Positions 1 to 64,000 of a stretch of 64,000 nt of DNA are shown here, in pieces. Source of the DNA: Cokeromyces recurvatus (lineage: Eukaryota; Mucoromycota; Mucoromycetes; Mucorales; Mucoraceae). The DNA is taken from positions 372,001 to 436,000 of the forward strand of contig NW_026251395.1 of the NCBI RefSeq assembly GCF_025118155.1, read 5' to 3'. Under the pieces are notes generated by a model, which made no database searches, was not told the origin of the DNA, and saw only the letters and a program-made list of their open reading frames with translations. Position 1 is the stretch's first letter. Every line of letters begins with the position of its first letter. The position numbers were made by a program, and so were the translations under genes.

Positions 1-1453
1 TTGGATGACGGCGTTGCATTTCAGCAGCAAAGATACATTCCAATGAAGACAAAAAGTATGAATTAACATGTCTTTTCGCAATAACGCTCCCTTTACCAGT
101 ACCATCATCCATTAAATCAGAGAAAATCATTCCCACTGGAACCAATCCACATGCTTTAGCAACTTGGTTTATCTTGGCCTCCTCTTGCCACGGCAAAGCA
201 AGTTTAATACCATCTGAGTGATCTTCTTGAGGTGGTTCATAAATAGCTTCAACTACGGCTTTAATACCTAAAGGAATGTCCAAATAGGGTTCATAACGAC
301 CATATAAATATCCAAAACGTTGTGATCCACTAGAACGCCAGTAGTTTAAAAAGGAATCTATTAAAGATGCAGAAGAAAATTCAACATGATCCACCATACG
401 ATACGTCTATAACAAAAAAAAAGCTAAATTATTTACACATTTCCTTTATCCTATATACAAAACTTTACTTGACTTTGCAACGTAATGGCACTAGGCTGAC
501 ACTTTGTACAAATTCCCTCTGGCCATGGTGCGTGTCCTCCAGTGCAAGGTACTTTCACTTTAAAATTTTGCTCTTCAAGAGGAGGAATACTATTTGAAGA
601 TGCAGCATTATTGATAGATTGTTGTGCTGCGCTTAATTGTCGTAAATATGCATGAAATGACATATGTTTGATTTTATTTTCTTCTAAATACTTGGCGTTA
701 TAAGGCTAACAAAATTACAGGTTACTGTAAAGTTTTTTAACTATTTTCTCTTTCTTTTTTTCTTACTTCCAATGGCATGCAATAGTCACACATTGCATTA
801 TCCCCATGACGACAACTAAAAAAGAGAGAGAGAGAGAGGGAGAGGATATAATTAGTACTTCATTACCCAAATCACTTCAAATGTTAATAACATTACAATT
901 TAGGATCTTTCTTTCGATGAATTAAACCCCTCTGCTTTTCTAGAAAATCATCTACTTCATCCTGTTTAACATTACGCTGTGCAGTTTCTTCTTTGGATTG
1001 GTTTTGTTGTTGTACTAAAGGATCGACATAATGAACATATACAATATCACCATGTCTACATTCAATTTAGGTTAGTTATTTGATAATGATAAAGTAATAT
1101 GAAAAAAAAAAAGAAACTTACTTTAAGCCAGCTGATTCCAGTGTTTTATTAGCCAATTGAGAAATGGGTGTAGCTGTAGAAGGACTAGGTTCTTTTCCCA
1201 TAGCAATTGTGTTGAGATCTTGAATCTTTAAGACATCTGCCACTTTTTGTGCAAGTGATTCAAATGTTTCATTTCCCTCAACCTGAAGTCTATTCATGCC
1301 CTCTTTTGACCGAATACGAAGTAACTAAAAAAGAAAAAAAAAAAAAAGAACGCATAGAAATTAAGTAAACGATAAATGAGTTATTTATAAATAAATGAGC
1401 AAAAAAAAATAAAAGAGAGGAGGAGGAAGAGTTGGATGTGGAAGGCTTACCAT
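1..1453 (-). CDS. NPL4: NPL4, Cdc48/p97 ubiquitin-recruitment cofactor (3' part outside window)
   Basis: Npl4 pairs with Ufd1 to bring polyubiquitinated substrates to the Cdc48 ATPase, for example in ER-associated degradation. The model starts with a three-base coding exon (ATG at 1453-1451) followed at once by a GTAAGC donor. Exon 2 (1324 to about 1130) encodes a ubiquitin-like domain starting [13 protein letters not shown]. Later exons carry the Npl4 zinc-finger signature [24 protein letters not shown] and [20 protein letters not shown]. The exon at 1-360 is the start of the MPN-like domain ([20 protein letters not shown], then [10 protein letters not shown]). The remaining C-terminal part lies beyond position 1. 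Identity is firm from the zinc-finger motifs; the ATG-only first exon is inferred from frame. Confidence 0.93.
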
Positions 1454-1736
1454 TGTATATTGTAAAAGTATCTCAAAAGTATATATAAAAGGAGAAAGAA
1501 AGAGTCGTCAGATGTGTAGCATGTACGCAATGCTAATTTCTCGATGTGACTGGATTTTATTAACGTAGTATACTTTGAATTTCCGATAATTTAAAGCTTT
1601 CCTCTAGTGTTGAATTGTTTCCTTGACTTTGTGTATAAATATAGCCCGTAATAATAATAAGACTATGATTACTATGTACAACTTTTTACTTTTATTTACA
1701 GGCTTTATTATAAATTAAAATGTAAATATGATTTTA

Positions 1737-2790
1737 CTAGTCTTCATAACCTTCTACAAATTGATGTATGTCAGACATATTTTCAATCCCTAAAGAAATA
1801 ACTTCTTGCTCCCAGGGATAAAAAATAAAACTAGATAAGCTATTGTTTGCACTTGTATGATTAGTATCATTTATCCATTGATGTTCTTCTTTATCTTCCT
1901 CATCTTCTTCTTCTATAATGATTTTATTATTACTAATATAAGATGCATTATTACTATTATTATTAATATTATTATTATTAGCAATAGCTGTATCATCACT
2001 TTTATTGCTATAAACACTACTATTACTACTACTATTGTTAGCTATTGTAATAGAATTATTTCTAGTAACAGCAGCGGCAGCAGTAGTAGTAGTAGTAGTA
2101 GCAGCAGAATATCGCCTATTATTAAAAATACGTTGTGGAAGATGGTACTCTGTATCACATAATGGTTTCCTCCCCCAACAACAATAATAATTAAAATAAG
2201 AATTGTATTGAACAGTTTCTTCCAAAATGGTATCAATTATTGTATTATAATCTGTGTCGACTATCCTATTATGTCTTTCGAAGAAATGTCGATAACTATC
2301 TAGTGAAAGCCTTAATGAAGTATGAATCATATTCCCTATTGGGCCCTTTGTATTAAATTGTAAAGGGAGAACTTGTCTGCGTATATCTGTCATAGAACCA
2401 GCATGCTGAAGGACATCATGCATATATCTTGCCCATAATATATTTACACTGTGATGTTCTTGCATTGTTTTAGGGACTATTGTTTGCAATAATAAAGTTA
2501 GGCGTCTTATTGAGGAAATATGAGTGTGATGTCATTTATAAATTTAAAACTTACAGTCTAGGAAAAAGTTTTGAGTGATTGGTCCCGGATTTATTAGTAT
2601 TGGATCCATATCTCTAAATTCAACATAGCCACCTGGTTTTAATAGTCTTTTAATCTCCTTCATAATAGTCTAGAATATAGATATATGTATACATATATGA
2701 ATACATTTAGTTATTATATTTAATGGGCGTTATACATACATATATATATATATATACGCATATATACATATATACATATATCTATATATA

Positions 2791-2822
<32 letters not shown>

Positions 2823-3597
2823 CATATATATTTATACATATATAAAGTTTAAAAATATATTTACCACCCAATCATCAGTAGAAAAGCAAATATAGACTTG
2901 ACGCATATGGATATAATCAAAATAATTATCAGGATAAGGTAAACCATTAGGCTGAATTATATCGTATTGAGAAAAGTGAGTATTTATAGGTTTAATAGTA
3001 GTAGGGTAAGTAGCAGAGAGATCTACACCATAAAACTGACTATCAGGGAATTCAGTAGCCATCTCTAATATCCAAGTGCCATTTCCACAGGCAAGATCTA
3101 ATACTCTAGGTGGTGGTACATCTTGTATCCATTGACTGAAGCTACTCCCCGAATTACGTTTTAATTGTCTAATAGAAAGTAAATCTTTTACAGGAGCAGA
3201 GAAATTACCACTGAAAAGATATTTGTATATGAAATGCTATATTTATATTAGTTTATCTAAACATGTAGACTCTTCTTGGCTACTATACCAGTTGAGTCAA
3301 TCTATCTTGCTCTAACTCATCATTTGGTAAAATATACTTGGTATTAAAATTTTGATACTTTCTTCCATGATATAAATATGTTTCTGTTGTTGATTTATAT
3401 TCTGACTTTGGATGCACCATTGTACCACAAGTACTCGATGGCAATAACACATTTTCGACAATAACTGTTTTCTTCACATTATTCATTTCGTTGGACTTGT
3501 CTATCATTTGCTCTTTTTTCGATGATGATCGCATTGTCATCGATTTAGATCTTTTCTTATAATTACTAGACAGTGACTTGGAATGTTGATTTCCCAT
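1737..3597 (-). CDS. Class I SAM-dependent methyltransferase with N-myristoylation signal
   Basis: Predicted S-adenosylmethionine methyltransferase; substrate unknown. Four exons join in frame: 3597 to about 3289, 3236 to about 2865, 2669 to about 2555, and about 2475 to the stop at 1737. The product is about 510 aa. Motif I is [11 protein letters not shown], followed by [11 protein letters not shown], then [19 protein letters not shown] and [14 protein letters not shown], the usual order of this fold. The N-terminus MGNQHSKS fits an N-myristoylation site, so membrane attachment is inferred. The C-terminal third has Thr, Ala and Asn tracts encoded by trinucleotide repeats plus an acidic patch. 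It lies 283 bp downstream of the NPL4 start on the same strand. Fungal proteins of this layout are common but mostly uncharacterised. Confidence 0.8.
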
Positions 3598-3695
3598 GAA
3601 TCTCTAAAAACTCTTTTCTTTTCTTGTTGTGTTTTCTTTTTCTTTATATTTAGAAAGAGAGAGAGAGAGAGAGGAGAAAGATAAAGGAACAATAG

Positions 3696-3738
<43 letters not shown>

Positions 3739-4872
3739 GATTTACTTCATTAAGAAAAATAGAAAAATGGAAAAAGGGGAGGAGGGACAGTCAAAACCAC
3801 GTCTACCCAATCAAATATGGATTTCATGCCGAAAAGTGTATACATTTGTATACATATAAAAACAGGGCTTGTTTTTTGGTGTATCATTTTTTTTTTTTTT
3901 TTTTTGTTTTTTTAATTGCATAAATTTAAATATGTTAGGAAAAAGATTGATGTATATAAAAAAGGACAAAAAAAAGGAATAAACTAAAAACTACAAAGTA
4001 TCTGAGATTTTATTTATTTATTTCTTTGCTGCTTTCTTTCATTACTACGTGTAATCTACACTGCAAAACTGACAAGAACCTAAGAAAAAAAAAAAAAAAA
4101 AAAAAAAGAGCGGCGAATAAATGCGTATTTTTTTAAAAAAACGTGTGGACATTTATCGATTTCTATAAATTATAACAGTTTCTGTTACTAAAAATGAATT
4201 TAATAATTTCGTGGAAAAAAGAGAAAAAAAACATTTATTCAAGTAGTAGAATATGTATAAAAGATAATGTAATTCAAGTGATGAATGTGTGTGTTTTATT
4301 TTTGCTTATAGGCATAGATAGACTCTATCAAAGCATTAAATTATGAGAAAGGGCCTTCTATAAGAAAGGGACATAATTCTTGTCACTTATTCTCTTTCTT
4401 TCTATATATATATCTTATGTTGAACAAGTTTATACGAACTGACCTAAAATAGACATTTAGAGTTGAATTGTGAAAAAAAGGAAATCATTACTATAAGTTT
4501 GAGATTATCCTTTGTAGATACAGATTTGACATTCATTAATCTTCAAATTGTTTGCAAAAAAATTAAAGATTGAATTGAGATAATCATAGTCTAATTGAAA
4601 TCAATAAGATAGACAATTGACACTTCAGAGCAATAAATGAAATAAAAAGGATACTTTACACAAATGTATTCCAATGATACTTAAATTATTGAGCAAATAA
4701 GCTTTATATTTGGCTTGAAAGAAGCTGCCGTATACAAAACGAACATACATACTAAATTAGGGTGAAATCTCTTATCGTTCATTATACTACCTGATATTAT
4801 TTAAATATTAAGATTAAAGCCATTTCAGACTATTAGGATATTCAAGGTAAAATTTATTTATTTTTTAAGTTA
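3598..4872. other. Intergenic AT-rich spacer upstream of the methyltransferase
   Basis: No coding region is visible. It holds a (GA)n stretch near 3655-3675 and a 39-base A run at 3698-3736, which reads as poly(dT) on the sense side of the minus-strand methyltransferase promoter. Shorter homopolymers occur at 3886-3905 and 4083-4107. Confidence 0.6.
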
Positions 4873-6867
4873 TTTTATTAAATTGATTTTTCATTTTTAT
4901 TGATATTATAAAAAAAAAGGATGCTTTTCTTAGTTCTCAAATCTCTTTAAAAGAGACTTGATACTAACAGGATTAACCACGAGAAGGTGAAAGCATATCT
5001 AATCCCAAAAATAAGTTTTCTATAAACCAATACCCATGTTGGGTCTTTTTTTTTCTTTTTCCTTCTTCAAGAAAGATAGACCAATTTCGACTAGTAGACA
5101 CTTGGCAAAGTACCAACCTGACCCAAGCCTTGCTAGAAGAAAAAGATAGGATTCCTCACCCCATAACCCAATAAAAAATACAGTTGGATGTAAGTTTCAT
5201 TGGAAGCCGGGCTAAACATTCTGACCTGTAGCGTGGCGAAGTGGAAGGAATCCAGATACATGAAGTGCACGACCTGACTATTGTTTACCTAAGAATGTCC
5301 CTTCTTTGACCCCTAGCATCTACTTTTGACTTAACAGTAAATACAAGTTGGGATTCTTCAACTAAATAAATAGATGAAAAAACCACGGTCAGAAACGTAA
5401 GCTGTGCATCCTTATCTATTTTTATTTTATAAACAGCAACTAGATAAAAATAAAAAGAAGGAAAAACCTCCAAAAAGAAAAACAGAAAAACTAAACCTTG
5501 AGATAAGCCCTTTCAATGGTGCAGACAAAGAGTACGCTAATCTCCCTAAAAAAGGAACAGGTTTACAATTTCCAACCCCAAGTATCCTTTTTATTTCCCT
5601 CCTCCTTTGGAAATAAATCAAACTTGAGCAGTCAAAATTCGATAAGGTCCCATCAATTATCTAAGGTTGCAATAACCCAAGGTGAAGGCGGATATGCATG
5701 TAGTAACCAAAAGAGAGTCTAGGCCCTCTCCTTTAGCCATGTTATAAACGGACAGTTCTACAAACTCAAGTAAGCCAAGCTATGTGACTTGAGCACACTT
5801 CATAACCCTGACAATGTCTACCCATAGTTTCAAGTAAAAATAAAGAAGAATAGGAAAAATAAAAAAAAAAAAAGCTAAAGAAAAAAAGAAGAGAAAAAAA
5901 AAGGAAAAAAAAACAAAAAATGTACTTTTTTTTATAGTAAAATTCAGGAGAAAAAAATAAACAAAAAGAAGAAGTTATTAAAGTTTAATCTTAGCGTATT
6001 TTTTTTTGTTTTTAATTTACTTTGCGTTAAATCTTCTCTTCTGCCTTTTCCCTTGTCTTTTTTTTCTCTTTTCTTTTTAATACTTTAGAGATAAGTTTTG
6101 CCTTTTATTTGAATGTAGTAAAGCATTACTGTCTTCTTTGAAAGTAAGCAAGAAAGTAAGAAAGTAAGAAGTTTGTTTACTTTTTTTATATGTATAAATA
6201 TTCATGTGAATATGCTGAGCATTCTTGTAAAGAAATTAAGCCAAAACTAGTTAAATGCAGTTACACAACAGAGCATGATGTTCATACATTCTCCAAAAGA
6301 ATAAGAGTAGATAAGCTATCAATAATATAAAAAATGTCATTTTATACAGTAGTTTTATTTCTTGCAATTTTACAGGATGTTCCCTTCTAGCTGTGTTGTG
6401 GAACGCTTTTTTCAGTTGTAATTTCACGAAATATTCTTGGCAGTTTATGCATTTTAAAGAGTTAGGCTGTAATCTTTCTTATTACTATATTATGGCAATT
6501 GAGCTCTTTTTTATGATGATCATGATAACAAGGCTCTTTAGGTTTTGATCAGTTTGGAAAGAATAATAGCTTTAAAGAGAAGAAAGAGATAGAGTTTCAA
6601 AGAGTGTATAAAAGATAACGCGAAGAAAGAAAACAGCTAGTTCTTCAAAAAAAAAAAATTGTAAACTCAAAACGAGAACTTCTGTAGAAGACTTGCTTTC
6701 AACAGTTTGATACATAAAAGTGTTGTTTGGACCGTTTGTTTGATTTCAAGTAGTCCGCTGTAGTATTGTTTAAGTCTTCAGCTTAATTTTCGATTTTTCA
6801 GCAAATATCTACTATTCGTGATATGCACATCTATAAAAGGAGTCACACTTTCGATAAGATATTAATA
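4873..6867 (+). repeat. 2.0 kb interspersed repeat, copy 1 (inverted relative to 27174-29170)
   Basis: The stretch matches the reverse complement of 27174-29170 almost base for base; all four short ORFs inside are identical in both copies. The few differences I saw lie near the ends (for example GATAAGATATT here against GATAAGACATT in the partner). Similarity stops abruptly at both edges. No terminal inverted repeat, clear target-site duplication, tRNA-like box pair or transposase was found. The short ORFs (60-70 codons) resemble no family I know. TATAAAAG-like boxes on this strand near 6606 and 6832 face outward. It could be a solo LTR, a non-autonomous element or a segmental duplication. 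Confidence 0.85.
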
Positions 6868-7052
6868 CGTTTAAAATTGAATTTTTATTATTTTTTTTTT
6901 TTTTTTTTTTTTTTTTTTGATCTGATAAACCTTAGTCAAACACTATTACAATAAGCTAAAATAAATTATGATTTTTATAGATAAACATTCTTTAATAGTA
7001 TTGGTGCAGCTTAACAAATTTGTTATCTATATATATAAAAAAAGGGATCATC

Positions 7053-8027
7053 TTAACAGCAACTATTGTTAGTCTGCTGCTGCTGTTGTTGTGAATTAGT
7101 CAAGTTGATTACTTCGTTTTCATTAACAGCAGGTTTTGCATTTTCCTTTTCAAGCTTTAAAATGGAAGATACTAAATAGCGAGCGGCTTCTTCAATATTC
7201 GTGTTGTCTTTAGCTGATGTCTCAAACCTTAATTATATTACGCATTAATAAAATAAGTATTGCTTATGGATATCCTTTTTTTTTTTCAAAGAAAAGAAAA
7301 GCTTTTACCATTGAATAAATCCATGTTCTTTACAAAATTTATCTAGTTCATTTGGATTGACATGTTGTCCATGACCTTCTTGAATTAAATCTGCCTATTT
7401 TTTTGTTACCTTTTCCTACAATCAAACACACTTATTTATAATTATTATATTTACTTTGTTGGCTAATAAAACAACTGGAATGGGTCCACCGCCCCAAGTA
7501 TCAGGTAATGTCACTTTGTTATCAAGATCATTTTTCCATTTTGTCACACCTTCAAATGTTTGTGGTCGACTCATATCATAAACAACGATAGCACCAACTG
7601 CTTCCTTGTAATAGACGCGTGTCATGTTACCAAACCTTTCTTGTCCCGCAATATCCCATAGTTGAAGTCTTACTATTAATTCAGGCTCCCATTGAATGAC
7701 TTTTAAAGCGAAATCAACTCCAATCTACAAACATAATATAATGGAGAAAAGGAAGGGTAGTGGTGGTGGTGGTGAGTTTTTGTGTGTTCCGTTTATAAAT
7801 AAAGTTGTGAAAAAAAAGAAAAAGAAAAAAAGAGGAGAAGGGGAAAGAATAGCTTACTGTTGATTTATAGTTCGTAGAGAATATATTATGTACATAACGT
7901 CGAATAATGGAAGTCTTTCCTGCACCAAGATCACCAACAACTAATATTTTATAAAGACATTCCTTCATCTCTGCCTAAAATGATGTTAAAACATGTTTAT
8001 TTAATAATTAACAAAGGGAATTACCAT
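7053..8027 (-). CDS. RAB32: Rab GTPase of the Rab32/38 group
   Basis: Small GTPase expected to act in lysosome-related or mitochondrial membrane traffic. Five or six exons; the first ends with the ATG itself (8027-8025), and the next starts at 7974 (MAEMKECLYKILVVGD). The P-loop is GDLGAGKT; switch I region reads STNYKSTIGVDFALKV, and IGVDFALKV is characteristic of Rab32/38. Switch II is WDIAGQERFG with Ile in place of the usual Thr, again as in Rab32/38. The C-terminus SQQQQQQTNNSCC ends in a double cysteine for geranylgeranylation. The NKxD motif appears as ANK at the end of one exon and AD at the start of the next. It lies about 110 bp from the 3' end of the next minus-strand gene. Confidence 0.93.
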
Positions 8028-8138
8028 GGTATATTCTTAATTAAGGAAAAAGAAAATAAAAAGGGAAAAATAAAGAAAAAGGAAAATAAAATGAAAAATG
8101 AAAAAAAAAAAGGAAAAAAGGAAATAAAAAATAAAAAT

Positions 8139-8458
8139 TTATAGTTCGACTTTTATATATTTGCTAACAATGTCAAATAAACGACTCCAAACACGTTGTA
8201 ACATTTCACTTGCCTAATTAAAGTTTTTATATATTCAATAAAATATGATATCATTTTTTTTTGTTTTGTTAGTATTAACTTACAATTGTCTTTTTCATAA
8301 CTCCTAATTTGGCACCTGACAGATAATATCATGTTAATCAAAGAAAAAAAAAAAAAACTCGTGCTTTTTACCCATTAAAAAATTGACTTCTCTTAAATCA
8401 TCAATAATAGACAAGATAATATCCTGGGTTTTATCATTATTTTTCTTTTCTCCTATTT

Positions 8459-8520
<62 letters not shown>

Positions 8521-10385
8521 TTGTCTTGCTTAATCTCTACTTCATCATTTCCAATAGCTGCATCTAATACAGCAACTTGAAGATAAATTTCTTCATAATC
8601 TAAAACTCCTTGTCCTCGTGCTTTTTTCACTTTATTAAAAAAACCTTTTTCATGGTGAAATATTTGTGAAATGTGTTGAATGATGCTTTGATCAGTAGAA
8701 ACATAATCAATACTTCTTGGTATCATTCTTTCAAGACATCGTTCGAAACAAGTTACAGCAAGTATTCGACGTAAATAACGTGAACGATTATACATTGTTT
8801 TAATGGCATCAAAGAGATGGACCTGTTTATTCATATCAGTCACTATATCGCAAATATCGTTAGCAATCATCTTCATCTCAGTCTCCCAGGTTGTATCATT
8901 CATAGCAGATAGACAATTATCAATAGCGGATTGAATGGATTGTAATACGAGATAGCCGGTTTTATCTAAAGAGATCTGTAACAAGAGTCGAACAGTATGC
9001 CTGATTTCATAGGTTGTATAAGCCTTTGACCATAGTCGAATTGAGAAACTAAAAGCCTTTATCATCCAACCTAATTGTGAGATGGGTAAAGATGGAATCT
9101 GATGAGATGCATTTTTTTCTTTTGCTTTCTTTACAGCCTTCTCTTCTTCTTGTGAGGATGCATACATATGCTCAAATAACAGTGAAGGAATAGCATCGTA
9201 AGCTAGCAAAACTGATCTGAATGTTTTAAACTTAATGTATCGTTGTTGATAGATATGAGGCAACTTGCTATCCATTCTGTTACCTGGTAAAGACCATAAA
9301 ACAAATAATGTAGATAACGCATTTTTAGCTGCTATCTTATTTGATTCCAAGCCAACTAAATATGATTTAACCATTTAATAAATACAACTATAAAAAAGAA
9401 GAAGAAGCCTCTTTTTTACCTACTTCAAATATCCATTGATATACATAATTTGGACATTTCCAGCCACTTTTATACCAATCTTTCATACAACCTGATTGCA
9501 ATAAAAATGTTCTTCCTTTAGAAGCTAAAAAAAAAAGGAATTATTAATTATAAATACATGATCAACTCTAGAATCTACTTTTACAGCTTGATAACTCGGA
9601 TAGATGAATTTCTTTTTGTCCTATTTCCAAGTCCCTTGAAATTAAAAAAGGCTCTCTAATAGACTATATTTCTCTTACGTCAGACATCCCTTCTTTCCCT
9701 TTCTTTCTAACTTACTTTATATCCTGGTTTAAAAAACTCTTGATACCATCTATTCTTTTTTTCTTTCACCAATTCGTCATTGTACTTTGTTACTTTAATA
9801 GCTCGATCAATATTTTCTTGTGTATCTTGATCAAAATAATGTTGAATCACTTGATTTAATTTTTTTTCTTCTTCAATCTCATCCATGTCTGATTCTTCTT
9901 GTAACAAAAATTCATCATTAATTTCTATTCGATGTATTTTTTGTTCCCTTTCTTTGTTGTTGTTGTCGTCGTCATCATCATCATCATCATCGTCGTCGTC
10001 GTCTATATTATGATCCAATCTATCGTTCAATGTAACATGGATGCCAAATTCACCATTTTTCTCTTTTGTTTCTAGATCATTTTGTAATTTACTAAATAAC
10101 TATAGAAAAAAAAATAGAGAGAGAGAGAGAGAAAGAAAGAAAAGGACTATGCTGTCAATATATATATATATATATATTAAAAGTGAACATTACATTAGAA
10201 AGTTGAGTCTCTGTGTCTTGTCTTTGTAATCGTCTTTTTTTAATTTGAACGTAATTTTCTATTAATGTGGATGTATCATTATTAGAATCTAATGTAGCTT
10301 TTCTAGTATTGGTGCCTTTTTCTTTATTAATCCTGGTAAGATTATGTTGTATGTTTTTCTTTTTCGGTAGTTTTAATGCTGACAT
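8139..10385 (-). CDS. Uncharacterised nuclear-type protein, possibly SLF2/Nse6-like (CANIN domain)
   Basis: A multi-exon gene of roughly 600 aa. It starts MSALKLPKKKN (10385), continues through a Lys-rich segment and an acidic segment with an Asp tract (near 10000), then a helical domain in the exon 9374-8520. The reading GCMKDWYKSGWKCPNYVYQW followed by ALSTLFVLWSLPG reminds me of the CANIN domain of SLF2/Nse6, the SMC5/6-loader family, but this is from memory and weak. An intron at 8519-8453 is almost purely A on the sense strand (57 bases). Last exons give AKLGVMKKTI and ASEMLQRVWSRLFDIV, with the stop at 8141-8139. It shares a 245 bp divergent promoter with the syntaxin gene. Function is unproven. 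Confidence 0.6.
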
Positions 10386-10630
10386 TATAGAATGAAGAAA
10401 AATAAAAAAATTTAAAATGGAAAAGGAAAAAAAAAAAAAGAAAAGAAAGAAAGACAATTTCTATATTTAGCAATAAAAAATGCAAATTTTAATACATCAT
10501 GACAAAAATATGATTTCCGCTGAACAATAAGATTTATTGTTTGTGGTAAAAAACTTTTTTTTTTTTTTTTTTTTTTTTCCTTTCTCTTTTTATTCAACAT
10601 TATTCATTCATTCATTTTATAAAAAAAAAA

Positions 10631-12262
10631 ATGACATATTCATTTACAAGAGATAGAACAGCGGAAATAAGAGGAGACGTTTCTGATATAGAAGTAAAGT
10701 ATTCCAGATAAGAACAAATATATATATCTAACATTCATTATAGAATCAATATAATAATAATGATAGGTAACATGTATTGAAATAAATAAAAATTGCATTA
10801 TTTATTAAAGTGATAGTATACATATATAAAAGGCTTAATTTAAATAACAACTCTACATGCACTTCACCACAAGAGCAAGAAGCATCTTATGAAATGACAA
10901 ACTTGACACATACTCAAGGATTTCTTCAACAAGTATACTATCTCATTTGTTTTAAAAAGAAAGAAAGAAAGATAATTCATTAACAACAAAAACAATAGAT
11001 TGATAGGTTAAAATATGATATAGATTCTATCAATAACAGTATTGATAAAATTGGAAACTTACACAGTAATGCTTTATCTACCTTTAATGATCAACAATCA
11101 AAACAAATTGCAAAAGAAGTCGAAAGAATGAAAGTAGAAACACAAAAGAAGAATCTGTATATTAAAAACAGTATTCAACGTAAAGGAATAAAATAAAAAG
11201 AAGGAGTGAGAATGATTAGATAATAAAATCATCTAATAGAACTTGAAAATTCAAATGGGAGGTTATCTTTAAATGATCCAAATATAAATATGCGTAAATC
11301 ACAGGTAAATAAAGAGAATAGAACCCTTTATTATGATTGATTGTAATGTATTTTATAGATTATTGCTTTGAAAAGAAGATTTCTAGATACGATTCAAAGA
11401 TATCAAGATGTTGAAAGGAACTTTCAATTAAAATATAGACAACGTATTGAACGTCAAATTAGAATTGGTTCGTAATGGAGACTACGTATAATGATTTATT
11501 TGTTTATTTATTTATTTATTGTTAGTTAAACCAAATGCCTCTGAAGAAGAAATAGAGAATATACTGGATGCAGATGATATGCCGCAGATATTTGCCCAAT
11601 CAGTCAGTAGTAGTAATAATAATAATAAAAGAGAAAGAGACATTAACACGGATATCAAATTCATAGTTAGTGAATATGGATAGACAAGGTCAATCAAAGG
11701 CTGTCTTGTCTGAAGTTCAAAATAGACACGATGATATTAAGCATATTGAAAAGACAATCATCGTAGGTTTCTTATTCAAGCTAATATAATAAAATCATCA
11801 TTTAAATCATCATTTAAATAGGAATTGCATCAACTGTTTATGGATATGCAAATGATGGTTGAACAACAAGGTGAATTATTAAATACAGCAGAACAAAATG
11901 TACATGAAACAGCCAATAATTTAAAAGAAGGAAATCAACTTTTAACGAGAGCCATTCAACTTGCAAGATCAACACGTGCAGTAATAAAAAAAAATAAATC
12001 GAACTTTTTTTTTATATGAGTATTTAATTATTTATCTTTATTTTTATAATAGAAAAAATGGTGCTGTTTATTTTTATGTATTGGTATTTGTGTCATGATT
12101 GCAATCCTCGTTTGGTGGTTTGGATTTGATCATGTCGTAAGTTAAATTTTTTTTTTTTTTTATTTAATCTCTCAGCAGATTTTTATTTAAAATGATCGAT
12201 TTTATTAGGGCGTTGGAGGTGGAGGCAGCAACACTAATAATAACACGACAACAACATCTTGA
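10631..12262 (+). CDS. SSO1: Plasma-membrane Qa-SNARE, syntaxin 1/Sso type
   Basis: t-SNARE for fusion of secretory vesicles with the plasma membrane, pairing with Sec9 and Snc partners. The start at 10631 gives MTYSFTRDRTAEIRGD. Exons then encode the Habc bundle (IDSINNSIDKIGNLHS, ALKRRFLDTIQRYQDVERNF), the linker typical of syntaxins (PNASEEEIENILD, MPQIFAQ), and the SNARE helix (SEVQNRHDDIKHIEKTIIEL, then LFMDMQMMVEQQGELL with a central Gln). The tail is a transmembrane segment (CCLFLCIGICVMIAILVWWF) ending in a short Gly/Asn/Thr tail. Eight or more short exons; some joins are approximate. Convergent with the Orm1 gene, 154 bp apart. Confidence 0.9.
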
Positions 12263-12416
12263 TCATTTATTTCTAATAACTTTTTGTGTGTATGTATTAT
12301 GTACTAATAATAAAATTTATGTATAGTTTTTTTTTCTTTTTCTTTTTTTTTTTTTTTTTTTTGAATGGTATGGTATATTTAAGACACTCTCTCCTTCTTC
12401 TTCTTCACACTCTTTT

Positions 12417-13147
12417 TTAAAATACTTCTTCAGAACGTTTGTTGATACCAAATATTCTAACTTGATGCATAGCAGGTAATTTAGCAATCAACACGATAAT
12501 AAGAGAACAGAAATTAATAGCAAATTGTAAGAAATCATAATGTGTATAATGTGTACTTAATAAGAATCTATATAAATCATTAGTTTGTATATATATATGT
12601 GTGTATACTTGTCATTTAGGACTTACAAAATAATAGGCACTGCAACTAGAAACTTCCTTGTTGCTGTAAATTGAACTCCATCATCAATTTGTTCCCAAAC
12701 TGTTAAACCATCATATGCACCTTGATGATTATTATTTTCAAAAGTGGGTATACCTTGTAACCAATGAAACATAATAAAGTGACCCTAAAAGAAAGAATCA
12801 ATAAATAGGCCACCCCTTATAAAATTAGAATAGATATTACTGCATTAAAAGTTAAATTAGTTAATGTCCAACTTGTCTCTGAAGATATAAAGGGAATAAG
12901 CGAATATAATAGTTTAAGTGCAATCACAATAAGCATCACTGTCACCCAAGCGCCTATTCATTCATCAATCAATCAATAAACAAACAAACAATGTGTATTT
13001 CTCTCTCTCTCTCTCTCTCTTTTATTTGTGGCTTTTATACTATTATATACCTTTATAATTGATCCAATTTGTAGTATAAACTAATCGACTAGGCGCTGAC
13101 TCTTGATCAAGATGAAAATTAGCTTTCCTTTCTCTTATACTTGACAT
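12417..13147 (-). CDS. ORM1: Orm1/ORMDL family sphingolipid regulator
   Basis: ORMDL proteins sit in the ER membrane and restrain serine palmitoyltransferase. Three or four exons starting MSSIRERKANFHLDQESAPS at 13147. Family signatures follow in order: TNWINYKGAWVTVM, GHFIMFHWLQGIP, GAYDGLTVWEQIDDGVQFTA, TRKFLVAVPIIL, then LLSTHYTHYDFLQF and LPAMHQVRIFGINKRSEEVF before the stop. Hydrophobic segments match the family's four membrane spans and the size (about 160 aa) is normal. No sign of damage. Confidence 0.94.
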
Positions 13148-13256
13148 TTTCAAACAAAACAAAATAATAATAATTAAAGGGTAAAAAGGTAAAAAGATGA
13201 AAAAAAAAAAAAAAAAAAAAAGATTAAAAATAAAAATAAAAATAAAAAAAATGTAC

Positions 13257-13301
<45 letters not shown>

Positions 13302-13711
13302 GCCAATGAACCACACAACTAAGTCACATAAAGAACTTTTATTTTTTTTTTTTCGGATCTTGTGCCCTACTGCAAAAGAGAAAAAGTGTATTCGAGTTGT
13401 ACATGTCATACCCTTTTTTTTTTAATTGTGGACCCTTTTTTTTATGTTATGTAAGACGATGACGTAAAATAAATCATACATAATAATAAAAGACGATATA
13501 CAAAGTACTAAGATTGACATATGACTTGTAAGAAAATTTTATTATTATTGTTATTATTATTATTATAGTTACAAAATTAAAAAAAAAAATCAACACGGCT
13601 AATTAAGGGAATAAAGTGAGAAAAAAAAAAAAGAAAAAAGTAGAGGGTGGAGGGGGGGTAGATAGATGGAAAGGTATGATATACGAATAGAAATAGGAAG
13701 GAAAGTAAGAT
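13148..13711. other. Intergenic spacer with long homopolymers
   Basis: Gene-free stretch between the Orm1 start and the cyclin stop. It contains an A run at about 13200-13221 and a T run of 39 at 13258-13296, and a small ATT-type repeat around 13541-13566. The first may be the poly(dA:dT) element of the Orm1 promoter. Nothing else is recognisable. Confidence 0.55.
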
Positions 13712-14640
13712 TTAACGACGTCTCTTAGTGATTCTGTCATCCTCAGGTTCATACAAACACGTATTTTTTCTTTTTTGAATGGGATCATGTATAGAAATAT
13801 CTTCATCTAAAGGAGGAGATGGTAAGCTTTGTTCTGCTTTTCTAATTGAATTTAATCTATGTTGATAAGTAGTGTGTTGAATCGTGGAAGCCATTGTTGT
13901 TGTTGTTGTTGTTGTTTCCAATGCAACAGAAGGAAGTAATGGACCTAAATTAAGATGAGATTGAAGTATCGTAATCCATTCATCATAAGTTTCCTTCTTT
14001 ACATAAAGACGATAATCTAAAAGCTCCAATAACACTTTTTCAGCATGATTAATTTCTTCTACACTTAAACCGCTCACTTTACTCCAAGCAGAATTCTTGT
14101 ATGTCTTATCCTGTAAATATTTATGAGCTGAAATAAGAGCGGCCAAGAACATTCTTCTACCACAAGAAACATAGACATCATTATTTCTTTCTTGGGCACG
14201 AGCTCGAATTCGAAAGAGATAAAAGATAGCAAGTTGTAAAGTGGAATGTGTTGTACGAGAATATTTAAGAATATGGTGTAAAAATGTATTCAGATCAGCA
14301 ATAGGCTTGTTATTTCCAGAATTTGTAGAACTAACTGAGTTGGGCCAAATAGAAGCAATGACTTGAACCGTTACAACTGAAGAAATAAAAATAAATAAAT
14401 GCAAGAATTTCTTTTTTTTTTGAAATAAAACATCATCTATCTATATACTTTACCAACAAGAGCATTCACATAATATTTTTGTTGTTCACGAATATATTCT
14501 TGTAATTTACGTTTGGCTTCAACTTCAGTCTGCATAGTATGATTCATCAAGAAAGAAATCAATTTATGTTCATGGTTGTATTTATCATTGGGCTGCGCAA
14601 CATGAGTGACTGCGGATGTAATTATCTGATGAGGTGTCAT
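13712..14640 (-). CDS. Pho85-type cyclin (Pas1/Pcl5-like)
   Basis: Cyclin expected to partner a Pho85/Cdk5-like kinase. Exon 1 starts MTPHQIITSAVTHVAQPNDK at 14640; after one intron (about 14452-14380) exon 2 runs to the stop at 13712, about 290 aa in all. The cyclin box reads ADLNTFLHHILKYSRTTHST, LQLAIFYLFRIRARAQE, CGRRMFLAALISAHKYLQDK, SAWSKVSGLSVEEINHAEK and LLELLDYRLYVK. The CGRR-FLA-L...KYLQD...W-K-SGL pattern is that of Pcl5/Pas1/Clg1-like cyclins. After the box come a Thr tract and a basic tail ending ITKRRR. A motif cluster about 470-550 bp upstream holds two TGASTCA sites. Subfamily assignment is tentative. Confidence 0.85.
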
Positions 14641-17053
14641 GATAACTATATGCCTTTTTTTATGTATATTTTTTTTTAATTTTTTTTCTTTTAAAAAAAA
14701 ATTTTTTTTATGTAAAGGGGATCTCTCTTTTATATATAGATATAAAAAAAAAAGCTAAACTCGATTGTATTGTTTAATTGTAAAAGCTTGAGACTTGAGA
14801 AAAAAGGTTTTTTTTTTTTTGAAAATAGCTTTTTTTGTTTTTTTCTTCAAGGTCAAACCTTTTTAAACAATAATAATAATTGCAATCATGATAAAACTGG
14901 GAAATACTGTGTGTGTGTTTTTTTGGTTAAAAAGAAGAAGGGAAAGAAAAGGGTTTAGATGAAGGAATAATTAATTAGTATATAAAATTGTAATGCTTTT
15001 TTTTTTCTTTCTTTTTTATAAATTTATATGAAAAAGAAAAGAAACGGGAAAAGATATATAGAAAAGAGAAAGAGTGATAAAAATAAACGTGAGTAGAATT
15101 GATATTTTGTGAGTCATGAAAAGAATTTTTATTGGCTAAATATTTTTATCCAATGAATGCGCAGTAAAATAATAAACTATGACTCATGAACAATAATATA
15201 AGCCCATTTTTTTTTCTTTTTTTTTCTTTATTTAAACCAGGTCTATTACTAAAGCTATATGCTATGTATAATCATCACGATCTGATTCACTTTTTCTCCC
15301 TCCTCCCACCCCCCCTTTTTTTTACTTATCTAGATAAAAAATATAAAACCTTTTTTTTTTATTATTATTATTATAATAAACGTTTTTATTGTTGTTTAAT
15401 ATTTTGATTAATAAAGTTTCACTTTAAAATGACCGTGGTAAAACTATTATAACAATAAAACTCCGTTTCTGTTACATAATATTACCAGGAAAATTTCATT
15501 TTTTTAATTAAGGGTTCATACTAATAATAATGACTTGAAATTGAAGTGTTTAAATTACCTTGATCTTTGAATTCAAGAAAGAAGGAAAAAAGAAAAAAGG
15601 AAAAAAAAAAAAACTTCTTGTTGATAGATAAATTACATAGCAACTGTGGTCTCTTTATAAAAGTAGATACTATTAAGGTATGAACGCCACGTTGCCACAT
15701 TGTGCCACAAACTAGATAATTTATTGGTTTCATGCGACAAGATGTCTTTTAGAAAAGTCGGTCATTTTACTTTTATATTTGAGATTATCACTAACAACTT
15801 CTCTCTCTCTCTCTCTCTCTCTCTTTTTCTTCTATAGTTTGTGACACAGAATTTTATTTATTTCTTTCTTTCAAATTAAACTATATCTTTTTATTAATAA
15901 TATTCCTGCTTTGAATAATGGGTTCCTGAAAAAAAAATCTGTCTATTCTCGCACTAGAGAAGCATGCATAGCTACTACCTTTTGGAGATTATTTCAAAAT
16001 GAGTTGCTTCTTATTTGAATATATGTTTATAAGTTGATTTAAAAATGGTCTCACTTATACATGTGATTCTAATTTTGTCTTGGAAGAATACTTTAAGAAA
16101 GATTTTTTTTTCTTTTCTTATATTAAAGAAGTAAATATTAAGTGGCTTTTATTGATATGATTTACTATCGATACTAAAATGTTTCTTTTAGGGTTATGAT
16201 GTTTTACTATACTAAAAAAAAAAGAGTCAAATAAGGAAGAGGCTTGATCATATCCAGTTACTTTAGAACTAAATCATATCATATACAGGAATGAGCAATA
16301 CGATTATTCAGTTGATTCTCTTTCAATAATGACTAGTAACTTAATTGTGACGTGCATTACTAACAAGTGAAAAAAATAAAATAAAATAAAATAATAATAG
16401 TTATCGTCCTATAGAGATTGCATATTTAGTTAACTTTAATCAAAGTAGCAGTAGGAGCTAGTCATATTCTTCTTCTTGAATAACACGTTACGATTGTCAA
16501 CAAGCAGTGTAATATGAATAGACATTAAATGATGATAGTTTAACACTAAAAAAAAAAAATGCTTGTCAAAAAGTCAGGTAAAAGAATAATTTACTGGAAT
16601 AGATTTTCAAACAATCTAGAACTTATGAGTGGAATAGATGATGTATTCATCATTATTCATTTACAGTACAGCTTTGTCTCAGGAAAAAAAAAGGAATACT
16701 AAAAAAGATTTGTTCACTCATTGTCTCATCGTTTTCAAGTTCAAAGAAAAAAAAACTATCTCGATTGTGTCTATAATCAGTAAGTTTTCTTGGTTAATTT
16801 TACGATATAACAAAATGAGGGCCTATTTTCTTAATTTATCCATCTAATACATCAAGGTGGCAAGAGAGAATGAAAGAGAAAAGATAGGGGAAAATAAACG
16901 AATAAAAAATGTAAACGTTGATTGTGTAGATCTATTGTTTTTTTTTCGTATTCATTGATAATATATGCAAGTAGTTAGTATGTTGAAAAGACTCGTTACT
17001 ACAATGATAGTTTATAAGTTCGTTGTGGTGTATGTAGTTAATGTCACGTGTTC

Positions 17054-17098
<45 letters not shown>

Positions 17099-17271
17099 TT
17101 ATGCTGCATTTGTATAAAAATTTATTGTTTCCTTTTACCTTTTTTTTTCTTTTTTTTTTTTTTTTTTTTTTTGCATATCCAGATAAATAATACGTATTCA
17201 CTTTTTTTTATTGTTCTTTTTTATTGTTCTTTTTTTTTTTAAACTTTCTTAAAAATATATATAATTGTAAT
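14641..17271. other. Long intergenic region
   Basis: About 2.6 kb with no convincing exon on either strand. It separates two divergent genes, so it should hold both promoters. Visible items: the motif cluster at 15110-15186, a (CT)n tract at 15800-15823, a T run of 40 at 17058-17097 and another at 17151-17172 just upstream of the A20/AN1 gene, and a CACGTG box at 17045-17050. The centre (about 15900-16900) shows nothing I can name. Confidence 0.55.
15110..15186. promoter_or_regulatory. Paired bZIP-type TGASTCA sites flanking opposed CCAAT boxes
   Basis: TGAGTCA lies at 15110-15116 and TGACTCA at 15180-15186, about seven helical turns apart. Between them are ATTGG (15131-15135) and CCAAT (15150-15154), in opposite orientations. 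TGASTCA is the Gcn4/AP-1 core and CCAAT the HAP-complex core. The arrangement is seen directly; binding and the target gene (the minus-strand cyclin starting at 14640 is nearest) are inferred. Confidence 0.4.
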
Positions 17272-17996
17272 ATGGAAGATAACAAGACACCTGAAGCACC
17301 TTCACCTTGTACAGCAGGATGTGGATTTTATGGCAGCAAGATTTATAATTACATGTGCTCCAAATGCTTTAGAGAATTAGATGCTAAAAATAAACGAGGT
17401 AAAATGTAAAATAAAATAAAACTTTTAAATATATTAAAAAAAAACTAATATAAAATAAAAAAAAAAGCTACTAGTATAGAAGTCAAAGACAATCATAGAT
17501 CCAATACAATATTACCTAATAAAATCGAATCAAATCATCATCAGATAGAAGAAGGAAAAGCTCAGATCGAAGCTTTAGTTAACTATTATGAAGAACAAAA
17601 GAAAATTATTATACAAAAGAACAAAGGAAAATGCTTTTCATGTAATTCAAAGGTAATAAAATAAAATAAAGTTAACAGCAGTTTTTTTATTATTATTGTT
17701 AATTTTTTTTTTTTTATTTCTCTTTTTTTTCAGATTCCTATTACAAAACAATTGATTAACAAATGCAAATGTGAATACGTATTTTGTGATACACATCGTT
17801 ACCCTGATAAACACAACTGTACTTTTGATCATGCAAAAAATGATAAAGGTATAAAGGAAAAAAAATGATAAAATGGAACTTTTAATCCTTATTTTTTTTT
17901 TCTTTTTGTATAATAGATATTTTAGCAAAGAATAACCCAAAGTTAAATGAAAAGAAGCGAGGCGGCAATTCATTTAATCGTATTGATAGTCTTTAA
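17272..17996 (+). CDS. A20/AN1 zinc-finger stress-associated protein
   Basis: Ubiquitin-binding type protein with an A20 finger at the N-terminus and an AN1 finger at the C-terminus. Start at 17272 (MEDNKTPEAPSPCTAGCGFY). The A20 finger shows C..GCGFYGS..NYMCSKCFRE. A linker exon (17464-17652) contains a charged helix, then KGKCFSCNSK opens the AN1 finger, which continues in the next exon as KCKCEYVFCDTHRYPDKHNC and TFDHAK. The last exon ends RGGNSFNRIDSL at 17996. Four exons, about 170 aa, the normal size. Such proteins respond to stress in plants and animals; the role here is inferred from family only. Confidence 0.92.
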
Positions 17997-18520
17997 TGTA
18001 CATACACATTTTGTGCTATAAAATATAAAACTACTTTAAATAAAAAAAAAAAAAAAAAGTGCATTTATCTAGTATGGTATGAATTGTTCCTGATATAATA
18101 ATAATAATCATAAGAATACTCAACTCACAAAAGGATAGGAGTATAAATTGATATATTCATAAATGTCTATATTAATTAATAGATTTCCCTTTTTTTTTTT
18201 ATTTGACTATGGAAGAAAACATTCTTATACTAGGATTCAAAACTTATTCCATTTTTGACTGTTTGTGATTTAGATATATATATCTAAGAAGAGAGACAAC
18301 AAAGCATACATATAAAAAAAAACAAAAAAAAACAGGTGAATCAAAATTATGTAATAGAGAAGAAGCTACCTATTGTTTTAACTCTTTTCGTTTCTTTTTC
18401 TTTTTTTTTTTTTTTTGTAATTATACACAAAGACATAAACCATATTCAAATAAAATTTATTTAACTTTGATTTTTCATACATAAATATAAACTCTTTTCT
18501 TTCTTTTCTATTCTACTTTT
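17997..18520. other. Convergent intergenic spacer
   Basis: Lies between two convergent gene ends, so it should carry both 3' ends. It is AT-rich with A-run 18040-18058 and T-run 18401-18416 near the respective stops. No exon or RNA gene is seen. Confidence 0.55.
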
Positions 18521-19123
18521 TTAATCAATGACATGATAGAGTCCCTTCTTGGCCTGGGCGTCTCCCTTTTCGAAAGGAAGATCAAAGACGGCATTACTAC
18601 GGAATCTTCTCAAGAATTGAATAGCTACACTTTCTAAAGTAGTAGGTTGAATATATAAATCTTCAAAAGTAAGGGCATCAGGTGAAATCTTCTCATCTAA
18701 GGATAACTATATATACAGGTTATGATATGTAAATATTAAATAATAATAATAAAGTTCTCAAAATTTACTCTTTCAATCAAATCAGGGCTAACCATTTGAT
18801 TGTAAGGCAACTTGTCGACAAGGGTAGCAGCCATCCTATATATAAATAAAGAACAATTAAATATGAATATACATTGATTCTGCATATACAGAATACTTTA
18901 CTTTAACAAACGATCGGGCACACGTCGAATAGGAAGGGGCTTTAAAGTGATTTCACGAGCAAGTTCAAAAATTTCCTTGATAGCATATTCTTTGGGTCCA
19001 TAAAGTTCATAAGTCTTACCTATCGTCGACTCTGCTGTTAACATCACTTCAAGTGCATGAGCAACATCAATAGCCTATAAAACACAATGTAAATATCTAT
19101 TCTATATATTATGAATTTTTATG

Positions 19124-19164
<41 letters not shown>

Positions 19165-20392
19165 GAAACAGGTCGAATCTTTGTATTGCCTTCATTCACA
19201 TAAAATTGCCATCCACTACCAGCTGTAAGTAAAAGAAAAAAAAATAGTGTAAGTCATTATATCTCGGTCATTATCTTTATGTATGGTATTTACAGCCAAT
19301 TACATTCAAGAAACGATCTTCATGACCCCACATAATTCCGGGTCGAACAATAGTAGCATCAGGGAGTATTTCACGAACTGCTTTTTCACCTAAAGCCTAA
19401 AAAAAAAATAAAGTTAAATGACTTGTATGTTTTATATTATTTTTTTCTTTTTACCTTTGAACGAAGAAACTTGGAAGATGAATCCTCTGATGCACCTAAA
19501 GCAGAGACTTGAACAAATCGAGCTACACCATTTTCAGCACATGTTTCAGCTATACGGCGAGAACCATCGACATGAACTGCATCAAAAGTAAAATTCCTTT
19601 TTTTTTTTTTTTTTTTTTTGTTAACAAAACAAAAATTAGCATGTAAATAGATAATATAATCTTTATCTAATATCGTTTTACTTTGTCTCATAATCACGAC
19701 CAATCAAATTATAAACAATATCCGAGTGACGAATACATTGAGATAATTGTTCCTTATCTCTCAAATCGAATTCCAAAGGAGCAATTTGACCTAAATCGCC
19801 TGTCACTTTAAGGTGTCTGGCTTCATCAGAATCCCGAAATGGAATTACAACTTGTGTACCTTGCTTGGCTAAAAAAAAAAAAAGAAAAAGTGAATACAAA
19901 CAAACATACAAATATATTTGTTCTCCTTATTTCATATTTACCAAGTTTGTTTACAACATAACGACCCAAGAAACCAGTACAACCAAAAACAGTAGCAATA
20001 TGACCATTGGTACTTGATCTTTATATAAATGGTCTATGATTATTATTGCTGGTAAATAATAGAGGTTTATGTATCATTTATACCTTCCACCTAGACCATA
20101 TTTAATCATGGGCTGACCTGTCTTTTTTCTAATTGTTAAATCGTGCATGGAACGCTGTAATGTGAATAGTTCAATATTAATGAGTCTATCTTTATTATTA
20201 TTATTCATCAAAGATTACTTACGACTTGAGATACAGTCGTAATTTTAGTAATGACATTCGTACGTCCAATCTCTAAATTATAACAAAAAAAAAATAAAAA
20301 AAATGAGACATCTTCATATATGGTATTGTTTCTTTTTATTTTGTCTTCAAAAAAAATATATATTTACGCTTTACTGTAACCGAGGACAACAT
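18521..20392 (-). CDS. NDUFA9: Mitochondrial complex I subunit NDUFA9 / 39-40 kDa
   Basis: Accessory NADH:ubiquinone oxidoreductase subunit of the atypical short-chain dehydrogenase fold. About ten short exons. The start MLSSVTVK (20392) opens a likely mitochondrial presequence continuing [20 protein letters not shown]. The nucleotide-binding loop is [17 protein letters not shown]; family stretches include [76 protein letters not shown] and [20 protein letters not shown]. The C-terminus ends [10 protein letters not shown]. The intron after RPVS begins GT followed by A37, and the exon starting NFTFDA is preceded by A20-G, an unusual 3' splice site. Confidence 0.93.
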
Positions 20393-20723
20393 TGCTTATT
20401 ACAAAAAAGAAACTAATTTTATTCAAAAAAAAAAAAAAAAGAGAAGGGTGTTGAGGGAATAGTAAGTATTTATTATTAATGTAATAAACTAAAAAAGACC
20501 TTTTTCAAGTTATAAAATTTATTACTTACATCCCCGCTTTTTTTATTTAAATATGGGGCAACTCTGATTTATGAAGCAGCATTAAGATGACGCAAAAAAA
20601 AAAAAAAAAAAAAAAAAAAAATAAAAATAAAATAAAATAAAATAGGATATAAAATCTCAGACAAGGGCTGCTTATGTAATAATAAATTACTTTTGTATGT
20701 ATAATGGCGTTTGACTAATTTTA

Positions 20724-21758
20724 TTATAACGGAAATGAATGATTATCATTATCAGCCTTAACTTGACCATTCGTATTAGTAGCATTAGTGTTAGTATTAA
20801 GATTAGTAGTAGTAGTAGTAGTAATTGTAGGATTTATAGTTTCATTCAAATAAGGTTGTTGCGGATATATTGCAGCTGCTATTGGATACCTATTATTATT
20901 ATTATATATAGAAGGTATGGATGATAAAGAAGTATATTCACCATTATAGGGTAACGTCATTTGTGATTGAGGCGAATATAAATAAGGATAGAATGGTACT
21001 GTACCATAACAGTTAAACGAAGATCCATCATAAGATGACGAATTTACAGCAAATTCTTAGAAACAAAATATATACACATACAAATATTTAGGTAAGAACA
21101 TAAAAGTCTACACACACAGAAAAAAAAAATACTACTACCTCCTGTTTGTCCCCGATTATCATAATAATACTGATTATAACTAATAGAATAATTATTAAAA
21201 AAAAAAAAGAAATAAAAAAAAAAGAATTTAATATGTATATACCTTGAATACATAGTAGGCCGATGATATCTGTTAGGATCTCCCTTTACTGAAACCCCAT
21301 CTGGTCCAGTTACATTTGCAGCTTGCATACCTTTTGGACCTAGAACTAAATCATATTCAACCTATCGAGATAATAATCATATTAAATACAAGTTAGGAAA
21401 AAAAAAGTATACAACAGAAGGTATTTCCTTACTTCTTCACCCTATTATAATAAAGAGAGAGAGAGAGAGAGACAAGAAATAGTCGATTAGTTATCTGTTC
21501 TTCAAATCCATGTTTAACATAGACGAACCTCTGCAAGATTCTTAAAGCCTCCGTTATTAAAAATAGCTGTATGATGAACAAATACTTCTATTGCATATAT
21601 AAGCAATAATAATAATAATAATAATAATAATAAAGTATTTTACCTTCAATACTATCATTGTCTTTATTTGAATCAGGAATGATGAATCCAAACCCTTTTA
21701 TTGAATTAAAAAACTTGACATGTCCTTTATGACGATGTCCATTGTTACTAATCGACAT
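20724..21758 (-). CDS. Cold-shock-domain nucleic-acid-binding protein
   Basis: Single-stranded RNA/DNA-binding protein with one cold-shock domain. The start at 21758 gives MSISNNGHRHKGHVKFFNSI, then KGFGFIIPDSNKDNDSIE (RNP1 region). The next exon is EVFVHHTAIFNNGGFKNLAE (RNP2), followed by a 9-nt exon GEE (21441-21433), then VEYDLVLGPKGMQAANVTGP. The join is in frame throughout and reproduces the standard domain. The C-terminal half is low-complexity (Tyr, Asn, Thr, Pro) with a Thr tract, ending DNDNHSFPL at 20724. About 300 aa. The 330 bp between its stop and the NDUFA9 start holds an A27 run (20594-20620) and nothing else recognisable. Confidence 0.88.
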
Positions 21759-22400
21759 GCTTTAAAATATATATATGTGTATATATATATATATATATAT
21801 AAAAAGAAAAAAAAATTAAAAATAATTAGAATACTTTACGTAAAAGAGCTAATCATTTTATCATATTTTATGCTATAGTAGATGTCTTAAAAAAAAAAAA
21901 TAGGGTTATGTTTCACTCTGCTAAAAATATTAAAATTTACTTTTATTCATCAAGTTCTAAAATTTATGTGTGTATTAGTAAACATTATTTTCCCAATTAG
22001 ACATAATAAACAAACTACAAACAAGGTCATCTTTAGTTTACAATGTACACGTGTATCTTTTAAATGATAAAGTTATCTTTAACAAGTGCAAAATAAGTTT
22101 CAATTGAATTCTTCATGCTTCTCATTATGCTTTATATAAAAGTAATATCTTAAAGTATATTCACGTATTCATATCTTCTTCTTTAACGTGACATATCACA
22201 TGAGTTAAGCCTTTACAAGTCATTGATGAGCTAAGTTTATTAGTGATTGATTGAGTTTATTTAAAATATATTGTCTTGGAGTATGAATGACAGTTTGAAC
22301 TTGAAGTCTTTAATAATTATACTTTCCCAATATAAATCATGACTTTGATAGTATTCATGGTTATTAAGTTAAAGTACAATACAAAATCTCCTATCTTTTA

Positions 22401-22431
<31 letters not shown>

Positions 22432-22730
22432 TCATATCAAAGGCAGAAGGTTTACAGCTTGATTTCATCATAAGGGAGACGCTATTGTAAAATTAAAAAA
22501 TAGCCTTCATTACTATTACTGCATAGTTATACCCCCTTTCTCGTAACTCAATAAACATTTATATGATAAATAAAGCTGCATAATTTTATTTAATCAGATG
22601 ACATCGTTAGGCTACAGTACTCTTTTAACCTTTCCTTCCTTCCTTTCTTTCTTTCTTTCTTTTTCTTTTTCCTTTCTTTTTTCTTTTTTTTTTTTGTTAT
22701 TTTGCCCAATACACGCATATTGAATCTATT
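21759..22730. other. Divergent intergenic promoter region
   Basis: Separates the divergent cold-shock and MIT-domain genes. It contains a (TA)n microsatellite (about 21777-21800), an ACACGTGT palindrome near 22047, a (CT)n tract at 22401-22424 and a C/T-rich tract at 22630-22697 just before the plus-strand start. No exon is evident. Confidence 0.5.
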
Positions 22731-22918
22731 ATGGCAAAAACTTCAACTAGTTCAGTAAGTGCAAACCCTTTTTTTTTTATTTGAATTTAATGTCCTTGTT
22801 TTTTTTTGTATTATGTTTAGTGTTCTGAACTAGCAAGAATAGCAAAGGAATACGAAAAAAAAGAAGATTGGCAAAAAGCTATTGAAGCCCATACACGTGC
22901 TTTAAGTAAAAGCTATAC

Positions 22919-22949
<31 letters not shown>

Positions 22950-24099
22950 TGATGCGATCTAGAATTAACACCGTATGCATATATAATTTTAGATGAATAT
23001 GAAAAAATCTTTTGTAATGAAAAAGATAAATCTGTAAGCAATTTCTAATCATTACAAACATAAAATGATTTTCTTTTTTTTTTCCCCTTCCCCTCCTCTC
23101 TAATCCGATCATATAGTCTCTACAACATCTAGAGACATTTACAAAAATGCATACATTGAAAATAAACGAAATTAAAAAAAAGATGAATAAACGAAATCCT
23201 TTTGATATGAAAAAACTGAAGCAGGAAATTAATGCAATACAACGAGGTGAATTATCGTTGCAACAGCAGCAGCAGCAGCAGCAGCTAATTAATGATTCAT
23301 ACGCTATTGTGCCTTTAGAGGTAAAGTAAAGACAAAAAAAAAAAAAAATTGTTTCTCATTATAACGTAGGAAGATGAAGAAGATCCATTTAATAAATTTT
23401 GGGGTGTCGTGGAGCCCATGGTAGATAAACTATCCAACTCAATCACAGTTTCATCACCAATAAATGAATCCTATTTGACTTTACATACTTCACAACCTAA
23501 AAGACTTATAAGTTATGACACAACTGACAATGAAAAGGAAACAGAACGTATTCAACAAGAAATGTCATCAATAACTGAGTGTTTTTTTTTAAAAGAGAAA
23601 GACAAAAGTTCAAAAGAAGAAAATGAAAGTCTAAAAGCCGAAATTATGACCCTGACAACGAAGATAAAAGAATTAGAAAAGGTGAAAAAAAAAAAAAAAA
23701 AAAAGAGAGAGAGAGAGAAAAAGCAATGATTACATAATAATAATAATAATTATAAAATAGAAATCAATTGATAGTACAATATTAAAGAGTCATATTATTC
23801 AATTTAAAAATGATGTCCATAAAGAAGCACTTCGTATACTACAAACACAAGAAAATGCAATAATGACAAGATCAGCCATGGTAAATAGTAATGGAACATT
23901 AAAAAATTTTCGACATACAACAGCAGAAAGAATGAATCGAATTAAAGAATTAGAAAATGCAAATCGAGTATTAAGAGCACAAAATAGAAAACAAGAAGCG
24001 TTGATGAATAAATATAGAGAAAGATGGGAGAAATTAAAAGAAGGGGCTAAAAAGAGACAGTCACCACCACTCAATGATAATAATAATAACGTAGTATAG
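22731..24099 (+). CDS. MIT-domain coiled-coil protein, NRBF2/Atg38-like
   Basis: Seven or so exons from MAKTSTSS (22731). The N-terminus CSELARIAKEYEKKEDWQKA followed by IEAHTRALNEYEKIF looks like an MIT helical hairpin. Then come a polyQ tract (CAG repeats near 23263-23284), a conserved-looking patch DPFNKFWGVVEPMVDKLSNS, and two coiled-coil segments (near 23560-23680 and 23890-24050, e.g. MNRIKELENANRVLRAQNRK). MIT plus coiled coil, with the FW..VE..VDKLS patch, is the layout I associate with Atg38/NRBF2, the regulatory subunit of the autophagy PI3-kinase complex. That assignment is inferred. Its stop is 70 bp from the convergent trehalose phosphorylase stop. One intron begins with a long A run after the donor. 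Confidence 0.7.
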
Positions 24100-24169
24100 T
24101 ATAAAAAAAAAAATAATAATTATAATAGTTTCAAATCATTTCATTTATTGTATATAATCTATCTATTTA

Positions 24170-26863
24170 TTATTTCCTATCACTTTGTCTACCAACGTCT
24201 GCCTTATAGTGATATTTTTCTTTCCAATGATCAGATACCTTCTTTTGTTCTCCTAATTTTGTATTATGTAATGTCTTACAATCACCAAGATCAGCTTCCT
24301 TATGCTGAATAGGATCCTGGTTTTGTGTTAATTCAAGAAACATATGTAACCATGACATGGCATTCCAGACAGTAAAAAATTCTTCTGTAACTGCCTTCTT
24401 TGCATTCTCACTCAATTTAGAACGTAATGCAGGTTCCTTAAATAGCTGATAAAGAACATCTGCAACACTATTCACATCACCAATTGGAATTAAATAACCA
24501 TCTTCTTCATGTTTAATTTGAAGAGGAATTCCACCAGCAGCATAAGCAACAACAGGAATACCCTTGTGCAATGCCTCTGTAACTTTTACTTCGAAGCCCT
24601 CACGATGTGATAGTTGGAGAGCTACATAGGCACCACGCATGACCATATTGAGTAATTGATCAGAAGCAGGTAAACGAACAGCAATGATATCCCTTGAGAT
24701 GGCTGCATATTTACTTGATTCAATAATCGATTGGGCTTGTTCAAAGATAACAGTGCCATCAGGGTCATCAATACTACCATGGCCACAGATGATCAATTGA
24801 GGGATATGGATTTCATCAAATTCATCTTCCATCTTGAGACGTAGAAGACGATATGATTCGAGAACATCAGGAATACCCTTAGAGGGATCAAAACGAGCTA
24901 CTTGTACAATATACGGTCTAAGCCAGTCGACTTCGTTAACACCTAAATCAATACATACACGATTAAAGACCGATCGGTAATAGGTTATACACCAATCTGT
25001 CAACGGTTTATTAAGACCGTCCAAAGGATCCGTTGCTGCAGGTAATAAAACTGTATTACAAGAAGGAACAACATCAGGAATGAAACCCTTGATTGGATGA
25101 GCCACAAACAAATCAGCTTGTCTAATAAATTGCCAAATGAAACTATAATCATATTAAGCCCCACCGCAAAAAAAAGAGAGAAAAAGATTTAATTTCATAT
25201 ATTTATCTCTAAAATACACACACACATATATCAATGGCTTGATCACACACTTACTTCCATGTATTAGCAGTGGAACCTTCTGGCTCATTTTTGATTAAAT
25301 CAGCTCTAATTTCGATATGGGATCTAAAAATGATCTTTGTATTTGAAGCATATTTACGAATATGAGGGATAATACCACACACTACAAAATAATTTATATT
25401 TTTTTTTTGAGCTTAATTTTACAATTATGTAAAATTGACTTACATTGTGGATCATCAATGACAATGACATCTGAGTTTTTAATTGGACCCTTATCATCCA
25501 ACCAAAATCTTTGTGCATTTTCATTTGACCAATCAATAAAGACTTGTTTATCCTCCTCTGTCAAGATAACATGAGGTTCAGCTACACCTTGAAGCACGTT
25601 ATGAAATTTTCTCTTTGTAATATCAAACACTTCAGGCTTTGGACGAGCAACGTACCCTTAAAAATGTTCTCGTTAATAAAGATTGTGTATTTTTTTTTTA
25701 TTTATATATTTTTTTTTAAGAAAAACACTTACAATGGGCATCAATACCATTCAAATGAAAGAATCTTATTAACGCATGACGCATTAAAGCAACTAGATAA
25801 AGCGAAAAGTTTTAGAATAACTCGTTTTGTATAGGAAAGCCACACTAGCATAACTATTTACCTCCACCACCCTGAGGAGTCGAATTAAAGAAGGATACTT
25901 TTAACCGTTTCTCTTTAAATGAAGTCACCATCTTTTGCAGTAAACTCCATGTTTCTTGACATACTGTCTCTTGATAGTCACATAATTTTACTAAATGAAT
26001 GATTTGATTGAAGTCAACTAAAATAGAGAGGGGTGGGGATAGGGGATTTTAAGTTAGTTATATGCATGTATATATATATGTCTATATATACAAGCACACT
26101 CAAATAAGCCCTCATTTTCTTTATTTTATTTTATTTTATTTTTTACCTTCAACCTGTTATCATAATGCGTAATAGAAATAATAGGATAATGTAAAACGTC
26201 AGTATGATGAAATTGATGCGTGTATAAATATTTATAAATTTTGCTAACCTCATGACGATAACCAACAGAAATACGAGGCAAATTACCAGGATATTTTGGA
26301 CTTAGCCTTAATAATAAAAGATAATTTGTTATTATTAAAAAGAAAATGAATAAATAAATAACACACACTAATAGTAAATTAGCTTACCACATCACGGCTT
26401 TTCTAACAGCGGCACTAGCTCTTTCATCAGATGAATCACCATGAGTTTCAATTCTAAAAGGAATAGCATCTAGTTCTCTCCAATATTCAGACATAGTAGA
26501 GATTTCCTCAATATCAATAAAATCACCTTGCTCCTTTAAAAAGCCCTTGGCAATATCATACGAACAAGCAATGAGTTGGACCTTATAGTTTTGTGCCATA
26601 GCATAAAGCTCGACAATACCATGAAGTTTAGCAAAGGCTTCAACAATAACTTCCTTTGTAGTTCTCGAGGGATCATGTCGTTTTAATTCACCTGCATAGT
26701 AATCTGTAGAGTACATACCATCATGAACAGAGATTGCATAATAACTTTTCCTGTCTTCACGGATTTCAATATCAACACCCAAATAGACAGCTAATGGGAC
26801 ATGAGCAGTAGAAAAGCGACGCGAGGTACGTCTGATTGGAACATGAGCATTGTTTGGTGGCAT
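24170..26863 (-). CDS. Trehalose phosphorylase (GT4, Ccg-9 type)
   Basis: Catalyses reversible phosphorolysis of trehalose in the cytosol. Multi-exon; starts MPPNNAHVPIRRTSRRFSTA at 26863. The N-terminal exons include VPLAVYLGVDIEIREDRKSY and ISVHDGMYSTDYYAGELKRH, followed by FFNSTPQGGGVALMRHALIR, WYVARPKPEVFDITKRKFHN and NSDVIVIDDPQ. The large last exon (25111-24170) has the GT4 half: PYIVQVARFDPSKGIPDVLE, LIICGHGSIDDPDGTVIFEQ and the E-x7-E motif in REGFEVKVTEALHKGIPVVA. Size about 730 aa agrees with fungal trehalose phosphorylases. Frames stay open apart from introns. Its promoter side faces the second 2 kb repeat copy, about 310 bp away. Confidence 0.87.
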
Positions 26864-27173
26864 AATTTAGTTTATTTTTTTATAAGAAAGAAAAGTGAAA
26901 AAGAAAAGGAAAAAAAAAAGGATCTGGAAAAAAAAAGAACCAGTAAGTGATTCGGTAAATATCATTTATGCAGCATTTTTTTTTTTTTTTTTTTTTTATG
27001 ACAGCAACTAAAATTAGGCTCTTAAATTAAACGGCTGCTGTTTTAGTACATTTTCACCTACTCTACTCTATTCAATTCTTATGATTATATACATATATAT
27101 TTATGTATATACTTCTTTCAGAAAAGAATCCTTGATATCTTCTAGTTTTTACCTAACAAAATGATTTTTACTA

Positions 27174-29170
27174 TATTAATGTCTTATCGGAAGTGTGACT
27201 CCTTTTATAGATGTGCATATTACGAATAGTAGATATTTGCTGAAAAATCGAAAATTAAGCTGAAGACTTAAACAATACTACAGCGGACTACTTGAAATCA
27301 AACAAACGGTCCAAACAACACTTTTATGTATCAAACTGTTGAAAGCAAGTCTTCTACAGAAGTTCTCGTTTTGAGTTTACAATTTTTTTTTTTGAAGAAC
27401 TAGCTGTTTTCTTTCTTCGCGTTATCTTTTATACACTCTTTGAAACTCTATCTCTTTCTTCTCTTTAAAGCTATTATTCTTTCCAAACTGATCAAAACCT
27501 AAAGAGCCTTGTTATCATGATCATCATAAAAAAGAGCTCAATTGCCATAATATAGTAATAAGAAAGATTACAGCCTAACTCTTTAAAATGCATAAACTGC
27601 CAAGAATATTTCGTGAAATTACAACTGAAAAAAGCGTTCCACAACACAGCTAGAAGGGAACATCCTGTAAAATTGCAAGAAATAAAACTACTGTATAAAA
27701 TGACATTTTTTATATTATTGATAGCTTATCTACTCTTATTCTTTTGGAGAATGTATGAACATCATGCTCTGTTGTGTAACTGCATTTAACTAGTTTTGGC
27801 TTAATTTCTTTACAAGAATGCTCAGCATATTCACATGAATATTTATACATATAAAAAAAGTAAACAAACTTCTTACTTTCTTACTTTCTTGCTTACTTTC
27901 AAAGAAGACAGTAATGCTTTACTACATTCAAATAAAAGGCAAAACTTATCTCTAAAGTATTAAAAAGAAAAGAGAAAAAAAAAGACAAGGGAAAAGGCAG
28001 AAGAGAAGATTTAACGCAAAGTAAATTAAAAACAAAAAAAAATACGCTAAGATTAAACTTTAATAACTTCTTCTTTTTGTTTATTTTTTTCTCCTGAATT
28101 TTACTATAAAAAAAAAGTACATTTTTTGTTTTTTTTTCCTTTTTTTTTTCTCTTCTTTTTTTCTTTAGCTTTTTTTTTTTTTATTTTTCCTATTCTTCTT
28201 TATTTTTACTTGAAACTATGGGTAGACATTGTCAGGGTTATGAAGTGTGCTCAAGTCACATAGCTTGGCTTACTTGAGTTTGTAGAACTGTCCGTTTATA
28301 ACATGGCTAAAGGAGAGGGCCTAGACTCTCTTTTGGTTACTACATGCATATCCGCCTTCACCTTGGGTTATTGCAACCTTAGATAATTGATGGGACCTTA
28401 TCGAATTTTGACTGCTCAAGTTTGATTTATTTCCAAAGGAGGAGGGAAATAAAAAGGATACTTGGGGTTGGAAATTGTAAACCTGTTCCTTTTTTAGGGA
28501 GATTAGCGTACTCTTTGTCTGCACCATTGAAAGGGCTTATCTCAAGGTTTAGTTTTTCTGTTTTTCTTTTTGGAGGTTTTTCCTTCTTTTTATTTTTATC
28601 TAGTTGCTGTTTATAAAATAAAAATAGATAAGGATGCACAGCTTACGTTTCTGACCGTGGTTTTTTCATCTATTTATTTAGTTGAAGAATCCCAACTTGT
28701 ATTTACTGTTAAGTCAAAAGTAGATGCTAGGGGTCAAAGAAGGGACATTCTTAGGTAAACAATAGTCAGGTCGTGCACTTCATGTATCTGGATTCCTTCC
28801 ACTTCGCCACGCTACAGGTCAGAATGTTTAGCCCGGCTTCCAATGAAACTTACATCCAACTGTATTTTTTATTGGGTTATGGGGTGAGGAATCCTATCTT
28901 TTTCTTCTAGCAAGGCTTGGGTCAGGTTGGTACTTTGCCAAGTGTCTACTAGTCGAAATTGGTCTATCTTTCTTGAAGAAGGAAAAAGAAAAAAAAAGAC
29001 CCAACATGGGTATTGGTTTATAGAAAACTTATTTTTGGGATTAGATATGCTTTCACCTTCTCGTGGTTAATCCTGTTAGTATCAAGTCTCTTTTAAAGAG
29101 ATTTGAGAACTAAGAAAAGCATCCTTTTTTTTTATAATATTAATAAAAATGAAAAAACAATTTAATAAAA
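27174..29170 (-). repeat. 2.0 kb interspersed repeat, copy 2 (inverted)
   Basis: Reverse-complement partner of 4873-6867; see that entry for its contents. It sits in the 2.6 kb intergenic space between trehalose phosphorylase (start 26863) and Bcs1 (start 29500). Flanking sequence differs from that of copy 1, so the unit was copied as a discrete piece. A T run of 48 (29237-29284) lies between it and the Bcs1 start, on the sense side of that promoter, and is not part of the repeat. Confidence 0.85.
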
Positions 29171-29232
29171 ATCTTATTCTAATAAAGTTGCTTCTCTAGG
29201 AATATTTAATAATTAAGCATATAATCCTTTCA

Positions 29233-29285
<53 letters not shown>

Positions 29286-29499
29286 AAAAATGAAATTCAT
29301 AATGATAAGAAAACTGCCCAAATATCTATTAACATGGGACTCACCAATAACTGAAAATTATTATTCAGATTTATTAAAATGTGGTGCGCCAATAAAATAC
29401 AAAAGCAAAATAAGCTATTCTAACACATACCTTTCCTTCTCCCCCCCCTTGTTGTTGTATAAGCCATAATTTATACGTAGTAAAGAAGAAAAAAATAAG

Positions 29500-30914
29500 A
29501 TGTCATTTATAAACACATTGCAACAACAATCGACCCCAATTGAACCAACCACGAATACCACATTATCTTCAGAGAGCATAGAAAAACAAAGTTTCTTCAG
29601 TAATGTCACTTCTAATCCTCTCTTTTCAGCTGGCTTTGGGCTCATAGGTGTTGGTGCAGCACTCACACTTTTGAGACAGAGTACAAAATTTGGAGTCACT
29701 GTGCTTCGAAGACGTTTATTAGTGACACTTGAGATTCCTTCCAAGGATAAGTCTTACCTCTGGTTTCTTCACTGGATGTCTCATCATGCTCCTAAACGGC
29801 AAGTTCAACATTTGGCAGTTGAAACTAGTTACCGTCAACATGACAATGGGAGTGTGACGACTAAGTTTGGTCTCGTACCTGGTCCAGGAACTCATTATTT
29901 TAAATACAAGAATATATGGATGCAAGTACAACGACAGAGGGATGGTAAAATGATGGATTTGTCAACGGGGGCACCCTGGGAGACTATTACGATTACTACT
30001 CTAAGTCGAGATCGCCATGTGTTTACAACATTATTAAAGGAAGCTCAGGAGATGGCATTAAAGAAACAGGAAGGTAAGACGGTCATTTACACGTCATATG
30101 GTCCTGAGTGGAGGCCATTCGGTATGCCTCGAAGAAGACGACTGTTAGAATCCGTCATTTTGGATCGAGGAGTCAAAGAACGAGTTGTAACTGATGTGAA
30201 GGCATTTATTAATAATGGGAAATGGTATAATGAAAGAGGAATACCCTATCGTAGAGGATATTTATTATATGGTCCACCTGGCTCTGGCAAGAGTAGTTTT
30301 ATACAAGCATTAGCTGTAATTAGAACCAAAAAAAAAAAAAAAAAAAAAAAAAGGATAAAGATATTTTTTTTATTATTATTTTTATTAACGAATATATAAA
30401 ATAGGGTGACCTGGAATATAATATTTGTATACTTAATTTATCAGAGAGAGGATTAACAGATGATAGATTGAATCATTTATTAAGTAATGTGCCTGAACGT
30501 AGTATAATGTTACTAGAGGATGTTGATGCAGCATTTACAAAACGAACACAGTCAGATAATCAAGGTTATCAATCGATGATTACATTTAGTGGACTGTTAA
30601 ATGCTCTAGATGGAGTTGCTTCAGCAGAGGAACGTATTATTTTCTTAACAACCAATCATGTCGAAAAATTAGATCCTGCATTAATTCGACCAGGTCGAGT
30701 CGATTTAAAAGAATATTTGGGCAATGCTACTGAATATCAAATTCGAAATATGTTTATGAGGTTCTATGAAGACGTTTCACTTGCAGAAGCATTTATAAAG
30801 AAAACAAAAGATAAACCGATTAGTACAGCTAGTTTACAGGGTCATTTTGTTTATTATAAAGATAAGCCACAAGAGGCTATTGACAATGTAGAGTCATTAT
30901 GGAATGACTTGTAA
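29500..30914 (+). CDS. BCS1: Bcs1-type mitochondrial AAA ATPase
   Basis: Inner-membrane AAA protein that translocates the Rieske iron-sulfur protein during complex III assembly. Two exons, 29500-30315 and 30405-30914, joined in phase 0; about 440 aa. The N-terminal region ([40 protein letters not shown]) carries the single membrane span and internal targeting signal of the family. The Bcs1-specific domain includes [13 protein letters not shown] and [20 protein letters not shown]. Walker A is [10 protein letters not shown], Walker [13 protein letters not shown], and the second region of homology [20 protein letters not shown] with arginine finger [10 protein letters not shown]. The intron contains an A25 run near its donor. 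Confidence 0.94.
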
Positions 30915-31045
30915 TAAAATTTTATGTCGTGAAACCTTGTTAACAGTTTTTGGTAATATTGTAAATTTTTCTTTTTTTTTTTTCTTTCTCTTTTTTATTA
31001 TTTTTCATTTTTTTTTTTATTATTATTCTATTTCTTTGTAAATAA

Positions 31046-32400
31046 ATGGATAAAAATCCTATTCATTCCAACTATGCTTGGATTATGTTAGTTGGTGTTG
31101 TTGTATTCTTCTTTGTTTTTATAATTTTATTATGCTTTACAAAAATAAGCGGAGAACGATTCTTCTATTCTTCTGGGGAAGATTCATTATACGAAGATAG
31201 TGCATTTACTGAGACACCTGCTTTATTAGCCACTCTTTCAGAAGATGCAAGATTTAGTTATGAACAAGCAAAATGTAAAGGAAAAAAAAAGAAAAGAAAT
31301 AAAATAAAATAAACAAAAGATAACATATTTATTCAAACAAATAAAATAAAATAAAATGTTAGTATTCCAACATAGGCATCCACCAGAAAGTATACCGACT
31401 GATATTACTTTATCTCAATACGTCAGTATTCAAGAAAAGGGCGTATCAGCCTTTGAATTTGAATGGGATATAGAAACACAGACTCTAGTATCTGCTAGAA
31501 CTGAAATACAGTTTTTGGACGGTGAATGCTGTGTACAAACTAATCTGCCTTTGCCCAGAAATCAAGAAGTCTATTATTGGGAAGCAAAGATGTTTGAAAA
31601 ACCACCGACGACTATTGTCTCTGTGGGGGTGGCTACAAAGCCATATCCTTGTTGGCGATTACCAGGTATAGATGCAAACAAATTACTTACATTTAAAGTA
31701 ATGCATTATTTTTTACTAACCAGCCTTACTATAAATAGGTTGGAATAAGCATTCTATTGGCTATTTTAGTCATACAGGAAATAAACACTTTAATAATCCT
31801 TTTGTTGGTAAACCCTATGGATACATGTATGAAGAAGGTGATGTTATTGGTGTTGGATATCGTCACCGTACAGGCACCTTATTTTTTACAAGAAATGGAA
31901 GAAAATTAGAAGAGGCTTGTTTTGGTTTGAGATATAATTTATTTCCTACAATTGGAGCCAATGGACCTTGCCAAGTACATGTTAATTTTGGTCAAATAGG
32001 TTTCGTCTTTGTGGAAGCCAATGTAAAGAAATGGGGATTAGCGCCTGTTCAAGGTACATTAGCACCACCACCTGCTTATGGATATGAGGCTGGATCCTTA
32101 TTATTAGAAAGAGGTGAAGCAAGCCATCTTTTAGAATGCAGTCATAATGTGTTGAATAATATACCCTTTTATAATAATAATAATAATAATAATGAAGAAG
32201 AAGACGACGACGACGACGATAATACACCATTAATTCAACACATACCAATACCACAATGCAATAAGACAGGAATTATTCCAACCTATTCTCCTCCTTCTTA
32301 TTCTACTTTTCCAAGATTAGGTGTTTATATAGGAAGAGGTACAATGGATCATAGTGAAGAAGCAGAAAATGAGAGGAATCGAAGGGCAGGATTAATTTAA
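31046..32400 (+). CDS. SSH4: SPRY-domain Rsp5 adaptor, Ssh4/Ear1-like
   Basis: Single-pass endosomal/vacuolar membrane protein that recruits the Rsp5 ubiquitin ligase to cargo. Three or four exons starting MDKNPIHSNYAWIMLVGVVV; the membrane segment spans about residues 10-32. The SPRY domain is split by an intron at LPG|W and reads EVYYWEAKMFEKPPTTIVSV, GVATKPYPCWRLPGWNKHSI, GYRHRTGTLFFTRNGRKLEE and FPTIGANGPCQVHVNFGQIG. Two PPxY motifs, PPPAYG and SPPSYST, would bind Rsp5 WW domains. Between them is an Asn tract then an Asp/Glu tract encoded by triplet repeats. Family identification is good from the combined layout. Confidence 0.9.
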
Positions 32401-32541
32401 AAAAAAAAAAGAAAAAATACCAGTATCACTGTAGCAATAATTAGCGGAACTTTTTTTTTTTTTTTTAATAATTTTGGCATATGCACCCCCGCTTTCATTT
32501 ATTATACTTTTTTCTACCCTATAAAATAAAAAAAAAAGGAA

Positions 32542-34149
32542 ATGCATCGACAATTAAGATCATTACGATCATTCAATAAATCAAACTTATTTCATTCTTT
32601 ATCATGTTCTCGACAAGCGTTTGTTGCTTCAACTATACCTACCGACTTTGATGTTATAGTCATTGGAGGAGGCCATGCTGGTACTGAAGCATGTGCAGCC
32701 GCTGCTCGTTCAGGGGCAAAGACGTTATTACTAACACAAAACAAAGATACCATTGGTAAATTACGACCCATGTAAAATAAGTTTGTAAGGATTCCTAACA
32801 CATATTGTTGCTGTTGTTTTTTTTTGGTTAGGTGAAATGTCTTGCAATCCTTCTTTCGGCGGTGTTGGTAAAGGTGTACTTGTTAAAGAAATTGATGCTT
32901 TGGATGGTGTATGTGGTCGTATATGTGGTAAAGAAAAAATAAAAATAAAAAGAGAGAGAGAGAATTATTACATAATATTTTCAATGTTTTAATTTTTTTT
33001 TTTTTCATATTGGGTTATTTTAGATCTTGCTGGTATACAATTTAAAGTGTTGAATAAATCTAAAGGACCTGCAGTTTATGTAACATATAGTAATTCATTT
33101 GATTTTTATAAAAACTAATATGTATTTTATTATTATTATTTTAGGGGCCCAGAGCACAGATCGATCGCCGATTATACAAGAAACATTTACAAGAATATTT
33201 AAACAATTACCCTAATTTGACTATTCAAACAGGAAGCGTATCTGATCTTTTATTAAACGATAATGTAACAGAAGATGAATATCAATTAATGACCAAGAAA
33301 GGTGCATCTCAAATTGTGAAAGGTGTACGATTAGGTAAAAAGAAAAAGAACAAAAAAAGAAAAAAAAAAAAAAAGTTGTTTATAAAATTGCAATTAATAA
33401 AAAAAAAAATTAGACAATGGGCAGATTATTAGAGCACCTAATGTAGTTATTACGACTGGCACTTTTTTGGGAGGGGAAATACATTTAGGTAAAACAAATT
33501 TATCAGAATTAATAAGAATAACTGCTAATGTTTTTTTTTAATAAAAAAAAGGGTTAAAGTCGTGGCCAGCTGGTAGAATAGGGGAAAATCCATCTATTGG
33601 TTTATCAAAATCTTTAAAATCAGCTGGATTTAAATTATCGAGATTGAAAACAGGCACACCTGCAAGATTGGATGGTAGAACGATTCGCTATGAAGGTTTA
33701 CTAGTACAAGAAGGAGATAATCCACCATCCCCATTTTCATTTTTAAACAAAACAGTTCCTTATGCAGTAAGTTATTAGACTATTCAAACTATCTTTAGGC
33801 GATAAAAATAAAATAAAATAACTCATTCGTTTTATATAGGATCATCAAATATTATGTTATCAAACAAAAACAAATATAAACGTACATAAATATATTTCGG
33901 ACCATTTTGATCAAAGTATTCATATTAGAGAAACAGTGAAGGGACCTCGTTATTGTCCCTCTTTAGAAAGTAAAATTAAACGATTTAGTGGAAAGGAGGC
34001 ACATAATATTTGGCTGGAACCTGAAGGTCTTGATACCCATATTGTATATCCAAATGGTATTTCAAATACAATGCCAGAAGATGTTCAAATCAATTTTTTG
34101 AGAATGATTAAAGGCTTAGAACAAGTGATTATGCTCAAGCCAGGTAAGA

Positions 34150-34189
<40 letters not shown>

Positions 34190-35363
34190 TATTAAGAAAT
34201 GTTATATTTATAGCTTATGGAGTTGAATATGATCATATTGATCCAAGAGAATTAAGATCTACACTTGAGACTAAAAGAATACAAGGACTATTTTTAGCGG
34301 GACAAGTGAATGGAACAACAGGTTATGAAGAGGCAGCTGCGCAAGGTATAATTGCAGGTATTAATGCAGGTTTAAACGCAATGGGCAAACCACCCTTTAT
34401 ATTGGACAGATCCGATGCGTATATTGGTGTCTTAATAGATGACTTAATTACAAAAGGTGTGGAAGAGCCATACCGTGTATTTACAGCGAGATCTGAATAT
34501 AGATTACTTTTACGTGCTGATAATGCGGATACTAGACTGACAGCAAAAGGATATCTAGCAGGTGTAGTAGGACAAGAGAGATGGGAACACTATCAAGTAT
34601 ATTCAAAGAAATTTAATAATGCTATGGAAGCTTTAGAAAATTTGAAAATGTCTGCTAAGAAGTGGGGTGATCATGGCATTTGTACTAACAACCGTACTTC
34701 TTTTGTAAACGATAATGGAACCTTAAGAAGGTAATTCATGTATATGATGAGAGAACTGGTCATTTACGTGTATGCGTTATTAACAAAAAAAATATTTATA
34801 ATAGTGGTATAGATTTATTAACTTGGCCACACATTACTTTGGATCACTTTGAAGAACTTTTACCTGAATTAAACCATTTAGAACCTTCCTTAAAAGAGCG
34901 CATTATGATCGAAGGTAAGTTTTTAAACATAATAAAGCAAAATCAAACTGATCCCTTTTTTTTTTTTTTTATAATAAAAATAAGGTCGTTATAAGCCATT
35001 TCTGAAAAGACAAGAAGTAGAAGTGGCGGCATTAAAACGAGATGAGCACTTAAATTTAGATATCAATTTAGATTATTTAAAGTAAACTAGTATTCATGTG
35101 TTAATTTGAAATTTTATTAAAGCTTTATTTATAGTATGAATCAACTTTCTAATGAAGTTCGACAAAAACTAGCAACTGTACGACCAGAAACCTTGGTATG
35201 ACTACACTATTTATATCGCTTTTGAAGTAACAATGTATGTATTCATCATTTAAATTAATAGGGAGCAGCAAAAAGAATTGAAGGCATGACACCAGCTGCA
35301 ATGGTTATTTTGATGAAGTATGCGAAACGTAACTATAATAAAAAGGTACTCTCATCTGCATAA
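32542..35363 (+). CDS. MTO1: Mitochondrial tRNA uridine-modification enzyme Mto1 (MnmG/GidA family)
   Basis: FAD-dependent enzyme that with Mss1 (MnmE) makes 5-carboxymethylaminomethyl-type modifications at the wobble uridine of mitochondrial tRNAs. Starts [20 protein letters not shown], a basic presequence. The FAD loop is [20 protein letters not shown]; then [69 protein letters not shown] and [20 protein letters not shown], all family signatures. The C-terminal GidA-associated domain gives RAHYxx-type [19 protein letters not shown] and [20 protein letters not shown]. Ten or more exons, with A-rich introns. Stop at 35361-35363. Confidence 0.94.
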
Positions 35364-35772
35364 GATGCGTGCTCAAATAAAATATATATTTATATGACAA
35401 TGTATTATACCATCATTACAAATTATGTAATATCAATATATTATAGCTTTTTATAAATTAATTCATATTTTTTGATATACCTGCATACAATTGCTTCTCA
35501 TTACAGCAATCATAGCTTTAGTGTTATGTAATTCTTAGTTCATAAGTCTTGTATTAAAAGATTTTTAGGACCACCTATAGAGTCGACATTTAAAAGATAA
35601 AATAAAATAAATTAGCCACCATCATCTCGAAACCTGTGCCTTTATACAACACTAATAATAATAAATAAATAAATAAATAATACAAAAAAAAATTTTTTTT
35701 CTTAAATAAATTCAGAATACCATGAGACAGCTCTAGAAGCATTTAAAACAGTAATTAATCCTAGACCATTTC

Positions 35773-35803
<31 letters not shown>

Positions 35804-36062
35804 TATATAACTGAACATAGTTCATTAGAGTATTTCTAGGCACTTTTATACATTTATCTTATGATAATAAACAAAACTCCCGAGAAATAGTTTCTAATAA
35901 ACCTGGACTCACTTACTATTTATTCAACCAAGATTTGGTCGCTTATTTAAAAAATATATGCATATGTTTATTAATATATTTTCTATCGTCCATTCTCTTT
36001 GTAAAGGTTTCAGTATTCTTATATTGGTAGGAATAAAGCAGCTAATATGACTACGGTAAAGA

Positions 36063-36106
<44 letters not shown>

Positions 36107-36767
36107 CGGTATTATCTCTGCTTCAAATTTTAAAAAATACTCCTGCTCAGTTATATCCAGTAGACTAACCCAGATACACTTTAGTAAGAATGTAGCAACT
36201 TATTGTTATATTGATTGTTTTTGGGACAAGTTTATATTTGTAATAATATAACAGATGCATATCTGTATACAAATATGTATATTTTTTTTTTAAAGAAGTG
36301 TCATTAAAATTTTTAGTCACGTTCGTATAATTAATATTGTATTAGTAATAATTAAACATATAACATAAGCAAAACTTGGTGTTTAATAATATTGATTTTT
36401 TTTTTTTTTTTTTTAATAAAAAATATCAATTTATATTTTATACAGTCCAACAAATGTGAATGTATCTGATTTCCTTGTATCTATTATTCGATGTACATTA
36501 TCAATAATAGTTATCTACAATCACTGATCCTTTTTATTTTTTGTTAACTTTCTATTTTTGAACTTTATTTTGATTGGCTGTATTAATAATTTTTGCAGGC
36601 AAATCATGCAAAAAAAGTATCATCGTAGCAACAACGGTAAATTAATTTAAACTGTACTATTACAAATCAAAAGAAAAAAAAAGCTTTTTGAATAATATTT
36701 GTATTTATATTTTTTTTCTTTTTTGAATTATTTTTCTCTTTTTTCCTTTTTTTTTATTATTTTAAAT
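35364..36767. other. Intergenic spacer between Mto1 and a cyclin gene
   Basis: About 1.4 kb without a recognisable exon. It holds A runs at 35776-35799 and 36064-36103 (40 bases), a TAAA-type microsatellite near 35660-35680, and a T run around 36398-36414. Nothing else can be named. Confidence 0.5.
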
Positions 36768-37782
36768 ATGGAACAAGCTACAAATTCAGTATTTTCAACT
36801 TCTTCATATCAAAAACAGCCACTGAAAACAAATCCATCAGAGCTAATGTGTGGGTCTCAAATGTTTAACTATAATCAAGCCTGCGCATTACTGCAAGCTA
36901 TTGAATTAAATGGACGGAAACGATTGAGTAAAAAGTGTGTTGGTAATTAAGATTCTTGATTTCAGCTCTATTATTTAAAGAAGAGGATAAAGAAATTTAT
37001 TATTTTTTTTATGTATAATAATAGCTCATTTAGCAGTGTTTGTATTACAGGCTTGGGAAGATAAAATCTGTCAAGAAAAGATTCAAAGACTTTATTGTAT
37101 GATGAATAATTTATTAGATACAACGGGAATGGATCCAAATGAGCCATTTGAGATTTCGCTTCAAAACTTTTGTCAAAACTCGATATCAATACCTTCCATT
37201 TGCCCTAGTATTACATTATTAGTAGCTATTAGTTATGTAGAAAGATTAAATAAGGTAAATCTTTAACTTCTTCTCCCGAAATTTTATTACTCGTACTCAC
37301 TCTTTTTATTTTATTTTATTACTCGTACTCTTTTATTTCATTTTGCTTCTTTTAAGCGTTATAGAGATTTGAAAGGAACACCTGGTTGTGGATTTAGAAT
37401 CATGATGGTGGCTTATATTATGGCAGCAAAATACATTCATCGTTGTCTTCAGTTAATTATATACACAAATAGTAGACAATCAAATAATACTACTCCTATT
37501 ACCCCTCCTACCTCACCCAAGATAATGTCAGGCAATGCATCTTTAACATATACCAACAATTCCCTTTTAGATATAGTCCATGATGATCGAAATATAAGAA
37601 TTAAGCGTATGGAGCAGGAGTTTTTATGCTTTTTAAATCATGATTTATCAGTACAAGATACTCTATTATTAGTTTATTGGGCAAGGACTTACGATAATAA
37701 TGATACTTTAGAAGATAAAATTGAAGATAATTATACTTCTGCAGACGAAGGTGACGATGAAATGGATGAAGAAGAGTTATGA
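36768..37782 (+). CDS. Cyclin-domain protein, Pho80/Pcl-like
   Basis: Three exons; starts MEQATNSVFSTSSYQKQPLK at 36768. The cyclin-like part reads AHLAVFVLQAWEDKICQEKI, SICPSITLLVAISYVERLNK, then CGFRIMMVAYIMAAKYIHRC and RMEQEFLCFLNHDLSVQDTL. The YVERLN...R..M.A...A.KY pattern is that of Pho85-type cyclins. An insert of about 60 Thr/Pro/Asn-rich residues splits the box between AAKYIHRC and the EQEFL helix, and the C-terminus is acidic. About 300 aa. It is a second, clearly different cyclin from the one at 13712-14640. Kinase partner is inferred from family. Confidence 0.8.
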
Positions 37783-37994
37783 TTATAGATTCATATCTGT
37801 TTATGCATGCATGCTACTGTATTATATATTTTAATAAAATTTACCTTGTGTTTCTAAATGATGGTTGTGACTTCAATATTATTCTATTGAGAAAATACAG
37901 ACGCCTTTCTTTTTATTTTATTTTATTTTATTTTTTTTTTCTCTTTTCCCCTTGTTTCACTCAACTTACTTTGTATAATATTAAAAAAGAAAAA

Positions 37995-39191
37995 ATGAAA
38001 GTTTATACGATAGCTGCCATTCTTTCATTAGCTTCTACTGTCATGGCTTTTGAATCAACCGTCCCTTGTCTCATGTGGTCACCTAAAAAGTGAGTTCCAA
38101 TGTATACATTTATACATGTAAATAGGGTTGCATGACGAGATAAACTAATGAGTTTTTAGTTATATTGACATTTCGCCACAGACAACTAAACAGTTCGTAA
38201 TTGCAAAGTCAGACGCTTCTGATGTTATCTTATCATCCTTATCTTCAGATGTTTGCTCAGCTAAAGTAATTGCTTTAATTAATCAGCCCGAGGTAATGAT
38301 AACCTATAATTATATTTCTAGATGACACGTCATATTTAAATGGCTTTTTTTTTTTTTTTTGTATAATAGATTCATAGTAATGACTTTTTATATTCTGGAT
38401 ATGAAGGCGCTTTTAGTCATTTAGAGGTAAAATACACTACAAAAAAAGAAATAAAGAGAATCCAGGTTTAATAAAATAACTAGGAGCAAATAAGTGAAGC
38501 AAATACTCATTCACAAATTGAATATATTACTGAAGGCGTTCATATTGACCAACTTGCAAAATCAATTGCTACTCGTTGTAATACGGCTGTATCTATCTTG
38601 GATCCTTATAGTAAGAAAATAGTATAAAAGAGACCAAGACAAAAAAAAAAGTATTCAGTTATTTATTTATTTATTTATTTTTTCAGCCGTTTCTACTGAA
38701 GATTTTGTTAATCAGATTAAACCCATTGTCGCTGTTCTTCCTCTTCCTTCTGCTGACAATAATGTAAACACTCTTAGGACAAATGGTAACAAAAAAAAAA
38801 AAGCAAGTTTTAATATAAAACACTCATGTTTTCATTAAGATGCTTTATTGGATCAATTTATAAATATCATAAAGTTAAAAGCTCAAGATAACTATGCGGT
38901 TATTTATACTTCTAGTTCTGCCAAGGTAATATTACATAAACAGTAAAGAGTTGTATCATACTGATAACTTACAAATAGCAATCTCATGAAAAGATCAAGT
39001 TAAGTCGTCGCGATATTCCTACTACAGATAACAATTTACCTATTTTTGAGAAATATCAATTATTTACACCTGGAGTTTTTATGGTCCTTGGTGTCGTTTT
39101 TCTTTTCTTATTTATTGCTGGTACAGGTATTAGTTGGTTAGTTGGCATTCAAACTCCTGTTCGTTTTGAAGGAAAACCAAAGAAGAATTAA
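37995..39191 (+). CDS. Voa1/Big1/Ac45-like V-ATPase assembly membrane protein
   Basis: Type I membrane protein entering the secretory pathway. Signal peptide MKVYTIAAILSLASTVMAFE, then seven or eight short exons with a lumenal domain (SDVCSAKVIALINQPE, DFLYSGYEGAFSHLE, QLAKSIATRCNTAVSILDPY). A conserved C-terminal membrane span follows YQLFTPGVFMVLGVVFLFLF. The YQ-FTPGV-M plus membrane span is the Voa1/Big1/ATP6AP1 C-terminal signature. The tail GKPKKN has lysines but not the canonical KKxx spacing. Role in V-ATPase V0 assembly or beta-glucan maintenance is inferred from family. Convergent with the SGNH protein gene, 133 bp apart. Confidence 0.68.
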
Positions 39192-39324
39192 AATATATAT
39201 TCCCCCTTTATGAGATAATAAATGACATATGATATAAATAAATAGCTATATATATATATATATCATTGTATGTAAAATCGTGTATATTTATGTATATATA
39301 TATATATATACATGCATATATATT

Positions 39325-41040
39325 TTATTGCTGTTGGTTTATTAAACGAACGGTAGTATCCTTGATGGAGACACTGTGGTACAATCCCACCTCAGTAAAT
39401 TTAGCTACACTAACAACAGAAGTATCGCAGCTTGTTACTGCTAAACCTGCATATACATCTTGAGCTAATACTAATGGCACCTGCACCAGGCTTTCCCATT
39501 CTCCATCATCACTTCCTCCTTCTGAACCTACATGTCGAATTTGAGCTTCAAACATATCACGATTTTGTTTTTGTCGAATTAATCGAAGTCGATAAGGAGG
39601 AGATGCCCTCATCTTTTTGATCAGTTGAGTCAATTCAAAATTACCATATCGAACTTGAAGAAAGATACCATCTGCTGGTGAAATACCAAGCATAATAAGT
39701 GGAGATCCATGTCCTAAATGCTCACGAATCATGATGCCTGCTTTAGCACATTTTGCAAAGGCAGAATGAGATCGTACCGTGCCTTCGATCATGCCTTGAC
39801 TAGAGAAGGGTTGATAGACAAATCGAAAAGCGTCATTGTCATTGTCAATATCAGCTCCTGAACCCCATAGAGTAAAAGTGGACCCTGAATCAGCGGAGAC
39901 TGTGCCTGGTAAACCAATACAGTCTTCTCTACCCACATCTATTGTTTGCCAATCACCAGGCAAATTTGGGTTAGGAGGAGGACCCGGTAATGGATCACGA
40001 GGATTTGTTAATTTGATTTTAAGAAGAGGTGCTAGTTTCTTGGCCAATAATTCATGACCAGCATCAGTTAAATGGTTCTAATAAATTTATGTTATTAAAT
40101 GAGATTATCTCTCAAATATATATGTATGTGTGTGTGTGTGTGTGTGTATGATCATGATACGTACATTATCTTTGTAATAAGTAGAACCATATCTAAGCCA
40201 AGATGTAGTATCAATAAAATAAATATGTTGATCGCTTCGACGATACACTGCCTCTTGAGAAGGACGAAACATATCCCCAAGAGGTTCTGACAAAATAAAG
40301 ATAGGTGCATCCTCATCAAGCTTTTGTCGTACATTTATCAAAAATGAAATTAATGTATTGTAATATTCACTTGATGAATAGTGTGTTCGGTAATCATTTG
40401 AGCCTAACAAAACTACGACAGACCAAGGTGATGATGACTCTTTGAAATATTTCTTGTCCAAGCCGTCAATTAATGTAGCGTTTGGATAAGCAATGTGTGA
40501 ATGTTCTAAATCGACGAATTCACTCGTTATCCAAGCAAAACTTGTCAATAAATTATGAGTAGTTCTGATTCCTAAAGTCAAGTCATGACCTACAAATTCA
40601 ACAAGAGGCTTTGTAATCGAAGAAGGTGGAGGGGTAACCGTGATGGCTGTATCATCAAGAAGAATAGATTGTAACTGAATAGAAAAAAAATCATAGTCAG
40701 GAATATTAGTAGCGACTACAAATAATTCATGAGGTCCATCATTTTGAAGTTGATTAGGAGTAATGTCAATTATGTTTGATATATTGTTAAAATAGATAAA
40801 AGATGACTTGTTGATTTGTACTGCTAGAGATGTAGGTCGAGTCAATTTTAATTTAATTGAACGAGTCTTTTCTAATATTACTTTAAAGTAAGCACCGGGC
40901 CAGCCGCTTTTGATTTCAGTAGATGATGAATGCCATCGACCCACATATTGAATGTTTGGATCTCGAAATGAAACTTCTTGAATTGAAACCACACAGTGAA
41001 ATAATAGGAAGGTATAAAAAAAGAGGGAAAAAATAAGCAT
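39325..41040 (-). CDS. Secreted SGNH/CE2-like protein with C-terminal DUF1349-like domain; catalytic Ser missing
   Basis: Two exons (41040 to about 40166, then about 40078 to 39325), about 540 aa. A signal peptide (MLIFSLFFYTFLLFHCVVS) is followed by a jelly-roll-type N-domain of the carbohydrate esterase 2 kind (NIQYVGRWHSSSTEIKSGWP, GAYFKVILEKTRSIKLKLTR). The SGNH domain follows. Block I reads VEFVGHDLTLGIR where active members have GDS, so the nucleophile serine is absent. Block V keeps the D-x-x-H pattern (KDNNHLTDAGHELLAKKL), split by the intron, and VVLLGSNDY supplies the Asn block. The C-terminal domain (GDWQTIDVGREDCIGLPGTV, AKAGIMIREHLGHGSPLIML) resembles DUF1349/lectin-like sandwiches. 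It may be a non-catalytic carbohydrate-binding protein. Confidence 0.75.
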
Positions 41041-43402
41041 TTTCTTTCGTTTATAAAAGTAATAAATAAAATAGTTGAGAAAATATATAAATATAGTCTC
41101 TTATGTTTAAAATACAAGCATAATATAGCAAAGAGAAAAAGAAAAAAAAAAAAAAAGAAAAAAAAAAGACGAAGGAAAAAAAAAAGATATAAAAACTATT
41201 TTCATTATTATCGTCTTTTTCTCTCTCTCTTTTTTTTTTTTTTTTTTCTCAATAAATTAAATCCTTTCAGTTACAAAGCATTATTCAATAGCTAATTTCT
41301 ATTCAATCGAGTAAAATAGACTGCATTGCTGCATGTATATTTGTAGCAAATCCTATTATTTATTGAATAGGATTCAAAGCATATACATTCGAACAATAAC
41401 TGCTATGGCATACATTAGCGCTATCTAAAATCAAAAAAAAATCATAAGTTAACATTGGTATACAACAGTCAATCTGGAAAAGATTGGCGGAGCTTTTTTT
41501 TTTTTTTTTTTCCTAATTTGACGACTAGGCCTGGATAAGTTAAACAAAAATGTTGGATTAATTGAGAATTCAAACTATCAAATACACTCTCAAGATTTTT
41601 ATGTTATTATTACTGAAGTTATAAATAATAGTATTTATAATGTATCTTTAGATTTATTCAATACTTGCCAAAATATCATTATTATAAATGTGTTATTCTA
41701 TAATAGCCTTGGATCCTATTCCCTAATTATTTATACAACCTATTAAATATGTCAATTTATGCAATGGCTTCATGATAGCATACCTAAATCTTGCTTGTGT
41801 AGATAGTAGATATTTATTAAAAACATCATCATCATTCAATGACTAAGTATACGTTCTCATCCTCACATGCTTTCAACTATAGCTAGCCCTAGCCCTAGTT
41901 CATATATCCTAAATATGCTTCTCGCTTCTCAAAGAGTCATCTAAATCACTAGAAAAATACGTATACTAAAAATAAACTGATATGGAACAATATGATATAA
42001 ATAACAAGCTTTAAGCACTACCACTGGCCTTATTTGTCGATTCCCTCACTCATTTTTTTTTGTTAGCTACAATCTCTCTTTACGTTGAATATACTCTCTT
42101 TCTTCTTTTATCTCCCTTATGCTGAAAAGATTCTTTTTTTTTGGAAGGGGGAATTTCTTCTACATTATGAACAAGTCTAAAAGAATTTGGTGGTACTCAA
42201 TTTGGAACATTAAAATATGTAAATCAAATATCAAACATATTCAGAATACCATTAAGTAACAGATTTTAGAATGTAAAAAAGTTTGTATTCTGGTATTTTA
42301 AACTTTTATAATAACTATTTATATGTACTGAACAGTGAATATCCTTTAAGAGTAAAACAAAATGCATATAAACTGTTAAGGATAGCGACCTAAAGGAAAA
42401 GGAACTAGAGAGATAGGCTCTCATATTTCAAATTTAAATTTACTATTCTTCTCTGGATATAGTGCTTTCTATAATTGAATAAGCTTTTCTCTTTAACTTA
42501 TTGAATCCTACCCCGTTAATAAAATATATGAAGTAAACTGATTTCTATATCATGCGAAATTCTATTTATATTTTAGCATAAAAATATGTTTTGTCGTACA
42601 GTATGTTGAATAGACACTAATAATTAAATAGAATATCCTCTAAGCCTTTTGCTTTTAATAATTATCGATTGCTTTTAATTTTCTTTATGCTAATCTAGAA
42701 TTAAACTTAACCACTATTTTGAAAGACATCGACTCCATATTTGGAGCCTAAACAAACATAACGTAATAATAATAAACAACTTGAAATACTTGAACAAATG
42801 TAATATTACATAACTATATAAGAAAAAAAAAAGTTCAACTAATATAGAATAAAGTATGTAGAAAGCTATTCTATATCTACTTAATGTGGCTGAATATATT
42901 AAAGATAATGAAGAAGAAAAGAAAAAGAAAAGTTATTTTTACACATATAACGAAATATGGAAAAACGTTATTGTTCCCATTCGTGACACAGTAAAGGACG
43001 ACGACTATAAACCGACATAATAAACAATATTCTGACCTTTTTGTTTAAAATAAAACTAATTAGGCTAAATAGATCATTTTCGTTAATAACAAATGACTAA
43101 AAAAAAAAAATAAGGGATATTTCAAGTACTCTGTCACAGTATATGAAACGAATGACTTGAGACAAAAGTAATTTAGTTTTAATACATTAATGTGTGTTTA
43201 TTTATTTACAACAAATAGATCAAACATGATATTTATATACATGTATGTATATGTTTATATAAAGTATAAAAGGGGATAATAATATATGTACATATAATAA
43301 TTATTATATAGTTTCATTTGTAACAAAAGAGAGTCCTTTCCTTTTTTTTTTTTTTTTTTTTTTTGACAAATATGTCATTTTGTAACCTAAATATGCCTAT
43401 AC
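41041..43402. other. Long intergenic region
   Basis: About 2.4 kb with frequent stops in all frames. Poly-A/T tracts occur near 41139-41185 and 41228-41247, and T20 at 43341-43364 near the stop of the next minus-strand gene. A short repeat GCTAGCCCTAGCCCTAG lies near 41882-41899. No exon or RNA gene was recognised. Confidence 0.5.
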
Positions 43403-43827
43403 TTATGTTGATGCTTTTTCCTCTATTTCTTTAGTTTCGTTATTATTATCATTATGGCTATTAACTGTGGGATGGACACGTTTAGTATAAATTGGTGATA
43501 TTGCAAGTGAAGGCCATTTATTAGTTGCAGAAGATTGTGTTGTCTATATTGAAAATAAAGATTAAAATTTAAGCATATATAAAATCAATAGCTATATGTA
43601 CCTTCTCTTCAAGATGTGTTTCATTACTAGGAGATACATGAATAAAGTGAGTACCTTGCCCTTTAGGAACTCGATGAGCTACACCGTCTGAATCTAAAGT
43701 TACTTCATAAACAGTTTCCTATAGAATCTTAATTATTATTTCAAAATGACTCTTAAATCGAAATATACATGTATATATCGATTGTATTTACTTTTTCAAA
43801 GAAAGGATGTGAAATACAGCAACCCAT
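43403..43827 (-). CDS. Small dual-acylation-type protein (MGCC start)
   Basis: Three exons join in frame from MGCCISHPFFEK (43827-43792) through ETVYEVTLDSDGVAHRVPKG and THFIHVSPSNETHLEEK to TNKWPSLAISPIYTKRVHPT and a tail ending KEIEEKAST at 43403; about 90 aa. The MGCC start with Ser at position 6 fits N-myristoylation plus palmitoylation, so membrane anchoring is inferred. No domain is recognised. Introns have good GT-AG ends, which supports a real gene. Confidence 0.7.
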
Positions 43828-44082
43828 TTTTAGTAATATTAGAATATATCAAATGAAAAGAGAAAGAGAGTAAAAGAAAAGAAAAAAGATAAAAGACAAA
43901 AGCCGCAATGTTTTATATATTCTTCTTTTTAATGAGTAATTAGCAGTGTTTCATCGTATTCGGGCCCGAATGTTTTGAGAAGAAAAGTCAAGCCCTTTTT
44001 TTTTTCAGTAACACAAAGTACACATAAGAATAGTAAGTGATAGATCTCACAAGACCCTTTACGAAAAAATACTTTATTAAAC

Positions 44083-45861
44083 TCAAGTCTCTACTTCTTC
44101 TTCTTCACTAGCAGACCATGAATCTAAATCGGCCTAGAGTAAATCATTTGAATCGTTTATACATAACTTATATGCTGTATTTACGTTTTATAAAATACCT
44201 CATCAACTTCCACTCCATTTTCTTCATTCATAGGTGGCTCCCAGGTTAATATTTCACCACCATTTGACCCACTATAAAATTCTTGATAAGCTTCTCTCTT
44301 TTCAACACAAATCACTCTTCCATAAGCTCCTTTTAATCGTCGAATCAATGTCCCATCTAGTAGATTATAAATAAGAACTTGTCTGTCATCACTTGGTATA
44401 AACAATAGAGGTGGCCAAACATCAGGACTAGATATAGTTGCCTGTAAACATAATTTATATCTATTTCGCCAACTGGACCCATAATTTACAAATGTATTAT
44501 GTCCCGTCTTTGTATCCCATAACCGAATCTTTTCATCTAGCCCAAGCGATACTAAATATCGTCCATCTCCTGTTACGATTAAACCGTTTATTCCTTTTCC
44601 ATGTGCCGAATTTGTTTCTGCTAAAGGGTTGCGATCAACTTTATATGTATATGTATGAATAAAATAGTCTATCATTCATTTGTACATCAAATGACTTACT
44701 AGCATTCTCTTGATCAAGAGACATTAAGCAAGATGATGCACGTCTTATATCCCAAACACGAATTGTTCTATCCATACTAAGAAAAAAAAACACACACACA
44801 CAAACAATTTCGTAAATTATATACAGAGTAATCATAGTAAAGTGACTAAATATACCCTCCAGAATATAACATATATTCATGATTTGTAGACCATATACAT
44901 GATAAAACTGATCCAGAGTGACCCGTCAATGAATGTGTAAAAGCTCCACTATTCAAGTCACACAACCTAATTCTAGGCTCAGTAGCCGCACCTTGTCGAT
45001 ATTTAATAATTAATTATTAAACAAAAAACAAAAATTGTTTATCATTTACTGGCCACTAAACAATGTGAGGCAATAGGTGATATAGCTTGAGAATTGACTC
45101 TCGACTCTAATTCAAACTCATAAGCTGACTAACATGTTAAATGTCAATTAGTTTTTTTTACCAAAATATATACATATACAAATGTATATAAATATACGTA
45201 TATATATATACCTTCATTGTATTTGTATCCCATATCTTAATAGTTGTGTCATAGCTTGATGTTACAAACATGCCTGTGTCAAACGGGTACCAGCTCACCG
45301 AAGTGACAGCGTATTTATGTCTCTCCTCTCTGATTATAAATATTAGTAAACAAGCTTCCTTTTAAATATATGCATATACACATATATATTCCCAGATAGT
45401 AATTAGTATGTTACCTTGGAGTACTTGCTATAGGTTCATTCTTTGAATGATTGGCAGGAACTGTGGCTAAATCATACACATGTACTTTACCATCACCTCC
45501 ACCTGTTAATAAGCTATTTTGTTTCCCCCCCCCAGAGTAACCCACCAAAACATAAATAGATTTGTTTAAATAAATAAATAAAATAAAATAAAATAAAATA
45601 AATTTAGTTGATCTTACTATCGTTGCTCAATGTTTTCAACTTTAATTGAATTAACTCCACCTACAAGAATTAAGCATTAAGAGATACTATTTCCTCTTTT
45701 TTTTTTCGTTTTTCCCAATAAAATAAAATACCTCTGTGTGAGAGAGCTAATTCTTTTGTTTTACTTAATTGTATTTTGTATACTCTTTTAGTTATTACGG
45801 CTCTTTCTAATTTCAGTGGATTAATTTGTCCATATTCTCTTTTCTTCAAAAAACTGTACAT
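44083..45861 (-). CDS. ERCC8: ERCC8/CSA WD40 protein, transcription-coupled repair
   Basis: WD40 substrate receptor of a CUL4-DDB1 ubiquitin ligase acting at stalled RNA polymerase II. Starts [20 protein letters not shown] at 45861, close in pattern to the start of animal CSA, followed by [14 protein letters not shown] and [15 protein letters not shown]. Successive repeats give [64 protein letters not shown] and [20 protein letters not shown]. The end is [20 protein letters not shown], then an acidic tail ([10 protein letters not shown]). About ten exons. All WD repeats seem intact. Yeast Rad28 is the distant relative. Confidence 0.92.
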
Positions 45862-46031
45862 GATAATAAAAGGAAAAAAAAAATGATGGAATTTAAATAT
45901 ATCATTCGTTTAAAAAAATTGCATATTTTTCCAATAAATACGTTTTATAATACTAACGTTTTAAATTAACAATTCTATTTTTTTTTATTATTAATTTTTC
46001 TACAAAAAGAAAAAAAAAATATGTATTGTTC

Positions 46032-47475
46032 TTATTTTGCTTCTTCAAGCTCAATTTCTTCGACTTGAAGGTTATGAGTTATTCCTTTTACATCAGTTGT
46101 ACCACTCATTAATGTAGAAGATGTATCATTGTTTTCATTAACAGGTTGGCCGTCAATATAAGTTTGGTCCAGTGTATTCTCTCCATTCTTAGCATCATCT
46201 ACATCTTGTTTTAAGATATATCTTTCTAAAAATTCATGAATAGCAGTAAAATAACCAGGTTGCATACATGTATTATTATGTGTGCCATTTGGAAAAGGAA
46301 TCCAAATTTTTGGAGCACGAGTTTCACTTAAATCCTTTAATTTAACCATATGGATAGGTGGTACTAACTCATCTTTTGCTCCAGCTAAGAACAAGATAGG
46401 TGTTTTCACAATACGTTGAATATTTTTCTCACTGGGCCACTGCTGATGACAAAGAAAAGTGAAATGCTTTAAAAATGGAATTACAGTGGGAATTAACTTG
46501 GGCTATAATTAAAAAATAGTGAGTTAAAATCATTTCTTCTTCTTCTATACAAGTATTAGACTCTACCAAACTTAAAAAGGTATTCTCGATCATTAAACCA
46601 GAAAATGAATTCTCATTACGAGCCACAAGGTCGATTGCAACAGCGCCTCCAATAGATTGACCATAAGCAATTAGAGGGGTATTCTTAAGAATGGTATGCT
46701 CTCTTATATAATCTAACATTGTCTACTCGATTTTATTAGTTTATCAGATAATTAGTTAGTCAGTCATTTGTATAGTTTGATCATCACCTGCGCATCTATT
46801 CTTAGACCTTTCTCATTTGGACTCCCTTCACTTTTTCCATATCCTCTATACGATAACATGGCAACGTTACATTTAAATTTATCATGTAATATTTTGGCAA
46901 TTGGCAGTCGGTGTCCCTAAATGTGAGTATAAACAACAGGATTATTATTCTCTTCTGGTTCATTCCCTTATAATTTCTTTCTTACCATATTTCCTGCATT
47001 AGCCTATTTTATATATATATATATAAAAAGAAAAGATATATTTATACTCTTAATAATTATGTCTCAACTTTCTTTAACTTACATGGAAATATAAAATTGT
47101 AGGCATTCGTTTTGCTTCTTCTACATTGGGTCGAATAATTATATAACTTTTCAAATTAACACCATCTTTAGTTTTTAAATCCACTTCATTGTATTCCATT
47201 CCATAATCAGAAGGTACAGCTACCTAGAATAACATGTATTTTTTTTTTTTAAAAAAAAAAAAATATGTAAATATACAAATATAATAATAATAATAATAAT
47301 CAAGTAGTTTAAGGCTTACACTTTGGCGTGAGCCTTCTGGATATGAAGCAGGATAAATAAGTTTACATTGGTAAATATATATCAGAATAACTCCTGTTAG
47401 TCCAGTTAATCCGGTAAATGTTAAAGCATAACTCAACCAGTTTGGTACATGTCCTTTTAATATTGAATTTGGCAT
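46032..47475 (-). CDS. BEM46: Bem46/ABHD13-type alpha/beta hydrolase
   Basis: Membrane-anchored serine hydrolase. I chose MPNSILKGHVPNWLSYALTF (47475) because the longer reading upstream lacks an ATG. A membrane segment (TGLTGLTGVILIYIYQ) follows. Core features: oxyanion region HANAGNMGHR, encoded partly by an 18-nt exon (47003-46986), MLSYRGYGKSEGSPNEKGLR, nucleophile elbow GQSIGGA, acid in LAGAKDELVPP and His in PFPNGTHNNT. The C-terminal tail is acidic, ending EEIELEEAK. Six to eight exons, about 390 aa. Substrate unknown; the family affects polarity and ER structures in fungi. Confidence 0.9.
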
Positions 47476-48070
47476 TATAAAGAGAAACAAAAAAAAAAGT
47501 TAAAAAAAAAAAAGGAAGCAAGGAGAGATATAATTACGGAGCTTTAAAAAATATTATCATTGGGACATCAAACATTAGGTTTTGTACGAAATAACAAGAA
47601 GTGATTTGTACCCATTTTCCTTAATTGAATCATTTAGTATACAATATTTGAAAAAGATACATTATTAAAATAAGAAAAAAAAATACTTTATTGATTGTTA
47701 ATTTAACAAAATATGAATTACAAGAGGTAAATTACTTTTCTTCCTCTTTGAAACGGCTTATTGATTTAAATGAAACGAGTCAAAAAAGGGGTAAAGTATT
47801 TAACAGTAGTTAGTTCTCGATCGTCTTCCAGAATAGCGAAATACTCTAATAGTTATATCTTATGGATTTTTTCTTTTCTTATTTTATTACGTGAATATCA
47901 CAGTATCGAATCGTTCTAATTTCCAGTCTATTGTATTCAAACTGATATAGAGGACAATAAATTAGATTTAATACACAATCTGTGATAAACAACAATTCAA
48001 TCTCTCTTTTTCTGTTATAACCATCGATTTACAGACTACTTATAATAGAGTATATTGATGATACAAAAGG

Positions 48071-48388
48071 ATGGTGTGTTTAACGAAAAAAAAAAAACAA
48101 AGACTGCTTTATCTTACTTGTATGATTCAAGAAGATTCAAATGATGATTTTCAACCAACAATCACTGTTAGTAGAAAGTAAGTAAGTATGTTTTATTACA
48201 ATTAAATAGGCTTTTATTGCGTAAATCTGCCACTAAAAAAAAAATAAGTAGAGCGAACACACAAAAGTATGTATTCCAAGAGAAAAACTCGAATAACGGC
48301 TTTTACACCTTAAGCTTGTAGGAATGGAATTATATTTGTATGGCTTTCTTCTGTATCTGTTGCATTTATGTCTATGTTTATCAAGTAA
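48071..48388 (+). CDS. Possible tiny spliced gene for a tail-anchored protein
   Basis: Two putative exons, 48071-48177 and 48322-48388, join in frame across a GTAAGT/TGTAG intron to give 57 aa. Exon 2 encodes NGIIFVWLSSVSVAFMSMFI, a good membrane helix, then Lys and stop. An alternative start is the Met at codon 18 (MIQEDSNDDFQPTITVS). It fills the otherwise empty 1.1 kb between the hydrolase start and the zinc transporter stop. The support is only splice signals, frame and hydrophobicity, so it may be chance. No family recognised. Confidence 0.3.
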
Positions 48389-48617
48389 GCTGTCGTGATT
48401 ATCTTCATAGATAAGCTTATTGTTGATACTAAGTTCTGCATACTAATTCAAAAATAGCATTTAAAGAGTAAGCATTAAAAGAAATAAATATTTATATATA
48501 AAAAGAGAAAGGAAGAGAGGGATTTACAACTTGATACTGTAAGCATTTTTATATTTAAATTCATATTTTATTTTATTTTTCTTGGAGGTAAAGTATCGTT
48601 GTCTTTCCTTTTGAAGA

Positions 48618-49415
48618 TTATTTCACGATACTAACAGTAAGTTCACTACTATTATTGCCAGAAGTCTCAAAATTATTACTCGTTAATCCTTCTAATTTTT
48701 GATATACAAATCGTAGTATTGCCTGATCATCTGCTTCAGGTTTAATTTGAATTTCTATTGTTCCTACACATTTACCATAAGTTATTTGCCAACAATGAGT
48801 ATGATTTACATGAATAATATTAGGATCTTGTAGAATCTACAATGACAGATAAGTCTCAAAAGTGTAAAATTGTTTTTTTTTAATATTTTACTTCTCGAAG
48901 TCTATTCTCCACGCCATTTTGAACTGCAATAGGTGTTGTTTGTAATAAGATTTTTGCTAATGCTTTAGCGGTAGGATATCCTAAATAAAACATGACCACT
49001 GATTCAAACAATGCTAACATTTTATCAAAAAAAGGGGTAGCAGCACCAAACATATAAAATAGTAAGATTACTGATCCACATAATGCAATTGAAGATGAAT
49101 AAATGTTTGATAATAGAACATGAATAGGATTTCCTCTTGCTCTATTGATTACACTATATACAATTCCATGTACGATTGTTGGTCTTTTTCTCAAGTCTTT
49201 TGTATGTATATTGATGTTAATACATCTAATATTACATATCTACTTGGATCCTATTTTACTTACAACGTACAAAATTATCATGATTTCCTAATGTTATACT
49301 TGAAAGACATGTTGCCGTTATTGCAAATCCCATCAAAAGAAACATGCCTAAAGTAAGCTTTGTATGATGTCTATAAATAATAATTTTTGCATGTAAATTC
49401 TTCAATCTATTTATG

Positions 49416-49463
<48 letters not shown>

Positions 49464-50497
49464 CTCCATTTTCGTGTTCCTCTTGTACATGATGACTTTC
49501 TAACAAAAAATGTTCTAATGATTCTTTTGTATTATGCATAGTAGCAAAAAGAAGATAAATATTTGTTCCTAATGCAAATACGATCTCATATCTATGCGCT
49601 CTATAATAGAATATATAAAAAGAAAGCTTTTACTTTTTGTTTAATATTGTAATAATATACCCAAATGGCTGTTTTATATTTGATATACTAAATGCAGATT
49701 GTGTTTTCAAGACACTTGATATAAACAAATTTAATACGCCCAATGCGTCAAATAACATCAAATATGAGAATCCAACCAGTGCTAATACAAAAAAAGAATC
49801 AATTTCTTCCAAACGTGTAGAATTTTATAAACTTACATAAACTTTCCAAACTGACTCCTATACAATATAACCAAATACCAATGCTGCCATGTATTAGAAA
49901 CCAAGTAAATATTGTCTTTTGAATAGGCGCAAGATGAGAAAAAACCTGAAACCAGGATGGTAAAGGCGGTGTATAAACTGGGGAGAATGAATGATTATGC
50001 TGATGGATGTTGTGTTTGTGAACATGGTCATGGTGATCATCAATATAATTATTATGTTGATGATTATCACTTTTCATAACTTCATGCTGATGTGTGTGAT
50101 CATAATTGTAGGAATAGTTGTTATTGTGATTGGGCTTATGTGCAATTTCCTGAGACAAATTGTGTTGGTTGACAAATCCATTCACATTCTGAACATTTGA
50201 AAAATTGACATCTGCTTGTTTTGTCGTACACTGAACAGTTGGGATATTAGTAACATTATATCGATTCTATTTTTTAGGTTATGGTAACAAGATAACTTGT
50301 TAAGGATATTATATATATGTTGAAAGCATGTTACGTACCTGATCTGCTATTCCACTTTGTTTATGATTATGATCATGACGTGATGGAATGGGTCCATAAT
50401 GCCTTTTCGAATATAATGGAGCTGAAGTTTGTAAAGCAATACCAACTTTATCAACACTATTACCAGAGTTTTTATTATCCTGATTAATAGACTTCAT
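48618..50497 (-). CDS. ZRG17: Zrg17/ZnT6-like cation diffusion facilitator (zinc transporter subunit)
   Basis: Early-secretory-pathway CDF protein. Starts MKSINQDNKNSGNSVDKVGI (50497). A cytosolic region rich in His and Asn (50150-49985, e.g. HDHVHKHNIHQHNHSF) precedes the membrane core. TM segments are seen in FFVLALVGFSYLMLFDALGV, YEIVFALGTNIYLLFATMHN, LGMFLLMGFAITATCLSSIT and SSIALCGSVILLFYMF; the C-terminal cytosolic domain ends SSELTVSIVK. The usual HxxxD zinc site is incomplete: TM2 has Y-L-M-L-F-D where a His is expected, and TM5 reads H-V-L-L-S-N. That fits a Zrg17/ZnT6-type subunit that works with an active partner (Cis4/Msc2 in yeasts). Seven exons; one intron starts GT followed by A43. 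Confidence 0.82.
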
Positions 50498-50522
50498 CTG
50501 CTTAATTTCAAATAAACAATGT

Positions 50523-50595
50523 TGTAGAACAAAGCTTCAAGCGTGTTCTACAGTTTTTACACTTCAAATCCAGACAATGTTAGTTTTTTTCTGGA
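50523..50595. other. Two short hairpins between the Fanzor-like pseudogene and the transporter
   Basis: TGTAGAACA (50523-50531) and TGTTCTACA (50544-50552) are a perfect 9-bp inverted repeat with a 12-nt loop. TCCAGA (50569-50574) and TCTGGA (50590-50595) form a second 6-bp stem. They lie just 3' of the decayed nuclease gene, where TnpB/Fanzor elements place their guide RNA and right end, but also within the transporter promoter. Either reading is open. Confidence 0.3.
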
Positions 50596-50671
50596 CGAAT
50601 CAAAATTAATTTTCAAACGTCTAGCTTAAGTTCAAAGTAAAAATTTAAATTTGGCTTTACCTGTAAGATCA

Positions 50672-53391
50672 TTAAGTCGATACCCCACCGAGATGGAACG
50701 TGACAGCCACATTCGAGGTGGCGCTTTGTCTTTTGAAGACATTGGGACGATCATTTCCGCTCCAGTTTGATGTAGCAATGGTTAACATATTCTTTGCAGC
50801 CATCATATCTCGATTTCAATAAATATAGCATCATCTCCCTTTCCACATGCGAAGTTTTGAAGCTTGGTTTCAAGACAGGAATTGCATGTCTATACAGTAC
50901 AGGTGCAATATATTGCATTAGTACGCTTATTATATTCACATGTATGTATTTTTTACCTTGGATGTTTTGTATTCGTCTATGTCTAGAAGCAACAATTCCC
51001 CAAGCTTTTCTCGTATTTTCAGCTGCCTGTATATCTTTTCTGATATACCATGCTTTAGCCCTTTAAATTTTACCTGGCTTTTGTTTTTAAGTCCATTGCC
51101 AAATACAACTAACGGCATCTTGCGGTGGTCGCCCTCCTCAAACTTCTCCTTGTGTTCTCTTTCAAAAAAAAAAAAAAAAAAAAGGTTATGAATAACAAGA
51201 ATACAAAGTATTCATGAATATGTCTTCTTTTTCTCTTATTTCTTTTTGTCTTTACTCTTCTTTTTTTTTGTTGTATTTTTTTAAGCCGTTAATAAGAATG
51301 CTGACAGCATTTTCAACTGCGTGCTGAGAACCGACATAATTAAGCCAGTTAATTCTAGCAGTTTCAAAACTGTAAAAATCGAACAGAACTTCCATATGCT
51401 GTAGCATATAGGTGATGTACATTTTATAATGATCTATGGACATGGTTTTCGATGAAGGAATTTGTGTTTCAACAGACTCTACATTGGATCTTCTTTTGCT
51501 CTCTATTTCCATTTTTTGTCGATATACATTTCCACTCATGTCATAGTATTTGGCTGAAGACAAACACCTTATGACTGTATTCCCATGATAAAAGACGAAT
51601 GCATCTTTTCTATTTGGGCCTACAGCACAAGGTCTAAAATATCTATTTATTTCTTCACTGGTAAAATCGTGCAGTTCCAAAGAAGTCTTGCTTATACTAG
51701 GCGATGTTGCCTGTGTTTTTCTACAGAATGATATCCTACATGTATATCCGTTTGTATACATGCTATTTAAAAATCATCTTTCTTTTTCGATGAGGCAAAT
51801 CTATTAAATCTTCAAGACTACTCAAATTCAAAATTAGTGTGCTTATTTCTCGTAAACAATGTTAACACTTGACTGTTAATGTTTAATTTCGAAAAATCAA
51901 AGTAGGCAAAGAAACATCTTCGTATCTGTTGAAAAGGAGTTTCTTCATCTTGTTTCTCCAAAAAAAGCCCAAGGAAATATGCCACCTAAATTTTGGTTAT
52001 CGATCTTTGTAAAACGCCAACGAAAACTTGGTTCTGGAAACAAACTAAAGAGCCTGGGTGGAACGAACTTCTTTTCATTGTCTTTGCTTGTCTTTTTATT
52101 CTTCTTAACCTTCTTCTATTTTTGGTCTTTTTCTATTTGGTGGATTTGTCTGCTCTGAATGTTCTAGTAAACCAGGCTGTGGTTGTAGGTTTTCTTCAAT
52201 TAAGGCTTCGTATTTAACCAGAATATACCTTAATGCTGGTATTATACCAGAAGGTGCTTTATTGAGAGTTTCTTTTGTCATCGGAAACGAAGGTAATCTG
52301 TTTCTAATTTCCAAAATCAATAGTTTTAAGAGAGCACGGATGTTGCCTTGGGCTTCTTCATTTAATGAAAAAGCAATATTGCCATCCATAGCTGGTTGTA
52401 CCTCATGAGAAAGCACCGCATTTGAGACACGTTTGAATACTATATATTTATAATGGATATCTTCACCCCCTTTTGATAAAAAAATGTCAATATTTGTAGT
52501 GGTGTGCAGTGCTAATTTTCTAAAAAAAAATTTCTCATGGGAAATTTTGCACGCACCATATATATGAAGTAATTTGCTATAAAAGTTTGAAAGTATTCTA
52601 TGTAGTAGTTGTTGTAACATGTAGCCAAAGCCTCGCAGGCACTTGAAAACACTTGACCATAATTGGTCAGACCATTTCTTTTCACTATCAAGTCAACACC
52701 TTCAATGCCGGCAAGTTCTATCCACGTATCTGAAAAAAAAAACCGGAATTTGAGGATACTTTGATGAGAGCTGCTCGTTAGATATATTTTCGTTCGCCAC
52801 TCTACAGATAGAGTACCAAAAGTTTTGTTCAAAAAATAAATTCGATAAGTTGTTTGGATGTCTTAGTATATAGAAATTAACGAAAAACTGGGCATTGAAG
52901 ACAACTTTTCGTAAAAACATTGATAGAATCTTGTTTTTTTAAGAGCTTCTTCGTAGACATTTTGATTTGCTGCAGACACAAAGGATTTCAGCGGTAGAGA
53001 AACAGTGTATCTTTGATAATTAAATCCAAGATTTCTGTTCAGTAACTCTTTTAATGTAAAGTTATGGTTTGGGCATTCTTTAGTCCTTGCTGAAGAATGA
53101 CCAATATTGTCGCAAGATTTACACGTTAAGTTTTGATTGTTTGAAGAAGTAGAGCTTCTTGCCCTTTTTTCATTTGCTTTATCTTTCTTTTCTTTATAAG
53201 TATTCTTTCTTTTGACACCTTTTAATAGTTTGAGTTAGTTTGTTTTATCAAACAATATAGTTTATATTACCCCTTTTCATAAATTGTTTGTTTGCGTTAT
53301 CATTAACAGCTCCTGCTTGTATGCTTTCATACTTGTGCTGTTTCTTAGCCTGTATAAAAGCTTCAACATTAGCATAAATGGGTGTACGCAT
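50672..53391 (-). pseudogene. Decayed Fanzor/TnpB-like RNA-guided-nuclease-type transposon gene
   Basis: Exon 1 starts MRTPIYANVEAFIQAKKQHK (53391); a short intron leads to a basic segment and a CX2CX4HX7C knuckle (LTCKSCDNIGHSSARTKEC), then FWYSICRV, NYGQVFSSACEALATCYNNY, LALHTTTNIDIF, PSGIIPALRYILVKYEA and LFSLFPEPSFRWRF. The RuvC-I site reads RPCAVGPNRKDAF (Gly codon 51620-51618), where relatives I remember have Asp. MPLVVFGNGLKNKS and EYKTSKV follow, and the RuvC-III end is NRDMMAAKNML (Asp codon 50809-50807). Damage: frame changes near 52930, 52740 and 52530, all at homopolymers; in-frame stops further on, including one two codons before the RuvC-III RD (50818-50816); and the zinc-ribbon cysteines are not readable. 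Homopolymer shifts might be sequence errors, but the substitutions are not. Assigned from motif memory, without a search. Confidence 0.65.
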
Positions 53392-54059
53392 GTTGTTTAA
53401 AATAAAAAGAAAGAAAGAACAAGATTTGTGGACAAACCAGGCATACAAAAGTATTGGCTTGCTAACTGGTATTTCACAAGTCTCGAATATATTAATTCAA
53501 TATATCACGTCTACACACTAGCCTCCCAAAGTGTTTTATTTTTATTATTCATCAATATTTACATTCAGTTACAGGGCAGTATCTATTGTCTTTTGTATTG
53601 GATCTTTTCATACTTTAATATGATTGTATTGCCTCACTTTATTATTGCAGGTAGATCAATCATTTAAATTAGGTTGATTTTATCACAGTTTTCCTTTATA
53701 AACGGCATTTATTCCAACATATATATTACAATAGATAGCATGATTGTAGGTCGCCATACTCTAAGGGGAAAAAAAGAACAAGGTTTTTCCTATGTATAAG
53801 TTGTTATACACGCTGCTCATTTTGATCCCCCCTTTTTTTTCAGAATTGAGCAGAATTGCTTCCGCTTTCATTAAACAATAGAAACTTTGTTGGCCAACTA
53901 AAAGTTCTATACAAATGAATTTTGAATTTCATTCTTAGATCGCGTAGTGCTATAGTGGTACAAGTGCTAGAGAAGCTGACTATCTTTAAGAATCCCACCC
54001 CCAAATCGAAAAAAATCCACATATTTTCTCAGTAGTAAATCAGTTTCCCATTGTACAGA
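53392..54059. other. Spacer between two transposon remnants
   Basis: Upstream side of the Fanzor-like pseudogene. No intact ORF; no clear terminal repeat or target duplication could be matched to the other side. It probably contains the element's left end and pre-insertion DNA. Confidence 0.4.
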
Positions 54060-54763
54060 ATGCTGCACCTAGTACAACAACCTTCAATGATGACCTGAGC
54101 TACTATTCTGCAAGCTAAATGCCTTATTCGATCAATGCAAATACCCAACGATACATTACTGAACAAACTTCTACCTCATCTTTAAATGTCTAGCAGCCAT
54201 TCTCAATGGTATAAACTAACAGTCAACCCACTCTGGAGAGAATCTGCCCCTATCTTGGACGAACTTGATAGAAAGATTTTCAAACGGCTCTGTCTGCGTT
54301 TTCAAAAAACTCAATAAGAACACCTCCGTCAGGGCTTAAATTCCAAGCTTATTCGTGCATGTCATTCTAATATGATCATCGATCCAATTCTTTGGCTGCC
54401 CATGACAAATACGGAAAGAAGTCAAGTCCTCCGCTGGCGCCTCGGTTGGATACCTGGCGGTATATCTCGTCCATGTCCCTACCATCCTTCTCAAACGTTC
54501 AGTCGTACTCATTCTATTGAGTGTCTACATATGCACCATCGACTCCAAATGCCAAGAACGGTCACCGACCCACTCTGCTTCCTGCTAAACCAACTACTGA
54601 CTAAAAAGCTAAAATGCTCACAGGATATGGCTCATTGGACAATCCGTTGGCCAGTTATTTGTATCATCCTACATGAAATGAATTATCTCTTTCATGAAAG
54701 GCTACCTCCAGATCCTCCCTCAGAACCTGGTTTACTATTGGTGAAATGGTTATTCAACTAACA
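54060..54763 (+). mobile_element. 3' fragment of a non-LTR (LINE-type) retrotransposon
   Basis: An open stretch (54372-54761) encodes WLPMTNTERSQVLRWRLGWI, PGGISRPCPYHPSQTFSRTH, ECLHMHHRLQMP and WTIRWPVICIILHEMNYLFH. This Cys/His-bearing tail is the C-terminal end of the reverse-transcriptase polyprotein that I associate with Mucorales LINEs. From about 54060 the same protein can be followed upstream (TLWRESAPILDELDRKIF, RLCLRFQ) only with stops and frame changes. The reverse transcriptase core and endonuclease are missing, so it is a dead fragment. Base composition is clearly more GC-rich than the flanks. Confidence 0.75.
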
Positions 54764-55241
54764 GTGCTAATACCCTGAATTTTATCTTACTGATCTTTTT
54801 TTTTTTTCCAATTACTTTATTTCTGTCTAACTCATCATATTTATTTTATCCTTTTACACATATACTTTTATTCTTTTCCCTTTTGTCTCATAAGAGTGGT
54901 TTTTCTTACTTATATACTATTAGAACTGACTAGGGGCAATACAGCAGATGAAAAATGCTATATGCTCATTCGGTCAAAAAAACACAAAAACGCAACTATT
55001 TGCTGAATTTTAAAACACGGCAAAACAAAAATATAAAAATATCATCTTCTACAATCTTTTTTTTTTCACTATCTTTTTCCTTGAAAAAAAAAGTAGCAAT
55101 AGACTTGTTATTATTATACTTATTTGTAATAAAACCCTTTATTTCTTAATCTCTTTGTGGTTTTATTTTATTTTCCTTTTTTTTTTCTTTTTTTTTTTTT
55201 TTTTTTTTTTGCGTGGTTAACAATCATTTTTACTCCACGCC
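54764..55241. promoter_or_regulatory. Promoter region of DIP2/Cmr2
   Basis: No exon seen. A T-rich block ends in a run of about 26 T with few breaks (55185-55210), some 30 bp before the ATG on the sense strand, as in several other promoters of this window. Confidence 0.4.
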
Positions 55242-58200
55242 ATGTCAAAGTTTTCGTACGACGATCTTCCATGGGAGGTCGCAAGCCAGCTACAATGTCT
55301 TGACCTTGAATTGGAAGAAGGTGACATTACTCAAAAGGGATATGAAAAAAAGAGGAATCAAATACTTGCTACTTACCAAGATGTAATTGAAGAGACTAGC
55401 CAGTCATTGAATTCACCTTTACTAAAGAAGTCTTCATCATCAATAAAGAATGAAATTCAAGTCAACGATACTGAACAAGAAAACAGCAATACAGCTGATG
55501 CATTTCTTGACCTTGGACCTGAACCAAGTGCAGCTGATGTTACAGATTTTTTAGATTTCCTTCCATCGCCGACTCATTCACCCGTTAACCATGATAATAA
55601 AGGTGCCGCTTTAATGATGGAAAATCATAAAAATTTTGTACAAAATAAGCATAATGATGAAACAATAAGTAATAATCAACCTTCTGTTCCTTATTCACAG
55701 CCACTACCGCCACCACCACCACCACCACCACCGCCTTCCCATATTTTGGCAAATCATGCGCCAATGAATAATATTCAACCATCTCGACCCTATGCACCAA
55801 TAAATAATTACAGACCCGCACAAAACTATATGAATAGACCTGCTTTTGATCCTCGTATGGGCAACTTTCGTCCTATGTATGGAAATGCATATCCTTCTGG
55901 ACGTCCTCCTATACGACCCACTCCACCTCTTCTTCCATCTTCTAACACTCAAATGAATCCTATGTATCGCCCTCAACAATCTCAAAATGGCTATGGTTAT
56001 CGACCTCCTTCTATTAGTCTACATAGTGGCGGCCCTTCTACACCAACGCATCTTCTTCCTTCATTTTCACAACAGCATAGCAGATCACCATCAATGGACT
56101 CAAAATATGATCACTCCGCATTCAATATGGGCTACAGTCAAAATAACACGCGGCAAAAATCAGACTTAGTAACAGAGCCAGAATATGTAGGGGATTGGGG
56201 TATATCTTTGTTTAATACTAATATTTGTAATACCACTATTAACTGTTTTGTATAACGTATTATAGAAACATCATCTATTTCACGAAAATCAAATACTGGA
56301 AGGGAACCATCTATTATATCAGCATCAGGTGGTCAAATACGCCATTCAATGTCAGCAAATAGTGCAGTGTCCTCTATAGATTCAGCATCTATGCCTATAT
56401 CTGTTTTCCGTTCCCTATCAAATTCAAGTATGGGACGTAGTCGATATAGAAATAGCTATATGGCAACCTCCTTTAAGGCAATTGAGCCCGCTCCGCAGCC
56501 TCGATTAAAATTGAATGACCCTATAGATCAAATATTCTTGTCTGATTTAGCCGGACGTCAAATGACACCCCTTAAGGGCCGTCCTATCTCTTTTGAATTA
56601 TATAATGCTGATAATAAGACCATTTTAACAGACTTTAAAAACCTTGCAGAGATACTAAGGTTTAGAGCAACAAAGAGCAAAAACAAAGCAGATAATGCAT
56701 TTTTGCTTGTGGATTCGCGTGGAAAGGAGCCTGTGATGTTAAGTTGGGAAAAATTAAATGCTCGTGCGGAAAAGATAGCCCAAACTTTACGTAATAGCAG
56801 TAATATGAAAACTGGAGACCGAGTTGCCCTGATTTATAGAAGATCTGAAATTCTTGAATTTATTCCAGCCCTATTTGCATGTTTTTTAGCTGGCATTGTA
56901 GCTGTACCTATCAATGCTGCAGAGGACTTGTCTGAGCTTTCATTTATCTTAGCAGTGGCCAATATTCATTTAATTTTAACAACTGAGCATAATCATCGTG
57001 CATTTACAAAGGATATGCAAACAAAATCGATTGATCTACCCTTTAATGTTAATTGGTGGAAAACAAATGACATGGGAACTTGGTATCCTCCTAAGAATTC
57101 TTCCGATTATCCTCCTATTCATACTCCCGAAGCCGCCTATATTGAGTATGCTAAAGCAAGTAATGGAGAATTAAAGGGTGTCATGATATCACATGCTTCA
57201 ATTATGGAGCAATGTGCTGCTTTCCAAGCTGCTACAACGGAAACAATCGTAAACACAACATCCAATGGTAATGTTGAAGTAAAACCAAATAGGAACGGCC
57301 ATCCGTCTGAAGTCGTTGTAAGCTACTTTGAACCAAGACAACAAATTGGATTGGTTCTTTCTGTACTACAATCTATCTATTCAGGCAATACAACTATATT
57401 TTGTAATGGATCTATAGTCGACACTCCAGCTATCTGGATATATGTGATTTCAAAATATAAAGGTAACTAAATGAAATATATATATATATATATATATTAT
57501 ATGATGTGAATAAAGATAACATGAATATGTGTTTTTTTTTATAGCTACTATGGCATTAGCAGATTATATGTCTATGAAACAAATTACGAACTATTTTCAG
57601 TCTAATACCAAAGAGGTCAAGCTCCATAGCAAAAAAGTGACACCCGATCTTTCAGCACTTCGCTATTTAATTATAGATACAAGCACGATTCAACCTGAAC
57701 TTAATCAGTACATTGCAGATAAACTTCTTCGTCCATTAGGTAATACAGATAATCCCCTAGAAGTTGTGTGTCCTATTCTATCTTTACCTGAACATGGTGG
57801 TAAAATTCTTAGTATGAGGGACAATCTGGGGCCTGTAGTTATGGAAGAACACATTGAAAGAGAGGAAGAGATTACGACAGAGGATGGACAACAGATGACA
57901 CGTCCGATAATGACTACACAGTCTGTATTAGCTCCGGGGGGATCTCGTGATATATTTACCTGTCTATTCGATGCGAATGCATTAAGAATGAATAAAGTGT
58001 TAGTTGTTGCAGCTGGAGCAGAGGCCAAGAAAGCAGAAAATTTAAATGAGCGGGAAAGAGTTCGGGTAGAATCATTCGGTTTTTGTATGCCCAAAGCTAC
58101 TGTTGCGATTGTTGATCCTGAAACAGGCACCCTCTGCCCACCAGATACGTTTGGTGAAGTCTGGGTTGATTCACCCTCTATTGCGGGTAGTTTTTGGGCC

Positions 58201-58491
58201 TTACCAAAACATACAGATGCTATTTTCCGTGCTCGTCCGATTATTATGCCCTCAGATTCATCTTATCCTGAGGTCTATGAGGGGACCTTCTTACGAACGG
58301 GATTAAGTGGTACCCTTATTGGTGGTCGATTATTTATTTTAGGAACCTATGAAGAACGTATTCGTCAACAGAGCTTAGGTAGAGACTTTGGTGTAGAGGA
58401 TACTTACTATACGAATGACTTATTAAATACTCTTAGCAAGCGTACTCATATTGATCAATGGTAATTTCTATTTTATATAGAATATATTACA

Positions 58492-58542
<51 letters not shown>

Positions 58543-60678
58543 TAATATTTTATTTTATTTTATTTTATTTTAGCACTATATTTGAAATTGTTGTAAAAAA
58601 TCAGCATCTTCCTATTGTTGTATGTGAATCAAATGCCCCAAAAAATGAACTGACAAAGATTGCATCTGAAATTGATGAAGCCTTAATAGAATTCCATGGA
58701 TTAAGGGCTTATGCTATTACATTCATTAAAGAAAATGGATTACCTAAACAATTAATTCATGGTCGACGAGTTATTCATCCTTTAATGACAAAGAAACTCT
58801 TTCTTCAAGGCCAACTTCGTACTCGATATATTAAAATGGACGTTGATCGTACTATTTTTAATCTAATAGAAAATGAAGAACCATCCAAGAGTATCTGGTT
58901 ATCTGGTGCAGCATACGAAAAGGCGATAAGAACAGGAGCTATTATGCCACATCCTCAACGTCAGCATACAGGTATGGAGCAGGTACATCATGTTCTTGAT
59001 GAGCGTACAGAATATGATATTTCACAATTTACAAATATTATTGATATCTTACAATGGCGTACATCTCAATATCCTGAAGAAACAGCCTACATTGTCTGTA
59101 CTCAGTCAGGATCCAATACAAATACAAAGACATACAGCTGGCGAAAGCTAAATTACAAGTCTGCAAGTATCTCTGCCTATTTAACAAAGAAGGGGTTGAA
59201 GCGTGGTGCAAAAGTTCTGATAGTTACCCCCTTTGGTATAGATTATATCTTTTGCATTTATGCTTGTTTAGCTATTGGTGTTGTCCTCGTTCCATTTGAG
59301 CCTGTAGATCCTCAACAGCAGCCTCAGCGTGTCAATGAATTTTCAGAACAGTTGATACAAGTTGCCAATGAGCTTGGTATCTCAGCGATCCTTACTAACA
59401 CTGGGGGTGATGATATTTTACGTAATAATGCTATTAAATCAGCTATAAAGAACAAGTCATCTAAAAACTATAAACTACCAGAGATAATTAATGTCTCTAA
59501 GGCATCTAAACTCTACAGTCTCTTTGGGAAAGAGAGTGGATTTGCAGTTCATCCAAGCTGGGTTAATAATTCAAATAGACATTCTCCAACTATTATTCTT
59601 ATCCAAACTTCGTCAGATGGACTTAGATATTATACTCACTTGAACCATGATACAATTCTAAATCAATGCCGAACTCAAAAGATGACATGTCAAATGCGAT
59701 TCCAACGTGGTATTGTGACTACAAGTCTTGGCACTTATGAAGGATTAGGATTTTTACATGCAGCATTCTGTGGTGTCTATGTCGGTTGTCACACAGTCTT
59801 AATTCCTTCAGAAGACTTTTACCTGAATCCAGTTTTATTCTTTGAATCACTTCAACGCTATAAAACAAAGGATGCATTCGTAACAAATGCTTTGATTCAG
59901 TTTGCAATGAATCGTATGAATGTGAATGACTGCAAACATATTACGCTCAAAGGTGTGCAGAACCTTATGCTAGCTAATGACAACAGACCTAAACCATTAC
60001 TCTATCAACATATGACAAGATACTTTGCTCGACAACGATTAGATAAGGAGTCTATCAATACTATATACAGTCATATTGGTAATCCCATGATCACCACTCG
60101 CTCTTATATGTTGATGGAGCCTATTGCCTTATTTGTTGATCCATATTGGTTGAGACAGGGCATTGTTCGAGCATTGAATCCAGAGGAAGAACCATATGGT
60201 ATTCTCTTGAGTGATTCAGGTATTGTCCCCAGTAACACTATGGTAGCTATTGTAAATCCTGAGACACGAACGGTTTGCCCAAGTAATGTTATTGGCGAAA
60301 TCTGGGTTTCTTCAGATAGTAATGCAAAGACATTTTTCGGTTTGGATGAAGCCGCTCATAACCAACGATTTGAAGCTACTATTGTTGGAAATGATCCAAA
60401 TGTGAAGTATATGAGAACAGGTGATTTTGGGTTCTTATGGAACGTGAGAAGACGAGTAGATAATAGAATGATGCAACCTATGTTAGAAGAGGGTCAATGT
60501 TTATATGTATTAGGTCCTTCTAGTGAAGCAGTTATTCGAAATGGCTTGTTGCATTTCCCTATCGATATTGAATTATCAATAGAACGCTGTCATCCTTCTA
60601 TTCCTCCAGGTGGGAGGTAAAAAAAAAAAAAAAATAGAAAATGTTAATCAAATTAATTTTGAGAAAACTAACCCCCTT

Positions 60679-60726
<48 letters not shown>

Positions 60727-61274
60727 GCGTTGTATTTCAACATAGAAATGAAATTGTTGTTGTAGCTTCTATTAAAAATAATGACCATGCACTATCAGCT
60801 ATTCCCTTGATTGTAAATGCAGTTTTGGAAAATCACTTATTCTTAATAGATGCTGTCGTAATCGTCCATCCCAATAATTTCCCTCGATCAAGATTTGGTG
60901 ATAAACTAAGGAAGAAAACGATGGCAGCATTTATCGAAAAGAAACTGTAAGTTTTTATTGTTCTTGTTATTATTATTTAACTTTCTAAATATTTTATTTT
61001 ATTTTATTTTTTAAGTCCTGCTATTTGTGTTAAACGTATAACCAACCAGCATGAAACTTTAAATTTGCCACAATACACACAATCTCAAATATCATTATCT
61101 GATTTAAATAATAATAATGATAATAGCTCAGTTCATACAAGTCCTCGATCACTATTAGATTTTAATTCTGAAATTGATAGACAGTTAGCAGCTCAACAAC
61201 TTGTTAGACAAGATACAGTAAATAGTCACTTAATACGTTCTAGTTCTGGGTCTGTAATTCATACATCTATTTAA
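55242..61274 (+). CDS. CMR2: DIP2/Cmr2 family protein with two AMP-binding (FAAL-like) domains
   Basis: Very large protein, about 1,870 aa in six exons. It starts MSKFSYDDLPWEVASQLQCL and continues ELEEGDITQKGYEKKRNQIL, the DMAP1-binding domain. A Pro/Asn/Tyr-rich linker with a run of ten prolines follows. Adenylation-like domain 1 (56520-58460) has LPFNVNWWKTNDMGTWYPP, AAYIEYAKASNGELKGVMIS and YFEPRQQIGLVLSVLQSIYS. Domain 2 (59000-60950) has TAYIVCTQSGS, DYIFCIYACLAIGVVLVPFE, LGTYEGLGFLHAAFCGVYVG and RTGDFGFLWN. Canonical ATP-loop (YTSGTTG-like) motifs are degenerate in both (KASNGELKG and QTSSDGLRYY), as I know for DIP2. The tail is Ser/Asn-rich. DIP2 redirects diacylglycerol subspecies in eukaryotes; that role is inferred from family. 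A 39-base A run precedes a 3' splice site at 60724. Confidence 0.92.
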
Positions 61275-61534
61275 ATAAGGATCTCTTTTTCTATTTTTTT
61301 TTTCTTTTTTTTTTTCTTTAATCAAATCGGTAATTTTGTAAACTATATTCTCTTTTTTTTTTTTTTCTAATTTGTAATGGTTTAAGAAAAATAAATATAG
61401 ATGGATAGCAAACAAAAAGATAGAGTTGATATACATACTAATAAAACAAAGGGGAAAAGGTCAAACAAGAGTTATAATTTAATATCAAAACGTTATTAAA
61501 TGAATTAGTGCAAGAATTTAAAATATACATTATC

Positions 61535-61569
<35 letters not shown>

Positions 61570-62397
61570 TTGTATTCATATAAATAAATATAAATTTGTA
61601 CAAATCCGTTTTTTTTTTATTATCTTTATTATTATTATTTTTTTTTGAAAGGGATCAATTTTGCTCTACTATCTTATGTTTTCTGAAGTCTAGTTGTATC
61701 TTTAATAAATATTATATCAATAATAAGAAATATTTAATTAAAAAAAAAATAGGAGAGAATGAAGTCATACAGTAAAAGACAAGTACATGAATAAAATAGT
61801 CTTGACATTTAAATATTTATTTCATTTGGTACTGTTATATAAAATGTAGATATATGCATAATATAAATATATTTATAGCCATCACCACGGCTTACATTAC
61901 GGTCTATCTTTTTTTTTCTCTCTAATTAAGAGCAAGTAGTTATGATAACAAGTAATTGTTTTCGTTAATATTACACATCTAAATACTCAATATAGCCTTC
62001 TTTATTATGAAGATGGCTAACATTATTTAATAAATCAACATGTAGAATCATTATTGTAAAATAATAAAAAAAAAAAATAAACTAAATAGAATGATAATCG
62101 TTCAATCAACTAGTAATATTAAAATGTATTATTTACACTTGCACACCCTTAATCATACATATCAATGAAATTAAAACGGCTATGTACAGCAATTAACCTT
62201 ATAGTATGCTCAATAGATGTAAAAGAATAATAGTTATCATATCCATTTCTTATATTAGATCCCTTAAAATAATTCGTATTATACATGTATATAAGTAAGA
62301 TACATTATTATTTACAGTTCATTATAACGTTTCTCTCTCTCTCTTTCTCTCTCTCTCTTTTAATAAAAAAAAAGAAAAAAAACACATATTTTGGAAA
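61275..62397. other. Intergenic spacer
   Basis: About 1.1 kb, no exon found. It holds T runs (61290-61318, 61352-61366), an A run at 61540-61566, and a (CT)n tract at 62333-62358 shortly before the transporter start. Confidence 0.5.
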
Positions 62398-62806
62398 ATG
62401 ACTTGCTTATTGATTAAAAAGCGTCCAAAAACTTGGTATAGTATTACAAAAAATAGATCTGGTAATCAAGAACTGTCAAACGCCTATCATAGTACGTAAA
62501 TATATACAATTAGAAATAAACTTTGATATTAATAATTATATTTCTATTTATCCCAATCTATTTAGAAAATGAATCTGATTTAGAAACATTACGTGATAGA
62601 ACAAATCATGTTGATAAAGAGAATTCAAGTAATAGTATTCACCCATGGTTAGTAGTCGCAAGTACTTTTCTTGTTCTGATTGTTGGCCTAGGAGCCGGAA
62701 CTGGCTGGTAAGGATAGAAAGGAGATCGTATATGTAAACTATAGTATATGGTTATAATCTAAATTATATCGAATACCTTTTTTTTTGTTGTTCTCTTTTA
62801 TAGGGG

Positions 62807-62838
<32 letters not shown>

Positions 62839-64000
62839 ATATGTAATATTATTCTAACATTATTCTTGTATAAAAGGCGTGATGCAGAATTACTTTGAAC
62901 AGCATAGTGATTTTAAGGGAGTAACTAATTTGTCTTTCAAACTAAGTTTTGTAGAAACTATTACAAATGTCTTGATGAATTTACTTGGCCCTTTTAGTCA
63001 ATTGATGTTGACCGTTTATAGTACAAGAACAGTTCTGTTTGTATCTATCGTTATTTGCTCACTTGGGCTTTTATTAGCAAGCTTTAGTACAGAGGTAGTA
63101 GAAGAAGAGGACGAGACAAAAAAAAATAAATAAACAAATAAGAATATTATATAATAATGCTCGTTTAATTTAACATTATATACGCATATAATAGATTTGG
63201 CATTTATACCTATCACAAGGTGTACTTTATGGTATAGGTTGCTCTACTATTTTCTATGTAAGTTTTTATATATTTAAAAACTTAGATATAGAAAAAAAGA
63301 GGTATCATCAAATTAAACTTGATTAGATTGCATTGACTGTAGTCCCAGTATGGTTTGTAAAACATAGAGGACTTGCATTAGGAATTATTTCTAGCGGTAT
63401 AAGTATTGGTGGACTTGTCATGCCTTTAGTAATGGAACCATTAAATACATATTTTGGAGCAGCTTGGTAAGACCCCCCCTTTTTTTTTGAAGTTGAAAGA
63501 ACTTTCTCTGTATATTTCACGTTGAGCTTATTATTGAATTCATATGACGATTAGGTGTTATAGAATTATGTGCTTAATATGTTTTGTGGTCGGTACATTC
63601 TCATGTTTAATGTTTAAAAACAAAAATTTAGCAGATAATTTCACAGATGAAAAACAGAAAAATAGCAGAAATGAGACTAGTGATATTAAGAGTAAATTAA
63701 CTATGATAATGAACATGTTTGACTTTAGCGTTGCAAAAAATTGGAGATTTCTTTTATGGGTAGTCATAGATATATTATTAGAAGCAGCATATAATGTGCC
63801 GTATTATTTCCTTCCATGTAAATAATATAATAATAACATACAAATATACTTCAATGGTAACTGAATATTATTTATAGCTTATGCTACTTATTTAGGATTG
63901 ACTCCATCACAAGGAGCTATTATACTCTCTGTAGGATGTGGTATGAATGCTCTTGGTAGAATTATATCAGGGTAATAAACTATATATATATATTAGTGAA
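62398..64000 (+). CDS. MFS monocarboxylate-type transporter (3' part outside window)
   Basis: Major facilitator resembling fungal SLC16-type permeases. The start at 62398 gives MTCLLIKKRPKTWYSITKNR. After a polar N-terminus, TM1 is HPWLVVASTFLVLIVGLGAG, followed by the family motif GVMQNYFEQHSDF, then FSQLMLTVYSTRTVLFVSIV, YLSQGVLYGIGCSTIF, VVPVWFVKHRGLALGIISSG and ISIGGLVMPLVMEPLNTYFG. A central cytosolic loop (NKNLADNFTDEKQKNSRNET) separates the two halves. TM7-8 begin at RFLLWVVIDILLEAAYNVPY, then YLGLTPSQGAIILSVGCGMN, ALGRIISG. At least seven exons; the rest is beyond the window. Substrate unknown. Confidence 0.85.

What the first reader, a model, noticed from the sequence alone, without database searches (positions are those of the whole stretch)
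50672..53391. Fanzor/TnpB-like gene with a lost RuvC-I aspartate and an N-terminal zinc knuckle
The frame carries RuvC-I context RPCAVGPNRKDAF, where Gly (GGC, 51620-51618) stands at the expected catalytic Asp (one transition away), a RuvC-III-like NRDMMAAKNML end, and an N-terminal CX2CX4HX7C knuckle ahead of the nuclease part. Three frame changes sit at homopolymers and in-frame stops follow. This points to a fossil of a eukaryotic RNA-guided nuclease lineage with an added nucleic-acid-binding finger. The knuckle is the part that may be least described.
Basis: partly seen in the sequence, partly recalled or inferred. Interest (0 to 1): 0.85.

Follow-up and report, generated by a model that had tools for sequence, protein, structure and literature searches.

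The report
Decayed fungal Fanzor1 transposon copy
This is a broken copy of a known kind of fungal jumping gene that encodes a Fanzor RNA-guided DNA cutter, and its one less-described part is a small zinc-finger-like motif at the front that relatives in related moulds also carry.

The parts
50672..53391 (-). Decayed Fanzor1 gene, ATG to TAA, with introns and several frame breaks
53271..53391 (-). First exon (MRTPIYANVEAF...), similar in annotated mucoralean relatives
53219..53270 (-). Intron 1 (GTAATA...TTAAAAG)
   Evidence: boundary inferred by comparison with relatives
53073..53123 (-). N-terminal zinc-knuckle motif CX2CX4HX7C
52470..52538 (-). Intron 2 remnant, donor altered relative to the 93% copy L009
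   Evidence: inferred
51818..51872 (-). Intron 3 remnant (GC donor in L009, altered here)
   Evidence: inferred
51252..51773 (-). RuvC-I block; hits Spizellomyces punctatus Fanzor
51618..51620 (-). GGC (Gly) at the position of the catalytic RuvC-I Asp
50957..50977 (-). RuvC-II motif DEYKTSK with Glu six residues before CxxC (Fanzor Ealt signature)
50890..50956 (-). Intron 4 between TSK and TCNSC
   Evidence: inferred
50816..50886 (-). Remnant of the C-terminal zinc ribbon; 37 nt shorter than in paralog L012 (second CxxC missing) and ending in an in-frame TGA
50783..50815 (-). RuvC-III NRDMMAAKNML
50657..50664 (-). ACAGGTAA just after the stop codon, kept exactly in 17 of 24 non-redundant copies
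   Evidence: counted by eye
50549..50628 (-). Right terminal inverted repeat ending ACTG, then TA flank
53913..54058 (-). Conserved 5' non-coding part of the element; similarity to relatives ends at 54058 (left repeat missing)

Best explanation
A dead, 5'-truncated copy of a Fanzor1-carrying DNA transposon of Tc1/mariner type in a mucoralean fungus (Cokeromyces recurvatus). Shown here: the terminal inverted repeat, the multiple copies, the Fanzor1 signature residues with Asp in relatives, the decay of this copy, and the recurring N-terminal knuckle in relatives. Inferred from known Fanzor biology: intact members make an RNA-guided endonuclease whose guide comes from sequence beside the element's right end, and they rely on a transposase supplied in trans. 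The knuckle is most likely an extra zinc-binding, nucleic-acid-contacting finger on a flexible basic leader ahead of the Fanzor core, helping to hold the guide RNA or the element's DNA. That role is inference only. This copy itself most likely makes no active nuclease.
Against: Pfam finds no OrfB/TNB domain in the window's own pieces; family assignment of this copy rests on relatives and on one weak PDB hit. The left terminal repeat is absent, so the TA duplication cannot be shown for this copy. No convincing guide-RNA structure was found: the terminal 76 nt fold no better than shuffles in 5 of 5 elements, and RNAalifold of 24 copies gives only -1.7 kcal/mol, though no column shuffle reached it. 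No linked transposase was seen (the transposase list is cut). The AlphaFold model is poor in the nuclease half (mean pLDDT 55.7) and cannot judge the knuckle.
Confidence: 0.93

Rival explanations
1. A nuclease-dead Fanzor kept by the host as an RNA-guided binder (analogue of bacterial TnpB-derived repressors; that comparison is recalled), with the Asp loss selected.
For: Asp is lost in other places too: L087 Gly, L040 and L049 Asn, Rhizopus P0010 Gly and P0014 Asn, Gilbertella P0021 Asn.
Against: The window copy has many frame breaks, an in-frame stop and a lost zinc-ribbon half. The Asp column keeps its residue in 86% of copies, close to the adjacent C (86%), R (88%) and P (89%); twelve other columns do better, at 91-100%.
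Confidence: 0.03
2. Assembly error at homopolymers hides an intact gene.
For: Several breaks are at T or A runs.
Against: The stop before NRD, the Gly codon and the 37-nt deletion are not homopolymer errors; paralogs have different lesions.
Confidence: 0.03
3. The knuckle is a relic or chance cysteine pattern without function.
For: It is decayed in some copies (L010, L012, L016) and in P0053, P0054; the Pfam score in the window is below the cut-off (15.5 versus 22 bits).
Against: Same spacing in 10 of 60 homologues, from Mucor, Rhizopus, Backusella, Thamnidium, Mycotypha and one unnamed record; twice in the diverged L099 family; in ten aligned N-termini several non-ligand residues around it are also kept (S36, G41, R46, S47, N52).
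Confidence: 0.25

Closest known systems
Fanzor1 (Spizellomyces SpuFz1, Parasitella PpFz1, Guillardia GtFz1)
   Same: RuvC-I Asp in relatives, alternative Glu six residues before the zinc ribbon, NRD, and the fold of relative P0017
   Different: N-terminal leader with a CX2CX4HX7C knuckle. The shared core starts at model residue 69-71, which pairs with residue 18 of SpuFz, 2 of GtFz and 103 of PpFz; a knuckle profile matched none of the Fanzor chains at E<=10.
Mariner-type Fanzor1-only elements (PUl-4 and others, Bao and Jurka 2013, PMC3627910, passages read)
   Same: Fanzor-only cargo, terminal inverted repeats, TA flanks
   Different: Mucoralean host; the same terminal repeat also lies beside Fanzor genes only 29-35% identical in the RuvC-I block
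Fanzor1 elements of Mucor, Rhizopus and Phycomyces (PMC3627910, passages read)
   Same: Order Mucorales, Fanzor1 type
   Different: Those classified in the passages read (ROr-4, PBl-3, MCi-4) are MuDr-like with 9-bp duplications, not TA elements; MCi-2 is unclassified
zf-CCHC / zf-CCHC_6 zinc knuckles
   Same: 7 of 10 knuckle stretches match each family at E<=1, best 9.2e-5 for zf-CCHC_6 and 0.038 for zf-CCHC
   Different: His-to-Cys spacing is 7, longer than the retroviral spacing of 4 (recalled)

Membership tests
Fanzor1 | RuvC-I Asp | tested here: not met
   Gly in this copy; Asp in 30 of 35 genomic copies and 46 of 49 homologues where the motif could be read (60 examined). So this is a decayed descendant, not a working Fanzor.
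Fanzor1 | Alternative Glu six residues before first CxxC | tested here: met
   DEYKTSKTCNSC across intron 4; criterion from PMC10711439
Fanzor1 | C4 zinc ribbon | tested here: not met
   Second CxxC deleted in this copy; present in paralogs such as L012, and PF07282 over cut-off in P0001, P0002, P0004, P0006 of seven scanned
Fanzor1 | RuvC-III RD | tested here: met
   NRDMMAAKNML, though behind a stop
Fanzor1 | Fanzor fold of a complete-looking relative | tested here: met
Fanzor1 | RNA-guided DNA cleavage with a right-end guide RNA | not testable with these tools
   No RNA data. Folding of the terminal 76 nt gave no signal.
Tc1/mariner-type element | CAGT...ACTG inverted repeats and TA flanks | tested here: met
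   In relatives with both ends (L010 and L099); right end only in the window. Over 39 ends printed, 31 are followed by TA and 24 read ACTG exactly (by eye).
Tc1/mariner-type element | Related transposase with the same ends | tested here: inconclusive
   By eye, no listed DDE_3 match within 5 kb of a listed repeat (nearest 5.0 kb, C56); the DDE_3 list is cut (184 matches, 150 of 403 candidates scored) and repeat counts are lower bounds
CCHC zinc knuckle | Match over curated Pfam cut-off | tested here: not met
   Window piece 15.5 bits against 22; 7 of 10 knuckle stretches match zf-CCHC_6 at E<=1

The most novel reading that the evidence does not exclude
A large mucoralean Fanzor1 clade carries one or two functional N-terminal zinc knuckles on a basic leader ahead of the known Fanzor core. 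This would be an added nucleic-acid-binding module that handles guide RNA or element ends, and diverged Fanzor genes with it share one common Tc1/mariner-like shell that is moved in trans.
Probability: 0.45. Interest if true: 0.6.

Novelty: new variant of a known kind. Interest (0 to 1): 0.4.

Why it matters
The broken copy itself matters little. Its relatives show that mucoralean Fanzors have an N-terminal module that the two solved non-mucoralean Fanzors seem to have no room for. If it binds RNA or DNA, it bears on how Fanzors find their guide, and on how elements in which no transposase was seen persist in such numbers in one 28-Mb genome.

Full report
What the window is. The window is C64:372001-436000 of a 28-Mb genome in 64 contigs. 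Two homologues named Cokeromyces recurvatus, P0011 and P0047, lie on contigs of 679,810 and 366,624 bases, the lengths of C7 and C20 of this genome. So the organism is almost certainly Cokeromyces recurvatus (Mucorales, Mucoraceae).

The observation. Against the Protein Data Bank the block 51773-51252 finds Spizellomyces punctatus Fanzor (8gkh) at E=0.0028, aligned AVGPNRKD to VIDPNKRD, so the Gly does sit at the catalytic position.

The lost aspartate is private decay. Close paralogs L009, L010 and L011 read CAVDPNRKDAF. Of 37 genomic loci examined, 35 have a letter at the column and 30 of these have Asp (86%); the adjacent conserved C, R and P keep their residue in 86%, 88% and 89%, while twelve other columns of the block reach 91-100%. 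Some of the five departures are frame breaks at the site and not substitutions. Of 20 further short stretches, 19 have Asp and one (L087) Gly; one of the 20, L097, repeats L057. Among 60 homologues the motif could be read in 49: 46 Asp, one Gly (P0010), two Asn (P0014, P0021). The change is therefore neither unique nor a lineage trait.

Other lesions. The frame changes are of two kinds. Four coincide with intron-like stretches seen by comparison with L009 and annotated relatives, two of them with altered donors here (boundaries inferred). The rest are indels, an in-frame TGA just before NRD, and a 37-nt deletion that removes the second CxxC of the zinc ribbon. This copy cannot encode a complete Fanzor.

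The element. An 80-bp terminal inverted repeat ends this copy on the right (50628-50549). It occurs at 40 places in the genome, this one included (lower bound). Of 39 ends printed, 31 are followed by TA and 24 read ACTG exactly; the others carry CA, TG, TT or a truncated end (counted by eye; two pairs of ends share the same flank). L099 is a complete 3.4-kb element with TA on both sides. The left end of the window's copy is missing: similarity to relatives stops at 54058. The same repeat lies beside Fanzor RuvC-I matches that are only 29-35% identical to the window's (C9, C12, C16, C18, C25, C27, C28, C56; both ends listed for C9, C12, C18 and C25). So diverged Fanzor genes share one type of shell. 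By eye, no listed DDE_3 transposase match lies within 5 kb of a listed repeat; the nearest is 5.0 kb away on C56, and the list is cut. Mariner-type Fanzor1-only elements with TA duplications are already described.

The knuckle. CX2CX4HX7C occurs in the first 120 residues of 10 of 60 homologues (P0005, P0006, P0012, P0016, P0017, P0027, P0029, P0033, P0034, P0042). Several of the other 50 are gene models that lack this region (for example P0002, P0004, P0011), and P0001 and P0051 show only its first part; P0059 and P0060, two distant unnamed records, have none. It is intact in paralogs such as L009, L013, L014, L017, L035 and L039 and decayed in L010, L012 and L016. L099, from a diverged family, has two (CTDCEEVGHFNKNYYKC and CKKCCGDNHSTTRSPLC). 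In ten aligned N-termini the four ligands are invariant, but all ten were chosen for having the motif, so that is built in; not built in are the near-invariant residues between them (S36, G41, R46, S47, N52 of the first row) and the Lys/Arg-rich leader. Seven of ten match Pfam zinc knuckles at E<=1, best 9.2e-5. The known Fanzor core starts after the knuckle: model residue 69-71 pairs with residue 18 of SpuFz, 2 of GtFz and 103 of PpFz. Hence SpuFz and GtFz seem to have little or no room for it; PpFz, from a mucoralean, has about 100 residues, but the knuckle profile did not match its chain at E<=10.

Literature. 'Fanzor' with 'zinc knuckle' and 'Fanzor' with 'CCHC' give 0 papers in the held library; 'Fanzor' with 'Mucorales' gives one. 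In Bao and Jurka 2013 'knuckle' and 'CCHC' do not occur; in the Cell 2024 structure paper 'knuckle' and 'zinc' do not occur; in the Nature 2023 paper 'zinc' occurs twice, for the finger in the NUC domain (passages read). Jiang et al. 2023 (recalled) is not held, so the statement is limited to this library.

Mechanism. Inferred from Fanzor biology: intact members are RNA-guided nucleases with a guide from beside the right end. I found no guide-RNA fold in the terminal 76 nt. Raised third-position conservation at the end of the frame, and ACAGGTAA after the stop kept in 17 of 24 non-redundant copies, hint at a functional RNA there but do not prove it. The knuckle most likely adds a nucleic-acid contact; this is untested.

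Verdict. A decayed copy of a known kind of element; the knuckle-bearing mucoralean Fanzor1 architecture is a modest new variant.

Noticed in passing
G000 genome, 40 listed places: One terminal inverted repeat type, 81-95% alike outside the window's own copy, lies beside Fanzor1 genes that differ at about two thirds of RuvC-I residues; other repeats have no listed Fanzor match nearby and could be Fanzor-less (ghost) elements.
   Followed up: partly
window 50664-50657 and homologous places in 24 non-redundant loci: ACAGGTAA just downstream of the stop codon is kept exactly in 17 of 24 diverged copies; it resembles a splice donor or part of a guide RNA.
   Followed up: partly
window 54318-54761 (+): Open frame resembling the C-terminus of a LINE-like reverse transcriptase protein (recalled resemblance, no Pfam hit). 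Part of this stretch also lies inside L026, and a similar one, by eye, beside the element end in L064.
   Followed up: no
L087 (C7:363280-363400), P0010 Rhizopus microsporus: Asp-to-Gly changes at the same RuvC-I position in other copies.
   Followed up: partly
C18:85345-85470 and C27:313543-313663: Nearly identical flanks at two places, so one insertion was probably duplicated with its surroundings.
   Followed up: no
window 48880-49239 (-) and 55221-56255 (+): Neighbouring host genes: a cation-efflux-like stretch (24.8 bits, just under the Pfam cut-off of 26.6) and a DMAP1-binding-domain protein.
   Followed up: no
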